A DNA stretch of 64,000 nucleotides from the NCBI GenBank assembly GCA_947477885.1, contig CANJUD010000011.1, positions 1-64,000 on the forward strand, written 5' to 3'. The notes under the pieces are model-generated. The model was not told the DNA's origin. It was given only the letters and a program-made list of their open reading frames with translations, and made no database searches. The first letter of the stretch is position 1. The number at the start of each line of letters is the position of its first letter. The translations under genes and the position numbers were made by a program. Positions 1 through 64,000 of this stretch are shown here, piece by piece. Source of the stretch: Bacteroidota bacterium (GTDB lineage Bacteria > Bacteroidota > Bacteroidia > UKL13-3).

Positions 1-23
1 AAGCTCTGCGTCTCCGTCTCCGT

Positions 24-297
24 ATGTGGTTGGTGATGGTTCTCCCGAATCTTATTCGGGACCGCTCACCATACCAAACCACAGGCAGGTCAGGGGTGAG
101 TGTGGCAGTAGAAACACTCTGCCTCTGGTCGTGTGTTTTCACCGACCAGTACCGTCCGAAATGTGGTTGGTGATGGTTCTCCCGAATCTTATTCGGGACC
201 GCTCACCATACCAAACCACAGGCAGGTCAGGGGTGAGTGTGGCAGTAGAAACACTCTGCCTCTGGTCATGTGTTTTCACCGACCAGTACCGTGCTAA
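24..297. repeat. Two tandem copies of a 137-bp hairpin-rich repeat
   Basis: The unit starting ATGTGGTTGGTGATGG at 24 recurs at 161, an exact 137-bp period, and runs to about 292. Each unit holds a perfect hairpin CCCGAAT-CTT-ATTCGGG inside a larger imperfect arm pair (TGTGGTTGG against CCAAACCACA), then a second structured half ending CACCGACCAGTACCG. Small open frames across the copies simply follow the repeat. It reads as a structured intergenic element, not as protein coding. Its GGTTGG/CCAACC arms recur at four other loci in the window. Confidence 0.8.
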
Positions 298-361
298 CTG
301 AAGTATCATATATGTTTGGGATGTGTGGTTTAATAGAAGCTCAAAGCTATCATCTCCGTAT

Positions 362-385
362 GTGGTTGGTGAAAACACCAACCAC
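362..385. repeat. Palindromic element, GGTTGGTG...CACCAACC family
   Basis: GTGGTTGGTG and CACCAACCAC form a perfect 10-bp stem around AAAA, between the tandem 137-bp repeats and the giant gene. Related palindromes with other loops lie near 18163, 18223, 24539 and 56111, and a half copy is near 22281. No T-run follows, so a terminator role is uncertain. Confidence 0.6.
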
Positions 386-428
386 AGGCAGTCGTAAAAA
401 AATGGATTATTTATTCCCCAAAATAAAC

Positions 429-436
429 TACGTTTG
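429..436 (+). promoter_or_regulatory. Candidate -7 promoter element for the RCC1 protein
   Basis: TACGTTTG matches the Bacteroidota -7 consensus TAnnTTTG and lies 20 nt before the ATG at 457. No good TTG is found 19 nt upstream, so only the -7 half is supported. Confidence 0.4.
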
Positions 437-456
437 TACTTCAATTTCAATACTAT

Positions 457-3400
457 ATGAAACAACTATTTACCCATTTAATTTTTACAGTTGCAATTTT
501 ATATTGTACAAATACAAATGCCCAAGCCCCAACTGTAAAAGCAGTTCCAGCCAATCGAATAACTTATGATGGTGCCAACCTCAATGTTTTGGTTAACCCC
601 AATAACGACAGCACAACCATTAGTTTTGAGTATGGGCTCACCACTTCATATGGCGCTACTGCCAGTGTATCGGGAAAATCTAACGGCAATACCACCCTCT
701 TCAAAACAAAATCCATTACTGGTTTAAACCCTGGCAAAACCTACCATTACAGAGCCAAAGCAGTAAACAGCAGCGGTACCACTTATGGTAGCGACAGGGT
801 TTTTGCAGCTGGAAGTAACTTTTCAAAATCTGCTGATGCCTATCATACCATTACTGTGGGCGATGAGGGAATTGTGTATGCATTTGGGATCAATAATTAT
901 AGACAATTGGGAGATAATACCACTACCAACAGAGCCACTCCCATACAAGTATTAAAAGGAGCCTATAGCGGCACTACCTACTTGGGCGACAATGCCAACA
1001 ATCCAATTATATCAGTTGCAGGAGGAGAGTATCACAGCATAGCGCTTGCTGCCGATGGTTCGGTGTATGCATTTGGGTATAATGGGCATGGACAATTGGG
1101 AGATAATACCACTACCGACAGAGCCACCCCCATCAAAGTATTAAAAGGAGCCTATAGCGGCACTACCTACTTGGGTGATAATGCCAATAATCCCATCATA
1201 TCATTCATGGCAGGGCAAAATCACAGCATAGCTATTGCAGCCGATGGTTCGGTGTATGCATTTGGGTTGAATGTTTGGGGACAATTGGGAGATAATACCA
1301 CTACTAGCAGAGCCACCCCCATCAACGTATTAAAAGGAGCCTATAGCGGCACTACCTACTTGGGCGATAATGCCAATAATCCAATTATCTCACTTGCAGC
1401 AGGATCAGATCATACCACAGCTCTTGCTGCCGATGGTTCGGTGTATGCATTTGGGTGGAATGCTTATGGACAATTGGGAGATAATACCACTACTAGCAGA
1501 GCCACTCCTATCAAAGTATTAAAAGGAGCCTATAGTGGCACTGCCTACTTGGGCGATAATGCCAATAATCCAATTATCTCAGTTGTTGATGGATGGGCTC
1601 AAAGTATAGCTCTAGCCGCCGATGGTTCGGTGTATGCATTTGGGTTGAATAATTATGGCCAATTGGGAGATAATACCACTACCGACAGAGCCACCCCCAT
1701 ACAAGTATTAAAAGGAGCCTATAGCGGCACTACCTACTTGGGCGATAATGCCAATAATCCCATCATATCATTCATGGCAGGAGAGAATCACAACATAGCT
1801 CTTGCTGCCGATGGTTCGGTGTATGCATTTGGGAGGAATAATTATGGACAATTGGGAGATAATACCACTACCAACAGAGCCACTCCCATCAACGTATTAA
1901 AAGGAGCCTATAGCGGCACTACCTACTTGGGCGATAATGTCAATAATCCAATTATCTCATTTGCAGGAGGATATAAACACAACATAGCTATTGCAGCCGA
2001 TGGATCAGTGTATGCATTTGGGTATAATGGATATGGCCAATTAGGAGATAATACCACTGCCGACAGAGCCACTCCTATTCAAGTATTGGGAGTTGGAGGA
2101 ACAGGTTTTTTAGATTTGATTGCTACCCCAACGGTAAAAGCTGTCCCAGCCAATAGAGTTACCTATTATGGTGCCAACTTGAATGCATTGGTTAACCCCA
2201 ACAACGACAGCACCACTATAAGTTTTGAGTATGGCCTAACCACTTCTTATGGCTCAACTGCAAATGTTTCAGGTAAATTTAAAGATAGCATTTACCTTTT
2301 TAAAACAATAGCCATTACTGGCCTTACTCCTGGCAAAACCTACCATTACAGAGCCAAAGCAGTAAATAGCAGCGGTACCACTTATGGTAGCGACAGAGTT
2401 TTTGCAGCAGGAAGTAACTTTTCAAAATCTTCTCATGGCCTTCATACCATTACTGTGGGCGATGAGGGAATTGTGTATGCATTTGGGTCGAATAATTATG
2501 GCGAATTGGGAGATAATACGACTACCAACAGAGCAACTCCCATACAAGTATTAAAAGGAGCCTATAGCGGCACTACCTACTTGGGTGACAATGCCAATAA
2601 TCCAATTATCTCAGTTGCAGCATCACAGGATCACAGCTTAGCTCTTGCTGCCGATGGTTCGGTTTATGCATTTGGGAGGAATGCTTTTTACCAACTGGGA
2701 GATAATACCAATACCGACAGAGCCACACCGATATATGTATTAAAAGGAGCCTATAGTGGCACTACCTACTTGGGCGATAATGCCAATAATCCAATTATTT
2801 CAGTTGTTGCAGGAGCCGCACACAGCATAGCTCTTGCTGCCGATGGGACATTGTATGCTTTTGGACATAATGGATATGGACAATTGGGAGATAGTACCAC
2901 TACCTACAGAGCCACCCCCATCAAAGTATTAAAAGGAGCCTATAGCGGCACTACCTGCTTGGGCGATAATGCCAATAATCCAATTACCTCAATTGCAGCA
3001 GGAGGCGCACACAGCATAGCTCTTGCAGCCGATGGTTCGGTGTATGCATTTGGGGATAATGGGTATGGAGCATTGGGAGATAATACCACTACCACCAGAA
3101 GCACCCCCATCAAAGTATTAAAAGGAGCCTATAGCGGCACTACTTACATGGGCGATAATGCCAATAATCCAATTATCTCAGTTTCAGCAGGAGCTAAACA
3201 CAGCATAGCTCTTGCAGCCGATGGGACGGTGTATGCATTTGGGCTTAATGGATATGGCCAATTGGGAGATAATACAACTACCAACAGAGCCACCCCCATA
3301 CAAGTATTAAAAGGGGCCTATAGCGGCACTACCTACTTGGGCGATAATGCCAATAATGCAATTATCTCAGTTGTTGCAGGATGCACTAGCAGCATAGCTC

Positions 3401-6400
3401 TTGCTGCTGATGGGACGGTGTATACATTTGGGTCGAATGCTTATGGCGAATTGGGAGATAATACCACTACCGACAGAGCCACCCCCATACAAGTATTAAA
3501 AGGAGCCTATAGCGGCACTAACTACTTGGGCGACAATGCCAATAATCCAATTGTCTCAGTTGTTATAGAACTCACGCACAGCATAGCTCTTGCAGCCGAT
3601 GGTACGGTGTATACATTTGGGGGTAATGGATATGGGCAATTGGGAGATAGTACCTCTCTCGACAGAGCCACTCCCATACAAGTATTGGGAGTTGGAGCAA
3701 CAGGTTTTTTAGATTTGATAGGTGGTTGCAAAACAAATGCTGGCACAGACAAATCAATTTGTGCAGGAAGTTCAACAAGCATTGGGACAACAGCAGTGTC
3801 AGGACATAGTTATAAGTGGACTTCTTCACCTACGGGATATTCATCGACTAATGCAACCAATTCAGTTACCCCAAGCACTACTACAATATATATTGTTCGT
3901 GATTCAGTTAATTCTAGCGGATGTATTGCTTTTGATAGTATTACTGTAACAGTAAATCCACCTCCAACAGCAAATGCAGGAACGGATAAATCAATTTGTG
4001 CAGGAAATACTGCAACTATAGGTGATACCACCGTTTCAGGCCATAGTTATAAATGGACATCTTCACCATCTGGATATTCATCAACCACGGCAATAAATAC
4101 CGTTGCTCCGACAACAACAACAACATATATAGTTCGCGATTCAATTAATGGCAGTGCGTGCATTGCATATGATAGTGTTACTGTAACAGTCAATCCACTC
4201 CCGACTGCAAAGGCAGGCACAGACAAATCGGTGTGTGCAGGAAATTCTGCATCTATTGGTGATACAGCTGTTTCGGGACATAGTTATAAATGGACATCTT
4301 CACCATCTGGATATTCATCAACCACGGCAATAAATACCGTTGCTCCGACAACAACAACAATATATATTGTTAGAGATTCAATTAACGCCAGCGGATGTAT
4401 TGCATCTGATAGTGTAACCGTAACAGTCAATCCAGTGCCAACACCTAATGCAGGAAGTGATAAGTCTATTTGTGCAGGAAGTTCTGCAAGTATTGGTTCT
4501 GCAGCAGTTTCGGGTCATAGTTATAAATGGACTTCCTCTCCTTCTGGATACACATCAACTGCTGCAACAAACACAGTTACTCCAAGCACTACAACAATAT
4601 ATATTGTTCGCGATTCAATTAATGCTAGCGGATGTATTGCATCTGATAGTGTAACCGTAACAGTCAATCCACTGCCAACACCTAATGCAGGAGCTGATAA
4701 ATCAATATGTGCAGGAAGTTATGCTGCGATAGGCGATACAGCCGTTTCGGGTCATAGCTATATGTGGACTTCCTCTCCTTCTGGATACACATCAACTGCT
4801 GCAACAAACACAGTTACTCCAGGCAATACAACAATATATATTGTTCGCGATTCAATTGATGCCAGCGGATGTATTGCATCTGATAGTATAACCGTAACAG
4901 TCAATCCACTGCCAACACCTAATGCAGGAAGTGATAAGTCTATTTGTGCAGGAAGTTCTGCAAGTATTGGTTCTGCAGCAGTTTCGGGTCATAGCTATAT
5001 GTGGACTTCCTCTCCTTCTGGATACTCATCAACCACTGCAACAAACACAGTTACTCCAGGCACCACAACAATATATATTGTTCGCGATTCAATTGATGCC
5101 AGCGGATGTATTGCATCTGATAGTGTAACCGTAACAGTCAATCCACTGCCAACACCTAATGCAGGAGCTGATAAATCAATATGTGCAGGAAGTTCTGCTG
5201 CGATAGGCGATACAGCCGTTTCGGGTCATAGCTATATGTGGACTTCCTCTCCCTCTGGATACTCATCAACCACTGCAACAAACACAGTAACACCAGGCAC
5301 GACAACAATATATATTGTTCGCGATTCAATTAATGCCAGCGGATGCATAACATCCGATAGTGTTACTATAACAGTCAATCCGCTTCCCGCTGCCAACGTG
5401 GGTTCTAGCAAAACCATATGTAAGGGAGATTCTACTTCTATTGGAGCAAATGCAGTTAGTGGAAATACCTATTCATGGTCTTCAAGTCCAACTGGGTTTA
5501 CATCTACTAATTCAAATCCAACCGTAACACCACTAATAAATACTATATATTATTTAACGGAAAATAATACTGCCACAGGGTGCACCAAGTCAGACTCTGT
5601 GAGTATTTTAGTTAACCGTACATTGAATACAATTACAAAAACTGCTTGCAATAATTATACTTTCAAAGGGAATGCTCTTACAAATTCAGGCACTTATTAT
5701 GATACTTTAAAAAACTCATTGGGTTGTGATAGTATTATTACATTAAACCTAACTATTATGCAAAGCACCTATAATACTATAACAAAAACAGCTTGCAATA
5801 AATATACATTCGGTGGAAATTCACTAACAAATTCAGGTGTATATTATGATACATTAACCAATGCAGTTGGGTGTGATAGTATTATCACTTTAAACCTTAC
5901 TATTAACAACAGTACTGGAATTACAATCTTCGATACAGCCTGTGCTAGCTATACTTTCAAAGGAAATACAATTACTTCGTCGGGTATATATTATGATACT
6001 TTAAGTAATGTATCTAGTTGTGATAGTGTGGTTGCTTTACATTTAATAATTCAACCTACAAATTTCAGTTTGGCATTTACACAGAATACGCAAGTATTTA
6101 CCACGCCACCATTTGATGTATTGTTTTTAAATACCACACCAAGCAAAAATAGTTATACATTTACTTGGTTTTTCGGCGATGGAACTTATTATACAGGAAC
6201 AAATCCGCCTAAGCATTCTTATCAAGCAAACGGAACATATGATGTTACTTTAATAGCACAAAATAATGCAACAGGTTGTACGGATACCTTGTACAAACAG
6301 GGATGGATACTGTGCTCAGGCGGCATTACATGCACGCATACAGCACAAATTATACAAACCAATATTGCCAAAAAATGTAATGGAGATTCTATATATTTAT

Positions 6401-7617
6401 CATGTATTTCTGACACTTCATATACTTATCAATGGTTATATAATGGTATAAAAATGCAAGGAGCAACTGATAGTTTTATATATGCAAAAACTGCTGGTCA
6501 ATATGCAGTAATTGTTACAGATAGTTTTTGTCCTTTAACTTCTACTCAGGTAACTATTGGCTTTTACCCTTTGGCTACTAAACCTACAATATCCCACAAT
6601 GGGAGTTTGGTTTTTTGTACGGGTGGGTCGGTCGAATTATATGTCAACAATATATATAATACTTATAGTTGGAATACGGGTTCACAAACCTATCATACTT
6701 ATGTTTCCAATTCGGGAACATACTTTGTGAGTGTCAATGATAGCAATGGTTGCCAAGCACAGTCGGATACTTTTTCGCTGAATGCATCCTTTATTTCACC
6801 ACCACCCATTTGTTTGGTGAGTGTGGATAGTGCCACCAATAAAAATATAGTTATCTGGGAAAAAGCAAATGCAGGTTCTATCGATTCATTTGTGATTTTG
6901 AAAGAAACTTCTCAAGCCAATATATATAATATCATTGGCAAATTACCCTATGGAGCATTCTCTACTTTTGTGGATACTGCCAGCAATCCCGATGTACAAG
7001 CCAATCGCTATAAACTGCAAGCAATTGATACTTGTGGCATCATAACTTTACCCAGCGATTATCATAAAACAATCCATTTAACCATCAATAAAGGTCAAGG
7101 AACAAACTGGAATTTAATATGGTCGCATTATGAAGGGATATCGTTTTCTTCTTATAATATATATCGTGGCTCAAGCAGTACCACCATGGGTTTACTCACC
7201 GCCATTGCTAGTAATTTGAATTCTTATACTGATGTAAATCCACCAACTGGAAATTTATTTTACCAAATAGAAGTAGTGAATCCGCAAGGTTGCACGCCGT
7301 CGCAAAAAACAAATTCGTATAGTTCGTCCTTGTCAAATATTGCGGATATTAACAATATAGGATTTGCATTTATATATAATACCAAATACAACGTATTCCC
7401 CAACCCAACTAACAGCCAACTAACTATCCAATCAACAAAAAAACTATCCAACACCACCATCAAACTCTATAATATAACAGGTCAACTTATTACACAAAAA
7501 ACTAACTTGTCTGGAGATAATTTTACAGTAGATTTGGCTGATTATGCGAAAGGAATTTATATATTTGAGATAAGTAGTTTGGAGGGAGTTGAACGCGTGA
7601 AGGTGGTTAAAGAATAA
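457..7617 (+). CDS. Giant secreted T9SS protein with two RCC1-like beta-propellers and Ig-like repeats
   Basis: A 2386-residue protein with an N-terminal signal peptide (residues 1-23, ending TNAQA). A fibronectin-like module (about 25-120) precedes seven 63-residue RCC1-type repeats (about 122-550; core AADGSVYAFG..GQLGDNTTT). The same arrangement, module plus seven repeats, follows at about 557-1088. Seven is the blade number of a closed RCC1 propeller, so two complete propellers are likely. Then come eight about 79-residue Ig-like repeats (1091-1722), three shorter repeats with a conserved GCDSIITLNLTI-like end (about 1725-1868), a PKD domain (about 1869-1952, FFGDG), Ig/FN3-like segments and a type A T9SS sorting domain from about 2308 (VFPNPTNSQLTI to the C-terminus). 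It is inferred to be exported by T9SS and held at the surface or released. Its ligand is unknown. It is monocistronic, with large repeat arrays on its upstream side. Confidence 0.9.
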   Translation: MKQLFTHLIFTVAILYCTNTNAQAPTVKAVPANRITYDGANLNVLVNPNNDSTTISFEYGLTTSYGATASVSGKSNGNTTLFKTKSITGLNPGKTYHYRAKAVNSSGTTYGSDRVFAAGSNFSKSADAYHTITVGDEGIVYAFGINNYRQLGDNTTTNRATPIQVLKGAYSGTTYLGDNANNPIISVAGGEYHSIALAADGSVYAFGYNGHGQLGDNTTTDRATPIKVLKGAYSGTTYLGDNANNPIISFMAGQNHSIAIAADGSVYAFGLNVWGQLGDNTTTSRATPINVLKGAYSGTTYLGDNANNPIISLAAGSDHTTALAADGSVYAFGWNAYGQLGDNTTTSRATPIKVLKGAYSGTAYLGDNANNPIISVVDGWAQSIALAADGSVYAFGLNNYGQLGDNTTTDRATPIQVLKGAYSGTTYLGDNANNPIISFMAGENHNIALAADGSVYAFGRNNYGQLGDNTTTNRATPINVLKGAYSGTTYLGDNVNNPIISFAGGYKHNIAIAADGSVYAFGYNGYGQLGDNTTADRATPIQVLGVGGTGFLDLIATPTVKAVPANRVTYYGANLNALVNPNNDSTTISFEYGLTTSYGSTANVSGKFKDSIYLFKTIAITGLTPGKTYHYRAKAVNSSGTTYGSDRVFAAGSNFSKSSHGLHTITVGDEGIVYAFGSNNYGELGDNTTTNRATPIQVLKGAYSGTTYLGDNANNPIISVAASQDHSLALAADGSVYAFGRNAFYQLGDNTNTDRATPIYVLKGAYSGTTYLGDNANNPIISVVAGAAHSIALAADGTLYAFGHNGYGQLGDSTTTYRATPIKVLKGAYSGTTCLGDNANNPITSIAAGGAHSIALAADGSVYAFGDNGYGALGDNTTTTRSTPIKVLKGAYSGTTYMGDNANNPIISVSAGAKHSIALAADGTVYAFGLNGYGQLGDNTTTNRATPIQVLKGAYSGTTYLGDNANNAIISVVAGCTSSIALAADGTVYTFGSNAYGELGDNTTTDRATPIQVLKGAYSGTNYLGDNANNPIVSVVIELTHSIALAADGTVYTFGGNGYGQLGDSTSLDRATPIQVLGVGATGFLDLIGGCKTNAGTDKSICAGSSTSIGTTAVSGHSYKWTSSPTGYSSTNATNSVTPSTTTIYIVRDSVNSSGCIAFDSITVTVNPPPTANAGTDKSICAGNTATIGDTTVSGHSYKWTSSPSGYSSTTAINTVAPTTTTTYIVRDSINGSACIAYDSVTVTVNPLPTAKAGTDKSVCAGNSASIGDTAVSGHSYKWTSSPSGYSSTTAINTVAPTTTTIYIVRDSINASGCIASDSVTVTVNPVPTPNAGSDKSICAGSSASIGSAAVSGHSYKWTSSPSGYTSTAATNTVTPSTTTIYIVRDSINASGCIASDSVTVTVNPLPTPNAGADKSICAGSYAAIGDTAVSGHSYMWTSSPSGYTSTAATNTVTPGNTTIYIVRDSIDASGCIASDSITVTVNPLPTPNAGSDKSICAGSSASIGSAAVSGHSYMWTSSPSGYSSTTATNTVTPGTTTIYIVRDSIDASGCIASDSVTVTVNPLPTPNAGADKSICAGSSAAIGDTAVSGHSYMWTSSPSGYSSTTATNTVTPGTTTIYIVRDSINASGCITSDSVTITVNPLPAANVGSSKTICKGDSTSIGANAVSGNTYSWSSSPTGFTSTNSNPTVTPLINTIYYLTENNTATGCTKSDSVSILVNRTLNTITKTACNNYTFKGNALTNSGTYYDTLKNSLGCDSIITLNLTIMQSTYNTITKTACNKYTFGGNSLTNSGVYYDTLTNAVGCDSIITLNLTINNSTGITIFDTACASYTFKGNTITSSGIYYDTLSNVSSCDSVVALHLIIQPTNFSLAFTQNTQVFTTPPFDVLFLNTTPSKNSYTFTWFFGDGTYYTGTNPPKHSYQANGTYDVTLIAQNNATGCTDTLYKQGWILCSGGITCTHTAQIIQTNIAKKCNGDSIYLSCISDTSYTYQWLYNGIKMQGATDSFIYAKTAGQYAVIVTDSFCPLTSTQVTIGFYPLATKPTISHNGSLVFCTGGSVELYVNNIYNTYSWNTGSQTYHTYVSNSGTYFVSVNDSNGCQAQSDTFSLNASFISPPPICLVSVDSATNKNIVIWEKANAGSIDSFVILKETSQANIYNIIGKLPYGAFSTFVDTASNPDVQANRYKLQAIDTCGIITLPSDYHKTIHLTINKGQGTNWNLIWSHYEGISFSSYNIYRGSSSTTMGLLTAIASNLNSYTDVNPPTGNLFYQIEVVNPQGCTPSQKTNSYSSSLSNIADINNIGFAFIYNTKYNVFPNPTNSQLTIQSTKKLSNTTIKLYNITGQLITQKTNLSGDNFTVDLADYAKGIYIFEISSLEGVERVKVVKE
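820..3720 (+). repeat. In-gene array of fourteen 189-bp RCC1 repeat units in two blocks of seven
   Basis: Phrases such as GCCTATAGCGGCACTACC recur every 189 bp (for example at 961 and 1150). Seven units lie in 820-2101 and seven in 2420-3720, separated by a second copy of the fibronectin-like module. Units are nearly identical in DNA, so recent duplication or gene conversion is likely. Copy number could be wrong in a short-read assembly. Confidence 0.85.
3727..5620 (+). repeat. In-gene array of eight about 237-bp Ig-like repeat units
   Basis: Each unit encodes about 79 residues with the frame AG.DKSICAGSS..IG...SGHSY, ending in TVTVNP. Units 4 and 6 (AGSDK) and units 5 and 7 (AGADK) match best, with starts 474 bp apart. 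This indicates that a two-unit block was duplicated. The last unit is the most diverged. Confidence 0.8.
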
Positions 7618-7806
7618 ACGAAATTAGAAAGATTAAAGATACATACCGCAGAATTTCGGAACAAAAGATAATACAAAATTGTATATTAGTAAAAGTTTAT
7701 TAGGGTAGAGACATAAAAGGGAAACAGCTATTATTTATTCCTTGCAATAAAATAAATTTAACAGTTAAATACAGTTTATAAGGAGAAGAATGATACTCCT
7801 GCTTCA

Positions 7807-8436
7807 TTATTGCCACCTTCTCTCAGCTAAATGAACCAAGTTGTGATATAACTCTTCATTTTTATTAGCATCGAGCTGCGATTGTATAATAGTTTTTGCG
7901 GCATCTGCAGAACCGCAATTATTTAACGCATCAATAAATATGGAGAACTGAGAATTATCTCCATTGAAAAAAGCTTTACTAAAAGCCATAGTCTGATTCA
8001 AGTTGAGAGCTTTGCGTATATCTTCAATTTTGGTATGGTTCAACTTTTCCACCGTACTTTCTTTCCTAACTTTTGCCAGTTTTTCATTCAAGTTTTCTTC
8101 TATAGGTTCTTCGTATTCAGGTTTTTGTGCTATTATAATTTTAGGCTCTTCGGGTAAAATTTCCACAAAATCTGCAACAGGTTTTTCTTCAATTTTGGTT
8201 TCAATAATGGGAACAGCAACAGGCTTTTCAATAAGGGGTTCTATCACTTCAAATTCTTGCGGAGCTTTAGCCTGGTTTATATATTGATGCAAGGTTGCCA
8301 ATTGCTTTTCATATTTTTGTTCTAACTGCTCCAAATCGTGCAAAACATGGAGGTGCTTCACTTTTATATCTTTTAAATTATCCAATTGATGTTGCAATGC
8401 ATTCAAATTGTTTTCAAGAAATTCTATATCTGTCAT
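7807..8436 (-). CDS. Conserved Bacteroidota coiled-coil protein of unknown function
   Basis: A 209-residue soluble protein. Residues about 5-60 are heptad-rich and read as coiled coil; about 60-120 is a P/E/V-rich linker. The C-terminal about 75 residues (KIEDIRKALNLNQTMAFSKA...FIDALNNCGSADAA) resemble a helical domain I recall at the C-terminus of many Bacteroidota hypotheticals. Its ATG overlaps the stop of the 58-aa membrane protein gene (ATGA), so it is probably translationally coupled and is the last gene of the folA-lptC operon. No signal peptide is visible. A structural envelope-associated role is only an inference from the neighbours. Confidence 0.8.
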   Translation of the reverse strand: MTDIEFLENNLNALQHQLDNLKDIKVKHLHVLHDLEQLEQKYEKQLATLHQYINQAKAPQEFEVIEPLIEKPVAVPIIETKIEEKPVADFVEILPEEPKIIIAQKPEYEEPIEENLNEKLAKVRKESTVEKLNHTKIEDIRKALNLNQTMAFSKAFFNGDNSQFSIFIDALNNCGSADAAKTIIQSQLDANKNEELYHNLVHLAERRWQ

Positions 8437-8609
8437 TTTCTAAATAGTTTTATTCTGTGTTTATTGGCCATCGAAAAACCCAGTGCCGCAGTCAGTATTA
8501 ACATATAGGCTTTGCCGGCAATAAAACCTTCATCAACCCACACATATATAAATACGGGTATGGAAACAGCACCGATGGCCCACCACAATATATTATTCAA
8601 TTTCTGCAC
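8433..8609 (-). CDS. 58-residue membrane protein between lptC and the coiled-coil gene
   Basis: A short gene with a GTG start (8607-8609) inside the end of lptC and a TGA at 8433-8435 that overlaps the ATG of the next gene. The product begins VQKLNNILWWAIGAVSIPVF and has two hydrophobic stretches (about residues 7-23 and 33-46) around a short VDEGF segment, then a basic tail (KHRIKLFRK). This is a two-helix inner-membrane hairpin with the positive tail predicted cytoplasmic. The tight overlaps on both sides (17 bp and 3 bp) are the main evidence that it is real. Similar small proteins follow lptC in some Bacteroidota as far as I recall. Function unknown. Confidence 0.65.
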   Translation of the reverse strand: MQKLNNILWWAIGAVSIPVFIYVWVDEGFIAGKAYMLILTAALGFSMANKHRIKLFRK

Positions 8610-9141
8610 GGTCTCTATATATTGTTCCTTTTATTTTAAATATTTTATACTTCGAAAAATCATCGTTGCTCTCAAAACCTTCTCCATATAATATTTCTCT
8701 TTTCTTTTTAATACGGACAAAAGCATTGGATGTTATCATGCGTGTTTTTTCATCCCACAAAAGATATTCAGTATTTAAAGTATCGCCTTCTTCATTCACT
8801 ACTTCTATATCATTTTTAAGTTCGATAGTTTGCTTCTGCTCAAAGCGTGTGGCATAGTTTGCCTTCAATTTGCTATTGGGGTGCGATTTATCTTCTTTAT
8901 AAAAATACACCAATATACCTTTCGACATTAGTGTGATTGGATTGCTTTTATTGGTATTATAATGTTCTACCAATGGCGACAACATTTTAGCTCTTAATTC
9001 GCCCGAATCGGTATAAACCATGGTGATATTTTCTCCTCTTTGTTCGGGCATATTGGGCTTGTCTTTATAATACTTACTTTTATCGCCCGATGAGCAAGAA
9101 TATATATATAATAGTATGATAATGACAACCGAATTACGCAT
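8593..9141 (-). CDS. lptC: LPS export periplasmic protein LptC
   Basis: A 182-residue protein with an N-terminal hydrophobic segment ending in a lipobox-like YIYSCSSG, so it is probably a lipoprotein or membrane-anchored. The body has the LptC pattern: TDSGELRAKM near the start, a run of short beta strands, and DTLNTEYLLWDEKTRMITSN, the usual LptC/OstA motif region. LptC links the LptB2FG extractor to the LptA bridge in lipopolysaccharide export. It starts on the last base of the upstream outer membrane protein gene and overlaps the 58-aa gene downstream. Confidence 0.85.
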   Translation of the reverse strand: MRNSVVIIILLYIYSCSSGDKSKYYKDKPNMPEQRGENITMVYTDSGELRAKMLSPLVEHYNTNKSNPITLMSKGILVYFYKEDKSHPNSKLKANYATRFEQKQTIELKNDIEVVNEEGDTLNTEYLLWDEKTRMITSNAFVRIKKKREILYGEGFESNDDFSKYKIFKIKGTIYRDRAEIE

Positions 9142-10481
9142 TAATATATTTTACGTTGTGTAAACCACTTATCAGTGAAAGTAACACCAAAGTAAATGTG
9201 CCAAATGTTTTCTAATACCAATCTATCACTGGCAGTGCCACGTTGCGTATAGTCAAAAGATAAATGCAAACGGGCACTCTCCTCGGGCCTAGCCGAACCT
9301 TTGGGAATAAGCACTGGTAAACTAACTCCTCCACTAAATGCCAATTCTTCTATTTGTTTATTATTGACTAAATAATATAATTTTTCTTTCCTTACCCCCA
9401 ATCTGTATTCTATTCTTTTCAAATACTGTTTTTTCAAATTCGCCATTCTATCGGGCATCCAACTATAACCTATAGCCATCTTGGTTCTATCAGCCAAGGG
9501 TTCTTTGCGTCCAAAGTTTTCAAAATTTTTCCATTGGCTTTGTTCATAATCTATATATAAACTCCATTTATCAGCCCTGCCAAAACACAAACCCATTTTA
9601 TATTGCATGGGTATCGTAATATATCCTTTCTGGTCTGTATGATATGCAATGGTATCCCAAAATCCTATCTGCTTTGGATCGCCAGTGAACACCGTATTGC
9701 CATATAAGTACGATTGTGTACCATACAATTTTGAGGGTAAATTCCCACTTGTTCCCAATACAAAATAATACCGCTTATAGGTAGTATCTTTTTCTTTTAT
9801 ATGTCTAATTCTAAATGTATGGTGAAACTGCAACCCCCCGTCAATCATAATACTGCCCACACTCCCACTATTAATAATTGCCGGACTAAAATATCCAGAA
9901 TCTTGCGGATAAAAAGATGCGACCGTATTGCGATAACTTCCCCATATATAATTAAAGTTGACTCCTAAACTAATTTTATTAAAAAAATCTTTGCCCACGC
10001 CCATAAAAGCACGGTTAAAATTTCCTTGCCCATTTACATAATCTCTCACACTTATTGTATTATTGAGTTTTTGCACAGTATCATCTAATACATATGAACC
10101 AGTTGAATAAGGCATTAACCCTGCTACAGCTCCAATTTTGTGCTTAAGCGAAATGGGTACTCCTAAACTCATATAAGCCATAGATGCATTATTTACTTTT
10201 TGAGAAAACACTGAATTGCTTTGGGTAGTTGAATTAACGAGCAAACCACCTTCGTAACTGGTATACATAAAAGCACTATACGATGCAGGATTCAATGGAT
10301 TTACACCTGCCGATGTGCGGAGCCCCTGCCCTACTTGCCCCATCGCATTTTGTGCGGCAAAACATTGTGATTGCAATTCGCCCAAACCAAAACGGGAGTA
10401 TGGAGACTGCGATATATTCTGAGAATAAGTACAGTGAGCTATCACAAGCAATATAAAAAGATTAAGATATTTCAGATTCAT
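9141..10481 (-). CDS. Putative outer membrane beta-barrel protein
   Basis: A 446-residue protein with a Sec signal peptide (1-20, ending CTYSQ). It continues NISQSPYSRFGLGELQ, then a series of amphipathic strands typical of a Bacteroidota outer membrane barrel, with a motif rich in Gly and Asn near residues 55-70 (GVNPLNPASYSAF). It ends in KIY rather than a classic terminal Phe. It resembles the FadL/OmpP1-like uncharacterised barrels that sit between coaX and lptC in this phylum. The start overlaps the end of coaX by 20 bp, so expression is likely coupled. Substrate unknown; position next to lptC suggests an envelope role. Confidence 0.75.
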   Translation of the reverse strand: MNLKYLNLFILLVIAHCTYSQNISQSPYSRFGLGELQSQCFAAQNAMGQVGQGLRTSAGVNPLNPASYSAFMYTSYEGGLLVNSTTQSNSVFSQKVNNASMAYMSLGVPISLKHKIGAVAGLMPYSTGSYVLDDTVQKLNNTISVRDYVNGQGNFNRAFMGVGKDFFNKISLGVNFNYIWGSYRNTVASFYPQDSGYFSPAIINSGSVGSIMIDGGLQFHHTFRIRHIKEKDTTYKRYYFVLGTSGNLPSKLYGTQSYLYGNTVFTGDPKQIGFWDTIAYHTDQKGYITIPMQYKMGLCFGRADKWSLYIDYEQSQWKNFENFGRKEPLADRTKMAIGYSWMPDRMANLKKQYLKRIEYRLGVRKEKLYYLVNNKQIEELAFSGGVSLPVLIPKGSARPEESARLHLSFDYTQRGTASDRLVLENIWHIYFGVTFTDKWFTQRKIY

Positions 10482-11226
10482 TCAATAATAATATTTCGTT
10501 AAGTCCTATAAGTACCAAGTTGGGTTCAAAAGTAATTTCATTCTCGTTTGCAAAGTTGCGGTATTTTAACTGTTCAGCCAAAAACGCCCCATCCCCTCCT
10601 GTTGTTACAATTGTATAAGGTTGCTCTACTTTTTCTGCGTTAAGAATTGCTTTCAGTCTGCTTTCAACTTCATATATTGCCCCAGCCAATACTCCCGAAT
10701 GGATTGAATCTGTTGTGTCGAGACCGATGGATTTTATATTTTCAAATGTTGTGCTTTCTATATAAGGGAGCTTGCCTGTAAAATCATGTAATGCCCTATA
10801 ACGCATGTGTATGCCTGGAGAAATACTGCCACCTCTATATATATGGTCTTGTACAAATCCTGTTGTAATACAAGTGCCCGCATCTATTACAAAAATAGTT
10901 TTGGTATTATATAATATATTTGCACCTACTGCTGATGCAATTCTGTCTGTACCAAGGGTTTCAGGACTTATATAATTATTTTGTATCGGTAGTTTAAGCT
11001 TAGTATCCATTATAATAACAGATAATTTATTGCTTAATTGATTGGGAATATTTGTACCCCGAACATCGGATATAATTGCTGATGAAACTTCTTTATCTTG
11101 CAAAAAACTGTATAATACAGTCTCATCTTCTGTTGCCAGCAAATCTATTAGCTCATGTCCATCAAATACCCCACACTTGATGCGGGTATTACCAATATCT
11201 ATCGCAGCTCTCAGATTTTTTCCCAT
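10462..11226 (-). CDS. coaX: Type III pantothenate kinase
   Basis: 254 residues. It shows the ASKHA-fold signatures of CoaX: AAIDIGNTRIKCGVF at the N-terminus (phosphate-1 loop, Asp10), TLGTDRIASAVGA (about 92-104), VIDAGTCITTGFV (about 113-125, catalytic Asp), and GGSISPGIHMR (about 132-142). It phosphorylates pantothenate, the first step of coenzyme A synthesis, without the feedback control of CoaA. The gene overlaps folA by 16 bp upstream and the outer membrane protein gene by 20 bp downstream. Length is normal for the family. Confidence 0.95.
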   Translation of the reverse strand: MGKNLRAAIDIGNTRIKCGVFDGHELIDLLATEDETVLYSFLQDKEVSSAIISDVRGTNIPNQLSNKLSVIIMDTKLKLPIQNNYISPETLGTDRIASAVGANILYNTKTIFVIDAGTCITTGFVQDHIYRGGSISPGIHMRYRALHDFTGKLPYIESTTFENIKSIGLDTTDSIHSGVLAGAIYEVESRLKAILNAEKVEQPYTIVTTGGDGAFLAEQLKYRNFANENEITFEPNLVLIGLNEILLLNESEIS

Positions 11227-11705
11227 GTTTCAAAAGTATGGTCAAATGAGTTTTTCTCATCTTTACTGCATGCTGTTTTTTCGAGAAGTTTCCATTGGCT
11301 CAAATCATATTTTGGGAAATAAGCATCGGCCAATTCAAATGCATGGTGAATGTGAGTATAATATATTTTGTTGAACCTATCTTTTAGTTGCTCAAATATC
11401 TTTCCGCCGCCTATTACCATCAGCTCTGTTTCTTTATGGCTCTGGGCAAACTTAATCGCATCCTCAATTTCTGAGAAGGTATTACAACCTTCTATTTGCA
11501 AATTTATATCGGTACTCAATACCATGCTGGTCCGTCCAGGCAATGGCTTGCCTATCGACTCAAATGTTTTACGCCCCATCAGCATGTGGTGCCCCATAGT
11601 AACTTGCTTGAACCGCTTTAAATCATTGGGCAAATGGCATAACAATTTGTTTTGATAGCCGATGGCTTCATTTTTATCTACTACTACTACGGCTGATATA
11701 TGCAA
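11211..11705 (-). CDS. folA: Dihydrofolate reductase
   Basis: 164 residues. The motif HLPNDLKRFK carries the substrate-binding Asp28, and GRKTFESIGKPLPGRTS is the NADPH site; MVIGGGKIFEQ is the C-terminal nucleotide motif. It reduces dihydrofolate to tetrahydrofolate. The start is TTG at 11703-11705, because an in-frame TAA lies just upstream and no ATG fits; the protein then begins HISAVVVVDKNEAIG, as expected. An oddity is Cys23 where most bacterial DHFRs have Trp in LPWHLP, which may change the active-site wall. It is the first gene of a six-gene overlapping operon. Confidence 0.93.
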   Translation of the reverse strand: MHISAVVVVDKNEAIGYQNKLLCHLPNDLKRFKQVTMGHHMLMGRKTFESIGKPLPGRTSMVLSTDINLQIEGCNTFSEIEDAIKFAQSHKETELMVIGGGKIFEQLKDRFNKIYYTHIHHAFELADAYFPKYDLSQWKLLEKTACSKDEKNSFDHTFETWEKI

Positions 11706-11730
11706 ACTATGGATAAATTATGATAGGGTG

Positions 11731-11738
11731 CAAAGTTA
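11731..11738 (-). promoter_or_regulatory. Candidate promoter -7 element of the folA operon
   Basis: Read on the minus strand, TAACTTTG fits TAnnTTTG and lies 25 nt before the folA TTG start. A clear -33 TTG at the preferred spacing is not visible. Position and match support it as the operon promoter. Confidence 0.45.
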
Positions 11739-11856
11739 TATAAAAAACTACATGTTGAATAGTTAAAATATTGCCATCTTTATTCCTGAAATAATTTTTT
11801 ATTTACTGAATACAAATTAGCTGTTACATTCGTGAGGATTATTATAATTATAAATT

Positions 11857-13041
11857 ATGAAAAAGGTATTCGTATTGTCAGCACTATTATACTTTACCCA
11901 AGTAAATGCCCAATGGCAACAAGCCGATTGCCCATTTGCCAGCAAAGATCGTATTGAATGCATGGCAACAAATGGGTCGACTATTTTTGCTGGGAGATAT
12001 ATGGGAATATTTATGTCGAATGACAATGGCGATACCTGGAGTTCTAAAGACATGAATGCTGGTTATGTTGTGGGGTTTGCATTTAAAGGTTCAAGTATTT
12101 TTGCTGCAGGAAATATAGGTGGTGTATTATTATCAAATGACAATGGAAGTACATGGACTACGATTAATAAAGGGTTGCCTTTCAATCCGCAAGTAAATGC
12201 GATAGCGACTGACGGGACTAATATTTTTGCTGGGGTGTGGAATGAAGGAATGTACTTATCAACCGATAATGGCAACAATTGGACTGCGATTAGCAATGGA
12301 TTAACCAATCAATATGTAAAATCTATTGCAATTAGCGGCAACAATATTTTTGCAGGAACCCTAGGTGGTTTGTATTTATCAAATAATAATGGCAGTAGCT
12401 GGGCAGCTGTTAATACTGGACTTACTTCTTGTATCAATTCAATAGCAATAAAAGATTCGAATATTTTTGCAGCAACAAGTGAAGGTGTTTTTTTATCTAC
12501 AAACAATGGAGGAAATTGGGCCCCAATTAATACAGGCCTAACTAATAAAAATGTTAATTCTCTAACAATAAACGGCTCTAAGATTTTTGCAGGCACTTAT
12601 TCTGGAGGTATTTTCTTATCCCGAGATAATGGAAGCAGCTGGACCGCAGTTAATGAAAGTTTTCCAAGCACTGTTAATTTCACTGTAAAAACTTATCGAG
12701 GTGTTGAATATTTAGCTACAAACGGCACAACTCTCTTTGCTGGAACTATGGATAAAGGAATCTGGAAACGCTCGTTATCAGAAATGACAGGTATTGTTGA
12801 TTTGAAAAAAAAACCTTCGCTTTCTATATATCCAAACCCAACTAGCAATTTACTAAGCGTGAAAGGCATTTTCCGCAATACAACAATAAAACTATATAAT
12901 GCCGTTGGTCAACTTGCATATGAAGCTTATGCAGACAATGACATAACATTTGATATAAGTAACCTTGCATTGGGTTTTTATACTTTTGTAGCAGAAGATA
13001 GTAATGGTAGTATATGCAATAAAGTTATAGTGGGTAAATAA
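11857..13041 (+). CDS. Secreted BNR/Ycf48-like propeller protein with T9SS sorting domain
   Basis: 394 residues. Signal peptide at 1-18 (FTQVNAQ). About seven repeats of about 40 residues follow (IFAG...GLYLSNNNGSSWAAVNTGL), each with an S.DNG..W Asp-box-like motif of BNR/sialidase-type propellers. The C-terminal 75 residues (SIYPNPTSNLLSVKG...KVIVGK) are a T9SS type A sorting domain. It is inferred to be an exported surface or released protein; sialidase activity is not implied, because the catalytic Arg/Tyr/Glu set of sialidases is not evident. The gene stands alone. Confidence 0.85.
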   Translation: MKKVFVLSALLYFTQVNAQWQQADCPFASKDRIECMATNGSTIFAGRYMGIFMSNDNGDTWSSKDMNAGYVVGFAFKGSSIFAAGNIGGVLLSNDNGSTWTTINKGLPFNPQVNAIATDGTNIFAGVWNEGMYLSTDNGNNWTAISNGLTNQYVKSIAISGNNIFAGTLGGLYLSNNNGSSWAAVNTGLTSCINSIAIKDSNIFAATSEGVFLSTNNGGNWAPINTGLTNKNVNSLTINGSKIFAGTYSGGIFLSRDNGSSWTAVNESFPSTVNFTVKTYRGVEYLATNGTTLFAGTMDKGIWKRSLSEMTGIVDLKKKPSLSIYPNPTSNLLSVKGIFRNTTIKLYNAVGQLAYEAYADNDITFDISNLALGFYTFVAEDSNGSICNKVIVGK

Positions 13042-13153
13042 TATGCTATTCTATTAGCATTCAACAAATGCTTCCATTTTCTGTTCGGCAAGTTATTATT
13101 ACGTATCAACCTAATTAAGTGCACATTTTCAAAATCCGCAAAACTATTTGACC

Positions 13154-13161
13154 TATTTTTG
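13154..13161 (+). promoter_or_regulatory. Candidate -7 element of the mlaEF promoter
   Basis: TATTTTTG fits TAnnTTTG and ends 12 nt before the mlaE ATG, which would give a very short leader. No -33 TTG at the ideal spacing. Confidence 0.35.
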
Positions 13162-13173
13162 TGGCCTTAAAAT

Positions 13174-13917
13174 ATGAACATATTTACATCCATAGGCAGA
13201 TATATCCTTTTTATGCGTGGCCTATTAAGCAGGCCTGAGCGATTCTCCGTTTTTTGGGAACGCACCCTGCACGAGATGACCGCTATTGGCGTTGGCTCAT
13301 TGGGTATTGTGGCTGCTATTTCATTAAGTGTAGGTGCGGTTACTACCTTGCAAACAGCTTATCAATTAGTATCAGGTATAGTGCAACGTAGTATTATCTC
13401 AACCATTTTGCGTGATTCAACTATATTAGAACTTGCCCCAACAATTACCTGCTTAGTACTCGCCGGGAAGGTGGGGGCAAATATTGCATCTGAGCTGGGC
13501 AACATGAGCGTGAGCGAACAAATTGACGCACTAGACGTGATGGGCGTGAACTCTTCATCTTATTTGGTATTACCCAAAATAGTGGCTGGAGTATTAGTAA
13601 TACCTTTATTAATAATTGTAGCGATGGCAATGGGTATTATTGGCGGCTATTGGGCTGGAGTGATGGGCGGAGCTATAACACCACGCGATTTTACAGAAGG
13701 CATATTGGACGATTTTAGAGGATTCACTGTGGTATTTTCTTTTATTAAAACTATCACCTTTGCATTCCTTATTACCTCTATTTCTAGCTTCCACGGTTAT
13801 TATACCCGCGGAGGTGCACTTGAAGTAGGCCGCTCAGGCACCAAAGCAGTGGTATATAGTTGCGTTGGGATACTTTTTTCCGATTTTATATTGGCCCAAA
13901 TGCTTCTCGAAAATTAA
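13174..13917 (+). CDS. mlaE: MlaE-family lipid ABC transporter permease
   Basis: 247 residues with the MlaE/YrbE layout: an N-terminal amphipathic helix (FTSIGRYILFMRGLLSRPERF) then about five membrane segments, with the conserved IVQRSIISTILRDSTILELAP and AGKVGANIASELG.M...EQIDALDVMGV stretch that contacts the ATPase. It forms the membrane core of the inner-membrane complex that moves phospholipids between membranes. It is followed 25 bp later by its ATPase. No MlaD substrate-binding gene is nearby, so that subunit must be encoded elsewhere. Confidence 0.92.
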   Translation: MNIFTSIGRYILFMRGLLSRPERFSVFWERTLHEMTAIGVGSLGIVAAISLSVGAVTTLQTAYQLVSGIVQRSIISTILRDSTILELAPTITCLVLAGKVGANIASELGNMSVSEQIDALDVMGVNSSSYLVLPKIVAGVLVIPLLIIVAMAMGIIGGYWAGVMGGAITPRDFTEGILDDFRGFTVVFSFIKTITFAFLITSISSFHGYYTRGGALEVGRSGTKAVVYSCVGILFSDFILAQMLLEN

Positions 13918-13942
13918 TGTTTTTTGCAACCTGCTGCGATAA

Positions 13943-14671
13943 ATGATAGAGATAAAAAACATATACAAAAGCTTTAACGACAAATACGTTTTAGAAAATG
14001 TTTCTGCGGTTTTTGAAAAAGGGAAAACGAACCTCGTAATTGGTGCAAGTGGTAGTGGAAAATCAGTACTCATGAAATGTTTGGTTGGGTTAACTGATAT
14101 TGACCAAGGACAAATATTATATGATAACCGCGATTTTGCCAACCTCGATTATGAAGCTAAAAAAGAAGTAAGACGTGAAATCGGAATGCTATTTCAAGGA
14201 GCCGCATTATTCGACTCGCTGAGTGTGGAAGAGAATGTAGGGTTCCCACTTAAAATGTTTTCTAAAATGAGCAAAAGTGAACAAATGGACCGTGTGAATT
14301 TTTGCCTAAAATGTGTAAACCTTGAAAACGCCAACAAAAAGTTTCCCTCCGAAATTTCAGGTGGTATGAAAAAAAGGGTAGGGATAGCGAGAGCGATTGC
14401 TCTAAACCCCGAATACCTTTTTTGCGATGAACCCAACTCAGGCCTCGACCCACTTACCTCAAGGGTGATTGATGAGCTCATCAAAGAAATTACAGAAGAG
14501 TTTAGCATTACCACTATTATTAATTCGCACGACATGAAAACCGTGATGGACCTCGGCGATACCATTTGCTTTATACACAAAGGAATCATGTGGTGGCAAG
14601 GGAACAACACTCAAATAATGAACTCGGGCAATCCTGAATTGGATACTTTTTTAAAGGCCTATCTGTTTTGA
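13943..14671 (+). CDS. mlaF: MlaF-family lipid ABC transporter ATPase
   Basis: 242 residues. Walker A GASGSGKS (about 35-42), ABC signature ISGGMKKRVGIARA (about 138-151), Walker B YLFCDEP with NSGLDP, and the switch His in NSHDM. It energises MlaE. Spacing and co-direction show one operon with mlaE. Full length for the family. Confidence 0.94.
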   Translation: MIEIKNIYKSFNDKYVLENVSAVFEKGKTNLVIGASGSGKSVLMKCLVGLTDIDQGQILYDNRDFANLDYEAKKEVRREIGMLFQGAALFDSLSVEENVGFPLKMFSKMSKSEQMDRVNFCLKCVNLENANKKFPSEISGGMKKRVGIARAIALNPEYLFCDEPNSGLDPLTSRVIDELIKEITEEFSITTIINSHDMKTVMDLGDTICFIHKGIMWWQGNNTQIMNSGNPELDTFLKAYLF

Positions 14672-14685
14672 TTTCAATACGAGGC

Positions 14686-14715
14686 TTGCACAACGCAATT
14701 TCCTTTTTACATTTG
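14686..14715 (+). promoter_or_regulatory. Consensus promoter of the sensor kinase gene
   Basis: TTG at 14686-14688 and TACATTTG at 14708-14715 are separated by 19 nt, a perfect match to the Bacteroidota housekeeping promoter. The kinase TTG start follows 27 nt after it. Confidence 0.6.
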
Positions 14716-14742
14716 TCGCTGATTCTATAATATTATAATACC

Positions 14743-15900
14743 TTGCAAGATAAACGCACTTGGAAAATTCTGTTACTGATTGGGGCCATCACCTTTGGCT
14801 TCTGGAGTTTGGTATACACCAATAAATTGGTGCGAACACTGCAACGCGAAGAAACAAAAAAAATAAAACAATATGCCGAAGCTCTGAAATTACAACTTAC
14901 CATTGATGAAGAAAATCAAGATGCTTTTAACTTTATAAAGGATATTATAAAAAACAACGAGACCATTCCCGTTATATATACCGACGACAAAGGCAACCTT
15001 ATAGATTTTGTAAATATAGATCCCGAAAAAATAAAAGACCCTGCGTACTTCAAGGAAAAGCTTGAAGATATGAAGGCCACACACACGCCCATTGTGATAG
15101 AATTTGAGGGAATGAAGAATTATATATATTATGAAACTTCTACTATATTAAATCTACTTTCTATATATCCCTATGTGCAACTTATTATAATATCCTTATT
15201 CATTTTTGTGAGTTATTTGGCATTTAATTCTTCTCGCAAAAGTGAACAAAACAGAATATGGGTAGGTATGGCAAAAGAAACTGCGCACCAACTAGGCACG
15301 CCCGTCTCCAGCATTATGGCTTGGATTGATTATATAAAAGAAGCTCCTCCCGGAAGTGACAATACAGAAGTACTGAATGAACTAAGTAACGATGTAAGAA
15401 GATTGGAACTTATAGTTGACCGCTTTTCAAAAATAGGAAGTGCCCCGGTGCTTACCGAACAATATATATATGATATATTAGAACGTGCATTGGACTACCT
15501 AGAAAAACGCGTTTCGAAACAAGTGAACTTTAGTATAGTTACCGTAAATGAAAGTTTAATGGTATATGTAAATGTATCACTGTTCGACTGGGTAGTGGAG
15601 AATATTTGCAAAAATGCCATTGATGCAATGGATGGCAAGGGCAATATTTTTGTGGATATAAAAGAAGATACAAAATATATTATTATAGATATAAAAGATA
15701 CAGGCAAAGGGATTGCTAGTAACAAACTAAAAACGGTATTCAATCCCGGCTTTACCACCAAAAAACGTGGTTGGGGCCTAGGTCTTTCGCTTAGCAAACG
15801 TATTATAGAAAGCTACCATGGCGGAAAGGTTTTTGTAAAAGAATCGGAAGTAAATAAGGGAACTACGTTTAGGATTATGTTGAAGAAGGTGGTGGCTTAA
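14743..15900 (+). CDS. Membrane sensor histidine kinase
   Basis: 385 residues. Two membrane segments (about 8-26 and 143-162) enclose a periplasmic sensor of about 115 residues. No HAMP domain is obvious. The H-box KETAHQLGTP holds His182; the N-box VVENICKNAIDAMD and the G-boxes DTGKGI, GWGLGLSLSKRI complete the kinase core. TTG is taken as start: a stop lies 12 nt upstream and the first in-frame ATG would delete the first membrane segment. No response regulator is adjacent, so it is an orphan; the partner and signal are unknown. The next gene starts 8 nt downstream. Confidence 0.9.
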   Translation: MQDKRTWKILLLIGAITFGFWSLVYTNKLVRTLQREETKKIKQYAEALKLQLTIDEENQDAFNFIKDIIKNNETIPVIYTDDKGNLIDFVNIDPEKIKDPAYFKEKLEDMKATHTPIVIEFEGMKNYIYYETSTILNLLSIYPYVQLIIISLFIFVSYLAFNSSRKSEQNRIWVGMAKETAHQLGTPVSSIMAWIDYIKEAPPGSDNTEVLNELSNDVRRLELIVDRFSKIGSAPVLTEQYIYDILERALDYLEKRVSKQVNFSIVTVNESLMVYVNVSLFDWVVENICKNAIDAMDGKGNIFVDIKEDTKYIIIDIKDTGKGIASNKLKTVFNPGFTTKKRGWGLGLSLSKRIIESYHGGKVFVKESEVNKGTTFRIMLKKVVA

Positions 15901-15908
15901 AATATACG

Positions 15909-16508
15909 ATGATGAAATTAAAAATTGCCATTTTGCTTTCCATTACTTTTTTGGCTCTTGATTCATATTGTCAAATTAATACCATATCATTTATTCTTCA
16001 AAAAAAGATTATATTTGAAATAAATGCTAGTGATATGAATACGTGTAAAGAACAAGTAAGAGGTGAATTATTAGCATTAAACAGGCCTTTATACAGTGGC
16101 ACCTACAGGAACTATTTATTAAAATTAAAACCCAATAATAAATTTAAGAAAGCATATATTTTTAATAATGAACTTACAACTGTTTCTGCAAAAGAATATT
16201 GGCAAAATTACTTTAAAAACAATTTTAAAAAATTTGAGAATGATAGTATTGCTATTGTTTTTATTTCTTCATCGCGTAACAAAACAATTCTTGATTTTAA
16301 TCTTACAAAAAAATATAAGAATGTATTCATTGATGACCAATTTATATACAATGATTTCATTGGTCCAGTAGTACATTGTCAATACGTTGATTTGAGAACT
16401 GACAATATGGATATAGAAATATGCGATGCCCCTCATTCATATATGATAGCTGATAGATTAGAAATTTACAGAAAAACTAAAAAAACTAAAAGCCCATTTA
16501 AATATTAG
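15909..16508 (+). CDS. Secreted hypothetical protein
   Basis: 199 residues with a signal peptide (MMKLKIAILL... to SYCQ, about 1-22). The rest is a mixed alpha/beta, Lys- and Asn-rich sequence without any motif I recognise. It lies 8 bp after the sensor kinase in the same direction, so it is probably co-transcribed with it and could be a periplasmic accessory. No close family is known to me. Confidence 0.65.
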   Translation: MMKLKIAILLSITFLALDSYCQINTISFILQKKIIFEINASDMNTCKEQVRGELLALNRPLYSGTYRNYLLKLKPNNKFKKAYIFNNELTTVSAKEYWQNYFKNNFKKFENDSIAIVFISSSRNKTILDFNLTKKYKNVFIDDQFIYNDFIGPVVHCQYVDLRTDNMDIEICDAPHSYMIADRLEIYRKTKKTKSPFKY

Positions 16509-16546
16509 CAGAAGATACCTCTGGGAGGAATTAAAGTAAATTTTGT

Positions 16547-16612
16547 TCACCAAACTATCTTCTCCTTACTCAAAAACGCAGCGATGCCGCGTTTGCGGTT
16601 ATGGGTTTCTAG
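16547..16612 (-). pseudogene. Remnant of an enoyl-CoA hydratase 3' end
   Basis: The 66 bp directly after the PIN-toxin stop codon encode 21 residues ending RKRGIAAFLSKEKIVW and a TGA. This matches the C-terminus of the intact hydratase at 17342 (CKRGIAAFLNKEKIVW). Across the last 15 codons there are six codon differences and five are silent. The fragment therefore descends from a functional, diverged hydratase gene whose 5' part is gone. Confidence 0.8.
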
Positions 16613-17023
16613 CTACTTCCCATATAAAAACTGTTCAGCGGTCATCACAGTTATGTCTGCAGTTTTATAATCTTTCAAATTTCTTGTCAATAGTATTTTA
16701 ATATTATTTTCGATAGCAGTAAAGTATTGCAAACCATCTTCGAAATCTTTGAAATTTGAAGACAAAGCAAGCTCAACAATTTTTTCAGATACTGCCAATA
16801 CAGTTACAAGAGTTTTAAACTTGAGTAATTTTTTTCTAGCTTGATCGGGAGTATATTGTTTTGATAAAATATAATTCAAGTTAGAGAATGATAAAGAAGA
16901 AACACATATTTTCAGTTTATTCCTATCCGCATTGGAAAAAAGATAAGCAGCGGGTTCATAAAAGGGTTCACGGTTACTTAGTAGGTCAAAAATTATATCC
17001 GTATCTACAAATACCCTTTCCAT
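16613..17023 (-). CDS. PIN-domain toxin (VapC-like)
   Basis: 136 residues. PIN-fold acidic residues are visible: Asp7 and Asp9 in VFVDTDIIFDLL, the DFEDGLQYFTA segment, and LTRNLKDYK near the C-terminus. The family is the Bacteroidota PIN type with LSNREPFYEPAAYLF after the first strand. Such proteins are usually Mg-dependent RNases, the toxin half of type II toxin-antitoxin pairs. Its ATG overlaps the antitoxin stop at 17023, the normal antitoxin-first order. Directly after its stop lies the hydratase remnant. Confidence 0.9.
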   Translation of the reverse strand: MERVFVDTDIIFDLLSNREPFYEPAAYLFSNADRNKLKICVSSLSFSNLNYILSKQYTPDQARKKLLKFKTLVTVLAVSEKIVELALSSNFKDFEDGLQYFTAIENNIKILLTRNLKDYKTADITVMTAEQFLYGK

Positions 17024-17268
17024 TATTTGTATTTATTGATTAAGAAATCCCCATAGTCCTTTTTAGGGTCAAAATCTGTAGGAAGTTTGATAATTCCAGA
17101 TAAGCTTTTCACCAGGGGCGTGATGCTTTCTGTCTGCTCTTTTTTATTTGTAATATTTAAAAGGTAGTTTTCAATTAGTTTTGAAAGGCTAGTCCTATGG
17201 TCTTTGGCATAATCCTTTGCTTTATCAATAACTGTTTGTTCTAATTTAAGAGTGAGCTTGGTATTCAT
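17023..17268 (-). CDS. RHH-type antitoxin (DUF6364-like)
   Basis: 81 residues. The N-terminal MNTKLTLKLEQTVIDKAKDY and SLSKLIENYLLNIT fit a ribbon-helix-helix DNA-binding fold of the DUF6364 type. The C-terminal 35 residues are a polar, presumably disordered tail that would bind the toxin (DFDPKKDYGDFLINKYK). It precedes the PIN gene with a 1-bp overlap and is expected to repress its own promoter, where paired ACGTACAAA repeats are found. Confidence 0.88.
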   Translation of the reverse strand: MNTKLTLKLEQTVIDKAKDYAKDHRTSLSKLIENYLLNITNKKEQTESITPLVKSLSGIIKLPTDFDPKKDYGDFLINKYK

Positions 17269-17283
17269 AATTTGAATTATTTT

Positions 17284-17318
17284 ACGTACAAAATTAGCGA
17301 ATTTATACGTACAAACAA
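17284..17318 (-). promoter_or_regulatory. Toxin-antitoxin promoter with paired operator repeats
   Basis: On the minus strand, TTG (17318-17316), 19 nt, then TAATTTTG (17296-17289) is a perfect TTG-N19-TAnnTTTG promoter 20 nt before the antitoxin ATG. Two identical TTTGTACGT repeats, 23 bp apart (plus-strand ACGTACAAA at 17284-17292 and 17307-17315), overlap the -33/spacer boundary and the end of the -7 box. This is the expected site for autorepression by the RHH antitoxin. Confidence 0.6.
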
Positions 17319-17341
17319 TTTTTTTTTATCTTAGGCTATTG

Positions 17342-18112
17342 CTACCAAACTATCTTCTCTTTATTTAAAAACGCCGCAATGCCACGTTTGCAATCAGCGG
17401 TAGCCCGGGCCTTGGCATTCATTTGGGCGGCATAGTTCACGGCATTCTCCACTGATAGATTATGGATATGTGCCAACATGTCTTTCACAGAGGAAAGAGA
17501 TTGTGATGAGGCTTCATTACATAAACCTATAGCAAAATTCTTTACTGCATCCACCATTTCATCGGCAGGTATAATATAGTTTACTAAACCAAAATCTTTG
17601 GCTTCGGTAGCAGAAATCAATTTGCCCGATAATAATAATTCACGTGCTTTACCCTCCCCTATTTTGCGAGTTAAATATACCATCACAATAGCGGGAATAA
17701 ATCCAATTTTTACTTCAGTATAGGCAAACTTTGCTTCAGGCACACTAAACGAAAAATCGCAGATGCCTGCAAGTCCGCAGCCGCCCGCTATGGCATGGCC
17801 CTGCACTTGGGCTATCACAACTTTGGGGCTGTGATATATTAATTGAAACAACTCAGCCAGATTGTTTGAGTCTGCTAAATTCTCTTCGTAGGTGTTTTTT
17901 TGAAGCTGCTCCAGATAAGCCAAATCGGCACCGGCACAAAAAACATCACTGCTACTTTTCAAAACTATTACTTTGCAATTTGTATCAGCGATAGCATTTT
18001 GCAAGGTGGCTTTTATCTCATTTACAAACTCAAAATTGAGTGCATTTTTTTTATCAACCCTATTAAGAGTTATATAACCAACTCGGTCTTCAATTTCGAA
18101 AAGTGTATACAT
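17342..18112 (-). CDS. Enoyl-CoA hydratase/isomerase family protein
   Basis: 256 residues, crotonase fold. CAGADLAYL (about 58) and QGHAIAGGCGLAGICDFSF (about 103-121) form the oxyanion hole; one of the two usual catalytic glutamates is present in AYTEVKIGFIPAIV (about 131-144), while the other position is Gly (GGCGLA rather than GGCELA). That pattern fits methylglutaconyl-CoA hydratase-like or isomerase members rather than classic crotonase. It probably acts in acyl-CoA or branched amino-acid breakdown. It is downstream of fabD across a repeat cluster and upstream of the toxin-antitoxin pair. Its last codons have a diverged duplicate at 16547. Confidence 0.88.
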   Translation of the reverse strand: MYTLFEIEDRVGYITLNRVDKKNALNFEFVNEIKATLQNAIADTNCKVIVLKSSSDVFCAGADLAYLEQLQKNTYEENLADSNNLAELFQLIYHSPKVVIAQVQGHAIAGGCGLAGICDFSFSVPEAKFAYTEVKIGFIPAIVMVYLTRKIGEGKARELLLSGKLISATEAKDFGLVNYIIPADEMVDAVKNFAIGLCNEASSQSLSSVKDMLAHIHNLSVENAVNYAAQMNAKARATADCKRGIAAFLNKEKIVW

Positions 18113-18134
18113 ATATTATTATATTTTTATTGTT

Positions 18135-18276
18135 ACCCTGAGCGGAGTCGAAGGGTTGTCCATGGTTGGTGTCCCCACCAACCACAGTCGGTGCCACCCT
18201 GAGCGGAGTCGAAGGGTATCCATGCTTGGTGTCCCCACCAACCACAGTCGGTGCCACCCTGAGCGTAGTCGAAGGG
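18135..18276. repeat. Tandem copies of the CCCTGAGCGGAGTCGAAGGG and GGTTGGTG palindrome repeats
   Basis: ACCCTGAGCG(G/T)AGTCGAAGGGT occurs at 18135, 18196 and 18256 (periods 61 and 60 bp). The first two copies are each followed by TTGGTGTCCCCACCAACCA, a 7-8-bp stem with a CCC-rich loop, and CAGTCGGTGCC. The array fills the gap between fabD and the hydratase gene. On the minus strand the last copy begins directly after the fabD TAA. This unit is a dispersed Bacteroidota intergenic repeat type; too few and too short for CRISPR. Confidence 0.8.
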
Positions 18277-19155
18277 TTATATCTTTGAAGTAATACATTC
18301 AGGTGCTATTTTTTTACACAATCCTTGTAATACATTGCCGGGTCCACACTCTACAAATTCTGTCGCACCAGCATCCCACATAGCTTTCACACTTTGTGTC
18401 CAACGAACAGGTGCGGTAAGTTGTGCTATTAAATTTTGTTGTATTTGTGCTGGGTCAGTTACCGCTTGTGCATTCACATTTTGAAATACAGGGCAGATTG
18501 GATTACTGAATTTTGTTTTTTCTATAGCTGCTGCAAGGGCTGTTCTCGCAGGTTCCATCAAGGGTGAATGAAAAGCTCCACCTACTTGTAACACCAATGC
18601 ACGTTTTGCACCTGCTGCCTTCATCAGCTCACAAGCTTTTTCAATTCCTGCCACACTGCCTGATATTACCAATTGTCCCGGGCAATTATAATTGGCTGGC
18701 ACTACTATCTCATCGGTAATTTGTTTGCATACTTCTTCTACTTGTTCATCACTCAATCCCAATATAGCTGCCATGGTTGAGGGTTGTAGTTCGCAGGCCA
18801 TTTGCATAGCGGTTGCTCTTTGCAATACCAATTGCAGTGCATCTTCAAATGCCAAACATCCATTTGCAACCAATGAGGAGAATTCTCCCAAACTATGTCC
18901 CGCAACCATATCAGGTTTTGGTTTGCTCTCGTGTGTGAGGAATGAGATGACCGAATGCAGAAAAACTGCAGGTTGGGTAACATTGGTTTGCCTTAAAGCT
19001 TCATCGGCACCTGCAAACATGGTATCAGTAATTGCAAAACCCAAAACTTGGTTGGCCCTATCGAACAACTCTTTCGCCTTGGCCGATTGTTCATATAAAT
19101 CTTTGCCCATGCCCACAAACTGGGCTCCCTGACCTGGGAATACAAATGCTTTCAT
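18277..19155 (-). CDS. fabD: Malonyl-CoA:ACP transacylase
   Basis: 292 residues. FVFPGQGAQFVGMG at the N-terminus, the nucleophile motif GHSLGEFSSL with Ser88, and GGAFHSPLM with the catalytic His near 196 are all present. It loads malonate onto acyl carrier protein for fatty-acid synthesis. Length is normal. The stop codon TAA is immediately followed, on the gene strand, by CCCTTCGACTACGCTCAGGG, a dispersed repeat. Confidence 0.95.
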   Translation of the reverse strand: MKAFVFPGQGAQFVGMGKDLYEQSAKAKELFDRANQVLGFAITDTMFAGADEALRQTNVTQPAVFLHSVISFLTHESKPKPDMVAGHSLGEFSSLVANGCLAFEDALQLVLQRATAMQMACELQPSTMAAILGLSDEQVEEVCKQITDEIVVPANYNCPGQLVISGSVAGIEKACELMKAAGAKRALVLQVGGAFHSPLMEPARTALAAAIEKTKFSNPICPVFQNVNAQAVTDPAQIQQNLIAQLTAPVRWTQSVKAMWDAGATEFVECGPGNVLQGLCKKIAPECITSKI

Positions 19156-19229
19156 TTTCTACTTTTTGTTTTTATAATCTGTCTGCGAAATAAAGGATAA
19201 ATATTTCTATGGCTATATAATATTCTCAA

Positions 19230-20402
19230 TTAAATATTCACAGTATCTAACTTTACACAGTGATATAGGGTGGCATTGGCAAAAAACAAATAATCAGTTC
19301 CGCCATCTTTTAGTTTCCATCGTTTGCGAAGCTGTTCCACATTCTCATCAAAATTGTGCCTCGTAATATTGACTTGCTTTATGTTTTTTTGTGCGATATA
19401 ATTTTCAATATCTTTCTTCTTATAAGATACTTTTTCTATTAGCTTGAAAACCCTGCCCATAAAAGGATGGATCAATTTATCAGACATAAATAATGGTGTA
19501 TTTTTCTCGATTATCTCCAATTGCAATTGATTGGCGTAGGTAGTCCACAATTTGCTTTTCACCAATGCATTCCCTGCTTCATACAAATAGATTTCATTGG
19601 CTATCAAAGTCTCTTCAAATTTATGAATCTCATTAGCTGAATTATAATACAAATCTTTTAAATCAGATAAATCAACGGCAAAAACTTTGGCTCCCTCAAC
19701 CTTCTTTTTTTTCATGACGCAAAACAACTCTTTCACTTCTCCCAATTCCGATATCACATACAATTCAAAAACATTTGGAAACAACTTGAACAACTCATCC
19801 AAATCGAACAAGGGACTTAATTTGAGAGCAAAAGTTTCTGTACGCTCAATTATTTCATCAAGCATTCCTGTAATATCAGGTTGCCAATCCTTCACGTGTA
19901 TTTTTCGTTGCTTGTTTGTATCTCTTCTATCAGGATCAGCATATATCATATCAAACCTTTTTTCGCATTGAACAATATATTCTTCAGCAGTACCAGCAAT
20001 CCTTTCAATATTTGTTGCTCCCAGCTTGCTAAAATTATATTTTGATATTTCGTTAAGTTCTTCATCGGGGTCAACTGAAACAATTTTATTAAACCGTTTT
20101 GAAAAAAAATAATCATCTACACCCAATCCTCCCGTTAAATCCAACAAGCTTTGGCCGGAAACGAGAGAACATTTGTACTTTGCAACTCTTTCACTGGTTG
20201 CTTGTTCGTAAGACTTTTGCGTAAACAAACATCTTTTTTCAAAAAATGTAGGAATTTTTTTAACAGCCTTTTGCAAAAGCCCTATTTGTGTTATAGCCTT
20301 GGTTTTATTGAAGCCTTCAACGCTTTTAGTGTGCAAAGCAAGCTGCTTTGTGTCCACATTTAGGTTGTTTTCTACAAACTGTTCAAAAAGAGAGTTAACC
20401 AT
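19230..20402 (-). CDS. PG_1098-like SAM-dependent methyltransferase
   Basis: 390 residues. A central Rossmann methyltransferase domain shows LLDLTGGLGVDDYFFSK (about 86-102), VSVDPDEELNEISKYN and DMIYADPDRR (about 151). The C-terminal part, with FELYVISELGEVKELFCVMKK and KQVNITRHNFDENVEQLRKRWKLKDGG, resembles the ferredoxin-like/THUMP-like domains of Porphyromonas PG_1098 relatives, which suggests an RNA substrate. It is divergent from the small lipoprotein gene at 20440 and the two promoters overlap. The exact target is unknown. Confidence 0.82.
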   Translation of the reverse strand: MVNSLFEQFVENNLNVDTKQLALHTKSVEGFNKTKAITQIGLLQKAVKKIPTFFEKRCLFTQKSYEQATSERVAKYKCSLVSGQSLLDLTGGLGVDDYFFSKRFNKIVSVDPDEELNEISKYNFSKLGATNIERIAGTAEEYIVQCEKRFDMIYADPDRRDTNKQRKIHVKDWQPDITGMLDEIIERTETFALKLSPLFDLDELFKLFPNVFELYVISELGEVKELFCVMKKKKVEGAKVFAVDLSDLKDLYYNSANEIHKFEETLIANEIYLYEAGNALVKSKLWTTYANQLQLEIIEKNTPLFMSDKLIHPFMGRVFKLIEKVSYKKKDIENYIAQKNIKQVNITRHNFDENVEQLRKRWKLKDGGTDYLFFANATLYHCVKLDTVNI

Positions 20403-20420
20403 GTAAGACTATTTTATATT

Positions 20421-20444
20421 TACTTTTGCAGGAAATCAAATGTA
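20421..20444. promoter_or_regulatory. Overlapping divergent -7 elements between methyltransferase and lipoprotein genes
   Basis: TACTTTTG (20421-20428, plus strand) ends 12 nt before the lipoprotein ATG at 20440. TACATTTG on the minus strand (plus CAAATGTA, 20437-20444) serves the methyltransferase start at 20402. Each box lies in the other's transcribed region, so the two genes may compete for polymerase. Confidence 0.4.
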
Positions 20445-20664
20445 CTTGAATATTTGCATTACAAAACATGCAGCAAATATCACCTGTTTGTTGTTAGTAT
20501 CTTTACTTCTTGTAACTTTAGTGAGTGGCGGATGCAAACCAAAGAAGGCTAGCAAATGTCCTAGTTACGAGAATAGTGAAAACACTAAGGTAAAGTACAA
20601 TAAAGATGGAACCGCAAAAAATAAAAGAAATAGAAGATATGAACCGCAAAAAAGCCCTTTTTAG
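20440..20664 (+). CDS. Small lipoprotein
   Basis: 74 residues. A hydrophobic signal (about 14-30) ends in LVSGGC, a lipobox, with Cys32 as the predicted lipidated residue. The mature part is short, Lys/Asn-rich and ends RRYEPQKSPF. It would be anchored in the inner or outer membrane. No family is recognised. Similar short, charged lipoproteins are common in Bacteroidota. Its end overlaps the next small ORF by 26 bp. Confidence 0.6.
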   Translation: MYLNICITKHAANITCLLLVSLLLVTLVSGGCKPKKASKCPSYENSENTKVKYNKDGTAKNKRNRRYEPQKSPF

Positions 20665-20761
20665 TGCATTACTTATTACCCTAGTATTTGGCATTAGTTC
20701 TTGCCAAAAGAAGATCTGCCCTACTTTTAAGCTGCAGACTTTGATCGAGGTTGTTAAATAA
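20639..20761 (+). CDS. Second small lipoprotein-like ORF, possibly frameshifted
   Basis: A 40-residue ORF, MNRKKALFSALLITLVFGIS then SCQKK, with a clear signal and lipobox (GISSC). It stops at TAA 20759-20761. In the +1 frame, a 25-codon stretch to the TAA at 20832-20834 reads NNDTEAIDQFKNPNNFDGFY followed by LGGKE, which has protein-like composition. A single-base shift would join the two into a protein of about 64 residues. It may be a real frameshifted gene, a sequencing error or coincidence. Confidence 0.4.
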   Translation: MNRKKALFSALLITLVFGISSCQKKICPTFKLQTLIEVVK

Positions 20762-20892
20762 TGACACCGAAGCTATCGATCAATTTAAAAACCCAAACAA
20801 TTTTGATGGTTTTTACTTGGGTGGGAAAGAGTAATTTTAATTTGTTGCATTTTTTGCCACATAATTAAATCTCTTAAAAGCTATCCCCATAC

Positions 20893-21300
20893 TCAAAAAT
20901 AATTAAAATTAATTACCTGTTTGATGTCCTTGTTTAGGCTTTGTGCCACAGGGCAAGTAATAGCAGCACGTTCTAATAAAATTTTCTGATGAGCATCTAA
21001 GCCGTTATCTTTTATATGCATATCAATATGCACCTCGCTTATTCTGCGTGGGTTTTCAGCCATCACTTTGGTAACATCGGCCCAAGTGCCATCCATATTT
21101 ATATCGTGGGTATTGGACGCAATCCCCATCACCGTTATCATACAAGTAGCTAGCGACGTAGCAACTGTATCAGTAGGTGAGAAAGCTTGTCCCTTGCCTT
21201 TGTTATCGGTAGGAGCATCGGTAATAAATGTTTCGCCGCTTTTGGTGTGCGTGGCAAGTGTACGCAATTGTCCTTGGTATTTTACAGTGGCTGTTGACAT
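20893..21300 (-). CDS. OsmC family protein
   Basis: 135 residues. The two redox cysteines of OsmC/Ohr peroxidases are present in ATSLATCMITVMG (about residue 54) and AITCPVAQSL (about 114), with the usual FSPTDTVATS helix before the first. It probably reduces organic hydroperoxides. Downstream of nadC with a repeat between them; likely co-transcribed. Confidence 0.9.
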   Translation of the reverse strand: MSTATVKYQGQLRTLATHTKSGETFITDAPTDNKGKGQAFSPTDTVATSLATCMITVMGIASNTHDINMDGTWADVTKVMAENPRRISEVHIDMHIKDNGLDAHQKILLERAAITCPVAQSLNKDIKQVINFNYF

Positions 21301-21329
21301 CGTATATTTATTTTATGTTTTAACTTATC

Positions 21330-21376
21330 ACCCTGAGCCGCCTGCACTGAGCGGCAGTCGAAGTGTCGAAGGGTTA
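21330..21376. repeat. Dispersed CCCTGAG...GTCGAAGGG repeat between nadC and osmC
   Basis: The sequence has the same ends as the 18135 family (ACCCTGAG ... GTCGAAGGGTTA) with an internal duplication (GCACTGAGCGGCAGTCGAAG). On the minus strand the nadC stop TAA runs directly into CCCTTCGAC, exactly as at fabD. Confidence 0.7.
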
Positions 21377-22234
21377 TTTTATGATTTTTAAACTAAGGTC
21401 TAATGCTTTTACTGAATGGGTAAGTGCTCCCATCGATATATAATCAACTCCCGTTTCGGAATAGGAAACAAGATTGCTTAAGGTGATACCGCCCGACGCT
21501 TCAGTTTCGTATTGTTTGTTTATTATAGTAACTGCTTCCTTCAGTTGTGGCAGTTCGAAATTATCGAGCATGATGCGATGGATTCCGCCCGCAGCCATTG
21601 CTTCCTTTACTTCTGCTATGTTGCGTGTTTCTACTTCTATTTGCAAATCCAGATTGTTTTGTTTTAGATATTCTTTGGCTTTTGTAATCGCTTTTGTAAT
21701 ACCTCCTGCTGCATCAATATGATTGTCTTTCAGCATCACCATATCATACAAGCCAAAACGGTGGTTATGGCCGCCACCCATGGTTACTGCCCATTTCTCA
21801 AGCAATCGCATGCCGGGAGTTGTTTTGCGTGTATCAAGTATTTTGGTATGCATATCAGCAATTAATGCAACAGCTTTTTGGGTAGTAGTGGCCACACCAC
21901 TCAATCGTTGCATACAATTCAATAAAAGTCTTTCAGCTTGTAGTATAGATGCTACTGAACCTGCTACCTCAAAAACTATATCGCCATATTTTACTGAACC
22001 TCCATCGTTTATATATACATTCGTTTGCAGCTTATCATCCAATTGTTTCAATATAGTCTTTGCAAGCTCTAAGCCTGCTATTACGCCATCATCTTTAACT
22101 AGTAGTTTTGCTTTACCCTGCAAAGTACTTGGAATACATGAAAGCGTAGAATAATCTCCGGGCCCAATATCCTCAGCCAACGACTGCGATATAAATAATT
22201 GAACCCGCGGGTCTGTATCGAACTGGATTTGCAC
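21374..22234 (-). CDS. nadC: Nicotinate-nucleotide pyrophosphorylase (carboxylating)
   Basis: 286 residues. Quinolinate phosphoribosyltransferase signatures: ERLLLNCMQRLSGVAT, ILDTRKTTPGMR, GGGHNHRFGLYDMVMLKDNH, and MLDNF near the C-terminus. It converts quinolinate and PRPP to nicotinate mononucleotide, the entry to NAD. The 3-hydroxyanthranilate dioxygenase in the same window makes quinolinate from tryptophan, so both steps of that route are represented. The start is GTG; it lies only 4 nt after a -7 box. Confidence 0.95.
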   Translation of the reverse strand: MQIQFDTDPRVQLFISQSLAEDIGPGDYSTLSCIPSTLQGKAKLLVKDDGVIAGLELAKTILKQLDDKLQTNVYINDGGSVKYGDIVFEVAGSVASILQAERLLLNCMQRLSGVATTTQKAVALIADMHTKILDTRKTTPGMRLLEKWAVTMGGGHNHRFGLYDMVMLKDNHIDAAGGITKAITKAKEYLKQNNLDLQIEVETRNIAEVKEAMAAGGIHRIMLDNFELPQLKEAVTIINKQYETEASGGITLSNLVSYSETGVDYISMGALTHSVKALDLSLKIIK

Positions 22235-22238
22235 GATG

Positions 22239-22246
22239 CAAAATTA
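22239..22246 (-). promoter_or_regulatory. -7 element of nadC, leaderless geometry
   Basis: On the minus strand TAATTTTG is followed by CATC and then the nadC GTG. Transcription should start at or within a few bases of the GTG, so the mRNA is probably leaderless. The same geometry occurs at 56205. Confidence 0.5.
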
Positions 22247-22260
22247 ACGGATAAATCTTC

Positions 22261-24084
22261 CTACATTCGCACAAAAAAACATGGTTGGTGCCCACCTGCT
22301 GATTCTATTGCACGATTCCATTTTCCCATAGTATCGCTTGCAAGTTTGTTCTCATATCCCGCCCACTCGTTAGCGGTAAACCCTTGTCCACGTCTTGCCA
22401 TAGCCTCGCTTGTTGAACGCTGCATTTCGGGTGTGAGTGAATAATCTTCTAATTTATCGTTACGGGTTTGATAGGCATTGTAAAGTTCTTTTGCTGATGA
22501 CTTATATTTGGTGCTTTCGTCTGCTTTATTTCGGGCAGAGGTTTCGTTTCCGCTAACATTTGCTTGATTGTTTTTAGTTTGAATGTTGGGTTGCTCATTT
22601 TGTTGTTGTATTTTAGATAGTTCTTCTCCGTGAATAACGCTTCCCGCAATTAGGTCTGTGAAGTCGCCCAATGTCATTTCTGCAAGTTTTACAGACGGAA
22701 TGTTGAGTTTCAGTTTGCCCTTTACGTTACGCCAAAAATCTTTGAGCCATGATAGCAAGCCTTTTTTCTTCTGTTCGGTAAGCAGTTTGCCCTTTTCGCC
22801 TATTGCTTGTGCAAGTGCTTCTTCTGCAATGCCTTCTTTGTCAAGGTGCGGATATTCTTTTTTAACCCTTGCTTCGTATTCTGTGCCTTTGATTAATGCT
22901 TTGCCACGATTGTAGAGTTCGGGATTTGTCTTTTTTATCAGTGGCAGAAATATATGCCCCGCAATTTCATGTATCGGTGTTTCTGTTGTCGCTGCTTTTG
23001 GGTCAATCCAAAGTTTGTAGCTTCCATCGGGTTGAACCTGTACAAAGCCAAGCACTTCGCCTTGGGGAGATTTCATGTACTGTACGTTTGACATATCCCT
23101 TAGTATAGGGTCTATATACGCCACCGTCCCATCTTCTGTTATTAGAGCATTATCGCCTACTATGTCTGCAATTAAAATATCGCCATTGCTAAAAGTACCG
23201 AACTTAAACAGCCTACTTATAAAGTTGGCCTTGAACCCCCTTTTTGCCATATCGTCAGCAACCTCTTTATATGTTGCTGCCCTCTTAGACTTAACAAACG
23301 GTTGCTCTAATATTAGAGAAAAGCTGCCTTTGTATTCGGTAAAGCCAACTATTTTGTAGGATGTGGGCTTTAAATGGATTTCGTGAAGTTTTAATCTATC
23401 GGTAAAACTTATCCAATCTGCATGATAAGCCCCGCTATTTATCTTGGTTACAGTTTTGCCGTCATTATTAAAAAAAACAACTGCTTCGTTGCCTTTTGCG
23501 TTTGGGTCTACTCCTTTTTTGAAGTCTTCAACCCATAGATTGTTATTATTGGCAAATTCTTTTAATGCTTTTTCTTCCTCTGCTTTGTATTTCCCTATCG
23601 ACCAACCTTTCCCGTTTTTTGCGTCCTCTTGACTTGCTCTAAGAACTCCGTCAAGGATATTGGAGACTGATTCTCTAATGCTTTCCGCAGTTTTTCGTTC
23701 TGCTCCATCCCGTATTCGTTTGGTTGAATCTCCTTCTGTTTCATCATTTACAAAATTACTATTATTATTTGAATTATCAACCTGTTTTTTTATATTTTTA
23801 TCGCCATCTATAATTTCCTTGGCTTCTGCATCAGAAACAACTTCTACCTTAACAGTTTTGCCCATTGCTCCTGTAACGGAATGGAACGCTGCTAAAAGAG
23901 CATTTGTGAAACTTTTAACCGTATTTGGTTCTGTTTCAATTATAGGGTTTTTGTCAGCAAGGTCAGTTTTATGTGCTGCTTCGTATGCTGCATCTATTTC
24001 TTGAGGTGTGGAGTTGTCTACTAGGAATGATGCGTGGGCTGTATCTTGTAGTTTTGGGCTTATTTTAGAAAATTCATTGCCCAC
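22261..24084 (-). CDS. Relic of a mobile-element polyvalent protein (kinase-like and HExxH domains)
   Basis: 607 residues, no signal peptide. Residues about 195-327 look like the putative protein-kinase domain of phage and conjugative-element polyvalent proteins: GNEAVVFF, a candidate ATP Lys in KTVTKI, and a catalytic-loop-like GDILIADIVGDNALITEDGT followed by AYIDPI. Residues 372-377 are HEIAGH, a zinc-metallopeptidase motif, with an EGIAEE segment about 45 residues later that could supply the third ligand. The C-terminal 80 residues are helical and polar. It has no relatives nearby and lies between nadC and rpsThx. The reading frame stays open for 18 codons upstream of the GTG start to a TGA, and the C-terminus runs into a GGTTGGTG repeat, so both ends look eroded. 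Exact family needs a search. Confidence 0.7.
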   Translation of the reverse strand: MGNEFSKISPKLQDTAHASFLVDNSTPQEIDAAYEAAHKTDLADKNPIIETEPNTVKSFTNALLAAFHSVTGAMGKTVKVEVVSDAEAKEIIDGDKNIKKQVDNSNNNSNFVNDETEGDSTKRIRDGAERKTAESIRESVSNILDGVLRASQEDAKNGKGWSIGKYKAEEEKALKEFANNNNLWVEDFKKGVDPNAKGNEAVVFFNNDGKTVTKINSGAYHADWISFTDRLKLHEIHLKPTSYKIVGFTEYKGSFSLILEQPFVKSKRAATYKEVADDMAKRGFKANFISRLFKFGTFSNGDILIADIVGDNALITEDGTVAYIDPILRDMSNVQYMKSPQGEVLGFVQVQPDGSYKLWIDPKAATTETPIHEIAGHIFLPLIKKTNPELYNRGKALIKGTEYEARVKKEYPHLDKEGIAEEALAQAIGEKGKLLTEQKKKGLLSWLKDFWRNVKGKLKLNIPSVKLAEMTLGDFTDLIAGSVIHGEELSKIQQQNEQPNIQTKNNQANVSGNETSARNKADESTKYKSSAKELYNAYQTRNDKLEDYSLTPEMQRSTSEAMARRGQGFTANEWAGYENKLASDTMGKWNRAIESAGGHQPCFFVRM

Positions 24085-24282
24085 CTTCTGCTGCCACGCT
24101 TCCTCAGCATTAGCGAGGCCAATGTTACCATCACCATCTCAGCCAATGGCTAATTGCCTACCACCATTACAAGTATTGGCATACAGGCAGGCAAAACAGC
24201 TATAAAAGATGTAGAATTGGTCCAAATACCACAAACAAGCAGCAGGGCTATTTAATTATTTCACAGCTTCCCCATCGCAGCC
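24085..24282. other. Gene-free junction between the polyvalent relic and rpsThx
   Basis: Two unfinished reading frames overlap here. On the minus strand the relic frame continues upstream (DGDGNIGLANAEEAWQQK) to a TGA at 24139-24141 and stays open beyond it. On the plus strand a stretch ending TAA at about 24253 reads like a protein tail (TSIGIQAGKTAIKDVELVQI). Either could be a decayed gene end; I cannot decide. No intact gene is present. Confidence 0.4.
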
Positions 24283-24290
24283 TATATTTG
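24283..24290 (+). promoter_or_regulatory. Candidate -7 element of rpsThx
   Basis: TATATTTG fits TAnnTTTG, 28 nt upstream of the Thx ATG. No ideal -33 TTG. Confidence 0.4.
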
Positions 24291-24318
24291 CACCTCAAAA
24301 AAAATTATACAAACTATT

Positions 24319-24444
24319 ATGGGCAAAGGCGATAAAAGAAGTAAACGTGGCAAAATTTGGAAACACTCACACGGTGTGTGCCGCTTGAAAAAGAGCTACC
24401 AAATGACCGCGGTCGAAAAAATTGAAGCTGCAAAAAGCAAATAA
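24319..24444 (+). CDS. 30S ribosomal protein Thx
   Basis: A 41-residue basic protein beginning MGKGDKRSKRGKIWKHSHG, the conserved start of bacterial Thx, a small protein of the 30S head. It is longer than Thermus Thx at the C-terminus (VEKIEAAKSK). It has its own promoter and a strong terminator 3 bp after the stop, so it is monocistronic. Confidence 0.8.
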   Translation: MGKGDKRSKRGKIWKHSHGVCRLKKSYQMTAVEKIEAAKSK

Positions 24445-24447
24445 CAT

Positions 24448-24475
24448 AAGCCCCGCAAGGGGCTTTGTTGTTTTT
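24448..24475 (+). terminator. Intrinsic terminator after rpsThx
   Basis: AAGCCCC and GGGGCTT form a perfect 7-bp stem around GCAA-type loop bases, followed by TGTTGTTTTT. Confidence 0.85.
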
Positions 24476-24536
24476 ACACGCTTCCTTTTTCGGAGTCCCT
24501 TCCCTTGGCCACGGAATCCTAGCCAGCTCGCCCACT

Positions 24537-24735
24537 CCTTGGTTGGTGTCCCCACCAACTAAGCCCACTTCTCTACTTTTTCTGTAAAATTTTAAACCTT
24601 GTTGGTTACTTTACGTCAATATACCTTTAATTCGAACATTCAATAAAACAACAAATATAACGCAACTCTGCCCCTCCCCTCAGGGGAGGCTTGGTGAGGC
24701 TTGCTAACCACTGACTACTAATTACTAACTACTAT
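24537..24735. repeat. Cluster of three dispersed repeats upstream of the DUF1800 gene
   Basis: TTGGTTGGTGTCCCCACCAA (24537-24556) is another copy of the palindrome family. CCCCTCCCCTCAGGGGAGGC (from 24671) contains a CCCCT/AGGGG inverted repeat followed by TTGGTGAGGC. AACCACTGACTACTAATTAC (24706 on) is an inverted copy of the TAGTCAGTGGT repeat seen at the 3' ends of purF, lolE and pepN. It runs up to the ATG at 24737, leaving little room for a normal leader. Confidence 0.65.
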
Positions 24736-24736
24736 T

Positions 24737-26407
24737 ATGGACAGAAGAGATTTTCTCAGCACACTTGCCCCTATCCAAACACCCGGGGTTCAAGAAACCA
24801 CTAGTACCAAACAAACTGCACAACGCACTTCAACAGGATTAACCCAGTACGCAGGTGCTTGGGGTTACGACCAAGCCATACACCTGCTTAGGCGAACTAT
24901 GTTTGGTGCCAATATTAATGATATCAATTACTTTTTGAAAAAGTCTATGTCGGCCTCGGTTGATGATTTGCTTACAGTTCCGACTACGCAGCCCAATCCA
25001 CCTATCAATAATTATAACAGTGGTACCAACGTAGACCCTGATATAACAGCAGGTGCAACATGGGTAAATGGCCCCGATAATCCAAACTTTAATTCCCAGC
25101 GTCGCCAGTCATTCAAATATTGGTGGGCAGGACTCATGATAAACCAAGATAAAAATATACTAGAAAAAATGACTTTGTTTTGGCATAATCATTTCGCAAC
25201 TCAAACTCAAACCACAGGCTCAACAATATTAGCTTATCAAAACAACTTGATGCTAAGGCAAAATGCACTGGGAAATTTTAAAACCATGACAAAAGCAGTA
25301 ACCATTGACCCATGCATGCTCAAATACCTGAACGGCAACCTCAATACCAATAAAGCCCCCGATGAAAACTATGGCCGTGAGTTGCAAGAACTTTTTACTG
25401 TGGGCAAAGGCCCTAATTCGCAATACACCGAGGATGATGTGAAAGCTGCCGCCAAAGTACTCACAGGCTGGCGAGTGAACAATAGTACCTTATCTTCCTA
25501 TTTCGATTCGACAAAGCACGAGACAGCAAACAAGCAATTTTCTGCATTTTATAACAATACCCTTATTACAGGCCAAACTGGAGCCAATGGGGCCAATGAA
25601 GTGGACGATTTGCTCACTATGATATTTAATCAAAACGAAGGGGCATTGTTTATATGTCGTAAACTCTATCGTTGGTTTGTATATTACGATATTGATGCTG
25701 CTACTGAAAGCAATGTTATAGTTCCTATGGCTCAAATATTCCGTCAGAATAATTATGATATAAAACCCGTGCTCGCTGCCTTGTTCAAGAGTGAGCATTT
25801 TTATGATGCAGCCAATATGGGTTGCCTTATTAAAAGCCCATTAGACTTTTGTGTGGGAATGTGTAGAGAGTTCAATATTATTTTCCCCGATGCCACGCAA
25901 TATGCTACCCAGTATTATATGTGGGGGCAAATATGGGGAGCAAGCTACATACAGCAACAAGACCCAGGAGATCCGCCAAATGTTGCTGGATGGCCTGCTT
26001 ATTATCAAGTTCCCAGTTATCATGAACTATGGATAAATAGTGATACCCTGCCAAAACGTAACCAAATAAGCGATTTGATGGTATATAGCGGCATAAAGAA
26101 AAGTGGTTATACGTTAATCATTGATTGTATTGCGGTTGCTCAAACCATGAGCGACCCCACAAACCCCAATACATTGATTGATGACTTGTGCAAGTATTTG
26201 CATATCCTCACTTTGTCAGCCGCCAACAAAGCAACTATCAAAACCAGCACCCTGCTCTCAGGGCAATCAACCGACAGCTACTGGACCAATGCATGGAATG
26301 CTTATTTAGCCAACCCTACAAACAAAACCTTGAAAGACACTGTGAATACAAGGCTCATCCTACTTGTAAAATATTTGATGGACTTATCGGAATATCAACT
26401 TTCATAA
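24737..26407 (+). CDS. DUF1800 family protein
   Basis: 556 residues. Typical DUF1800 features: AIHLLRRTMFGAN near the start, MTLFWHNHFATQ (about 150-161), NYGRELQELFTVG and YTEDDVKAAAKVLTGWRV (about 212-250), KSPLDFCVGMCREF. The first residues MDRRDFL resemble a Tat start, but no hydrophobic stretch follows, so a signal peptide is uncertain. These proteins are almost always encoded next to DUF1501 proteins, as here, and are thought to be exported; biochemical role unknown. The DUF1501 gene follows after 45 bp. Confidence 0.9.
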   Translation: MDRRDFLSTLAPIQTPGVQETTSTKQTAQRTSTGLTQYAGAWGYDQAIHLLRRTMFGANINDINYFLKKSMSASVDDLLTVPTTQPNPPINNYNSGTNVDPDITAGATWVNGPDNPNFNSQRRQSFKYWWAGLMINQDKNILEKMTLFWHNHFATQTQTTGSTILAYQNNLMLRQNALGNFKTMTKAVTIDPCMLKYLNGNLNTNKAPDENYGRELQELFTVGKGPNSQYTEDDVKAAAKVLTGWRVNNSTLSSYFDSTKHETANKQFSAFYNNTLITGQTGANGANEVDDLLTMIFNQNEGALFICRKLYRWFVYYDIDAATESNVIVPMAQIFRQNNYDIKPVLAALFKSEHFYDAANMGCLIKSPLDFCVGMCREFNIIFPDATQYATQYYMWGQIWGASYIQQQDPGDPPNVAGWPAYYQVPSYHELWINSDTLPKRNQISDLMVYSGIKKSGYTLIIDCIAVAQTMSDPTNPNTLIDDLCKYLHILTLSAANKATIKTSTLLSGQSTDSYWTNAWNAYLANPTNKTLKDTVNTRLILLVKYLMDLSEYQLS

Positions 26408-26452
26408 CCAAATTAAATATAATTATACAAACATTAAAATATAGGAACTTAT

Positions 26453-28048
26453 ATGAAACGCAGGGATTTTATAAAAAACACAGCAGCTGTAGCAGTATTG
26501 CCATCACTTATAAACGGTCAAACAGTACAAGCTTTTACCGATTCAAGTTTACTAAGCAGACTGGCGGCCTCATTTGTCGACACAGACCATGTGCTTGTTA
26601 TTGTACAACTTAATGGAGGTAATGATGGATTAAACACCGTCATACCTATAGATCAATATAGTAATTTGGCCAATGCTCGCAACAACATACTTATTGATAG
26701 TAAAAAAGTGCTCGCCCTAACAGGAACATCCTTAACTGGTTTGCACCCATCTATGACCGGTATGAGGGATTTATACAATAATGGAAAGCTTACTATTGTG
26801 CAAGCAGCAGGTTATCCCAACCAAAACTATTCCCACTTCCGCTCATCCGATATTTGGGTAACAGCAGCTGATTATAACCAATCACTTACCAACGGTTGGG
26901 CTGGTCGTTATTTAAGCGAAGAGTTTCCCAACTTCCCCAGCGGATATCCTAATACCAATATGCCCGACCCTTTGGCTATTCAAATAGGTTCAGTGGTATC
27001 AACCGGATTACAAGGACTTACCAATAGTATGGCTATGACTATTAGCGACCCGGCAAATTTCTATGGAATGATAAACGGAACTACTGACCCCACGCCCAAT
27101 ACACATGCTGGAGCGGAACTAGCTTACATAAGAGGCGTATCAGCAAAAACGCAGCAATATTCCACCGTAATAAAAGCGGCAGCCGCAAAGGCTACAAACA
27201 AATCAACCATGTGGCCCACCGCAGGGCAAAACAAATTGGCCGACCAAATGAAAATCGTTTCACAGTTGATAGCTGGTGGATTGAAAACCCGCATATACTG
27301 GGTAAATTTGGGCGGTTTTGATACACATTCAAATCAAGTTGATGCCACTAATGGTAATGATACAGGGACACACGCTAGTTTGCTAGCCGACCTTAGTGAA
27401 GCAATCACTGCATTTATGGATGATTGCAAATTACTCAACACAGCCGACCGTGTGTTAGGAATGACTTTTAGTGAATTTGGCCGACGTATAGTTTCCAATG
27501 CTAGCTCAGGCACGGATCATGGAGCAGCAGCACCTTTGTTCCTTTTTGGGAATAAAGTAAAAAGTGGTCTCGTAGGTAGCAACCCTGCTATACCTGCAAA
27601 TGCAACAGTAAATGATAATGTAGCCATGCAGCACGATTTTAGAACCGTTTACACTTCTATACTTAAAGATTGGTTCTGCCTCAGCGATACTGATACGGAC
27701 ACCGTAATGTTGCAAAAGTTCAATACATTGAATCTAATAAACAGTTCGTGTAACAACAATGCCATTGCGCAGGACATTCAGCGTAACTCGGGTAATATGA
27801 TTATACGCAATTATCCAAACCCTTTTAACTTGGCAACCACAATTGAGTTTATAAGTGCTGGAGGAAATGTACTTATTGAATTAATAAATACCGAAGGCAA
27901 ATTGGTAAAAACCATTACCGACCAAGACTACGCTGCAGGTCAGCACAATATAGAGTTGTCTCGAAATGGGATTGCAGCTGGATTGTATTACATAAAGATG
28001 CAAAACAATTTGAGTACCCAAACTAGAAGCGTAATAGCAACTGACTAA
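26453..28048 (+). CDS. DUF1501 family protein with T9SS sorting domain
   Basis: 531 residues. Twin-arginine signal KRRDFIKNTAAVAVLPSLI at residues 2-20. The central alkaline-phosphatase-superfamily-like DUF1501 part shows VIVQLNGGNDGLNTVIP (about 45-61), YPNQNYSHFRSSDIW, LGGFDTHSNQ and MTFSEFGRRI with GTDHGAAAPLF. The last 75 residues (NYPNPFNLATTIEF ... SVIATD) are a T9SS sorting domain. So a Tat or Sec export step would be followed by T9SS. Partner of the DUF1800 protein upstream. Confidence 0.92.
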   Translation: MKRRDFIKNTAAVAVLPSLINGQTVQAFTDSSLLSRLAASFVDTDHVLVIVQLNGGNDGLNTVIPIDQYSNLANARNNILIDSKKVLALTGTSLTGLHPSMTGMRDLYNNGKLTIVQAAGYPNQNYSHFRSSDIWVTAADYNQSLTNGWAGRYLSEEFPNFPSGYPNTNMPDPLAIQIGSVVSTGLQGLTNSMAMTISDPANFYGMINGTTDPTPNTHAGAELAYIRGVSAKTQQYSTVIKAAAAKATNKSTMWPTAGQNKLADQMKIVSQLIAGGLKTRIYWVNLGGFDTHSNQVDATNGNDTGTHASLLADLSEAITAFMDDCKLLNTADRVLGMTFSEFGRRIVSNASSGTDHGAAAPLFLFGNKVKSGLVGSNPAIPANATVNDNVAMQHDFRTVYTSILKDWFCLSDTDTDTVMLQKFNTLNLINSSCNNNAIAQDIQRNSGNMIIRNYPNPFNLATTIEFISAGGNVLIELINTEGKLVKTITDQDYAAGQHNIELSRNGIAAGLYYIKMQNNLSTQTRSVIATD

Positions 28049-28333
28049 CAAGCATAATAAAGAGTCTATATGCTCAATTTGCCTATGTTGATTGCTCAGT
28101 TAATTTTCAGCTAAAAATTAACGTGTATTAAATTGTACGGTACTTTTTTATGTAAGAAATAACTTCTTGAAAGATGCCCAGTCCACAAAAGTATCTTTTC
28201 ACATTTTAATTCATGTTTATTGTGCTTTAGGTTATTAAGGAATTTAGTTGCCATTTGCAATATATTATTCATTTGTTGTTTGTTGCCAATTCTGCTTAAA
28301 AACCAATGTAGCTTATTTCAGTAAATTTGTTGT
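28049..28333. other. Intergenic region with nothing recognised
   Basis: 285 bp between the DUF1501 gene and the next promoter. It is AT-rich, has no open frame of note, no clear hairpin terminator and no known repeat. Confidence 0.5.
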
Positions 28334-28363
28334 TTTGGCGCAACTTTGAATAACTTAACTTTG
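28334..28363 (+). promoter_or_regulatory. Promoter of the hypothetical gene at 28375
   Basis: TTTG (28334-28337), 18 nt, then TAACTTTG (28356-28363). Close to the consensus. The ATG follows 11 nt later, so the leader is only a few bases. Confidence 0.5.
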
Positions 28364-28374
28364 CGAACTAATAA

Positions 28375-28899
28375 ATGAGAGCTTTTTCACTAATATTGGC
28401 ATTTTTGTTTTGGGGATTAACTGTTTCACCGCAGACCAATCCTCAATATGCGGTTTTGGAGCAGGAAGATTTTTGTACGGTATTCTTCAGAATAATTAAA
28501 TCGGGTGTTGAAAACAACTTTGACAATATAAAGGGTAAATCTCTTGGAACTATTCGTAAGGGCAATAATTTTATTCAAAAATGGGAATCCATCGAAAACT
28601 TACCAGGATTATCGAACGCACTTATTGCCAAAAGCTTTGGTACAAACTTTACCTCAATAATATTAGAAGCCGATCAAATTACCGACAGCATGAAAAGTAC
28701 TTTCGAAAAGTGGGGTTTTGATATTAAAGATTGCCTATCGCCAAGCTGGCTAATTAGAGAAACTGCAGAGGATGGACTGTACAAAAAAATATCCGTTGGT
28801 AGAAGAGACCCTGCTGAAGTATTAAAGTTCCCAAATATCATTTTAGAGATTGAAAACGTTAATGGCAAATATATCCTGTACTTTAAGGTGCTTAAATAA
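28375..28899 (+). CDS. Secreted hypothetical protein
   Basis: 174 residues with a signal peptide (1-20, FLFWGLTVSPQ). The mature part is mixed alpha/beta with two Cys (EDFCTVFF and IKDCLSPSW) and a C-terminal IILEIENVNGKYILYFKVLK strand pair. No family recognised. Own promoter; the next gene begins 102 bp downstream. Confidence 0.65.
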   Translation: MRAFSLILAFLFWGLTVSPQTNPQYAVLEQEDFCTVFFRIIKSGVENNFDNIKGKSLGTIRKGNNFIQKWESIENLPGLSNALIAKSFGTNFTSIILEADQITDSMKSTFEKWGFDIKDCLSPSWLIRETAEDGLYKKISVGRRDPAEVLKFPNIILEIENVNGKYILYFKVLK

Positions 28900-29001
28900 A
28901 CTAGGCTAAAATAATGACGCTCTTTAAAAGTAATTATTTACAATTCGCTAACATTGGTTAAAACAAACTGAAATATTATTTATATTTGTTGCCTAATTGA
29001 T

Positions 29002-29382
29002 ATGTCAAAAGAAAAAATAGAACCTACGGGGTTTTCAAATCGTTGCGACTCATTGAATTCTGAAATTGATTTTTTGCAAAAGGAACTAGTTGAATTAGAC
29101 AGTCTCCAGCCGGGATATTACGAAACATTATTTAAAATCAGAACCACCGTTGAAGATTTTAAAATAGAACTTGAAAATTTGATTGCCCAAAGTAGAAACA
29201 TTCCTAAAAATGACAATCAAACGAGAGTTTACTTGTGGGGAACAATCAATAACTATAGCAGTGCAATTAGTAAGTTTGAGCAAGCTAGGGATTATCCCCA
29301 CACTTTTGCTAAAACAATTAAAGACGAGCAAGAGGAAGCTATAGAACTTAAGAAAGATCGCAAATCAAACAAGTCTTCTTAA
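29002..29382 (+). CDS. Cytoplasmic coiled-coil hypothetical protein
   Basis: 126 residues without a signal. Long helices are predicted from the pattern (LNSEIDFLQKELVELDSL, FKIELENLIAQS, EQEEAIELKKDRKS), largely charged, so a small coiled-coil protein. No family recognised. A TATATTTG box lies at 28981-28988, 13 nt before the ATG. The 3' end overlaps the convergent PorP/SprF gene by 4 bp. Confidence 0.6.
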   Translation: MSKEKIEPTGFSNRCDSLNSEIDFLQKELVELDSLQPGYYETLFKIRTTVEDFKIELENLIAQSRNIPKNDNQTRVYLWGTINNYSSAISKFEQARDYPHTFAKTIKDEQEEAIELKKDRKSNKSS

Positions 29383-30464
29383 AACATTCGAAAAACCCCT
29401 TTATGCGGGAAATCCATACAGTTTAGCAATTTTCTCTTAGCTTCTCCCCCCTTTCCTAAATTTGCTAGTTTAAAAGAATCGAAACTGAACACAAGAGCTA
29501 GTTCGTGCGAACCATAAGTTCCTCCACCCAATCCTGTTGCATTTAAATCGTAACTATAACTTATTTGATAGCTATTTGCTTCACCCCAGCCCCCAACCAA
29601 ACCCAAAGTTACAATAAGAGAATTGGTGTTTTTTCCCTGCTGAAATTTGGGTGAATTATCGTAATTTATACCCACAAATGCGGGATATTTATAAAAGTAC
29701 ATTCCTGCATTAACTGCTTGAAAAGACCCCTGTCGCTCATAACGAAAATGCGGAAATAAAAAAGTAGGGGTTGGACTTCTACCATCGCTTACAGGCAGCA
29801 TTCCCCCTCCGGTAAATGAGTATTTTATTGGAACTGTTCGCGTAGTGCCCACAAATGTTTCAGTTGGTCTTGTAAGATGCTGCATAGCCCCTCCCCATCC
29901 AAAATAATAGTCAGCAGCATTGGTTTTTATACGATGGTTAAAAGTAAAACCTGCAGCAATATCCATATAAGTAATTGAAGCAGATGGAGGCGGCGTAGCA
30001 GCTGATTGGAATATTTTACCAAAAACAGGATCAAATTGGTCACTAAATTCGAACTTGCTCCAGTCAATATTTTTATTAACGACTGCAGGCTCCACTCCAA
30101 AACTAAACTCTGTACTGGATCTATCGTATTTCCCAATCAGATTTCTATACGAATAAACAAATCCAATCTTATTTGTTTTCAAGAAGCCCTCTCCCCTCAC
30201 ATCATTCATTAACGTTAATCCAATCCCTCCTGAAACACCTGGTGCACGCACATCTAACCCAAGACCAAAAGTGTAAAATGGGCCAGGAACTCCAGGCCAC
30301 AGCTGCCTGTGGTTTACAGCTAGTCGCATTCCATTATTTGCTCCAGCATAGGCTGGGTTTAAGTACAATCGGTTAGCGAATATTTGAGAAAATCCAGGGT
30401 CCTGAGCCCTGAGGTTCTGAAAAACAAACCCGAGAAAAATAAAAAATATAATTTTGTAGCTCAC
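29379..30464 (-). CDS. PorP/SprF family type IX secretion membrane protein
   Basis: 361 residues. Signal peptide to about residue 20 (LRAQ), then DPGFSQIFANRLYLNPAYAG, the hallmark start of the PorP/SprF family, and repeated Gly-rich strands of an outer membrane barrel. PorP/SprF-like proteins retain particular T9SS cargo at the surface and usually partner with cargo carrying type B sorting domains. No such large gene is adjacent here. Downstream of the barrel-like gene at 30490 with 25 bp between. Confidence 0.92.
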   Translation of the reverse strand: MSYKIIFFIFLGFVFQNLRAQDPGFSQIFANRLYLNPAYAGANNGMRLAVNHRQLWPGVPGPFYTFGLGLDVRAPGVSGGIGLTLMNDVRGEGFLKTNKIGFVYSYRNLIGKYDRSSTEFSFGVEPAVVNKNIDWSKFEFSDQFDPVFGKIFQSAATPPPSASITYMDIAAGFTFNHRIKTNAADYYFGWGGAMQHLTRPTETFVGTTRTVPIKYSFTGGGMLPVSDGRSPTPTFLFPHFRYERQGSFQAVNAGMYFYKYPAFVGINYDNSPKFQQGKNTNSLIVTLGLVGGWGEANSYQISYSYDLNATGLGGGTYGSHELALVFSFDSFKLANLGKGGEAKRKLLNCMDFPHKGVFRMF

Positions 30465-30489
30465 AGGCTACAAATGTATATCAGAAAAA

Positions 30490-31266
30490 TTAAAACCTAT
30501 AACTGAGTGTAAAATTACTTGTTGGGATAAACTCAATGCTTGAAGTAGGTGTCTTATTGCTAGTATTACTATGGTACTCAATTAATGTCTGGGGTTGAGA
30601 ATTGTATTCGTAATACTGATAGGAATAAGAGCTATAATTATTTTGAGTAACACTTCGTGTATAACGTAAAGATGATTCCAAAGTAAAATACAAATTGGAC
30701 TTCAAATTGAAACTCATACCAAACACCAAAGCCACTCCTGATACTCTTTTTGAACCAACTGAGGTGCTATGTGTTTTGTTTATTTTAACTGCAAGTGCAT
30801 TGGTATCAAATGTCTGGTACCAATTTCCAGTTGAAGTTCCCATCCAGCTATTCAAAAAATCCACTCCTACAAAAGCATTGTTCTTTTTGTTTTGCACAAA
30901 ATTATACTGAAGCCCGAGTGCATTATTAAAATGGTTATCATAACCAGATTCAATAATACTAATATAGGTAATGGTTCCAGAAGGAACATTGCTAACAGTT
31001 TCACCATTGCGATTTTGGTTGATTGAAAATCTAGTTTTAACCGCAAACCTTTTGAAATAAAATCTATAGGTAAAGTTATAATCAGGCTTAGCAGGAGGGA
31101 GTCCACCAAACCATCCTTGGGCATCAGGTTTAAAAATGCTGATAGCTACGGGATACATATCTATTCCTATTTCATGTTTTTTAATTTGAGGCTGCTCAAC
31201 TTGCTGTGAGTTAGCACACAAGCAACCTGTAAAAAATAAAAAAGCTAACAAACTGAATTCTTTCAT
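30490..31266 (-). CDS. Putative outer membrane protein
   Basis: 258 residues from the ATG at 31264-31266, chosen because it places a signal peptide at the N-terminus (KEFSLLAFLFFTGCLCANSQ); an upstream ATG would add 15 residues before it. The body has alternating strands and a C-terminal TSNFTLSYRF, the aromatic ending typical of beta-barrels. No named family. It precedes the PorP/SprF gene in the same direction and may be co-transcribed. Confidence 0.7.
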   Translation of the reverse strand: MKEFSLLAFLFFTGCLCANSQQVEQPQIKKHEIGIDMYPVAISIFKPDAQGWFGGLPPAKPDYNFTYRFYFKRFAVKTRFSINQNRNGETVSNVPSGTITYISIIESGYDNHFNNALGLQYNFVQNKKNNAFVGVDFLNSWMGTSTGNWYQTFDTNALAVKINKTHSTSVGSKRVSGVALVFGMSFNLKSNLYFTLESSLRYTRSVTQNNYSSYSYQYYEYNSQPQTLIEYHSNTSNKTPTSSIEFIPTSNFTLSYRF

Positions 31267-31452
31267 GTGATGGAAATTTTCTTTTAAAGAGGTATAATTA
31301 ATAATATTCAAAAATAGTTACTTCTGTGAATAATATAATGCATTAAAAAATAAATTAAAAACATTGTGCCTATTATTTGGGCTTAAAAAAACCTTGCTTT
31401 GGCAATTTAAAAGTTTTCGACCACATTTGCCGTTCAACTAAATCTTAAAAAC

Positions 31453-31878
31453 ATGAACTATACTCATCATTTTATGCACCTTAATTTTCTAGCTATAGCC
31501 GCGGGTGCAGTGGCCTATTTTTTATTGGGAGCAATTTGGTATTCGCCCATTTTATTTGCGAAACCTTGGGCGAAGATTGTTGGAATGGGCATGAATGACC
31601 CTAATAACCGAAAAGGTATGGTCGCAATGATGGTAGTTTCATTTGTATGTTTTTTTATACTTGCAGTTGGTATGTCGTTCTTATCGCATGCTTTACATTT
31701 ACAAACTTGGGTTTCGAGTATGCGTTTTGGACTGCTTACAGGTGTTTGCTTTGGTATAACAGTGATGAGCGTTGGTTTTATTTATGAGAAACGCTCAATG
31801 ATGTTGTACGTAATTGATGGAGTCTATCACCTTATTGGCAGCATGATTGTAGCCATCATCGTAACCGTTTGGAAATAA
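31453..31878 (+). CDS. DUF1761 membrane protein
   Basis: 141 residues, four membrane segments. NFLAIAAGAVAYFLLGAIWYSP is the conserved DUF1761 N-terminus, followed by KPWAKIVGM and a C-terminal YHLIGSMIVAIIVTVWK. Function unknown. Stand-alone gene upstream of the act operon. Confidence 0.85.
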   Translation: MNYTHHFMHLNFLAIAAGAVAYFLLGAIWYSPILFAKPWAKIVGMGMNDPNNRKGMVAMMVVSFVCFFILAVGMSFLSHALHLQTWVSSMRFGLLTGVCFGITVMSVGFIYEKRSMMLYVIDGVYHLIGSMIVAIIVTVWK

Positions 31879-31949
31879 AGCCAGAGTATTTAGATTTTTT
31901 TTAAATTACAATTTATTGACAATGAGTTTTTCATTGCCCTCCTGCCCAT

Positions 31950-31957
31950 TATCTTTG
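31950..31957 (+). promoter_or_regulatory. Candidate -7 element of the act operon
   Basis: TATCTTTG lies 102 nt before the chosen actA ATG. It falls inside the longer open frame that begins at 31916, which supports the downstream start at 32060. Confidence 0.4.
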
Positions 31958-32059
31958 CACCCGAAAAAAAAGGCTTTACTTGTTAAGTTGCTAATGGCCA
32001 ATATTAATAACCATTTGAACATTTCAACAAAGCTTTCAATAAAAGAATTAACCATCAGA

Positions 32060-33325
32060 ATGAAAATATCCTTTAGGTTGCTTTTAGTGCTCTCGGCATT
32101 CGCCCTTGCACCAGTTTTCACAACAGCACAAAACGTAGAAGAGGGCAAAAAACTCTTCGAGGCAAATTGTACCTCATGTCACCAAGTTTACTCGGAAGTT
32201 GTAGGTCCTGCTCTTAAAGACGTAGATAAGCGTCGCGATGAAGCTTGGATTATCAAGTGGGTGAAGAACTCGCAGGCGGTAATTAAAAGTGGCGATGCAT
32301 ATGCAGTTGCGCTTGCCAACAAATATAACAATGCTGTTATGACTAGTTTTGGCTCACTGAAAGATGCTGAAATTAAATCCATTCTTGCTTATATAAAAAC
32401 TGCTCCTGCTCCTGGCCCTCTAGCAGATGACCCTAGCAAACCACCTGTTAACCCAAATGACCCAAAGCCTAGTGACGGCGCGAACAACAGCACTATGCTG
32501 ATGATATTATTAGGCCTTGCATTTGTTTTGGGACTCACCTCTATATTGTTAGGTCGTGTTGCTGTAAGCCTTAAAGGGACGTTATATACTGCACAACCTG
32601 AGCTTGCCCCTGAAGAACGTATAGGTTTTTGGGATGGTACATTTTGGCCTTGGGTATCACGCTGGAACAAAACAGTTGCCACCATATCGTTTATGCTATG
32701 CTTTGTATTCTTATATTGCTATTGGGGCTTTGGTTATGCCAATAATGAAGTAGGCGTGCAAAAAGGATATGCTCCAACACAACCTATTGCATATTCTCAC
32801 AAAATACATGCAGGCCAATATAAAATTCAATGCCAGTATTGCCACTCTACTGCAGAGAAAAGCAAACAAGCTTCTATTCCTTCGCCAAGTACATGTATGA
32901 ATTGTCACGTTGCCGTTCAAGCCAAAGAAAAATATGCTGGTAAAATTTCTCCTGAAATCATGAAGATATATAATGCAGTTGGCTATAATCCTGAAACAAA
33001 AAAATATGATGGCCCACAAAAGCCTATCAAATGGGTTCGTATTCACAACCTTCCTGATTTTGCTTATTTCAACCACTCACAACACGTAAAAGTTGGTAAG
33101 ATTGCTTGCCAGAAATGCCACGGCGATATACAAAATATGACTGTGGTTTATCAAAAAAATACTTTGCAAATGGGATGGTGTATCCAATGCCATCGTGAAT
33201 CGAAAGTGGACATGGCCAATAACAAATACTACGAAAAAATTCACGCCAAATATAAAGCCCTTGGCAAAAAAGAAGTTACGGTTGCTGAAAATGGCGGCCT
33301 CGACTGTTCAAAATGTCACTATTAA
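32060..33325 (+). CDS. actA: Alternative complex III subunit ActA, multiheme cytochrome c
   Basis: 421 residues from the ATG at 32060, which gives a proper signal peptide (KISFRLLLVLSAFALAPVF..AQ). A monoheme cytochrome c domain comes first (CTSCH), then a membrane segment (about 145-165), then a second helix and a cytochrome c7/c3-like part with CQYCH, CMNCH, CQKCH, CIQCH and CSKCH. That gives six CxxCH sites, one more than the pentaheme core described for ActA. Complex III of this type oxidises quinol and reduces cytochrome c or an oxidase. First gene of actABCDEF. Confidence 0.93.
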   Translation: MKISFRLLLVLSAFALAPVFTTAQNVEEGKKLFEANCTSCHQVYSEVVGPALKDVDKRRDEAWIIKWVKNSQAVIKSGDAYAVALANKYNNAVMTSFGSLKDAEIKSILAYIKTAPAPGPLADDPSKPPVNPNDPKPSDGANNSTMLMILLGLAFVLGLTSILLGRVAVSLKGTLYTAQPELAPEERIGFWDGTFWPWVSRWNKTVATISFMLCFVFLYCYWGFGYANNEVGVQKGYAPTQPIAYSHKIHAGQYKIQCQYCHSTAEKSKQASIPSPSTCMNCHVAVQAKEKYAGKISPEIMKIYNAVGYNPETKKYDGPQKPIKWVRIHNLPDFAYFNHSQHVKVGKIACQKCHGDIQNMTVVYQKNTLQMGWCIQCHRESKVDMANNKYYEKIHAKYKALGKKEVTVAENGGLDCSKCHY

Positions 33326-33364
33326 TATCAACTCAAAACATTTAGTTTTTTCAACATACACTCA

Positions 33365-36300
33365 ATGGAAAACCAAAAAAAATACTGGAGGGGACTTGAA
33401 GAACTCAACACAAGTCCTGAATTTGCGGGTAACAGCAAAAACGAATTCATGGAGGGGTTGCCCTTAGATGAAGTTCTGAATGAGAATTCTTCTACTTTTG
33501 GCTTAGCTTCTAACCGTCGTGATTTTCTCAAATTTTTTGGCTTCAGTATAGGTGCTGTAGCTTTGGCAGCTTGTAATAAAACTCCCGTTAAAAATGCAAT
33601 TCCTTATGTGGTTAAACCAGAAAATATTACTCCTGGTGTTCCACTTTATTATGCTTCTACATGCGGTGCTTGTGCCGCTGGTTGTGGTATTTTGGTAAAA
33701 ACACGCGAAGGCCGCCCGATTAAAGTAGATGGCAATGAGCATACTTTTAATAAAGGTGCCACTTGTGCCCAAGGCCAAGCAAGTGTTCTTACATTATATG
33801 ATAATGACCGTATAAAAAGCCCTCTAATTGGAACTCAATCTCTTGAATGGAAAAAACTAGATGCTGACGTAGCCTCGCAGCTTAAAGCAATTGATGGTTC
33901 AAAAATTCGTGTAGTGAGTGGTACTATAAACAGTCCTTCAACACAACGTGCCATTGATACGTTCCTTAAAGCACATGTTGGAGCTGAACACGTTACTTAT
34001 GATGCAATTTCTTCATCTGCTATTATAAAAGCAAACGAAGAGTCTTTTGGCAAAGCAGTTGTTCCTTCTTACGATTTTAGTAAAGCTGAAGTAATAGTTA
34101 GTTTCGGTGCCGATTTTTTAGGTACTTGGATTTCGCCTGTTGAATACACCAAACAATGGGTTGAGAATCGTAAACTAAATAAAAAGAAAACCATGTCACG
34201 CCATATCCAGTTTGAGTCTCACCTCAGTATTACTGGTTCAAGTGCCGACATGCGTTTGCCTATCAAACCATCTCAACAGGGATTGGCTTTAGCAAACTTA
34301 TATAATAGATTAGCTGATTTAAATGGATCTTCTAAAATAGATGTTCAACAATTTGAACTTCCATTGGATGCAATCAAAAATACTGCAAACGAACTGTGGG
34401 CGAAAAGAGGTGCAGGTTTGGTTGTGTCAGGATCAAATGATGTTGATGTTCAAATTCTAGTAAATGGTATTAATACCATGCTTGGTAACTATGGTAAAAC
34501 TATAGATTTGGACAACCATTCAAACCAAAGAAAAGGTGTTGACAGTAATTTTGATAAATTAGTGGACGATATGAATTCAGGTGCGGTAGAGGGTGTTGTT
34601 TTCTATAATGTGAACCCTGCATACAATTATCATAACCTTGCTAAATTGAGCAGCGGTATCAAAAAATTGAAACTTTCTGTAGGCACATCTTATAATATGG
34701 ATGAAACTGCCAAGATGGTTAAATATACAGCCCCTGATCATCATTATTTAGAATCGTGGAATGACCATGAAGCTAAAGTTGGGCATTATACATTAACGCA
34801 ACCAACTATCACTCGCATATTCAATACCCGCCAAGCACAAGAATCATTATTGATTTGGGCTGGATGGGAAAATGCTGATTTTTATACTTTTATTCAAGAT
34901 ACTTGGAAAGAAAATTTTGGAGCTGAGAATTTTGTTACTTTCTGGAACCAAACATTACATGATGGTTTTTATATAAAACCACTTGGTGAGGCAACTGCCC
35001 CTTCTTTCAAAGGCACTGTAAAAGCAGAAGCTATTATGTCGATGGCCAAGGCTGGAGCTAAAGACAAACTTGAATTAATGACCTATGAAAAAGTATCAAT
35101 GGGCGATGGCTCACAAGGTACTAACCCTTGGTTGCAAGAACTTCCCGATCCTATTTCAAAAGTATGTTGGGATAATTATGCTGTGATCAATAAATCTACA
35201 GCTGACAGACTAAGTTTAACTGACGGTGACAATGTTTCAGTAAGTACTTCAACTCATAAAATTGATTCTATTCCTGTATTGATTCAGCCAGGTATGGTAA
35301 AAGATACTATTGCAATTGCCTTAGGTTACGGACGTATTGATGCGAACCGTGAGGCAATGAAAAAAGAATCAATTGGTAAAAATGCTTTTGCTTTCAGGTC
35401 TAGTTATAATGGTCATACAAATAGCATGACAGCCGATGTGAAAATTACGAAAGTAAGCAGCGGTTATACGCTTGCTCAAACACAAACGCATCATACTATT
35501 GAAGGTCGTAATATGGTTAAAGAAACCACATTAGACCGCTGGGCAACTGATCGCCAATCTGGGAATAAGAATGCTGCTCATATCGTTTCATTATGGGATG
35601 CTAAAGATTACAAAGGCCATCGTTGGGCTATGGCAATTGACCTAAATGCTTGCACAGGATGTGGATCGTGCGTAATTGCATGCCAAGCAGAAAACAACGT
35701 AGCAATAGTTGGTCGCGAAGAAGTTTTAAAAGGGCGCGAAATGCACTGGATGCGTATCGACCGTTACTATTCTTTCACTGATAAAGACAAGAAACGTAAT
35801 TCAAAAGAAAAAGAAATTGCAAAAAATGTAGACGATTTCGAAAATGTAAGTGTGGCTTTCCAACCTGTAATGTGCCAACACTGTACCAATGCAACTTGCG
35901 AAACAGTTTGCCCAGTATTGGCTACTACACATAGTTCAGAAGGATTAAACCAAATGACCTATAACCGTTGCATAGGTACTAAATATTGTGCAAATAACTG
36001 TGCTTTTAAAGTTCGTCGTTTCAATTGGTTCCGTTATTTCGAAAATGATAAATTTGATTTCAATTTCAATAACGATTTAGGACGTATGGTCATCAATCCT
36101 GATGTAACTGTTCGTTCTAGAGGTGTGATGGAAAAATGTTCGTTCTGTGTACAAAGAATACAATCAGGTAAATTATCAGCTAAACGCGAAAATCGTGCAT
36201 TGGTTGATGGAGATGTAAAAACTGCATGCCAACAAGCATGCCCTGCAAATGCTATTGTATTTGGCGATCGCAATGATCCAAATTCTGAAATATCTAAATT

Positions 36301-36637
36301 GTTTTATAATGACCGTGAGTACAGTTTGATGACGGATGACGAAAAGGAAAGCAGCAAAGAATATTTCAACACTTTAAAATCTTCAATGAATGATGTAGAA
36401 CTTAGCAATGTGGCCCGCAGTTATGCATTACTTGAAGAAATAAATGTGAAACCTTCGGTTAAATATCAAGTTAAAGTGCGGAACCGTAAAGATGATACAA
36501 TCAAAGATATACTAGATTTGGATATCAAATTAGCCAAAGAAGCTGAAATACATCATGCTCGTGAACATGCTAAACAGGGGCATCATAGCGAACATGGAGC
36601 AGAGGGTCATGGCAAAGAAGAAAAACACGGTCATTAA
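33365..36637 (+). CDS. actB: Alternative complex III subunit ActB, molybdopterin-like/iron-sulfur protein
   Basis: 1090 residues. An internal Tat-like motif NRRDFLKFFGFSIGAVALAA ends in a lipobox-like AAC (about residues 48-70). The large first part resembles molybdopterin oxidoreductases but without an expected cofactor site; the second part carries four Fe-S cysteine clusters, including CTGCGSCVIACQAE, CQHCTNATCETVCP, CIGTKYCANNC and CSFCVQ...CQQACP. The C-terminus is His-rich (HHAREHAKQGHHSEHG). In known complexes ActB holds three [4Fe-4S] and one [3Fe-4S] cluster. Confidence 0.95.
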   Translation: MENQKKYWRGLEELNTSPEFAGNSKNEFMEGLPLDEVLNENSSTFGLASNRRDFLKFFGFSIGAVALAACNKTPVKNAIPYVVKPENITPGVPLYYASTCGACAAGCGILVKTREGRPIKVDGNEHTFNKGATCAQGQASVLTLYDNDRIKSPLIGTQSLEWKKLDADVASQLKAIDGSKIRVVSGTINSPSTQRAIDTFLKAHVGAEHVTYDAISSSAIIKANEESFGKAVVPSYDFSKAEVIVSFGADFLGTWISPVEYTKQWVENRKLNKKKTMSRHIQFESHLSITGSSADMRLPIKPSQQGLALANLYNRLADLNGSSKIDVQQFELPLDAIKNTANELWAKRGAGLVVSGSNDVDVQILVNGINTMLGNYGKTIDLDNHSNQRKGVDSNFDKLVDDMNSGAVEGVVFYNVNPAYNYHNLAKLSSGIKKLKLSVGTSYNMDETAKMVKYTAPDHHYLESWNDHEAKVGHYTLTQPTITRIFNTRQAQESLLIWAGWENADFYTFIQDTWKENFGAENFVTFWNQTLHDGFYIKPLGEATAPSFKGTVKAEAIMSMAKAGAKDKLELMTYEKVSMGDGSQGTNPWLQELPDPISKVCWDNYAVINKSTADRLSLTDGDNVSVSTSTHKIDSIPVLIQPGMVKDTIAIALGYGRIDANREAMKKESIGKNAFAFRSSYNGHTNSMTADVKITKVSSGYTLAQTQTHHTIEGRNMVKETTLDRWATDRQSGNKNAAHIVSLWDAKDYKGHRWAMAIDLNACTGCGSCVIACQAENNVAIVGREEVLKGREMHWMRIDRYYSFTDKDKKRNSKEKEIAKNVDDFENVSVAFQPVMCQHCTNATCETVCPVLATTHSSEGLNQMTYNRCIGTKYCANNCAFKVRRFNWFRYFENDKFDFNFNNDLGRMVINPDVTVRSRGVMEKCSFCVQRIQSGKLSAKRENRALVDGDVKTACQQACPANAIVFGDRNDPNSEISKLFYNDREYSLMTDDEKESSKEYFNTLKSSMNDVELSNVARSYALLEEINVKPSVKYQVKVRNRKDDTIKDILDLDIKLAKEAEIHHAREHAKQGHHSEHGAEGHGKEEKHGH

Positions 36638-36690
36638 TTATCACTCACTAGAAGTTAAATCAATAAAACATATAATAATCTTAACCACCC

Positions 36691-38088
36691 ATGTACGAAT
36701 CACCAATTAGGGAAAGACTTATTACCGGCGACAAAAGCTATGGCCAAATATCGGCCGATATTTGCCGTCCCATTGAAAATCCGCCAACAAAAGCTTGGTG
36801 GGCTGGTTTCTCAGTTTCATTCATATTTTTATGTCTATTAGTTCTGTCATTAACCATTACTGTAATGGAAGGTATAGGAACTTGGGGTGTAAACAAAACG
36901 GTAGGATGGGCTTGGGATATCACCAACTTTGTATTTTGGGTTGGTATTGGTCACGCTGGTACTTTAATTTCAGCAATCTTATTATTGTTCCGTCAAAAAT
37001 GGCGTATGTCAATTAACCGTTCGGCAGAAGCCATGACCATTTTTGCTGTAATGTGTGCCGCTATATTTCCTTTGTTCCACATGGGTCGTATTTGGAACGG
37101 ATTCTGGAACCTGCCATTGCCTAACGCATTGGGCTCAATATGGGTAAACTTTAACTCCCCACTTCTTTGGGACGTATTTGCAATTTCTACATATTTTACC
37201 GTTTCTTTATTCTTTTGGTATATGGGTTTAATACCCGATATCGCTACAGTGCGCGACCGTGCAAAAACCAAAACTACTAAATGGTTTTACAATTTATTGT
37301 CGATGGGATGGAACGGATCAATCCGCACTTGGACACGTTACGAAGTTGTATGTTTGATTTTAGCTGGTATTTCAACACCACTGGTACTTTCGGTTCACAC
37401 CATTGTATCAATGGACTTTGCTACCTCAATTGTTCCAGGTTGGCATACTACTATTTTTCCTCCATACTTTGTTGCTGGTGCTATCTTCTCTGGTTTTGGG
37501 ATGGTATTAACCTTGTTGGTTATTGCCCGCAAAGTGATGAACTATGAAGACTATATAACTATTCACCATTTGGATGCCATGTGTAAAGTAGTAATGCTTA
37601 CTGGTACCATAGTAGGTACCGCTTATATTACTGAGTTTTTTATAGCATGGTATTCAGGAGTTGAATACGAACAATATGCATTTATCAACCGTGCCACAGG
37701 ACCATATTGGTGGGCATATTGGACGATGATGAGTTGCAACTTACTTGCTCCACAAATTTTCTGGTTTAAGAAAATTCGTCAAAATCCTACTATAATATTT
37801 ATCATGTCTATTATAGTAAATATTGGGATGTGGTTTGAACGTTTCGTAATTATTGTCACGTCATTGCATCGTGATTATCTTCCTTCAAGTTGGATATATT
37901 ATCGCCCAACTTGGGTAGAGGTTGCCATATTTTTGGGAACTATGGGCTTATTCTTTACTTGTTATTTTGTGTTCTGCAAACTCATGCCATCTATATCTAT
38001 TGCTGAAACAAAAGCAATTATGCCTTATGACCAACTTCCAATTGCAAAAGCAAGAATGGAGCAAGAAAAATTGGCTCACTCACATTAA
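36691..38088 (+). CDS. actC: Alternative complex III subunit ActC, NrfD-like membrane protein
   Basis: 465 residues with about ten membrane segments. The NrfD/PsrC fold is shown by GHAGTLISAILLLFRQKWR and the conserved polar residues in the membrane helices. It binds quinol and contacts the ActB iron-sulfur part. 53 bp after actB, in the same operon. Full length. Confidence 0.95.
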   Translation: MYESPIRERLITGDKSYGQISADICRPIENPPTKAWWAGFSVSFIFLCLLVLSLTITVMEGIGTWGVNKTVGWAWDITNFVFWVGIGHAGTLISAILLLFRQKWRMSINRSAEAMTIFAVMCAAIFPLFHMGRIWNGFWNLPLPNALGSIWVNFNSPLLWDVFAISTYFTVSLFFWYMGLIPDIATVRDRAKTKTTKWFYNLLSMGWNGSIRTWTRYEVVCLILAGISTPLVLSVHTIVSMDFATSIVPGWHTTIFPPYFVAGAIFSGFGMVLTLLVIARKVMNYEDYITIHHLDAMCKVVMLTGTIVGTAYITEFFIAWYSGVEYEQYAFINRATGPYWWAYWTMMSCNLLAPQIFWFKKIRQNPTIIFIMSIIVNIGMWFERFVIIVTSLHRDYLPSSWIYYRPTWVEVAIFLGTMGLFFTCYFVFCKLMPSISIAETKAIMPYDQLPIAKARMEQEKLAHSH

Positions 38089-38127
38089 TTAAAACGATAA
38101 AATTATCATAGTATAAATATATAAAAG

Positions 38128-38673
38128 ATGAAACCAACTAATTTTATAGCAGGCGTTTTTGAAGACCCCGAATTAATATACAGGGCCGCGAAGAAAATGA
38201 ATAAATCTGGGGTGAAAATATATGACTGCTATACACCATTTGCAGTGCATGGTTTAGAAAAAACAATGGGTATTGAACGTACCCGATTAAGTATTGCCGC
38301 ATTTATATATGGTTGTACTGGTTTTACCTTGGCTGTTATATTGCAATGGTTTACTTCATATATGGATTGGCAGATTAATATTGGTGGTAAACCCAATACG
38401 CCAGTACTTGTAACATTTGTACCTGTTTGTTTTGAGTGTACTGTTTTATGCACCGCACTAGGCACTATTATGACATTTTGGATTAAAAGTAAAATGTTCC
38501 ATGGAGTAAAACCAGACTTATTTGACGACCGCCAAACTAGTGACTTATTTATATTGGCAATTGATGCTGACAGCAATAAAAATCATGATGCTATTAACCA
38601 AATACTTCGTGAAAATGGTGCCATAGATATCCGCACAAAATCTTTTGACAAAAACCATTCATTGATACAATAA
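38128..38673 (+). CDS. actD: Alternative complex III subunit ActD (DUF3341)
   Basis: 181 residues, two membrane helices (about 55-75 and 95-118). The N-terminal AGVFEDPELIYRAAKKM and KIYDCYTPFAVHGLEKTMGI are the DUF3341 signature. It is a structural membrane subunit next to ActF in known structures. Operon member after actC. Confidence 0.95.
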   Translation: MKPTNFIAGVFEDPELIYRAAKKMNKSGVKIYDCYTPFAVHGLEKTMGIERTRLSIAAFIYGCTGFTLAVILQWFTSYMDWQINIGGKPNTPVLVTFVPVCFECTVLCTALGTIMTFWIKSKMFHGVKPDLFDDRQTSDLFILAIDADSNKNHDAINQILRENGAIDIRTKSFDKNHSLIQ

Positions 38674-38692
38674 TCTCAAGCAATAAAGGACA

Positions 38693-39337
38693 ATGAAAAT
38701 CAATAACACAATAGTCTATAAAATATTTGGCTCAATGGCTTTGGTAGCATTAATTGCAGCCTGTGGCAGAGGACCCAATGACCCTGGTACCGAGTATATG
38801 CCTGACATGTATGTATCGCAAGCTTACGAGCCCTTTACCCAACTTGCAGAAGCTCCAAATAAGATAAATGCTGATGGTAAAAATATGCGTGAACCTGCAA
38901 AACGTACGATTGCACAAGGACAATTAGATTATTATTATCCTTATGAAAAAGAGCAGTATGATGATGCCTTGAAAAATGTAAAAATGCCGGAAACTATTGC
39001 TCGTAATCCAGAAAATCTTGCAATCGGAAAGCATTTTTATGATATCAATTGCTACCCTTGCCATGGTGATCAAGGATTGGGAGATGGACCTGTTTCCGTA
39101 AAATTCCCTCCCAATAATATTCCTTCTTATGCATCTGACAGGATTCAAACCTTAGCTGAAGGTGGAATGTACCACTCCATCAAATATGGTAAAAACTATA
39201 TGGGATCATACGCATCCGTATTAACACCAACTGAACGCTGGTGTGTGATACAATATGTACAATACCTTAGCAAAAAAGCTAAAGCAAGTACTCCAGCAAC
39301 TGCTACTGTTAAAGATTCAACAAAAAAAGGAAATTAA
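38693..39337 (+). CDS. actE: Alternative complex III subunit ActE, monoheme cytochrome c lipoprotein
   Basis: 214 residues. A signal peptide ends in the lipobox LIAAC, so the protein is lipid-anchored. One heme site CYPCH (about residue 122), with a downstream Met in MGSYASVLTP as candidate axial ligand. It passes electrons from ActA to the terminal oxidase. Directly follows actD. Confidence 0.95.
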   Translation: MKINNTIVYKIFGSMALVALIAACGRGPNDPGTEYMPDMYVSQAYEPFTQLAEAPNKINADGKNMREPAKRTIAQGQLDYYYPYEKEQYDDALKNVKMPETIARNPENLAIGKHFYDINCYPCHGDQGLGDGPVSVKFPPNNIPSYASDRIQTLAEGGMYHSIKYGKNYMGSYASVLTPTERWCVIQYVQYLSKKAKASTPATATVKDSTKKGN

Positions 39338-39365
39338 TTATAACCGATAATTTTATACAGACCTA

Positions 39366-40586
39366 ATGGAACATCATCACATAGAAATTACGGAAGAACG
39401 TTTCGACTTCAATTCAAAAACGAAAAATTTTGTATTCATGCTCATCGCCCTTGGCTTGGTATGCACCCTTGCTGGTGTGTTTATGCTAAAAGGTGAAGCA
39501 GGGAATATTATGGAAAAGCGTTTTTGGGGAAGCATGCTCATGGCTGGGTATTATACAACCCTCATTAGTTTATGCGGAACTGTGTTTATCGGTATCAATT
39601 ATTTATCGAATGCTGGATGGAGTGCCGCTATTAAACGCGTGCCTGAAGCCATGGGACAATATTTGCCAATTGGTGTATTAACCTTATTGACTATTTTCTT
39701 TGTTGGAAAAGAATATGTATTTGAATGGTCTATCCCTGAAGTAATGAACAATGACTCTCTATTACAAGGTAAAAGTAGTTTCTTAAATACTACCTTCTTT
39801 ATTGGTGGCAGTATTGTATTCTTTGGATTATATTATTTCTTTACTCGTTATTTCCGCCGTTTATCTATAAAAGAAGATAAAGAAAAAGATGTGAAAATAT
39901 ATCATACAAACCGCCGTGTAGCTGGTGGATTTATGGCCATATTTGGTTTTACTTTCCCTGTTATATCTTGGATGTGGATGATGAGTATTGACCCACATTG
40001 GTTCTCTACCATTTATTCAATATATAACTTTGCTATATTATGGGTATGCGGTATTACCACTATCTGTATGTTTGTTTTGTTCTTAAAAGGCCGCGGCTAC
40101 CTGAAAATTGTAACTGAAGAGCATTTGCACGATTTGGGCAAAATGATGTTCGCCTTCTCTATCTTTTGGACTTATATATGGGTTTCGCAATACTTATTAA
40201 TATGGTACGCCAACTTGCCTGAAGAGGCAATATATTATACTGAACGTAAAGGAATTGATTTTGGCTTCCAGTTTTGGTTCAATTTAATTATTAACTTTTT
40301 GGCTCCCCTATTAATATTAATGACCAAAAATGCCAAACGCAAACGCAATACCTTGATTACTGCCGGTATAGTTATAATAGGTGGGCATTGGAACGATTTG
40401 TACCTAATGGTAATGCCTGGTGTGGCTGGTGAGGAAGCAACTATTGGCTTGATTGAAATAGGACCTACTATATTCTTCTTTGGTATATTTATATATGTTA
40501 CACTTGCTTCATTGGCTAAACAATCGTTGATAGCTGTGGGACATCCTTATATTAAAGAAAGTGCTTTGCACGAGATTACTCCTTAA
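39366..40586 (+). CDS. actF: Alternative complex III subunit ActF, NrfD-like
   Basis: 406 residues, about ten membrane helices, a paralogue of ActC. The N-terminal HHHIEITEERFDFNSKTK and membrane helices with conserved His (GGHWNDLYLMVMPG) fit ActF. Last gene of the operon; a strong terminator follows. In many Bacteroidota coxB/coxA follow here, but not in this genome. Confidence 0.95.
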   Translation: MEHHHIEITEERFDFNSKTKNFVFMLIALGLVCTLAGVFMLKGEAGNIMEKRFWGSMLMAGYYTTLISLCGTVFIGINYLSNAGWSAAIKRVPEAMGQYLPIGVLTLLTIFFVGKEYVFEWSIPEVMNNDSLLQGKSSFLNTTFFIGGSIVFFGLYYFFTRYFRRLSIKEDKEKDVKIYHTNRRVAGGFMAIFGFTFPVISWMWMMSIDPHWFSTIYSIYNFAILWVCGITTICMFVLFLKGRGYLKIVTEEHLHDLGKMMFAFSIFWTYIWVSQYLLIWYANLPEEAIYYTERKGIDFGFQFWFNLIINFLAPLLILMTKNAKRKRNTLITAGIVIIGGHWNDLYLMVMPGVAGEEATIGLIEIGPTIFFFGIFIYVTLASLAKQSLIAVGHPYIKESALHEITP

Positions 40587-40612
40587 TAAAAATTTTAAGA
40601 AAATAATTATAT

Positions 40613-40641
40613 AAAAGCCTGCTTTAATAGCGGGCTTTTTA
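40613..40641. terminator. Bidirectional terminator after actF
   Basis: AAAGCCTGCT and AGCGGGCTTT form a 10-bp stem with one G-T pair around TTAAT; T-runs on the plus strand and A-runs before the stem let it serve both actF and the convergent acetyltransferase gene. Confidence 0.8.
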
Positions 40642-41139
40642 TTGGTCCAAACCCAATCCCCAAATCTCAAGGTTACATCGCGTATCATCCAGCTTGGCAA
40701 TATTGGGCAGGTGTCCCCATTTTTCAAATCCAAACTTTTGAAACAGTTTAATACTTCCCTCGTTTTGCGAGAACACAAAAGCTGTTATATTGTCTATTCC
40801 CCATGTCGCAGCACTTGCAATGGCGTATTCCATCAGGCTGTTTGCAATACCCATACGGTGGTGCTGATATGATATATATATACTTACTTCCACGGTTCCC
40901 CTGTATGCACAACGGCCATAAAAACTTTTAAAGCAGAGCCAGCCCATCATATTTCCGTCTTCATTTTCACAAACCCAAAAAGGTCTTTCATCCTCTGCAA
41001 ATGATAAGAACCAATCGCTCCTGCTGGCTAGCGTTTGGGGGTCCAAATCGGCAGTAGATAAACGACCAGGAATACTTTCGTTATATATCGAAACTATTTG
41101 GGGTAAATCATCAATCGTTGCTTCCCTTATCGTCATCAT
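40639..41139 (-). CDS. GNAT family N-acetyltransferase (phosphinothricin acetyltransferase-like)
   Basis: 166-167 residues from one of two adjacent ATGs (41134-41139). MTIREATIDDLPQIVSIYNE, the SIPGRLSTADLD segment and the acetyl-CoA loop QHHRMGIANSLMEYA fit the Pat-like GNATs. It probably acetylates a small amino-containing compound; true substrate unknown. It overlaps the 3' end of the small membrane protein gene upstream and converges on actF. Confidence 0.85.
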   Translation of the reverse strand: MMTIREATIDDLPQIVSIYNESIPGRLSTADLDPQTLASRSDWFLSFAEDERPFWVCENEDGNMMGWLCFKSFYGRCAYRGTVEVSIYISYQHHRMGIANSLMEYAIASAATWGIDNITAFVFSQNEGSIKLFQKFGFEKWGHLPNIAKLDDTRCNLEIWGLGLDQ

Positions 41140-41395
41140 CGCTCTCGTTATAATGTTTGTAAATATAAAAGGCCATAGCAATAGCTGCTACTAGTGCAAA
41201 TACCTTAATCAGGTTCCACGCTTTTATAGTTTCTATAGCTAAAATAATGATTGCTAAACCAATAACCGCTAATCGGATATATAAAAAAGCGGGCTTATTA
41301 AACAGTTCTCCCCGCTGTCTTCTTCGCCACAAGAAAAACAAAACCATAATTACAATGGAGCAAACTACTACTATTTGTTCGTTTTTGTCAAACAT
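41111..41395 (-). CDS. Small membrane protein
   Basis: 94 residues from the ATG at 41393-41395; a TTG-initiated version five codons longer would start inside the promoter palindrome. Three hydrophobic segments (about 7-23, 44-55, 61-77) separated by basic loops (WRRRQRG), ending in an acidic tail ESDDDDKGSND. No family recognised. It overlaps the acetyltransferase gene by about 25 bp and diverges from the gene at 41416. Confidence 0.65.
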   Translation of the reverse strand: MFDKNEQIVVVCSIVIMVLFFLWRRRQRGELFNKPAFLYIRLAVIGLAIIILAIETIKAWNLIKVFALVAAIAMAFYIYKHYNESDDDDKGSND

Positions 41396-41399
41396 AAAC

Positions 41400-41415
41400 T
41401 TACTTTGCAAAGTAA
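41400..41415. promoter_or_regulatory. Perfect palindrome acting as a candidate two-way -7 element
   Basis: TTACTTTGCAAAGTAA is a perfect 16-bp palindrome. Each strand presents TTACTTTG, one mismatch from TAnnTTTG. The plus-strand ATG follows immediately (41416) and the minus-strand ATG is 5 bp away on the other side (41395), so both messages would be almost leaderless. It could instead be an operator. Confidence 0.45.
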
Positions 41416-42939
41416 ATGCAAATAGAACGTAACAAAAATTATAATATCAGCTTACCCGCTGTGGCGAGTGTTGCTTTTATTTTAATATGCTTTATATTCC
41501 AAACAAACAACTCAACCATAGATGCTTATGGCTATGCAGCCGATATCAAATATGGAGAAAATATTTTTCGTCCTCACCATTTATTATATAATGCATTGGG
41601 GTATGCACTGTCTTTAATATTTATAGAAAGCGAGCCTCTGGTAATGATGCAAACAATAAACGCATTGTTTGCATTGGGTTGTTTGTGGGTACTTTATGCA
41701 ATTTTAAGATTACTAAACTTTGATATTAAATTTAATAGATCTGCGATATTGATATGTGCTTCATCTTTTGGTTTATTACGATTTGCTACAGAGAATGAAG
41801 TATATATCATTCCTTTATTTTTCTCACTAACCGGGACTTTTTATTTTATTAGATATCAGCTCCAGAAAAAAATATCTCTCGCTATATATTCATCTATCTT
41901 GATGGGCATTGCTGCATTATTCCATCAGATGCATATTATTTGGCTATTGGTTACAGCTGCTACGTTCATCATTAGCAACAGAAAAAATGGTGTTCTATAT
42001 TTATTGATTTCCTCCATTATTGTAGCGGTCGTATATTTTTCAATAATCATCTTTTACAATCACGAAAGTTTGACAATTGACTCCATATGTCGTTTTGTTC
42101 TGTATGATTACTATAGTGGAGAAGCAACTAGCACTGTTGGATTGAGCAATTTCTATCTGACTGGTATAAATTTTATGCGGAGTTTTATACAAATACATGG
42201 AAATATCTACTATTTAATAAAGTGCAATTATATATATATAATACCGATTGCAATATGCACCTTTCTATTATTGGTTCAGATTAAAAAATATATCAAATAT
42301 AAATCAGGTGGATTACAGGTGGATAAGCCATACCCTAAAACCATTAAAAACTATATACTTTCAGTGTTTTTAGCACATCTACTGTTTGCGTTCTATGCTC
42401 AGGGCAATGCTGAGTTTATGGTGATGCTCCCATTTTTGGCAATAATATACCTAGGTTTTATTCTAGAAAAGTATCATATTGATTTTAGGCATACAGGAAT
42501 GGCAATATTTGTATGGAATCTGTCTTATGCACTTATTCCTCAAACATATGATGATTTGCAAAACAAAGAATATCTGATGAAACATTATCATAAAGAAGAT
42601 ATATATATATTACAACAAGCCAATTTATATAAGAATATGTTTTATTATTCTAAACACATTACTTACAACAATATATACAAAACCCCATCGGACTACAAAG
42701 GCAAAAATCAAAAATATTACTTCTTGGACTCATTAATAAAACACAGTAATAGCTTAATTTTGACCGACGCAATAGGTAACCAAAATATAGTAACAAGAAA
42801 AAATTTATTGTCAGATGATTTTGATTTAAAATTTTTTAGCAACTATAATTTAATTCCTTTCTACACCCAAAAAAAATCACTGGACAATTACCAACTCATG
42901 CAAATAGAAAATGGCAAACAAGAGAATTCAAATCATTAA
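41416..42939 (+). CDS. Polytopic membrane protein, possibly GT-C-type glycosyltransferase
   Basis: 507 residues with about eleven membrane segments in the first 370 residues, then a soluble C-terminal part. The layout (first periplasmic loop with DAYGYAADIKYGENIF..HHLLYN, multi-helix core) recalls GT-C or mannosyltransferase-like proteins, but no diagnostic motif confirms this. ATG start directly after the palindrome; overlaps aroQ by 29 bp. Confidence 0.65.
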   Translation: MQIERNKNYNISLPAVASVAFILICFIFQTNNSTIDAYGYAADIKYGENIFRPHHLLYNALGYALSLIFIESEPLVMMQTINALFALGCLWVLYAILRLLNFDIKFNRSAILICASSFGLLRFATENEVYIIPLFFSLTGTFYFIRYQLQKKISLAIYSSILMGIAALFHQMHIIWLLVTAATFIISNRKNGVLYLLISSIIVAVVYFSIIIFYNHESLTIDSICRFVLYDYYSGEATSTVGLSNFYLTGINFMRSFIQIHGNIYYLIKCNYIYIIPIAICTFLLLVQIKKYIKYKSGGLQVDKPYPKTIKNYILSVFLAHLLFAFYAQGNAEFMVMLPFLAIIYLGFILEKYHIDFRHTGMAIFVWNLSYALIPQTYDDLQNKEYLMKHYHKEDIYILQQANLYKNMFYYSKHITYNNIYKTPSDYKGKNQKYYFLDSLIKHSNSLILTDAIGNQNIVTRKNLLSDDFDLKFFSNYNLIPFYTQKKSLDNYQLMQIENGKQENSNH

Positions 42940-43348
42940 TGGCCCCAACTTAAATATGCTGGGCCAGCGTGAACCTGAGATATATGGTTCCCGCTCTTTC
43001 GAGCAATATCTAGAAAAGCTGCGACCCAAGTTCCCTGATATTGATATACTATACTATCAATCGAATATTGAAGGTGAGATTATTAATTGCCTTCAAAACG
43101 TAACTGCGTATGATGCTGCTGTTATAAACCTAGCGGGCTATTCGCATACATCAGTATCCATCGCCGATACAATTAAAGCCATTGATAAATTGGTAATAGA
43201 AGTGCATATTTCTAATGTACATGCTCGTGAAGAATTTCGTCATAAACTACTCACAGCATCAGCCTGCAAAGGTGTTATTACTGGCCTCGGGCTTGATGGT
43301 TATGAACTTGCCATGCGATATTGTATTCAAAATAATTTTGCAGGATAA
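42911..43348 (+). CDS. aroQ: 3-dehydroquinate dehydratase, type II
   Basis: 145 residues. INGPNLNMLGQREPEIYG with the catalytic Tyr, QSNIEGEIINCLQ, NLAGYSHTSVSI and the catalytic His in EVHISNVHAREEFR are complete. It removes water from 3-dehydroquinate in the shikimate pathway. The start lies inside the upstream membrane protein gene, so translation is likely coupled. Confidence 0.96.
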   Translation: MANKRIQIINGPNLNMLGQREPEIYGSRSFEQYLEKLRPKFPDIDILYYQSNIEGEIINCLQNVTAYDAAVINLAGYSHTSVSIADTIKAIDKLVIEVHISNVHAREEFRHKLLTASACKGVITGLGLDGYELAMRYCIQNNFAG

Positions 43349-43369
43349 GCAGCAAAACCCCTAATTTCG
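43338..43369 (+). promoter_or_regulatory. Candidate promoter of tRNA-Pro
   Basis: TTG at 43338-43340, 21 nt, then TAATTTCG at 43362-43369, the TTCG variant of the -7 box that also occurs before the gene at 53864. The tRNA begins 20 nt downstream. Confidence 0.35.
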
Positions 43370-43389
43370 CACCTCTTTAAAAAAGAAAT

Positions 43390-43463
43390 CGGGATATGGC
43401 GCAGTCCGGTAGCGTACTTGCTTGGGGTGCAAGAGGTCGTGGGTTCAAATCCCGCTATCCCGA
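43390..43463 (+). tRNA. tRNA-Pro (anticodon GGG)
   Basis: A 74-nt cloverleaf: acceptor CGGGATA/TATCCCG with discriminator A, anticodon stem CTTGC/GCAAG around TTGGGGT (anticodon GGG), and T-arm GTGGGTTCAAATCCCGC. CCA is not encoded and must be added. A terminator follows. Confidence 0.92.
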
Positions 43464-43464
43464 C

Positions 43465-43493
43465 AACCCAACTCCTATGAGTTGGGTTTTTTT
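43465..43493 (+). terminator. Terminator after tRNA-Pro
   Basis: AACCCAACTC and GAGTTGGGTT make a perfect 10-bp stem with loop CTAT, followed by a T-run. Confidence 0.9.
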
Positions 43494-43574
43494 ATGCATT
43501 TTATTTAACTTTCAGAAAGCCAATGGTATGAGAATAGATTCTAGCTACAGCATGGATAATAAAGATTTAATAGC

Positions 43575-43582
43575 TACATTTG
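43575..43582 (+). promoter_or_regulatory. Candidate -7 element of tRNA-fMet
   Basis: TACATTTG ends only 3 nt before the first base of the mature tRNA, so the primary transcript would have almost no 5' leader. Confidence 0.4.
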
Positions 43583-43585
43583 CAC

Positions 43586-43657
<72 letters not shown>

Positions 43658-43663
43658 CTAAGG

Positions 43664-43686
43664 GGTCGTTTTATACGACCTTTTTT
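43664..43686 (+). terminator. Terminator after tRNA-fMet
   Basis: GGTCGT and ACGACC form a 6-bp stem with loop TTTAT and six Ts. It overlaps the stop codon of the convergent gene at 43685. Confidence 0.8.
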
Positions 43687-44974
43687 ATTTTACACTAATA
43701 TACTTTTCAGTATAGTTTTCCTGCTTTAATATATAAATACCTTCAGCTAAATTGAGATGGTTGATATTGGCTTTCATTATATGAGTATATAATAATTTGC
43801 TGTCTAACGAGTATATATCAAATGGCTTATTAAGATTTTGTTCAGTTATATTAATAGATAAATGTATATTATTTTGCAATACAAATAATCCATTATTCAA
43901 ATCAGAAGCTATAATATTACCTGAAGGTAATTTCGTATATATCCCCCAACAGCCTTTAAACCAACTATAATCATTTGGGCCGTTTTGCGGATATGTATCA
44001 TAATATGCTGCAAGAATTGGATTGTCTGCATCTTTAATATTCCATACCGTAACACCATCATGATAAGAACTAAGCCAAAGGAAGTTTCCTTTCACATATG
44101 CATCGTGAGGAATTGCATTCTTACTGCTGCTAACTGTATTTATATAAAGAGGATTATTTACATTGCTCATATCATAATTTTTGACCCCTTTCCCATTATT
44201 CTCATCTGTAAAAAACAAATGGTTATTATACAAAACACCTGAATGACAAAAACCTTGTCCAGGATATTGTGTTATTCCATTCAAATATTTAGGTTTACTA
44301 ATTTGTGAAATATCAAATATATGCACTCCCCAATTTCCGCAAAAGCAATAAAGAGTATCATTTATTATAGCGACATCATGCACAAAATCAAACAACATAT
44401 TACCAGAAGCATCTCTTGGTGCAATAAAAGAATATAATAAAAATGGGGTTCTAGGATTTGAAACATCTATAACATCCAAAGCATGACTTTTAAAACCTAC
44501 CTTATTACTTGCCATAAAAAGCATACCTTTGTATTCACACACTGTATGGCAATTTTGACTTAGTGAATCGTTTTGATATACTAACGATGCCGAATCGGGC
44601 AAGTATGATAAATCATATATTTCGAGTGCTCCTTTACCTTGATCAGCTACACAATATAGATATTGGTCTTTGATTGCAAAATCTCTATTGATACACCTTT
44701 TTGAATGCCCTGCTTTGGCAGTTATGAGCTTGGCCGATGATGCATCAGAAACATCTATTATATATAGAGAATCTAAACTGCCAATTATAGCATATTCCTT
44801 ATTTTTTGTTGGTTGGTACCATCCTATCACTTCATTATATCGCACTCCCGAAACTGTAGGCAGGCTATCATTATACCAACGGGACAACAAACTTATATTA
44901 AAAGAATTTTGACAAAAAGATGAATATTGGCTAAGAAAAAATAGAAGTATTATAATAGTACGTTTCAAAAGCAA
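43685..44974 (-). CDS. Choice-of-anchor B (LVIVD-repeat) secreted protein with T9SS-like end
   Basis: 429 residues. Signal peptide to about 21 (SSFCQ). LVIVD-type repeats form a propeller: LDSLYIIDVSD, ALEIYDLSYLPDS, ALDVIDVSNPRTP, GVHIFDISQISKP, GVTVWNIKDADNP. The CHTVCEYKGM and FVHDVAIINDTLYCF stretches match the choice-of-anchor B family. The last 60 residues end in NLAEGIYILKQENYTEKYISVK, a divergent T9SS sorting domain. Inferred cell-surface or released protein. Confidence 0.87.
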   Translation of the reverse strand: MLLKRTIIILLFFLSQYSSFCQNSFNISLLSRWYNDSLPTVSGVRYNEVIGWYQPTKNKEYAIIGSLDSLYIIDVSDASSAKLITAKAGHSKRCINRDFAIKDQYLYCVADQGKGALEIYDLSYLPDSASLVYQNDSLSQNCHTVCEYKGMLFMASNKVGFKSHALDVIDVSNPRTPFLLYSFIAPRDASGNMLFDFVHDVAIINDTLYCFCGNWGVHIFDISQISKPKYLNGITQYPGQGFCHSGVLYNNHLFFTDENNGKGVKNYDMSNVNNPLYINTVSSSKNAIPHDAYVKGNFLWLSSYHDGVTVWNIKDADNPILAAYYDTYPQNGPNDYSWFKGCWGIYTKLPSGNIIASDLNNGLFVLQNNIHLSINITEQNLNKPFDIYSLDSKLLYTHIMKANINHLNLAEGIYILKQENYTEKYISVK

Positions 44975-44976
44975 AA

Positions 44977-45363
44977 CTAATTGAAACGGTAAGGAGCTAT
45001 CAAATCGAATTCTGGAATTTCAACTTCGAATAATTTACCATCCGACTTGCGTTCGAAAGTATAAGTCCCGTGCATCTTCCCAATATCAACAGTGAGGTGA
45101 CATCCAGAAATATATTGATGACTTTCGCCAGGCATTAATGATGGCTGCTTTCCAACAACGCCTTCGCCCTCTACTTCACGTTTCTGTCCCTGCCCATCAA
45201 TTATGTACCAGTGCCTGTGAAGCAGTTGTACCTGATAATCGCTAAAGTTTTCAATAGTGATTTGATACACAAACTGAAAAATGTCAGGCCATGTTTGCAT
45301 CGAGACACCTTGGAATGCTTTAGACACCGTAATCTTAATGTCGTTGGTAATTGCTGTTGACAT
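44977..45363 (-). CDS. apaG: ApaG protein
   Basis: 128 residues, the single-domain ApaG fold: ITIENFSDYQVQLLHRHWYI, EGEGVVGKQPSLMPGESHQY and MHGTYTFERKSDGKLFEVEIP are diagnostic. Linked in other bacteria to cobalt/magnesium handling and Ap4A metabolism; the biochemical function is not settled. Two bp upstream of the LVIVD protein gene. Confidence 0.93.
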   Translation of the reverse strand: MSTAITNDIKITVSKAFQGVSMQTWPDIFQFVYQITIENFSDYQVQLLHRHWYIIDGQGQKREVEGEGVVGKQPSLMPGESHQYISGCHLTVDIGKMHGTYTFERKSDGKLFEVEIPEFDLIAPYRFN

Positions 45364-45450
45364 AATATTGTTCTTTTATGATGGTTTTTTTAAGGGTAAT
45401 AATCGTCCGTGCCCCTGTAAATTATGTTCAATTATGAACATAAGACCATT

Positions 45451-45939
45451 CTAAACCAAAAAAGGTTGCATGTGTTTTTTCAACCATGTATCCCCAAGAG
45501 GTTTCAACCAGTTAGTCTGCAAATCGTGAAGCCTTGATACTGTAAGATCGTATGTAAAGTTTGCAGAAGTATACACTCCCGTTTTTAGTGTTGAAATTTT
45601 TTCAATTTTGATTTTATTGTCCAAAACGATTGGTATCTGTAACCGATTGAAAAAATCTACTCCCAAACATTGCCCTGCATTTTGCACAAAGTGAACACTC
45701 TTATCAATCCCGCAACCACTGGCAGCATTAAAAGCTTCATTAGCCGCAAGTACCCAGAAGTAATTGTTTAAAACACCTGCCTTTGCTTGCATGTCGTGCC
45801 CATGAACTGTCCACTGCTCTGTGAATTTATCTGACTCAGTATCAAGCCAAAAAACATCTTGCTCGGTTAATTCTCTATCGGCAAAATATACCCATACCCT
45901 GCTATCAGTAGGAATATTTTTAAAAGCTGCTATATCCAT
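45451..45939 (-). CDS. Conserved Bacteroidota protein of unknown function
   Basis: 162 residues from the ATG at 45937-45939; a longer frame upstream would run into the comA gene and its promoter. FKNIPTDSRVWVYFADRELTE, FTEQWTVHGHDMQAKAGVL and NAASGCGIDKSVHFVQNAG match a family often mislabelled ABC transporter ATPase, although no Walker motifs are present. Soluble. Divergent from comA, with a -7 box TAATTTTG on the minus strand (45957-45964). Confidence 0.8.
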   Translation of the reverse strand: MDIAAFKNIPTDSRVWVYFADRELTEQDVFWLDTESDKFTEQWTVHGHDMQAKAGVLNNYFWVLAANEAFNAASGCGIDKSVHFVQNAGQCLGVDFFNRLQIPIVLDNKIKIEKISTLKTGVYTSANFTYDLTVSRLHDLQTNWLKPLGDTWLKKHMQPFLV

Positions 45940-45974
45940 ATTATAAAATAAAACACCAAAATTACGCAAGATGT

Positions 45975-46004
45975 TTGTTCGCTGTGCATTGAAGAGTAGT
46001 TTTG
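45975..46004 (+). promoter_or_regulatory. Consensus promoter of the comA operon
   Basis: TTG (45975-45977), 19 nt, TAGTTTTG (45997-46004): a perfect match. The ATG follows 32 nt later. Confidence 0.6.
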
Positions 46005-46036
46005 CAGCAATTATTATTTTTAATAGACCTATATAA

Positions 46037-46810
46037 ATGAATTTTAAATTAAAGAATATTCCTAAACGCACTGCTAAACCTAGGGAAAGTGGCATTACAA
46101 TGGTTATGGATAAGGGAATGGGCCTGAGAGAAACTGAAGATTTTTTGGAAATGGCCAATAATTATGTCGACATTGTAAAGCTTGGTTTCGGCACTGCGAT
46201 GGTATCGCAAAAGCTACAAGAGAAATTGGATTTATATAAACAAGCAGGTATTCCGGTATATTTTGGTGGAACCTTGTTCGAAGCATTTATTATTAGAAAG
46301 CAATTTGATGATTATATAAAGTTGTTGGAGAAATACAAATTAGAATATGCTGAAATTTCAGATGGCTCAATAGAATTTTCGCACGATAAAAAATGTGAGT
46401 TTATATACAAATTGGCAAAGCATGTTACCGTAATTTCGGAAGTAGGCTCGAAAGATGCGGAGAAAATTATTCCTCCATACAAATGGATTGAGCTGATGAA
46501 AAAAGAACTTGAAGCAGGTGTGTGGAAAGTAATTGCCGAAGCAAGAGAGAGCGGCAATGTGGGAATATTTAGAGGTACCGGAGAAGTACGCTCAGGCTTG
46601 GTAGATGAGATTCTAACACAGATACCTCCAGAAAAAATAATATGGGAAACCCCACAAAAAGACCAACAAGTATATTTTGTTAAATTACTTGGTGCCAATG
46701 TAAACCTAGGCAATATTGCACCCAATGAATTAATACCTTTGGAAACACTTAGAATTGGGTTACGTGGTGATACCTTTCATACTTATATTAAACAACATAC
46801 TATTAAATAG
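46037..46810 (+). CDS. comA: Phosphosulfolactate synthase (ComA family)
   Basis: 257 residues, TIM-barrel ComA family: GITMVMDKGMG, NNYVDIVKLGFGTAMV, KLDLYKQAGIPVYFGGTLFE, EISDGSIEFSHDKK and VISEVGSKDAE are conserved positions. It adds sulfite to phosphoenolpyruvate. In methanogens this starts coenzyme M synthesis. In Bacteroidota a link to sulfonate or sulfonolipid (capnine) precursors is possible but is inference. First of three co-directional genes. Confidence 0.9.
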   Translation: MNFKLKNIPKRTAKPRESGITMVMDKGMGLRETEDFLEMANNYVDIVKLGFGTAMVSQKLQEKLDLYKQAGIPVYFGGTLFEAFIIRKQFDDYIKLLEKYKLEYAEISDGSIEFSHDKKCEFIYKLAKHVTVISEVGSKDAEKIIPPYKWIELMKKELEAGVWKVIAEARESGNVGIFRGTGEVRSGLVDEILTQIPPEKIIWETPQKDQQVYFVKLLGANVNLGNIAPNELIPLETLRIGLRGDTFHTYIKQHTIK

Positions 46811-46813
46811 TAT

Positions 46814-47149
46814 ATGATGATGGGAAATAAATTATTATTATATATAGTTTTCTATTTCTCATTTCAATATATGTGCTCTTCACAAATTATAGCTGATAGC
46901 AATGCCAATGGTGCTGTGAAATGGAGACATTTTCGCGAAGAAACAAAACTACAAGAAGAAGGGAAATTTATTTCTGGCAAACGTGAGGGAGTTTGGAAAT
47001 TTTACAGCCCTAAACATATATTATATAAAAAGGAAAAATATGTTCACGGTTTGCGTAAATGGACTTATATATACCATCCCAACGGAAGGATGATAATATA
47101 TATAGACAAACAAGGCAAAGTAACAAAACGCCCTGATTGCGGCTGTTAG
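46814..47149 (+). CDS. Small secreted YwqK/MORN-like protein
   Basis: 111 residues. Signal peptide to about 23 (MCSSQ). Three MORN-like repeats of the form EEGKFISGKREGVWKFYSP, YVHGLRKWTYIYHPNGRM. Similar short proteins are called YwqK-family antitoxin, but no toxin is present, so that label should not be used for function. 3 bp after comA. Confidence 0.75.
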   Translation: MMMGNKLLLYIVFYFSFQYMCSSQIIADSNANGAVKWRHFREETKLQEEGKFISGKREGVWKFYSPKHILYKKEKYVHGLRKWTYIYHPNGRMIIYIDKQGKVTKRPDCGC

Positions 47150-47172
47150 CAGGATTATACATACATAATTCT

Positions 47173-48072
47173 ATGCTTACTTCTAAAAATACCATTGCCG
47201 ATTTTTTTGCCGACAAACTTCCCAGTCCATTACAAAAAGTAAACTATAATATATACTCAGATGCGGGCATTGAAGTATATATAAAACGAGATGATTTGAT
47301 TGACCCTATAGTATCTGGCAACAAATGGCGTAAAATCAAATATACACTGATTGATTGTATACAAAAAAGTAAAAACCATATTGTAACTTTTGGTGGTGCA
47401 TATTCCAATCACTTGCCTGCAGTTGCAAAAGTGTGTAATGCTTTGGGGTTGAAATCAACCGCATTTGTTCGCGGAGATGAGCTAACTGTGAATAGCAATA
47501 GTCATTTGCAATATTGTAATTCACAAGGCATGGAACTCATTTTTGTTGAGCGACATTTATATAAAAATAAAAGAGAGCTGGTTCAGCAATATTATAATGA
47601 TGCAAATAATATATATCTAGTTGATGAAGGTGGAAGAGGAGAACTTGGAGCAAAAGGTTGTGAAGATATTATAACAGAAACTGATATTGATTTCGACCAT
47701 ATATTTGTGTGTGTGGGAACAGGTACTACACTTGCCGGCATAGCAAATGCAGCCGCACACAAATTTTCAAACACTATTGTAAATGGTATAGTAGTATTAA
47801 AAGGTGCGGAAGAAATTGAAAAAGATATAAAAGAATTATGCCCACTTAATAATTGGGTATTGCACCACGATTTTCATTTTGGTGGTTATGGGAAAACGAA
47901 TAATGAACTTGATAATTTTATTGAAAAGTATATATTAGAAACTGGAATGCATATTGAGTTTGCATATACTGGGAAGATGTTTTTTGGGATTGAGGAACTG
48001 ACAAGAACAAATTATTTAAAGAGTGGGCAAAAGGTTTTGGTGGTGCATACGGGTGGGGTGGATAGTAAATAA
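47173..48072 (+). CDS. PLP-dependent ACC deaminase/D-cysteine desulfhydrase family enzyme
   Basis: 299 residues from the ATG at 47173, preferred to an in-frame TTG at 47137 that overlaps the previous gene. Fold-type II PLP enzyme: VSGNKWRKIKYTL with the PLP Lys, VTFGGAYSNHLPAVA, VDEGGRGELGAKG and VCVGTGTTLAGIA (phosphate loop). It may release sulfide and pyruvate from D-cysteine, or act on a related amino acid. Co-directional with comA. Confidence 0.88.
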   Translation: MLTSKNTIADFFADKLPSPLQKVNYNIYSDAGIEVYIKRDDLIDPIVSGNKWRKIKYTLIDCIQKSKNHIVTFGGAYSNHLPAVAKVCNALGLKSTAFVRGDELTVNSNSHLQYCNSQGMELIFVERHLYKNKRELVQQYYNDANNIYLVDEGGRGELGAKGCEDIITETDIDFDHIFVCVGTGTTLAGIANAAAHKFSNTIVNGIVVLKGAEEIEKDIKELCPLNNWVLHHDFHFGGYGKTNNELDNFIEKYILETGMHIEFAYTGKMFFGIEELTRTNYLKSGQKVLVVHTGGVDSK

Positions 48073-48135
48073 ACATTAAGTTTTTGATTTTACAAATACT
48101 GACCAATCACATTTCTCAAATGATTTATTTCCCTT

Positions 48136-48143
48136 TAACTTTG
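48136..48143 (+). promoter_or_regulatory. Candidate -7 element of the HAAO gene
   Basis: TAACTTTG, 29 nt upstream of the ATG. Confidence 0.4.
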
Positions 48144-48172
48144 CCCACAACATATTGTAACACAAAACCACC

Positions 48173-48694
48173 ATGCGCATACAAAGACCCTTCCCCCTAA
48201 AAAAATGGATTGACGAACATCGCCACATGCTTAAGCCTCCCGTGGGCAATGTGCAGGTATGGCAAGATGCTGAGTTTATAGTGATGGTAGTTGGCGGCCC
48301 CAATAGCCGCAAAGATTATCACTTCAATGAAGGTGAGGAATTTTTTTATCAAGTAGAAGGGAATGTGGTCATAAAAATAATTGAAGACGGTGTGCCAGTT
48401 GATATTCATATAAATGAAGGCGATATATTTTTATTGCCTCCGCGCACGCCACACTCACCGCAACGTGGCGAAGGAACCGTGGGAATTGTGATAGAACGCA
48501 AGCGCGAAGCGCAAGAGCTGGATGGTTTTATGTGGTACTGCGAAAACTGTGGCGAAAAACTATATGAGGAGTTTGAATATGTAACGGATATTGTGGCACA
48601 GTTGCCTCCTATTTTTGAAAGGTTTTATAATAATGAGGTGAATTGTACCTGTCAGAATTGTGGGACGAAGATGGAAAGGCCGGTACGGAAATAA
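48173..48694 (+). CDS. nbaC: 3-Hydroxyanthranilate 3,4-dioxygenase
   Basis: 173 residues, cupin fold. Iron ligands are in DYHFNEGEEFFYQ (His and Glu) and RTPHSPQR (His). The C-terminus has two CxxC pairs, CENCG and CQNCG, the rubredoxin-like iron site of bacterial enzymes. It opens 3-hydroxyanthranilate towards quinolinate, the substrate of NadC encoded in this window. Stand-alone gene. Confidence 0.95.
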   Translation: MRIQRPFPLKKWIDEHRHMLKPPVGNVQVWQDAEFIVMVVGGPNSRKDYHFNEGEEFFYQVEGNVVIKIIEDGVPVDIHINEGDIFLLPPRTPHSPQRGEGTVGIVIERKREAQELDGFMWYCENCGEKLYEEFEYVTDIVAQLPPIFERFYNNEVNCTCQNCGTKMERPVRK

Positions 48695-48710
48695 TTCGGT
48701 GATTTTAATA

Positions 48711-48922
48711 TGCCGTCCCTACCGGACTTTTGGATTGTCGTGATTTGTTTTCTAATGATATTTCTTCTCTACGAGACTTTACAACTTTCATTCAATACCT
48801 ATACGTATAGGCCAAGCAGGATTTTAAATTTATAGCCAGTTTATCTGCGACTATAGTCCCAGCGGAACCAAATATCGTTAGTAGAAGCCCGATATATGTT
48901 TTCATAAATCCCGTAGGGACGC
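48711..48922. repeat. About 212-bp element with imperfect terminal inverted repeats
   Basis: TGCCGTCCCTACCGG at the left and CCCGTAGGGACGCA at the right are inverted, with GTCCCTAC/GTAGGGAC exact (48715-48722 and 48913-48920). The inside is AT-rich, has no ORF and looks like a non-autonomous MITE-like or solo-repeat element. No clear target-site duplication is visible. It occupies most of the gap before purF. Confidence 0.45.
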
Positions 48923-49018
48923 AATATTTTTTATTGCAAATAATGTGATGCAAACAACGAACAAATCTCTAACATCCATTGTCAAATTATTTAGAAACAC
49001 AAAACGTTCAAAACTATT

Positions 49019-49030
49019 CCGCCGCGGCGG
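49019..49030. repeat. GC-rich perfect palindrome upstream of purF
   Basis: CCGCCGCGGCGG is a perfect 12-bp palindrome in an AT-rich context, followed by ATAAAAAAAG, and lies 32 bp upstream of the purF -7 box. It could be an operator or part of a dispersed repeat; nothing decides this. Confidence 0.35.
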
Positions 49031-49062
49031 ATAAAAAAAGAAATTGGAATAGTGCCCGCCCT

Positions 49063-49070
49063 TAATTTTG
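49063..49070 (+). promoter_or_regulatory. Candidate purF promoter -7 element
   Basis: TAATTTTG, with TTG at 49044-49046 (16-nt spacer). The ATG is 19 nt downstream. Confidence 0.45.
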
Positions 49071-49089
49071 CAGTGTTCCAAAACAAAGA

Positions 49090-50976
49090 ATGAGCGATCC
49101 AATAAAACACGAGTGCGGCATAGCACTAATAAGGCTGCGTAAGCCTCTCGATTATTACCGACAAAAATATGGTTCGGTATTTTATGGTCTCAAAAAACTG
49201 TACTTGCTGATGGAGAAGCAGCACAACCGTGGACAAGACGGTGCTGGTGTTGCCACCATCAAATTGGATCCTGAGCCTGGTTCGCATTATATAAACCGCC
49301 ACCGAAGCAGCAGCAGTAATGCTATTGCAGAAATATTTGCAGAAATATATAGTCACTTCCCCGAAGAAAAAGAAAAACTGCAAGATTCTGATTGGATGAA
49401 AAGCAAAATGCCTTACATAGCTGAATTGCTTTTGGGTCATTTACGCTATGGCACACACGGCACCAACAGCGAAGACAAATGTCACCCTTTCATTAGAGAA
49501 AATAATTGGATGAGTCGCACGGTGGTGCTTGCAGGAAATTTCAATTTAACCAATGTGGATGAACTTTTCGAACATCTTGTTGAGTTAGGCCAACATCCCA
49601 TTGAGCGTGCAGATACGGTAACTGTCTTAGAAAAAATTGGACATTTTTTGGATTTAGAAGTACAACAACAATTCAACGGTTTCAAATCAAAAGGTTTTGA
49701 TAATAACCAAATCACCCATCTGATTGCTGATAGTATACAAATACAAAATGTATTGAAACGTGCTGTCAATAAATTTGATGGTGGATATACTATTGCAGGA
49801 ATGCTGGGCCATGGTGACGCATTTGTAATGCGTGACCCTATTGGTATTCGTCCCGCATATTATTATGCCGATGATGAAGTAGTAGTAGTAACTAGCGAAC
49901 GCCCAGCGATACAAACAGCTTTCAATTTACCAGTTGAATCTATCAAAGAAATTCAGCCCGGACATGCACTTATCATCAAGAAAGATGGCTCCTTTTCTGA
50001 GCACAAAATAGCTGAATCTGCTGAACGCAAATCTTGTTCATTCGAACGTATATATTTCTCAAGAGGTAACGATGCCGATATATATAAAGAACGTAAATTA
50101 TTGGGCAGACTATTATCACCAATTGTATTAAAAGAAGTAAGCAAAGAATTTGAGCATACTGTATTTAGCTACATCCCTAATACAGCAGCCACTTCTTTTT
50201 ATGGAATGATTGATGGTGTGCTTGCATGGCTCGACGATCATAAAAAAGAGCAAATACTAAAATTGGGAAATAATATAAATCCCGAAAAACTATCGCAGAT
50301 TTTAAGTTTAAAACCACGCCGCGAAAAAATAGCGGTTAAGGATGCTAAGTTGCGCACCTTTATTACTGACGACCAAAACCGCGACGACATGGTGGCACAT
50401 GTATATGATGTTACTTATGGTATAGTAAAACCCAATGATAATTTAGTAGTTATTGATGACTCGATTGTTCGTGGCACCACACTTAGGCAAAGTATATTAA
50501 GAATATTGGACAGATTAGGCCCTAAGAAAATTATTATAGTATCTAGTGCCCCACAAATTCGCTATCCCGATTGTTATGGAATTGATATGAGTCGCCTTGG
50601 AGAATTTGTAGCATTTCAAGCATTGATTGGATTGTTAAAAGACAACAATAAAATGCATTTGCTCGATGAAACATATAAAGCTTGTAAAGAGATGTTGCTT
50701 CTTCCAAAAGAAAAAAACACCAATTTAATAAAACCATTATATGATATTTTTACAGCTGATGAACTCACTGCAAAAATTTCAGAAATAATAAAACCAGCGG
50801 ATATCAAAGCAGAAGTTCAAGTAATATATCAAACTATAGAGAATCTTCACCAAGCCTGTCCAAATGATTTGGGCGATTGGTATTTTACGGGAAACTATCC
50901 AACACCAGGAGGAAACAAAGTAGTAAACAGAGCATTTGTTAACTATATGGAAGGCAATAATGCAAGAGCTTATTAG
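49090..50976 (+). CDS. purF: Amidophosphoribosyltransferase-like protein
   Basis: 628 residues. Class II glutamine amidotransferase start HECGIALIRL with Cys9 as the presumed nucleophile after removal of a short propeptide, and RGQDGAGVA, LLGHLRYGTHG, AGNFNLTN. The phosphoribosyltransferase half has the PRPP loop VVIDDSIVRGTTLRQSI. It makes 5-phosphoribosylamine, the first step of purine synthesis. It is about 120-150 residues longer than standard PurF, with extra sequence before and after the PRPP domain; this long form is found in Bacteroidota. The final TATTAG is part of a dispersed repeat. Confidence 0.87.
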   Translation: MSDPIKHECGIALIRLRKPLDYYRQKYGSVFYGLKKLYLLMEKQHNRGQDGAGVATIKLDPEPGSHYINRHRSSSSNAIAEIFAEIYSHFPEEKEKLQDSDWMKSKMPYIAELLLGHLRYGTHGTNSEDKCHPFIRENNWMSRTVVLAGNFNLTNVDELFEHLVELGQHPIERADTVTVLEKIGHFLDLEVQQQFNGFKSKGFDNNQITHLIADSIQIQNVLKRAVNKFDGGYTIAGMLGHGDAFVMRDPIGIRPAYYYADDEVVVVTSERPAIQTAFNLPVESIKEIQPGHALIIKKDGSFSEHKIAESAERKSCSFERIYFSRGNDADIYKERKLLGRLLSPIVLKEVSKEFEHTVFSYIPNTAATSFYGMIDGVLAWLDDHKKEQILKLGNNINPEKLSQILSLKPRREKIAVKDAKLRTFITDDQNRDDMVAHVYDVTYGIVKPNDNLVVIDDSIVRGTTLRQSILRILDRLGPKKIIIVSSAPQIRYPDCYGIDMSRLGEFVAFQALIGLLKDNNKMHLLDETYKACKEMLLLPKEKNTNLIKPLYDIFTADELTAKISEIIKPADIKAEVQVIYQTIENLHQACPNDLGDWYFTGNYPTPGGNKVVNRAFVNYMEGNNARAY

Positions 50977-51041
50977 TAATCAGTGGTCAGTAATCATTAG
51001 TCAGTGCCATACGGCGTCAGAGACTGGTTACTGACTACTAT
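50971..51041 (+). repeat. TAATCAGTGGTCAGTAA repeat anchored on the purF stop codon
   Basis: The repeat starts with the last Tyr codon and TAG stop of purF (TATTAG), then TAATCAGTGGTCAGTAA, a short variable part, then GTCAGTGCCATACGGCGTCAG-like sequence and GGTTACTGACTACT. A close copy sits at the 3' end of pepN (57969-58030, minus strand) with the same TATTAG at its start. Confidence 0.75.
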
Positions 51042-51083
51042 AAAAAAATCATTCAATCAACCCTCATCAAATCATTAAATATC

Positions 51084-52541
51084 ATGATTCCATTTAACAA
51101 AGCACTACTAAAAAAAACGACACAAAATAGTCGTAAAAATCCTGTTCTTATTCTTGCAAGTAAAAATGCAGATTGGAGCAAACTTGGTTTTAATGCACAA
51201 GAAATTGTTTATATAAAAACTAAACTCAAAGATGAGCAAGAGCTTATTGTTTTAAATGCAATATCTGAAACTATATATATTAGAACTATTATAGAAAGCA
51301 AAGACAAATCATTATACAGTATAAATGAACAATATCGCAAAACTGGAAATACACTTAGTGGTTTGCTTAACTCACAAAAGGAAACTACCATTACATTGAG
51401 CGGTGCAAAAGAAGATGCCGCCTCATTATTATCCATATCCGAAGGGCTTGCATTAAGTAGTTACCAGTTTTTGAAATACAAAGGCGATGCTAAGAAAAAA
51501 CTGAATTCACTTACCTCAATTGAAATACTATGCAATGGAGTTACTGCTAAAGATATAGATGAGTTGAATACTATCATAGAATCAACTTGTATAGCTCGCA
51601 CATTAGTGAACGAACCGCAAAATTTCTTAACCGCAACTGAGTTATCCAGACAGATTTCTACCATGGGAAAAGCTGCTGGATTTAATGTAGAAGTATTTAA
51701 TAAAGCAAAAATAAAAACATTGAAAATGGGAGGTTTGCTTGCGGTGAATTTGGGTAGTCAATTACCCCCCACTTTCACTGTGATGGAATACAAACCCAAA
51801 AATGCCAAAAACAAGAAACCTTTGGTATTGATAGGAAAAGGGGTAGTATATGATACAGGTGGACTTAGCCTAAAGCCCACGCCCAACAGCATGGACAGTA
51901 TGAAGTGTGATATGGCTGGTGGTGCAGCTGTCGCATGCACACTATATGGAATTGCTAAAATGAAACTGCCTTGTTATGTAATAGGTTTAGTTCCTGCAAC
52001 CGATAATCGCCCTGGAGAAAATGCTTATGTTCCGGGCGATGTTATAACCATGATGAGTGGTCATACTGTAGAGATGTTGAACGCCGATGCTGAAGGACGT
52101 ATGATACTTGCCGATGCATTACATTATGCTAAAAAATACAAACCACAATTGGTAATCGACTTGGCAACACTAACTGGTGCAGCCGCTGCAGCTATTGGTC
52201 AATACGGAATTGTGGCAATGGGAACTGCAAGCGAAGAACAAAAAAATAAACTGAAAGCAAGTGGCGAAAATGTATATGAACGCTTGGTTGAATTTCCTTT
52301 TTGGGATGAATATAAAGACCTGCTTAAATCAGATTTAGCAGATATGAAAAATATCGGAGGCCCTGTTGCTGGGGCAATTACTGCAGGTAAATTTTTAGAG
52401 TATTATATTGATTACCCTTGGATGCATTTTGATATTGCAGGCCCAGCATATACCAACTCTAACGATAATTATCGTGGCAAAAATGGAACAGGAAGTGGTG
52501 TGCGTTTGCTTATTGATTTTATTAAAAATGGATTGAAGTAA
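51084..52541 (+). CDS. pepA: Leucyl aminopeptidase, M17 family
   Basis: 485 residues. The C-terminal catalytic domain has GKGVVYDTGGLSLKP, MKCDMAGGAAV and NADAEGRMILADAL, holding the two-metal ligands and the catalytic Lys and Arg. It trims N-terminal amino acids from peptides in the cytoplasm. N-terminal domain is the usual M17 Rossmann part. Co-directional with the thiolase gene 38 bp downstream. Confidence 0.94.
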   Translation: MIPFNKALLKKTTQNSRKNPVLILASKNADWSKLGFNAQEIVYIKTKLKDEQELIVLNAISETIYIRTIIESKDKSLYSINEQYRKTGNTLSGLLNSQKETTITLSGAKEDAASLLSISEGLALSSYQFLKYKGDAKKKLNSLTSIEILCNGVTAKDIDELNTIIESTCIARTLVNEPQNFLTATELSRQISTMGKAAGFNVEVFNKAKIKTLKMGGLLAVNLGSQLPPTFTVMEYKPKNAKNKKPLVLIGKGVVYDTGGLSLKPTPNSMDSMKCDMAGGAAVACTLYGIAKMKLPCYVIGLVPATDNRPGENAYVPGDVITMMSGHTVEMLNADAEGRMILADALHYAKKYKPQLVIDLATLTGAAAAAIGQYGIVAMGTASEEQKNKLKASGENVYERLVEFPFWDEYKDLLKSDLADMKNIGGPVAGAITAGKFLEYYIDYPWMHFDIAGPAYTNSNDNYRGKNGTGSGVRLLIDFIKNGLK

Positions 52542-52579
52542 TCACAGCTATTAAATAGAAATTTGTAATCATATCTGCT

Positions 52580-53782
52580 ATGAAAAAAGAAGTATATATT
52601 ATTGATGCCGTTCGCACACCTATTGGAAAATATGCAGGTGCTTTAGCTAGTGTTCGGCCCGATGATATGGCTGCACATGCATTGAAAGCATTGATAAGAC
52701 GCAACCCCAATTTCGATTTTTCACAAACTGAAGATGTGATATTTGGTGCTGCCAACCAAGCTGGCGAAGATAACAGAAATGTGGCTCGTATGGCATTATT
52801 GCTTGCAGGTTTGCCTATAAATATTGGCGGTGTTACAGTGAACAGATTGTGCGCATCGGGATTGCAAGCTATTATAGATGCAAGTCGTTCTATAAAAAGT
52901 GGCGATGGTGATGTATATATTGCAGGCGGCAGCGAAAGTATGACCCGTGCCCCATTTGTAATGCCCAAGAGCGACAGTGCTTATGGCCGCACACCCGAAA
53001 TATATGATACTACTATGGGCTGGCGTTTAACCAATAAAGCTTTGAGTGAATTATATCATCCCTTTACAATGGGAGAAACTGCAGAGAATATAGCAAAAAA
53101 ATATAATATAAGTCGTGAAGAACAAGACCAGTTTGCTTTTGAAAGTCAGAATAAATATCAAGCTGCACACGAAGCAGGAAAATTTGACAATGAAATAGAA
53201 CCTGTTTCAATATCTCAGAAAAAAGGTGAGCCTATTATATTTAAAAAAGATGAGCATCCCCGAGCAACAAGTATTGAAGCATTGGCATCTTTAAAACCTG
53301 CATTTGCAAAAGATGGTAGCGTTACTGCCGGAAATTCTTCGGGAATAAATGATGGTGCTGCTGCTCTTATTTTGGTATCAGGTGAATATATAAAAGAACA
53401 CAATATAACTCCATTGGCACGCGTAGTTTCTACCGCAGTAGCCGGAGTCGATCCTTCTATTATGGGAATGGGACCAGTGCCTGCAACCCAAAAGGCTTTG
53501 ATACGTGCAGGCCTTACAATAAATGATTTGGGCTTGGTAGAGCTTAACGAAGCTTTCGCATCACAAAGCCTAGCTTGTATAAAAGAGTTAGGACTAGACC
53601 CGTCAATCGTAAATGTGAATGGAGGAGCCATTGCTTTAGGGCACCCGCTTGGATGCAGTGGAGCAAGAATTTCGACCACACTTATCCACGAAATTAAAAA
53701 GTGTCCAAAAATACGTTACGGCCTTGCCACAATGTGTATTGGAGTGGGTCAGGGGGTTGCAGTTATATACGAGCGGGGGTAA
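52580..53782 (+). CDS. Acetyl-CoA acyltransferase (thiolase)
   Basis: 400 residues. Nucleophile Cys in [12 protein letters not shown] (about 87-98), [17 protein letters not shown] with the active His, and [15 protein letters not shown] with the second Cys. [16 protein letters not shown] is the thiolase N-terminus. It could be a 3-ketoacyl-CoA or 3-oxoadipyl-CoA thiolase (pcaF-like); substrate not decided. Full length. Confidence 0.94.
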
Positions 53783-53790
53783 ACTAATTG

Positions 53791-53821
53791 TTGCCTAATG
53801 GGTGTCTGATATATAATTTCG
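53791..53821 (+). promoter_or_regulatory. Candidate promoter of the Ycf48-like protein gene
   Basis: TTG (53791-53793), 20 nt, then TAATTTCG (53814-53821), the TTCG variant of the -7 box; the ATG is 42 nt downstream. Confidence 0.35.
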
Positions 53822-53863
53822 ACGACTCAAATTTTTTATTAAACTTTAAATTAACCAACGCGT

Positions 53864-55792
53864 ATGAAACCCAAAAAAATTAAAAATTTCCTTGTGGCAT
53901 TTGCATTACTATTAATCAATATAACTGCATTTGCTCAGTTTACTCCTTTCTCGCCATCGGGCGGATGTTCAAATGGTAATGTATACTCTGTTTGTATGAA
54001 AGATGCCAATAATGGATATTTTATTACCGACAGTTGTATTGACAAAACTGCTAATGGTGGCACCTCATTTACCAATGTAGGCAATGGAGCTAACACCCCT
54101 TCCGATTTTAGCTGGGGCAATGCTGACACAGCATATTTTGCCAATGGAAACAATATCATATATACTTATGATGCGGGCAATAGCTGGTCCAACATGCAAC
54201 ATGGACAAGGCGGCTTGGCGAATGATATACATGCTTTCTCTGGCAGTCATTTTATATTTGTTACTTCCGATGGCACCATATTAGAAACTACAGATGCAGG
54301 AGCTAATTATAATAACATAAATTCGGGCACTACTTCTAGTCTTAACTCCTTGCACTTTGTTACAAGTAGCATAGGATTTGCGTGTGGCGATGATGGTATA
54401 ATTATTAAAACTACTGATGGTGGCCAAACATGGGGCAAACTTACTGCAGGCAATAAAGGAGTTTTAAAGTATATATGGTTCGCAGATAACAATACTGGAT
54501 TTGCTTGCGGAGATACGGGCATCTTAATAAAAACTACTGATGGTGGTGCAAATTGGGCAGCTATTAATAGCGGAATTACTACTCAATTAAATTGTATTAA
54601 GAATGCAGGTAACTCGATGAGCACTTATTATGCTTGTGGCGATGGCGGTACCATTCTCAAATCAACTGATGGAGGTAATAGCTGGACCAAACTAACACTA
54701 ACTGGTGTATCTGATATTTTAGAAAAACTATATTTTGTTGATTCTACTATTGGGTTCTGCGTAGGCTTAAATTATACCTTACTTAAAATTGATCCCTGCC
54801 CAAGTGCTAAATACAAAATTGACCAAAGCACAGTATGCAAAGGAACCCAAATTACTGTAAGTAATCTTAGTTCTGGCAGCAGTAATACTTACTCTTGGAG
54901 GGTAAACGGAACTGAGTTTGCTACCACTACCAATGCTCAATATACATTTGCAGCTACCGGATCATACGCACTCACCTTATATGCCAAATCAACCATAAAA
55001 AGTTGCGACGATAGCTCCACACAAACCATTAATGTGCTCGACGTACCAACTAAGCCTACTATTTCTGGACTCACCACATTATGCCAAAGCGGTGGCACCA
55101 TTACGCTAACATCAAGCACTGCTGCGGGCTACCAATGGACAAATGGTGCAGGAGCTGATATTATGGGCGACACCAATATGAATTTTGTAGTTTCAGTAGC
55201 AGGTACATATAGGGTAAAAGCTGTTAGTGCCAACACTTGTTTTACATTGTCTGACTCATTTACAGTTACAACTGTGGCTAGCAAACCTACTCCTAACTTT
55301 AGTGCCGGTGTAACAGGTGCTAATATCTCCATCACTAACTCCACCACCAGCGGCGACTGGTATGGCTGGTATATAGCCGATGTGGGAACTACAAATAATT
55401 ACAAACTGATATCCAATATGGCAAGCCCAGCTAGCTACACTACCACCCAGGGTGCTGGTACCTATACCCTAAAACTTGTTTGTGTTAATGCTTGCGGTGC
55501 TGATAGTACTACCAAAACAGCAACAATACTTAGTGGTATTGATGGCGCCCAACTTCAATTTTTTGTTGAAGTTTATCCAAACCCAGCGAACAATATATTA
55601 AATATTAAAACACAGCTGGCCGAGAAAACCGTTATGACCATTTGTGATGTAACCGGTAAAAGTGTTGCAAGCAAAATAATTAACCCCAATACACAAGAAA
55701 CTATGAATATAGAAAACCTCGAAAAAGGTATATATATCATCAGTTTCCAAAGCGGCAACAAACGCATGGTTCAAAAATTAGTGAAAGAATAA
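53864..55792 (+). CDS. Secreted Ycf48-like propeller protein with Ig-like domains and T9SS domain
   Basis: 642 residues. Signal peptide to about 25 (ITAFAQ). Propeller repeats of the Ycf48/BNR type: IGFACGDDGIIIKTTDGGQT, NTGFACGDTGILIKTTDGG, TYYACGDGGTILKSTDGGNS (about 165-285). Then a PKD/Ig-like pair (about 320-400 and 405-470) and a further Ig-like part, and a C-terminal VEVYPNPANNILNIKT...VQKLVKE sorting domain. Likely surface-exposed or released. A strong terminator follows. Confidence 0.88.
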   Translation: MKPKKIKNFLVAFALLLINITAFAQFTPFSPSGGCSNGNVYSVCMKDANNGYFITDSCIDKTANGGTSFTNVGNGANTPSDFSWGNADTAYFANGNNIIYTYDAGNSWSNMQHGQGGLANDIHAFSGSHFIFVTSDGTILETTDAGANYNNINSGTTSSLNSLHFVTSSIGFACGDDGIIIKTTDGGQTWGKLTAGNKGVLKYIWFADNNTGFACGDTGILIKTTDGGANWAAINSGITTQLNCIKNAGNSMSTYYACGDGGTILKSTDGGNSWTKLTLTGVSDILEKLYFVDSTIGFCVGLNYTLLKIDPCPSAKYKIDQSTVCKGTQITVSNLSSGSSNTYSWRVNGTEFATTTNAQYTFAATGSYALTLYAKSTIKSCDDSSTQTINVLDVPTKPTISGLTTLCQSGGTITLTSSTAAGYQWTNGAGADIMGDTNMNFVVSVAGTYRVKAVSANTCFTLSDSFTVTTVASKPTPNFSAGVTGANISITNSTTSGDWYGWYIADVGTTNNYKLISNMASPASYTTTQGAGTYTLKLVCVNACGADSTTKTATILSGIDGAQLQFFVEVYPNPANNILNIKTQLAEKTVMTICDVTGKSVASKIINPNTQETMNIENLEKGIYIISFQSGNKRMVQKLVKE

Positions 55793-55820
55793 TTATTATA
55801 GTTAGATAAACAATGAATGA

Positions 55821-55854
55821 AAGCCCGTTCCGATATTTCGGAATGGGCTTTTTT
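55821..55854 (+). terminator. Terminator after the Ycf48-like gene
   Basis: AAGCCCGTTCCGA and TCGGAATGGGCTT form a 13-bp stem (one G-T pair) with loop TATT, then six Ts. Confidence 0.9.
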
Positions 55855-55931
55855 ATGAAAAGCTTATCAAAAATATATTGTACTATTGCAAATAGCTATT
55901 ACACTGAAAAACTTTTATATTATAATATATC

Positions 55932-56108
55932 ATGACCTATAAAATCAAATTATTATTTTTACTTTTTTTAAGTATTTATACAAATTCCTATGGGTAACAA
56001 TACGCATGGGAAAAGCTGAACACCTAAGCCTATATAGGCAAGAAAGATGATATATATATTGTGGATGCAAATAAAGGTTGGTATATAAATGGCTATGGCA
56101 AAATTTAA
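55932..56108 (+). pseudogene. Truncated Ycf48-like secreted protein with two nonsense codons
   Basis: A signal peptide of 21 codons (MTYKIKLLFLLFLSIYTNSY then G) ends in TAA (55995). The same frame continues QYAWEKLNT, TAA (56025), then AYIGKKDDIYIVDANKGWYI and NGYGKI, TAA (56106). The continuation has the GK.DDI..VD...GWY.NG.GKI pattern of the first propeller blade of Ycf48-type proteins. The rest of the gene is missing and a GGTTGG repeat begins at the break. Confidence 0.65.
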
Positions 56109-56200
56109 TGTTTGGTTGGTTGGCACCTCAACCAAGTAATAACTTGACCACTTTCAATCAAAAAATCGTAAATCGTGCATCGCAAATCGTAAATTCTTCC
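56109..56200. repeat. GGTTGGTTGG...CAACC palindrome and AAATCGTAAATC-type repeat
   Basis: GGTTGGTTGGCACCTCAACC at 56112-56131 is a variant of the palindrome family. It is followed by AAATCGTAAATCGTGCATCG and CAAATCGTAAAT (about 56164-56195), a degenerate 8-10-bp direct repeat. The pair separates the pseudogene from the permease promoter. Confidence 0.55.
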
Positions 56201-56204
56201 GCAC

Positions 56205-56212
56205 TATCTTTG
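56205..56212 (+). promoter_or_regulatory. -7 element of the permease gene, leaderless geometry
   Basis: TATCTTTG, then CCCC, then the GTG start at 56217. The same 4-nt spacing is found at nadC. Confidence 0.45.
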
Positions 56213-56216
56213 CCCC

Positions 56217-57431
56217 GTGCGATTGTCCTTTTTTATTTCAAAAAGATATCTGTTTTCCAAACGTAACCGCAATGCTGTTAATATAATAAGCTTTGTGAGT
56301 GTGGTAGCTTTTGCGGTGAGCACTGCGGCATTGGTTGTGGTGCTGTCGGTGTTCAATGGTTTTGAGGGCGTGATAGATGGTTTATATAATACTTTCGATC
56401 CTGATTTGAAAGTATTGCCTGCAAAAGGAAAATCATTTGAGATACCTGCCGACAAACTTACTCAACTAAAACAATATAATAACATAGCAGGAGTTACTTG
56501 TGTGTTTGAAGAAAATGCTTTGATTAGATACGGCGAACGACAAACCGTTGCACAACTAAAAGGTGTGGATGCAAATTTTTTCAAAACATCCAATATTGCA
56601 CAAGCTATAACTATAGGCGATACCAATTGGGCTCGTTATAAATCGTTTGCTATTATGGGCAGAGGATTATCATACTTGCTTGGGGGTGTAAATCTGTTTT
56701 CCAATAAATCACTTCGCATCATTGCTCCTCGCCCGGGCAGCGACCCTTCGGGCATGGACATAGGTATGGAGTCACTGAACCAAGAAGAAGTTTTTCCCAC
56801 ACATGAGTTTGCTATACAAAAAGAAATTGATGGACGCATACTTGTGCTACCCTTAGCTGCAGTTAACAAAGTTTTCAGCAATGAAGGAAGACTCACACAA
56901 TTAGAAATAGCATTGAAAAATGGAAACAACGAACAAACTATTACAGATATACAAAATATATTAGGCAAAGATTATATAATACAAAATCGACGGGAACAAC
57001 ATCAACTATTAAACAAAGTAATGAATGGCGAAAAAATGTTCAGTTATGCGATTATGATGTTTATATTATTGGTAGGTTCGTTTAATTTAATTGCGATGCT
57101 CATTATGCTTATCATGGAAAAACGCGGACATATAGAAACACTAAAATATATGGGCGGTGGCAAACATTTTATCAGAAGTATATTCTTTGGACACGGTATG
57201 ATGGTGGCTTGCCTGGGCTGTTTCACTGGACTGGCTTTAGGCTTCGCGTTATGCTGGCTGCAACAACAATATGGTTTTATCACATTGGGTGATGCAGAAA
57301 CGATGGTAATAAATGTATATCCTATAGATATGCGATTACCTGATTTTTTATATGTTGCTCTTACTTCTATTTGTATAGGAGGATTGGCTTCGTGGTACGC
57401 TTCTAAAAAGGCAGTAGTCAGTGGTCAGTAA
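56217..57431 (+). CDS. LolC/LolE-type lipoprotein-releasing ABC permease
   Basis: 404 residues from a GTG start. Four membrane segments in the MacB/LolE layout: one after the N-terminus (FISKRYLFSKRNRNAVNIIS, VVAFAVSTAALVVVLSVFNG), a large periplasmic domain, then three near 275-395. The FtsX-like core LIMLIMEKRGHIETLKYMGG is conserved. With LolD it would extract lipoproteins from the inner membrane; no lolD is nearby. The last residues (AVVSGQ and TAA) are encoded by a dispersed repeat, so the natural C-terminus may have been replaced. Confidence 0.87.
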   Translation: MRLSFFISKRYLFSKRNRNAVNIISFVSVVAFAVSTAALVVVLSVFNGFEGVIDGLYNTFDPDLKVLPAKGKSFEIPADKLTQLKQYNNIAGVTCVFEENALIRYGERQTVAQLKGVDANFFKTSNIAQAITIGDTNWARYKSFAIMGRGLSYLLGGVNLFSNKSLRIIAPRPGSDPSGMDIGMESLNQEEVFPTHEFAIQKEIDGRILVLPLAAVNKVFSNEGRLTQLEIALKNGNNEQTITDIQNILGKDYIIQNRREQHQLLNKVMNGEKMFSYAIMMFILLVGSFNLIAMLIMLIMEKRGHIETLKYMGGGKHFIRSIFFGHGMMVACLGCFTGLALGFALCWLQQQYGFITLGDAETMVINVYPIDMRLPDFLYVALTSICIGGLASWYASKKAVVSGQ

Positions 57432-57445
57432 ACAGTGGTCAGTGT
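57413..57445 (+). repeat. AGTCAGTGGTCAGTAA repeat at the 3' end of the permease gene
   Basis: CAGTAGTCAGTGGTCAGTAA followed by ACAGTGGTCAGTG. It is the same family as the purF and pepN repeats and supplies the permease stop codon in another reading frame. Confidence 0.7.
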
Positions 57446-57482
57446 TTGCTAGGACTCGGTTTAATCCTTTCCAATATTCAGT

Positions 57483-57920
57483 TTATTTTCTTATATATTT
57501 TCCTTCAATAAGATTTTCTAGATAAACATCTAAATTATATTCAATACTAGAATTTGCAATTAACCATTCAGAAGAATTATTTTCATTTAGAGACATAAAT
57601 ATCTTGAAAATTGACTCCAATTCATTTTTGGTGTTCCGTGCAAAAAAGTTAAATATCGCAGAATTAAAATCTTCAAAATTAATACTTTTAATTATTATAT
57701 TTATTTTTACAGAATCCCAAGCATTATTCAATCCATAGTCTTTAATTCTTTTTATACACTTATTATAAAAGTAATCCTCATAACGTGTGATTTTTATAAT
57801 CTTTTCAATCAATGCCTTATTTTCAATAGTGGGTAAAGCTGGAGGAGGGGGCAGATTCTGACATTTACAAATAAAGGGGGTTAACAAAAGTGACAGTATC
57901 AAAATTTTTATAGAATTCAT
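57483..57920 (-). CDS. Secreted hypothetical protein flanked by inverted repeats
   Basis: 145 residues. Signal peptide to about 21 (FICKCQ), then a Pro-rich stretch LPPPPALP and a helical, Asn/Ile-rich domain. No family recognised. It lies between lolE and pepN with inverted copies of the TCAGTGGTCAGTAA repeat on both sides, and is more AT-rich than its neighbours, which suggests an acquired gene. This is inference. Confidence 0.6.
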   Translation of the reverse strand: MNSIKILILSLLLTPFICKCQNLPPPPALPTIENKALIEKIIKITRYEDYFYNKCIKRIKDYGLNNAWDSVKINIIIKSINFEDFNSAIFNFFARNTKNELESIFKIFMSLNENNSSEWLIANSSIEYNLDVYLENLIEGKYIRK

Positions 57921-57968
57921 TTTAAAATTGTATTAAATTTGTGAAATATTTCTTTTAAATTGAACAGT

Positions 57969-58030
57969 AGTGATTTGCTGACGCCGCATGGCACTGACTA
58001 CTTACTGACCACTGATTACTAATAACTAAC
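57969..58030 (-). repeat. TAATCAGTGGTCAGTAA repeat anchored on the pepN stop codon
   Basis: On the minus strand: TTAGTTATTAG (last codons and stop of the aminopeptidase), TAATCAGTGGTCAGTAA, GTAGTCAGTGCCATGCGGCG, TCAGC. It aligns closely with the purF copy, including the TATTAG at the stop. Confidence 0.75.
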
Positions 58031-60460
58031 TCCCTTATCCTTCAAAACCTTCCTCTCACTATCAGATAGTTTTCTATATGTATCAACTATAATAACTTTA
58101 TATGCTTTCTGCTGTGCGAAATAATCTAATGTTTCTTTTGCTGGCCCACCCAAGCGACCATTCCATGAGGCTACTGCATTGATCAGATGACCCGCTACTT
58201 CAGCATCACACAAATCGATTGCTTTAAGTGCATTGAATGCATTGATGCGTGTACGGAATTCGAAATGTGATGAAGCCATACTTACCAGTGTTTGTATTTT
58301 TGATTTATCTCCGCTTCTATATAATAGTTCCAATCGTTTTATCAATATATTATTCCCCATTCCAGTATCGGTCGATTTTACTAACCAACCTAGTACATCA
58401 TTGGGAGAATATATATATAGTTTCTCCAATAAGTTTTCTTGTAGTGTATATGATGAGTCATTAATCAAGTTATAAAACAAATCGAAACAACCTCCAGGAA
58501 TATTGCCTGTATTTGTTATAATACTTTTACGAACATCGATGCTAGGGTCCGCCAATGCTTTGGCGTAGCTCTCTCTGGTTTGTAAGTCTTTATTTGCAAA
58601 TAGTTGTGTCCATGCTTCGCTGCGTAGTGCGTGGAATTTTTCTTTGTTGACAGTTTGCATTAATAACTCTTTCTTTTTATCAATTGCTATATCTTTTAAT
58701 GCGGCCAAAGCTTCATAACGATCTATCATATTCGTTGCAGTTTCTACTTGTGCTTTTAATTCTTCGAAAGTTCTATTATAAGTTACTTGTTTTAATATTT
58801 GATTGTTCACATCGAATATTACATAAGCCACTTGTTTGCCATTTGCATTTGCAAAAGATATATTTGTTTGGCTACCTTCTACCCAAGGTTTTTGTTCATC
58901 GAAAGTTCCATCAGTATAATGCACTTGTATTACAACTGGCATTTTAAAATAACCGATTACTTCATTCACTTCTTGTATTTGTTTGATGGTAACAATTGTA
59001 GTTTTTGCACCCTCAGTATTTGCATTTGCCGACCAACTTACATTATAATGTGGCTCCCCTCCCCTATTGGTCCATTCATCGAAAAACCAATCTAAATTTT
59101 TACCCAATGTTTCATGAATTGCCACTTGCAAATCATAAGTTTCTACATTATTATAAGCATGCTTTTTAAGATAGTGTGCGGTCATTCTTCTATATTCTTC
59201 ATTGCCCAAAACATAACGCAACATATCCAAAACCAAAGAACCTTTTTGATATACACGTGCAGTTCCACCACCTGTATGTGCCACAGGATTATTATTTGAT
59301 TTTGACGCATCGAGTGCACTCACCATTTCCTGTTTTCTTTTCCATTGAAAATAATCTTCTCCATATAATTCTCGCTCGAAATATTTAGGATAATGTGTAG
59401 CATAACTTTCTTGTAACCATTGGTGGGCATAGTTCCTAGCGGTTATATAATCGCCAAACCATTGGTGGGTAAATTCATGCATATTCACATTTATATAATT
59501 TCTATCATTAAAAGATTTTTCATCCACAAAAAAGAAATCACCAAAAATTGTAGCGGTAGTATTTTCCATCGCACCATATAAAAAATCCTGAACCATTACC
59601 TGACTATAACTTTCCCAAGGGTATGGGGTCTTCAATTCTTTTTCCATAAAATCTACCATTTGTTCTGTATAACATGCAGTATATGGAACTCTACTGGCAA
59701 ACTCAGGATAATACCAAAAATTTACGGGAGTTGCCTTAGCCGATTTGCCCTGCTTCACAGCAAACTCGCCAATGCCTAGCATCACCAAGTAGGTAGGATG
59801 CGGATGACTCATCTTATAATGCCATGTAATTGTATTATCTTTATTCTCTTTTTTCGATTGCAATACGCCATTGCTTAGTACCTGATATTTTTTATCGAAT
59901 GTTATAATAGTTTCGGTTACTGTTTTATCATTGGGTTCATCATAACAAGGAATCCAATATCTATTATCTGTGCCTTGTCCTTGTGTCCAAATTTGTTTGC
60001 GAACATAGCCCCATTCTTTTCTATGTTGGTCAGTAGTTTCATCATTCCAACCAATAAAATATAATCCGCGTGCAGGTTTGGCTTTGTAGGAGATTTCCAA
60101 AGTATAATCAAAATCCCATGGAAGTGCTGGAGAAAAATATAAGGTGACTCCTTTATCATTTGATTTAAATTTCACTATTTCACCCGCCAATTTAGAATCT
60201 GTAATTTCTATTCCGGGAGCATCTAAAAATATAGAATCAACCATTTTTTGAAGTGGTCTGAATTGGTGCGTTACTTTCCCAATCACTTCTCCTTTGGCAC
60301 AATCGAATTTCACATCTATAATACTATGTATCATATCTACAGGATGCTCGCGTGCAGTAGCTGTTTCTTTTAAAAAACTTTTATATGTTCCGATAGTTTG
60401 GGCATGTGAAAAAATTGAGAAACAAATAATAATTGAGAATGTGAGTATATGTTTTTTCAT
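58019..60460 (-). CDS. pepN: M1 family metallo-aminopeptidase
   Basis: 813 residues. Signal peptide to about 20 (FSHAQ). Exopeptidase motif GAMENTTA (about 294-301) and zinc site HEFTHQWFGD...LQESYATH (third ligand Glu in LQES). The C-terminal third has HEAT-like repeats with few conserved residues. It removes N-terminal amino acids from peptides in the periplasm. Alone on its strand; diverges from sucD. Confidence 0.92.
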   Translation of the reverse strand: MKKHILTFSIIICFSIFSHAQTIGTYKSFLKETATAREHPVDMIHSIIDVKFDCAKGEVIGKVTHQFRPLQKMVDSIFLDAPGIEITDSKLAGEIVKFKSNDKGVTLYFSPALPWDFDYTLEISYKAKPARGLYFIGWNDETTDQHRKEWGYVRKQIWTQGQGTDNRYWIPCYDEPNDKTVTETIITFDKKYQVLSNGVLQSKKENKDNTITWHYKMSHPHPTYLVMLGIGEFAVKQGKSAKATPVNFWYYPEFASRVPYTACYTEQMVDFMEKELKTPYPWESYSQVMVQDFLYGAMENTTATIFGDFFFVDEKSFNDRNYINVNMHEFTHQWFGDYITARNYAHQWLQESYATHYPKYFERELYGEDYFQWKRKQEMVSALDASKSNNNPVAHTGGGTARVYQKGSLVLDMLRYVLGNEEYRRMTAHYLKKHAYNNVETYDLQVAIHETLGKNLDWFFDEWTNRGGEPHYNVSWSANANTEGAKTTIVTIKQIQEVNEVIGYFKMPVVIQVHYTDGTFDEQKPWVEGSQTNISFANANGKQVAYVIFDVNNQILKQVTYNRTFEELKAQVETATNMIDRYEALAALKDIAIDKKKELLMQTVNKEKFHALRSEAWTQLFANKDLQTRESYAKALADPSIDVRKSIITNTGNIPGGCFDLFYNLINDSSYTLQENLLEKLYIYSPNDVLGWLVKSTDTGMGNNILIKRLELLYRSGDKSKIQTLVSMASSHFEFRTRINAFNALKAIDLCDAEVAGHLINAVASWNGRLGGPAKETLDYFAQQKAYKVIIVDTYRKLSDSERKVLKDKGVSY

Positions 60461-60587
60461 TGATTTTGATTTTGATGCAAAAATGGGGAATCAAAGCCAC
60501 AATACAATCATTGATTATTTGCTTTGCCAAAACCCTTTATAGCCCTTAAATTGCAGCACTTTTATAATAAATCAAACAAAACAGAAA

Positions 60588-61469
60588 ATGAGCGTTTTAG
60601 TAAATAAAAATTCCAAAGTAATAGTACAAGGATTTACAGGTGGCGAAGGAACATTTCACGCTACACAAATGATTGAGTATGGCACACAGGTAGTTGGCGG
60701 TGTAACACCCGGCAAAGGCGGAACCACACATTTGGACAAGCCCGTATTTAATACTGTAGCTGATGCAGTAACACAAACAGGTGCCAATGTTTCCATCATA
60801 TTTGTTCCCCCGGCTTTTGCTGCAGATGCAATTATGGAAGCTGCCGAAGCAGGAATAAAAGTAATCGTTTGTATTACTGAAGGAATTCCCACACAGGATA
60901 TGATAACTGCAAAAAAATATTTGAATGGAAAAGATTGCAGATTAATCGGACCTAACTGCCCAGGTATTATAACACCGGAAGAAGCAAAGGTTGGGATTAT
61001 GCCAGGCTTTGTATTTAAGAAAGGCAATATTGGTATCGTTTCTAAATCAGGAACGCTAACTTATGAAGCTGCTGACCAAATAGTAAAACAAGGAATGGGA
61101 ATAAGTACAGCCATAGGAATAGGCGGCGATCCCGTGATAGGAACAACCACCAAAGAAGCAGTGCAAATGCTTATGGAAGACCCAGAAACAGAAGGCATAG
61201 TAATGATTGGCGAAATAGGTGGAACCATGGAAGCCGATGCAGCACGCTGGATAAAAGCACACGGCACGAAACCTGTAGTAGGATTTATTGCTGGTCAAAC
61301 AGCTCCTCCGGGAAGACGCATGGGGCATGCTGGTGCAATTGTAGGTGGCGATGAAGATACCGCGGCTGCCAAAATGAAAATAATGGCCGAGTGCGGAATC
61401 AATGTAGTGGAATCGCCTGCAAATATTGGCGTAATGATGACCAAGGCACTTGCAACTATATCAGGATAA
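60588..61469 (+). CDS. sucD: Succinate-CoA ligase, alpha subunit
   Basis: 293 residues. CoA-binding [37 protein letters not shown], the phospho-His in [13 protein letters not shown] (about His246), and TITEGIPT-like [11 protein letters not shown]. It forms succinyl-CoA ligase with SucC, whose gene is not here. TCA-cycle enzyme. Followed 35 bp later by a crotonase. Confidence 0.97.
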
Positions 61470-61504
61470 AATACTTTTTTAATTATAATACTAATCAATA
61501 AATA

Positions 61505-62290
61505 ATGTACAATAATTTATTAACTAGAATAAGTGAGGGCGTGCTTACTATCACTATCAACCGTGAATCGAAGCTTAATGCCCTTACTATTGAAACTATT
61601 CGCGAAATATACGATGCAATAAAAACTGCTGAAGCAAATGATGAAGTTGCAGGTATTATAATTACCGGTGCGGGAACAAAAGCATTTGTTGCTGGAGCAG
61701 ATATTTCAGAGTTTGCAAATTTTAATGTGGAGCAAGGAACCGAAATGGCGCAGAATGGTCATAGAGTTTTTAATGCGATTGAAAATAGTTCGAAGCCTGT
61801 AATTGCTGCCGTTAATGGTTTTGCATTGGGCGGTGGCTGCGAATTGGCAATGGCTTGTCACTTAAGAGTGGCTGCTGAAAATGCAAAATTTGGACAACCC
61901 GAAGTTAACTTGGGTATTATACCAGGTTATGCTGGCACACAAAGATTAGCTCAATTAGTAGGCAAAGGCAAAGCACTGGAATTATTAATGACTGCTGAAG
62001 TTATTGGAGCTGCTGAAGCAAAAGAATTAGGCTTGGTAAATCATGTAGTTCCAGCAGATCAATTGCTTGCAAAATGCCATGAAATATTGGATAAAATAAA
62101 AAGCAAATCGCCCATGGCTATTGCCAAAGTGATAGACTGCGTAAACACCCAATATCAAAAAGACAAGCCTGGTTTTGATAGAGAGGTAGAATTATTTGGC
62201 CAATGTTTTGCTACAGATGACTTTAAAGAAGGCACAAATGCATTTATAGAAAAACGTAAGCCTTCGTTTGGTAAATTGCTGTCAGTATAA
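61505..62290 (+). CDS. Enoyl-CoA hydratase (crotonase)
   Basis: 261 residues. Both catalytic glutamates are present (GGGCELAMACHLRVA and QPEVNLGIIPGYAGTQRL), and VAGADISEFA forms the oxyanion hole; so it should be an active short-chain enoyl-CoA or 3-hydroxybutyryl-CoA hydratase, unlike the other hydratase of this window. Co-directional with sucD. Confidence 0.95.
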   Translation: MYNNLLTRISEGVLTITINRESKLNALTIETIREIYDAIKTAEANDEVAGIIITGAGTKAFVAGADISEFANFNVEQGTEMAQNGHRVFNAIENSSKPVIAAVNGFALGGGCELAMACHLRVAAENAKFGQPEVNLGIIPGYAGTQRLAQLVGKGKALELLMTAEVIGAAEAKELGLVNHVVPADQLLAKCHEILDKIKSKSPMAIAKVIDCVNTQYQKDKPGFDREVELFGQCFATDDFKEGTNAFIEKRKPSFGKLLSV

Positions 62291-62376
62291 GTTGCCACTC
62301 TTCTCCAAAGTTTGCTAACACAAAAAACCATTGAACAATTAACATTTACAATTATCATAAACCAAAAAAAACACCA

Positions 62377-62697
62377 ATGACAACTAAAATCAAAACCCTT
62401 GCAAAAACCTTCAGCGTTGCTTCAATAATTTTTCTAGCATCATGCGCAAAAACACCTGTAGGTTGTTTTACCACCGATAAAGGAAAGACCGCAAAAGTTA
62501 ACGAAGAGATACAATTTAATGCATCGTGCAGCACAGATGCGGATACATATCTTTGGGACTATGGCGATGGTTCAACAGGAAGCGGATCCTCAACAAAACA
62601 CAAATATTCAACAGCAAAAATATATTCAGTGATGCTAAAGGTGAGTAACAAAAGTAAATCTTCCTCGATTAGTCAAGATGTGACAATAAATCCTTAA
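62377..62697 (+). CDS. Small PKD-domain lipoprotein
   Basis: 106 residues. Lipobox IIFLASC at about residues 18-24. A PKD domain spans about 30-105, with LWDYGDGSTGSGSSTKHKYS. It would be displayed on the membrane surface. No partner evident; promoter not clear. Confidence 0.8.
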   Translation: MTTKIKTLAKTFSVASIIFLASCAKTPVGCFTTDKGKTAKVNEEIQFNASCSTDADTYLWDYGDGSTGSGSSTKHKYSTAKIYSVMLKVSNKSKSSSISQDVTINP

Positions 62698-62836
62698 GCA
62701 TACCATTTGCAAAAGCAAATAAAGGACTATTGTTAGCATGGAATTTGAAAGGTCTAAAATCATAAATTATTTTCCGACAACCATCGGGGCCTCTTTGTTA
62801 AATCAATTTGATATTATATAAATTCGCAGTCATATT

Positions 62837-63862
62837 ATGAAGTTGCGAATACTCTTATATCCTTTCTCGATTATATATCATATAATAACTGCAACACGTA
62901 ATAAGTTATTTGATATAGGTATTCTTCAACAAAAGAACTTTAATATTCCTATCATAGGTGTGGGCAATCTAAATACTGGAGGCACAGGCAAAACACCGAA
63001 TGTGGCCTATATCGCCAAGCTATTACAGAAACAAAATATAAATGTAGCTACTTTAAGCCGTGGTTATGGCCGCAAAAGCAAAGGATATATATTAGCAAAC
63101 AAAGAACACACTGCTTTGCAAATAGGTGATGAACCCTTTGAACTATATCACAATATAGAAAATTTACATGTAGCAGTTTGCGAAAACCGAATTAATGGTG
63201 TCGAAGAACTTCTCAAATCTGTTAAACCTGACGCTATTATCTTGGATGATAATTTCCAACATCGTTATGTGAAACCAAGTTTGCAAATTTTGCTTACTAG
63301 TTATGATGATTTTTTTTATGATGACCATATATTACCCGCAGGTAATCTGCGTGAAAGCATATCTGGTGCAAGCAGAGCAGATATTGTAGTTATTAGTAAA
63401 TGCCCAGAGAATTTAGGCGATGAACAAAAATCAACAATAAAAAAAAATATATATAAATATACACAAGCACCTGTTTTTTTTAGCACCTATAAATATGGTT
63501 CATTATATAGTTTTAATAATAAAAATATTACTACAATAAAAGATATTATATTAGTAACCGGTTTAGCAAATACTGATTATTTGAAATCATATATTGAACA
63601 GCATTATAATATAATAGAACATTTAAAATACCCCGATCATTATATATATAAAGAAGAAGATATAAAAGAATGGGGGCATAAATATAAAAGTAATTTTGTT
63701 ACTGGGGCTGTTATTATAACTACAGAAAAAGATGCTGCTCGTCTGCAAGCATTTAATTTAGCGATAGAAATCCCTATAATGGTTTTGCCAATTGAAGTGG
63801 ATTTGGGAGCAGCTGAAAAAGAATTTGATAGTCTAATCTCAGGACTTACAAAAACCCAATAA
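62837..63862 (+). CDS. lpxK: Tetraacyldisaccharide 4'-kinase
   Basis: 341 residues. N-terminal helix, the P-loop GNLNTGGTGKTP (about 43-54), TLSRGYGRKSKGY, and ILDDNFQHR with catalytic Asp. It phosphorylates lipid A precursor at the 4' position. The 3' end overlaps the convergent HIT gene by 17 bp. Confidence 0.95.
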   Translation: MKLRILLYPFSIIYHIITATRNKLFDIGILQQKNFNIPIIGVGNLNTGGTGKTPNVAYIAKLLQKQNINVATLSRGYGRKSKGYILANKEHTALQIGDEPFELYHNIENLHVAVCENRINGVEELLKSVKPDAIILDDNFQHRYVKPSLQILLTSYDDFFYDDHILPAGNLRESISGASRADIVVISKCPENLGDEQKSTIKKNIYKYTQAPVFFSTYKYGSLYSFNNKNITTIKDIILVTGLANTDYLKSYIEQHYNIIEHLKYPDHYIYKEEDIKEWGHKYKSNFVTGAVIITTEKDAARLQAFNLAIEIPIMVLPIEVDLGAAEKEFDSLISGLTKTQ

Positions 63863-64000
63863 TTTTTTTAGCCACATCAGCCAATTCTTCTTGGCTTGGT
63901 TTCAATTTGGCTCGTGTAAAATTCAAATCATCAGCCGTATCTATAGGCACTAAATGTATATGTGCATGGGGCACTTCTAATCCGATAACAGCTAAGCCTA
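63846..64000 (-). CDS. HIT family protein, C-terminal part (runs off the window)
   Basis: 50 residues at the right edge, no start visible. GLAVIGLEVPHAHIHLVPID contains the HxHxHxx histidine triad, followed by a helical tail to the TAA at 63846-63848. Such proteins are nucleotide hydrolases or transferases. Stop and motif are complete; the N-terminal half lies outside. Confidence 0.85.
   Translation of the reverse strand, partial: GLAVIGLEVPHAHIHLVPIDTADDLNFTRAKLKPSQEELADVAKKIIGFL

Follow-up and report, generated by a model that had tools for sequence, protein, structure and literature searches.

The nadC/thx locus and its open reading frame

The window, that is, the whole stretch of 64,000 nucleotides that was analyzed, contains a minus-strand open reading frame (ORF) between nadC and thx, a position that had been proposed in the first-pass annotation and is borne out by profile matches for both neighbors. 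The locus comprises the following features:

21374-22234, minus strand: nadC, quinolinate phosphoribosyltransferase (PF01729/PF02749)
22239-22246, minus strand: nadC promoter -7 element TAATTTTG, identical in the same-genus genome G002
22247-24280, no strand: apparently lineage-specific insert of about 2.03 kb in the divergent nadC/thx spacer (flank alignment; absent in L016)
22261-24084, minus strand: the ORF, a probable polyvalent-protein fragment of 607 aa, with GTG start and TAG stop
22281-22296, plus strand: degenerate partial palindrome copy ATGGTTGGTGCCCACC, overlapping the last codons in the ORF's probably non-native C-terminal tail
24085-24252, plus strand: weak CarboxypepD_reg-like fragment with internal TAA (E=0.013 to 0.03), antisense to the DNA just upstream of the ORF start
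24139-24141, minus strand: in-frame TGA bounding the open frame upstream, 18 codons beyond the GTG
24283-24290, plus strand: thx promoter -7 element TATATTTG (TACTTTTG in G002)
24319-24444, plus strand: thx, 30S ribosomal protein Thx (PF17070; coding part 24319-24441)

The ORF at 24084-22261 is real. Its open frame of 625 codons is the longest in the 2.03-kb stretch; in 500 first-order (dinucleotide) resamplings of this stretch, the longest open frame averaged 107 codons and never exceeded 222. Judged by host codon usage, both wrong frames are worse than the ORF, whose own score falls toward the lower limit of the window's other genes. The frame is open upstream to the TGA, as had been noted before, and its first in-frame ATG is residue 74. 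The span originally assigned to the gene, 22261-24282, does contain the ORF, but its upper end takes in non-coding DNA from upstream, about 140 nt of it. On the plus strand, some of this DNA reads as the broken CarboxypepD_reg-like piece, possibly a second gene shard inside the same insert, which we regard as a lead only.

Searches of genome and viral contigs with the full-length ORF (automatic peptide patterns) found no relative, nor did viral scans in which the kinase, the N-terminal part and the C-terminal part were used one by one, so that the N-terminus and the last 110 residues are without a detected family. PHROGs, NCBIfam and PADLOC searches of the ORF gave nothing significant, and a PDB sequence search yielded no chain at a meaningful score.

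The last codons of the ORF pass through ATGGTTGGTGCCCACC into the nadC promoter region, and the C-terminal tail is therefore probably non-native. The earlier claim that the C-terminus ends in a dispersed repeat holds to the extent that these codons overlap a degenerate copy of a genome-wide palindrome; there is no long repeat. The palindrome, possibly a REP-like element, is 22 nt long (TGGTTGGTGTCCCCACCAACCA), and its 20-nt core has 24 copies at up to two mismatches in the genome, compared with 0 for the reversed control. Copies in the window lie at 18163, 18223 and 24540, with further ones elsewhere in the genome (G000), and the forward contig strand carries 19 of the 24. At about 18140-18260 the palindrome is interleaved with copies of CCCTGAGCGGAGTCGAAGGGT, another dispersed intergenic repeat. 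A 13-nt direct repeat near both ends of the ORF, TGCCCACCTnCTG, was set aside, since other repeats in this region reach the same level by chance.

The kinase and zincin domains

Four features were assigned within the ORF, and a fifth, closest to the N-terminus, comes from the structure model:

22615-23085, minus strand: zincin-like metallopeptidase domain, residues 334-490 (homology)
22819-22821, minus strand: E422, a nearly invariant Glu and probable third zinc ligand, judging by PMC5512222
22954-22971, minus strand: HEIAGH, residues 372-377, HExxxH zinc motif (alignment of homologues)
23098-23586, minus strand: Kinase-PolyVal domain, residues 167-329 (profile match, conserved residues, fold matches)
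23764-23946, minus strand: helix-strand-helix, residues 47-107 (secondary structure of the model and zincin fold alignments; without sequence support)

What had been called a candidate kinase core matches the PF18762 (Kinase-PolyVal) profile with 102.3 bits (E=3.6e-29; curated cut-off 27 bits) over positions 1-157 of the 160-position model. The ATP-binding Lys (K214), the conserved Gln of the last N-lobe strand (Q261), the catalytic Asp and Asn (D307 and N312) and the metal-binding Asp (D325) are all intact, and they are conserved across phage and stand-alone relatives. A model of the kinase domain only (181 residues) has a mean pLDDT of 75. In structure comparison, all 50 of the matches listed for it are kinase-fold proteins, with minimal C-lobe-poor effector kinases among them, although the best Z of 6.6 is modest and below 8. 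The model points to a kinase fold without a C-terminal lobe, in agreement with the published description of polyvalent-protein kinases (PMC5512222). A second kinase was not seen elsewhere in this genome.

Stand-alone Kinase-PolyVal proteins of Bacteroidota (L002-L015) belong to the same kinase family as the ORF, with 23-32% identity and the catalytic residues in common. Unlike the ORF they are single-domain proteins of about 210-270 aa, without zincin and with a different N-terminal helix region. They occur outside large polyvalent proteins in 12 of about 57 same-family genomes and in 2 of the class, and share the N-terminal region LKDELHNIISGKSQV..GAIIQTIASYL.

The HExxH metallopeptidase of the first-pass annotation is, by homology, a zincin domain, but its motif, HEIAGH, is an HExxxH and one residue longer. 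In nearly all homologues the motif is HExxH (HEFGH, HEYTH, HEFMH). HEI[VL]GH, also an HExxxH, is found in three viral relatives (L088, L090 and L093), which form a supported clade of viral polyvalent zincins. The zincin tree sets the window's sequence, whose own placement is weakly supported, apart from this group and needs two changes, suggesting that the extra residue arose more than once. We set aside a reading of HEIAGH as a decay mutation, since HEI[VL]GH is found again among other polyvalent zincins and HExxxH is published; against this, the window's closest zincin relatives have HExxH. An HExxxH variant with a bent helix has already been described for polyvalent-protein zincins (PMC5512222). 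The M49 dipeptidyl peptidases work with HEXXGH and include HEXXH members in the same family (PMC5805324); dipeptidyl peptidase III, with its hexapeptide HEXXGH zinc motif like the HExxGH of the ORF, shows no detected homology to the ORF's zincin and is a precedent only for a zinc-binding, working HExxGH. Given these precedents and the near invariance of E422, the zinc site is plausibly intact.

In the full-length model (mean pLDDT 62.5) the zincin core is confident, with values of about 85-96 over residues 341-440. Compared with the PDB by Foldseek, this model has no match at E up to 0.001. Solved zincin-fold domains, ArdC and MATCAP included, do align over residues 47-490, with about 117-177 aligned residues and low Z values of 3.7-5.9. 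Structure prediction, which had been proposed as a check, thus gave agreeing matches for both domains, though at modest scores.

The span of these alignments raises the idea that residues 47-107 may complete the zincin, with the kinase nested within the zincin fold. Because the Z values are low, and because a splice of residues 1-100 to 330-500 scored 155.3 bits compared with a mean of 155.9 in 200 shuffled controls and so brought no gain, the nesting remains a suggestion. Taken at its strongest, it would make the ORF a host-retained anti-phage protein of two enzymes, a C-lobe-less kinase inside an HExxxH zincin, in which phosphorylation and proteolysis would be physically coupled. We consider this very unlikely, the sole hint of nesting being the zincin fold alignments over residues 47 to 490.

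Homologues and the insertion site

The zincin profile gives the ORF a score of about 150 bits. Identity to the best relatives is 39-48%, with tblastn E values, computed within the candidate set, as low as 5e-31; the closest, L041 and L046, are 46-48% identical, and no donor sequence more than 50% identical to the ORF was found. The tblastn matches of the zincin in annotated phages are confined to Tenacibaculum phage Gundel_1 and a Leptolyngbya phage, and those in plasmids to a Prevotella plasmid; all lie inside proteins of 2,482-3,234 aa. An alignment-based scan added 77 zincin loci (53 viral and 24 genome), most with ORFs of 2,000-6,500 aa. Nearly all zincin homologues sit within large polyvalent proteins, whether of phages, proviruses or plasmids, a minority being in plasmid or conjugative-type contexts. 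The closest relatives are phage polyvalent proteins of about 2,500-3,500 aa, and portal or terminase genes adjoin some of them.

Two of these proteins illustrate the setting. The 2,482-aa "structural protein" of phage Gundel_1 (gp074) is encoded near terminase and portal genes within an intact phage structural region. It shares the zincin and the helix region after it with the ORF (about 40% over 138 aa), but it has an HEFGH motif and no Kinase-PolyVal match; its model is the nearest viral one to the full-length ORF model (Foldseek E=1.1e-7). A provirus protein of 3,373 aa (G403) combines Kinase-PolyVal, InPase, ART-PolyVal and LPD14/23/38 with the zincin, and its gene adjoins a portal gene (phrog_156, E=2.7e-72). 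LPD23 comes after the zincin in L046 and, in G403, is found further downstream; the C-terminal region of the window's ORF matches neither protein.

The size of the relatives bears on the possibility that the ORF is a small but complete polyvalent gene that moved whole, rather than truncated, from a mobile element not yet sequenced. Two-domain forms are common, polyvalent proteins with two or three domains making up more than 75% of the total (PMC5512222), and some zincin loci have shorter ORFs (L051, 752 aa). Nevertheless, nearly all relatives are giant proteins, there is no in-frame ATG before residue 74, the tail is host-derived and no integrase or other mobile gene is among the neighbors tested, which makes a gene moved whole quite unlikely.

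The spacing of nadC and thx in relatives speaks for an insertion. In same-genus G002 the spacer measures about 166-170 bp, unrelated in sequence to the 2.03 kb of the window, and the gene order is kept on both sides (OsmC and methyltransferase region, nadC, thx, DUF1800). Since nadC and thx are nearly contiguous there, the window's own lineage appears to have gained the 2.03-kb insert. The empty site is known from this one same-genus genome; G001, also of the genus, ends before thx and so cannot show the site. Among nine nadC loci fetched from relatives, G002 alone, together with this genome, has nadC next to thx, so that nadC/thx synteny cannot root the polarity and the direction of change rests on the absence of the zincin in relatives. 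In 97 genomes (this one included, about 57 of the same family), matches outside this genome were to the kinase only, and among 395 class genomes one, apart from the present genome, has the zincin. No orthologue conserved intact at this site across many genomes was found.

The flanks also bear on the assembly. The genome is a draft of 25 contigs, and a block of phage reads mistakenly joined into the chromosome could in principle mimic an insertion. This is extremely unlikely, as the insert lies well within a 120-kb contig with synteny to G002 continuing on both sides, and there is no jump in composition or codon usage.

The ORF's neighbors encode an acyltransferase, a methyltransferase, OsmC, NadC, Thx, DUF1800 and DUF1501 proteins; unlike intact polyvalent genes, the ORF has no portal, terminase or T4SS genes among them. 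The DUF1800 and DUF1501 genes are adjacent at 24737-28048, the second with a Por secretion tail, and a DUF1800 gene adjoins thx in G002 as well. A search for the missing phage neighbors elsewhere found no phrog_156 portal in this genome. A genome search with phrog_2 was uninformative, since most control genomes match. Together, the contexts of the homologues, the empty site in G002 and the lack of a portal or second kinase elsewhere in the genome support the original reading of a lone polyvalent-protein relic marking a former insertion.

A probable phage remnant and its relation to polyvalent proteins

We consider it likely that the ORF is a recent, truncated piece of a phage polyvalent gene in the nadC/thx spacer, most likely a silent or nearly silent passenger. 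According to Iyer et al. (2017, PMC5512222), an intact phage packages the giant polyvalent polypeptide and injects it. The zincin clips this polypeptide or host proteins, with zinc on the two HExxxH histidines and a downstream Glu, while early phosphorylation of host proteins during infection is the work of the kinase, which lacks a C-lobe (PMC5512222). By analogy with this literature, the domains of the ORF would have served in polypeptide processing or host-protein cleavage and in host-protein phosphorylation. A piece of such a virion-associated gene would have entered the chromosome recently, landing where the nadC and thx promoters diverge, and would have been carried from then on as a silent or nearly silent passenger.

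The neutral expectation is that a first nonsense mutation arises after about 0.012 substitutions per site. Flanks in the same-genus comparison are about 74-85% identical, and the long flanks, at about 74-77% nucleotide identity with G002, differ at roughly a quarter of sites, so that the insert should be either young or selected. Three observations favor youth: the site is empty in G002, the ORF lacks a promoter match, and its tail derives from the host. No TAnnTTTG element was found upstream of the ORF on its strand, while nadC and thx keep theirs. The passenger reading leans partly on this absent match, which is weak evidence, and the intact frame with all recognized catalytic residues speaks against it in that selection, too, would explain both.

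Selection would be at work if the host had kept the ORF as a working two-domain protein, a captured effector directed, for example, against superinfecting phages. Host capture has been proposed as a third genomic context for polyvalent proteins (Iyer et al. 2017, PMC5512222), and the open frame of 625 codons, the presence of kinase catalytic residues and zinc ligands, and a codon usage still within the range of the window genes, though near its low edge, are consistent with it. However, no orthologue was found in the relatives searched, there is neither a recognizable promoter nor a match in the defense libraries, and the C-terminal tail is made up of host DNA, namely a repeat and the nadC promoter region. 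Domestication is possible but unsupported, and we regard a host-kept effector as unlikely.

As a probable phage remnant whose site is empty in one sister genome, the ORF is a clean example in which one shard of a giant phage protein sits in a bacterial chromosome and is still readable as an enzyme-domain gene. Such shards are the raw material proposed for host capture.

The ORF resembles the polyvalent proteins described by Iyer et al. (2017, PMC5512222), in which Kinase-PolyVal and zincin occur on one polypeptide, in the order of the ORF in eight loci (L069, L071, L109, L146, L147, L148, L149 and G403; L069 and L149 lie on the same contig, and L147 and L148 are near-identical). Both the HExxxH variant and host-genome remnants have been described for these proteins, as found here, and a polyvalent-protein remnant in a host genome is an already known kind. 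The differences are in size, setting and architecture. Polyvalent relatives measure 2,400-6,500 aa and the ORF 607 aa; the ORF has no phage neighbors, it carries no LPD, ART or InPase domain, and its kinase and zincin are directly adjacent, with a gap of about 8 residues compared with a few hundred to about 1,100 residues in the eight loci. What is unusual here is this direct adjacency, along with the possible nesting of the two domains, and the addition of an HExxxH zincin that the tree sets apart from the L088/L090/L093 group.
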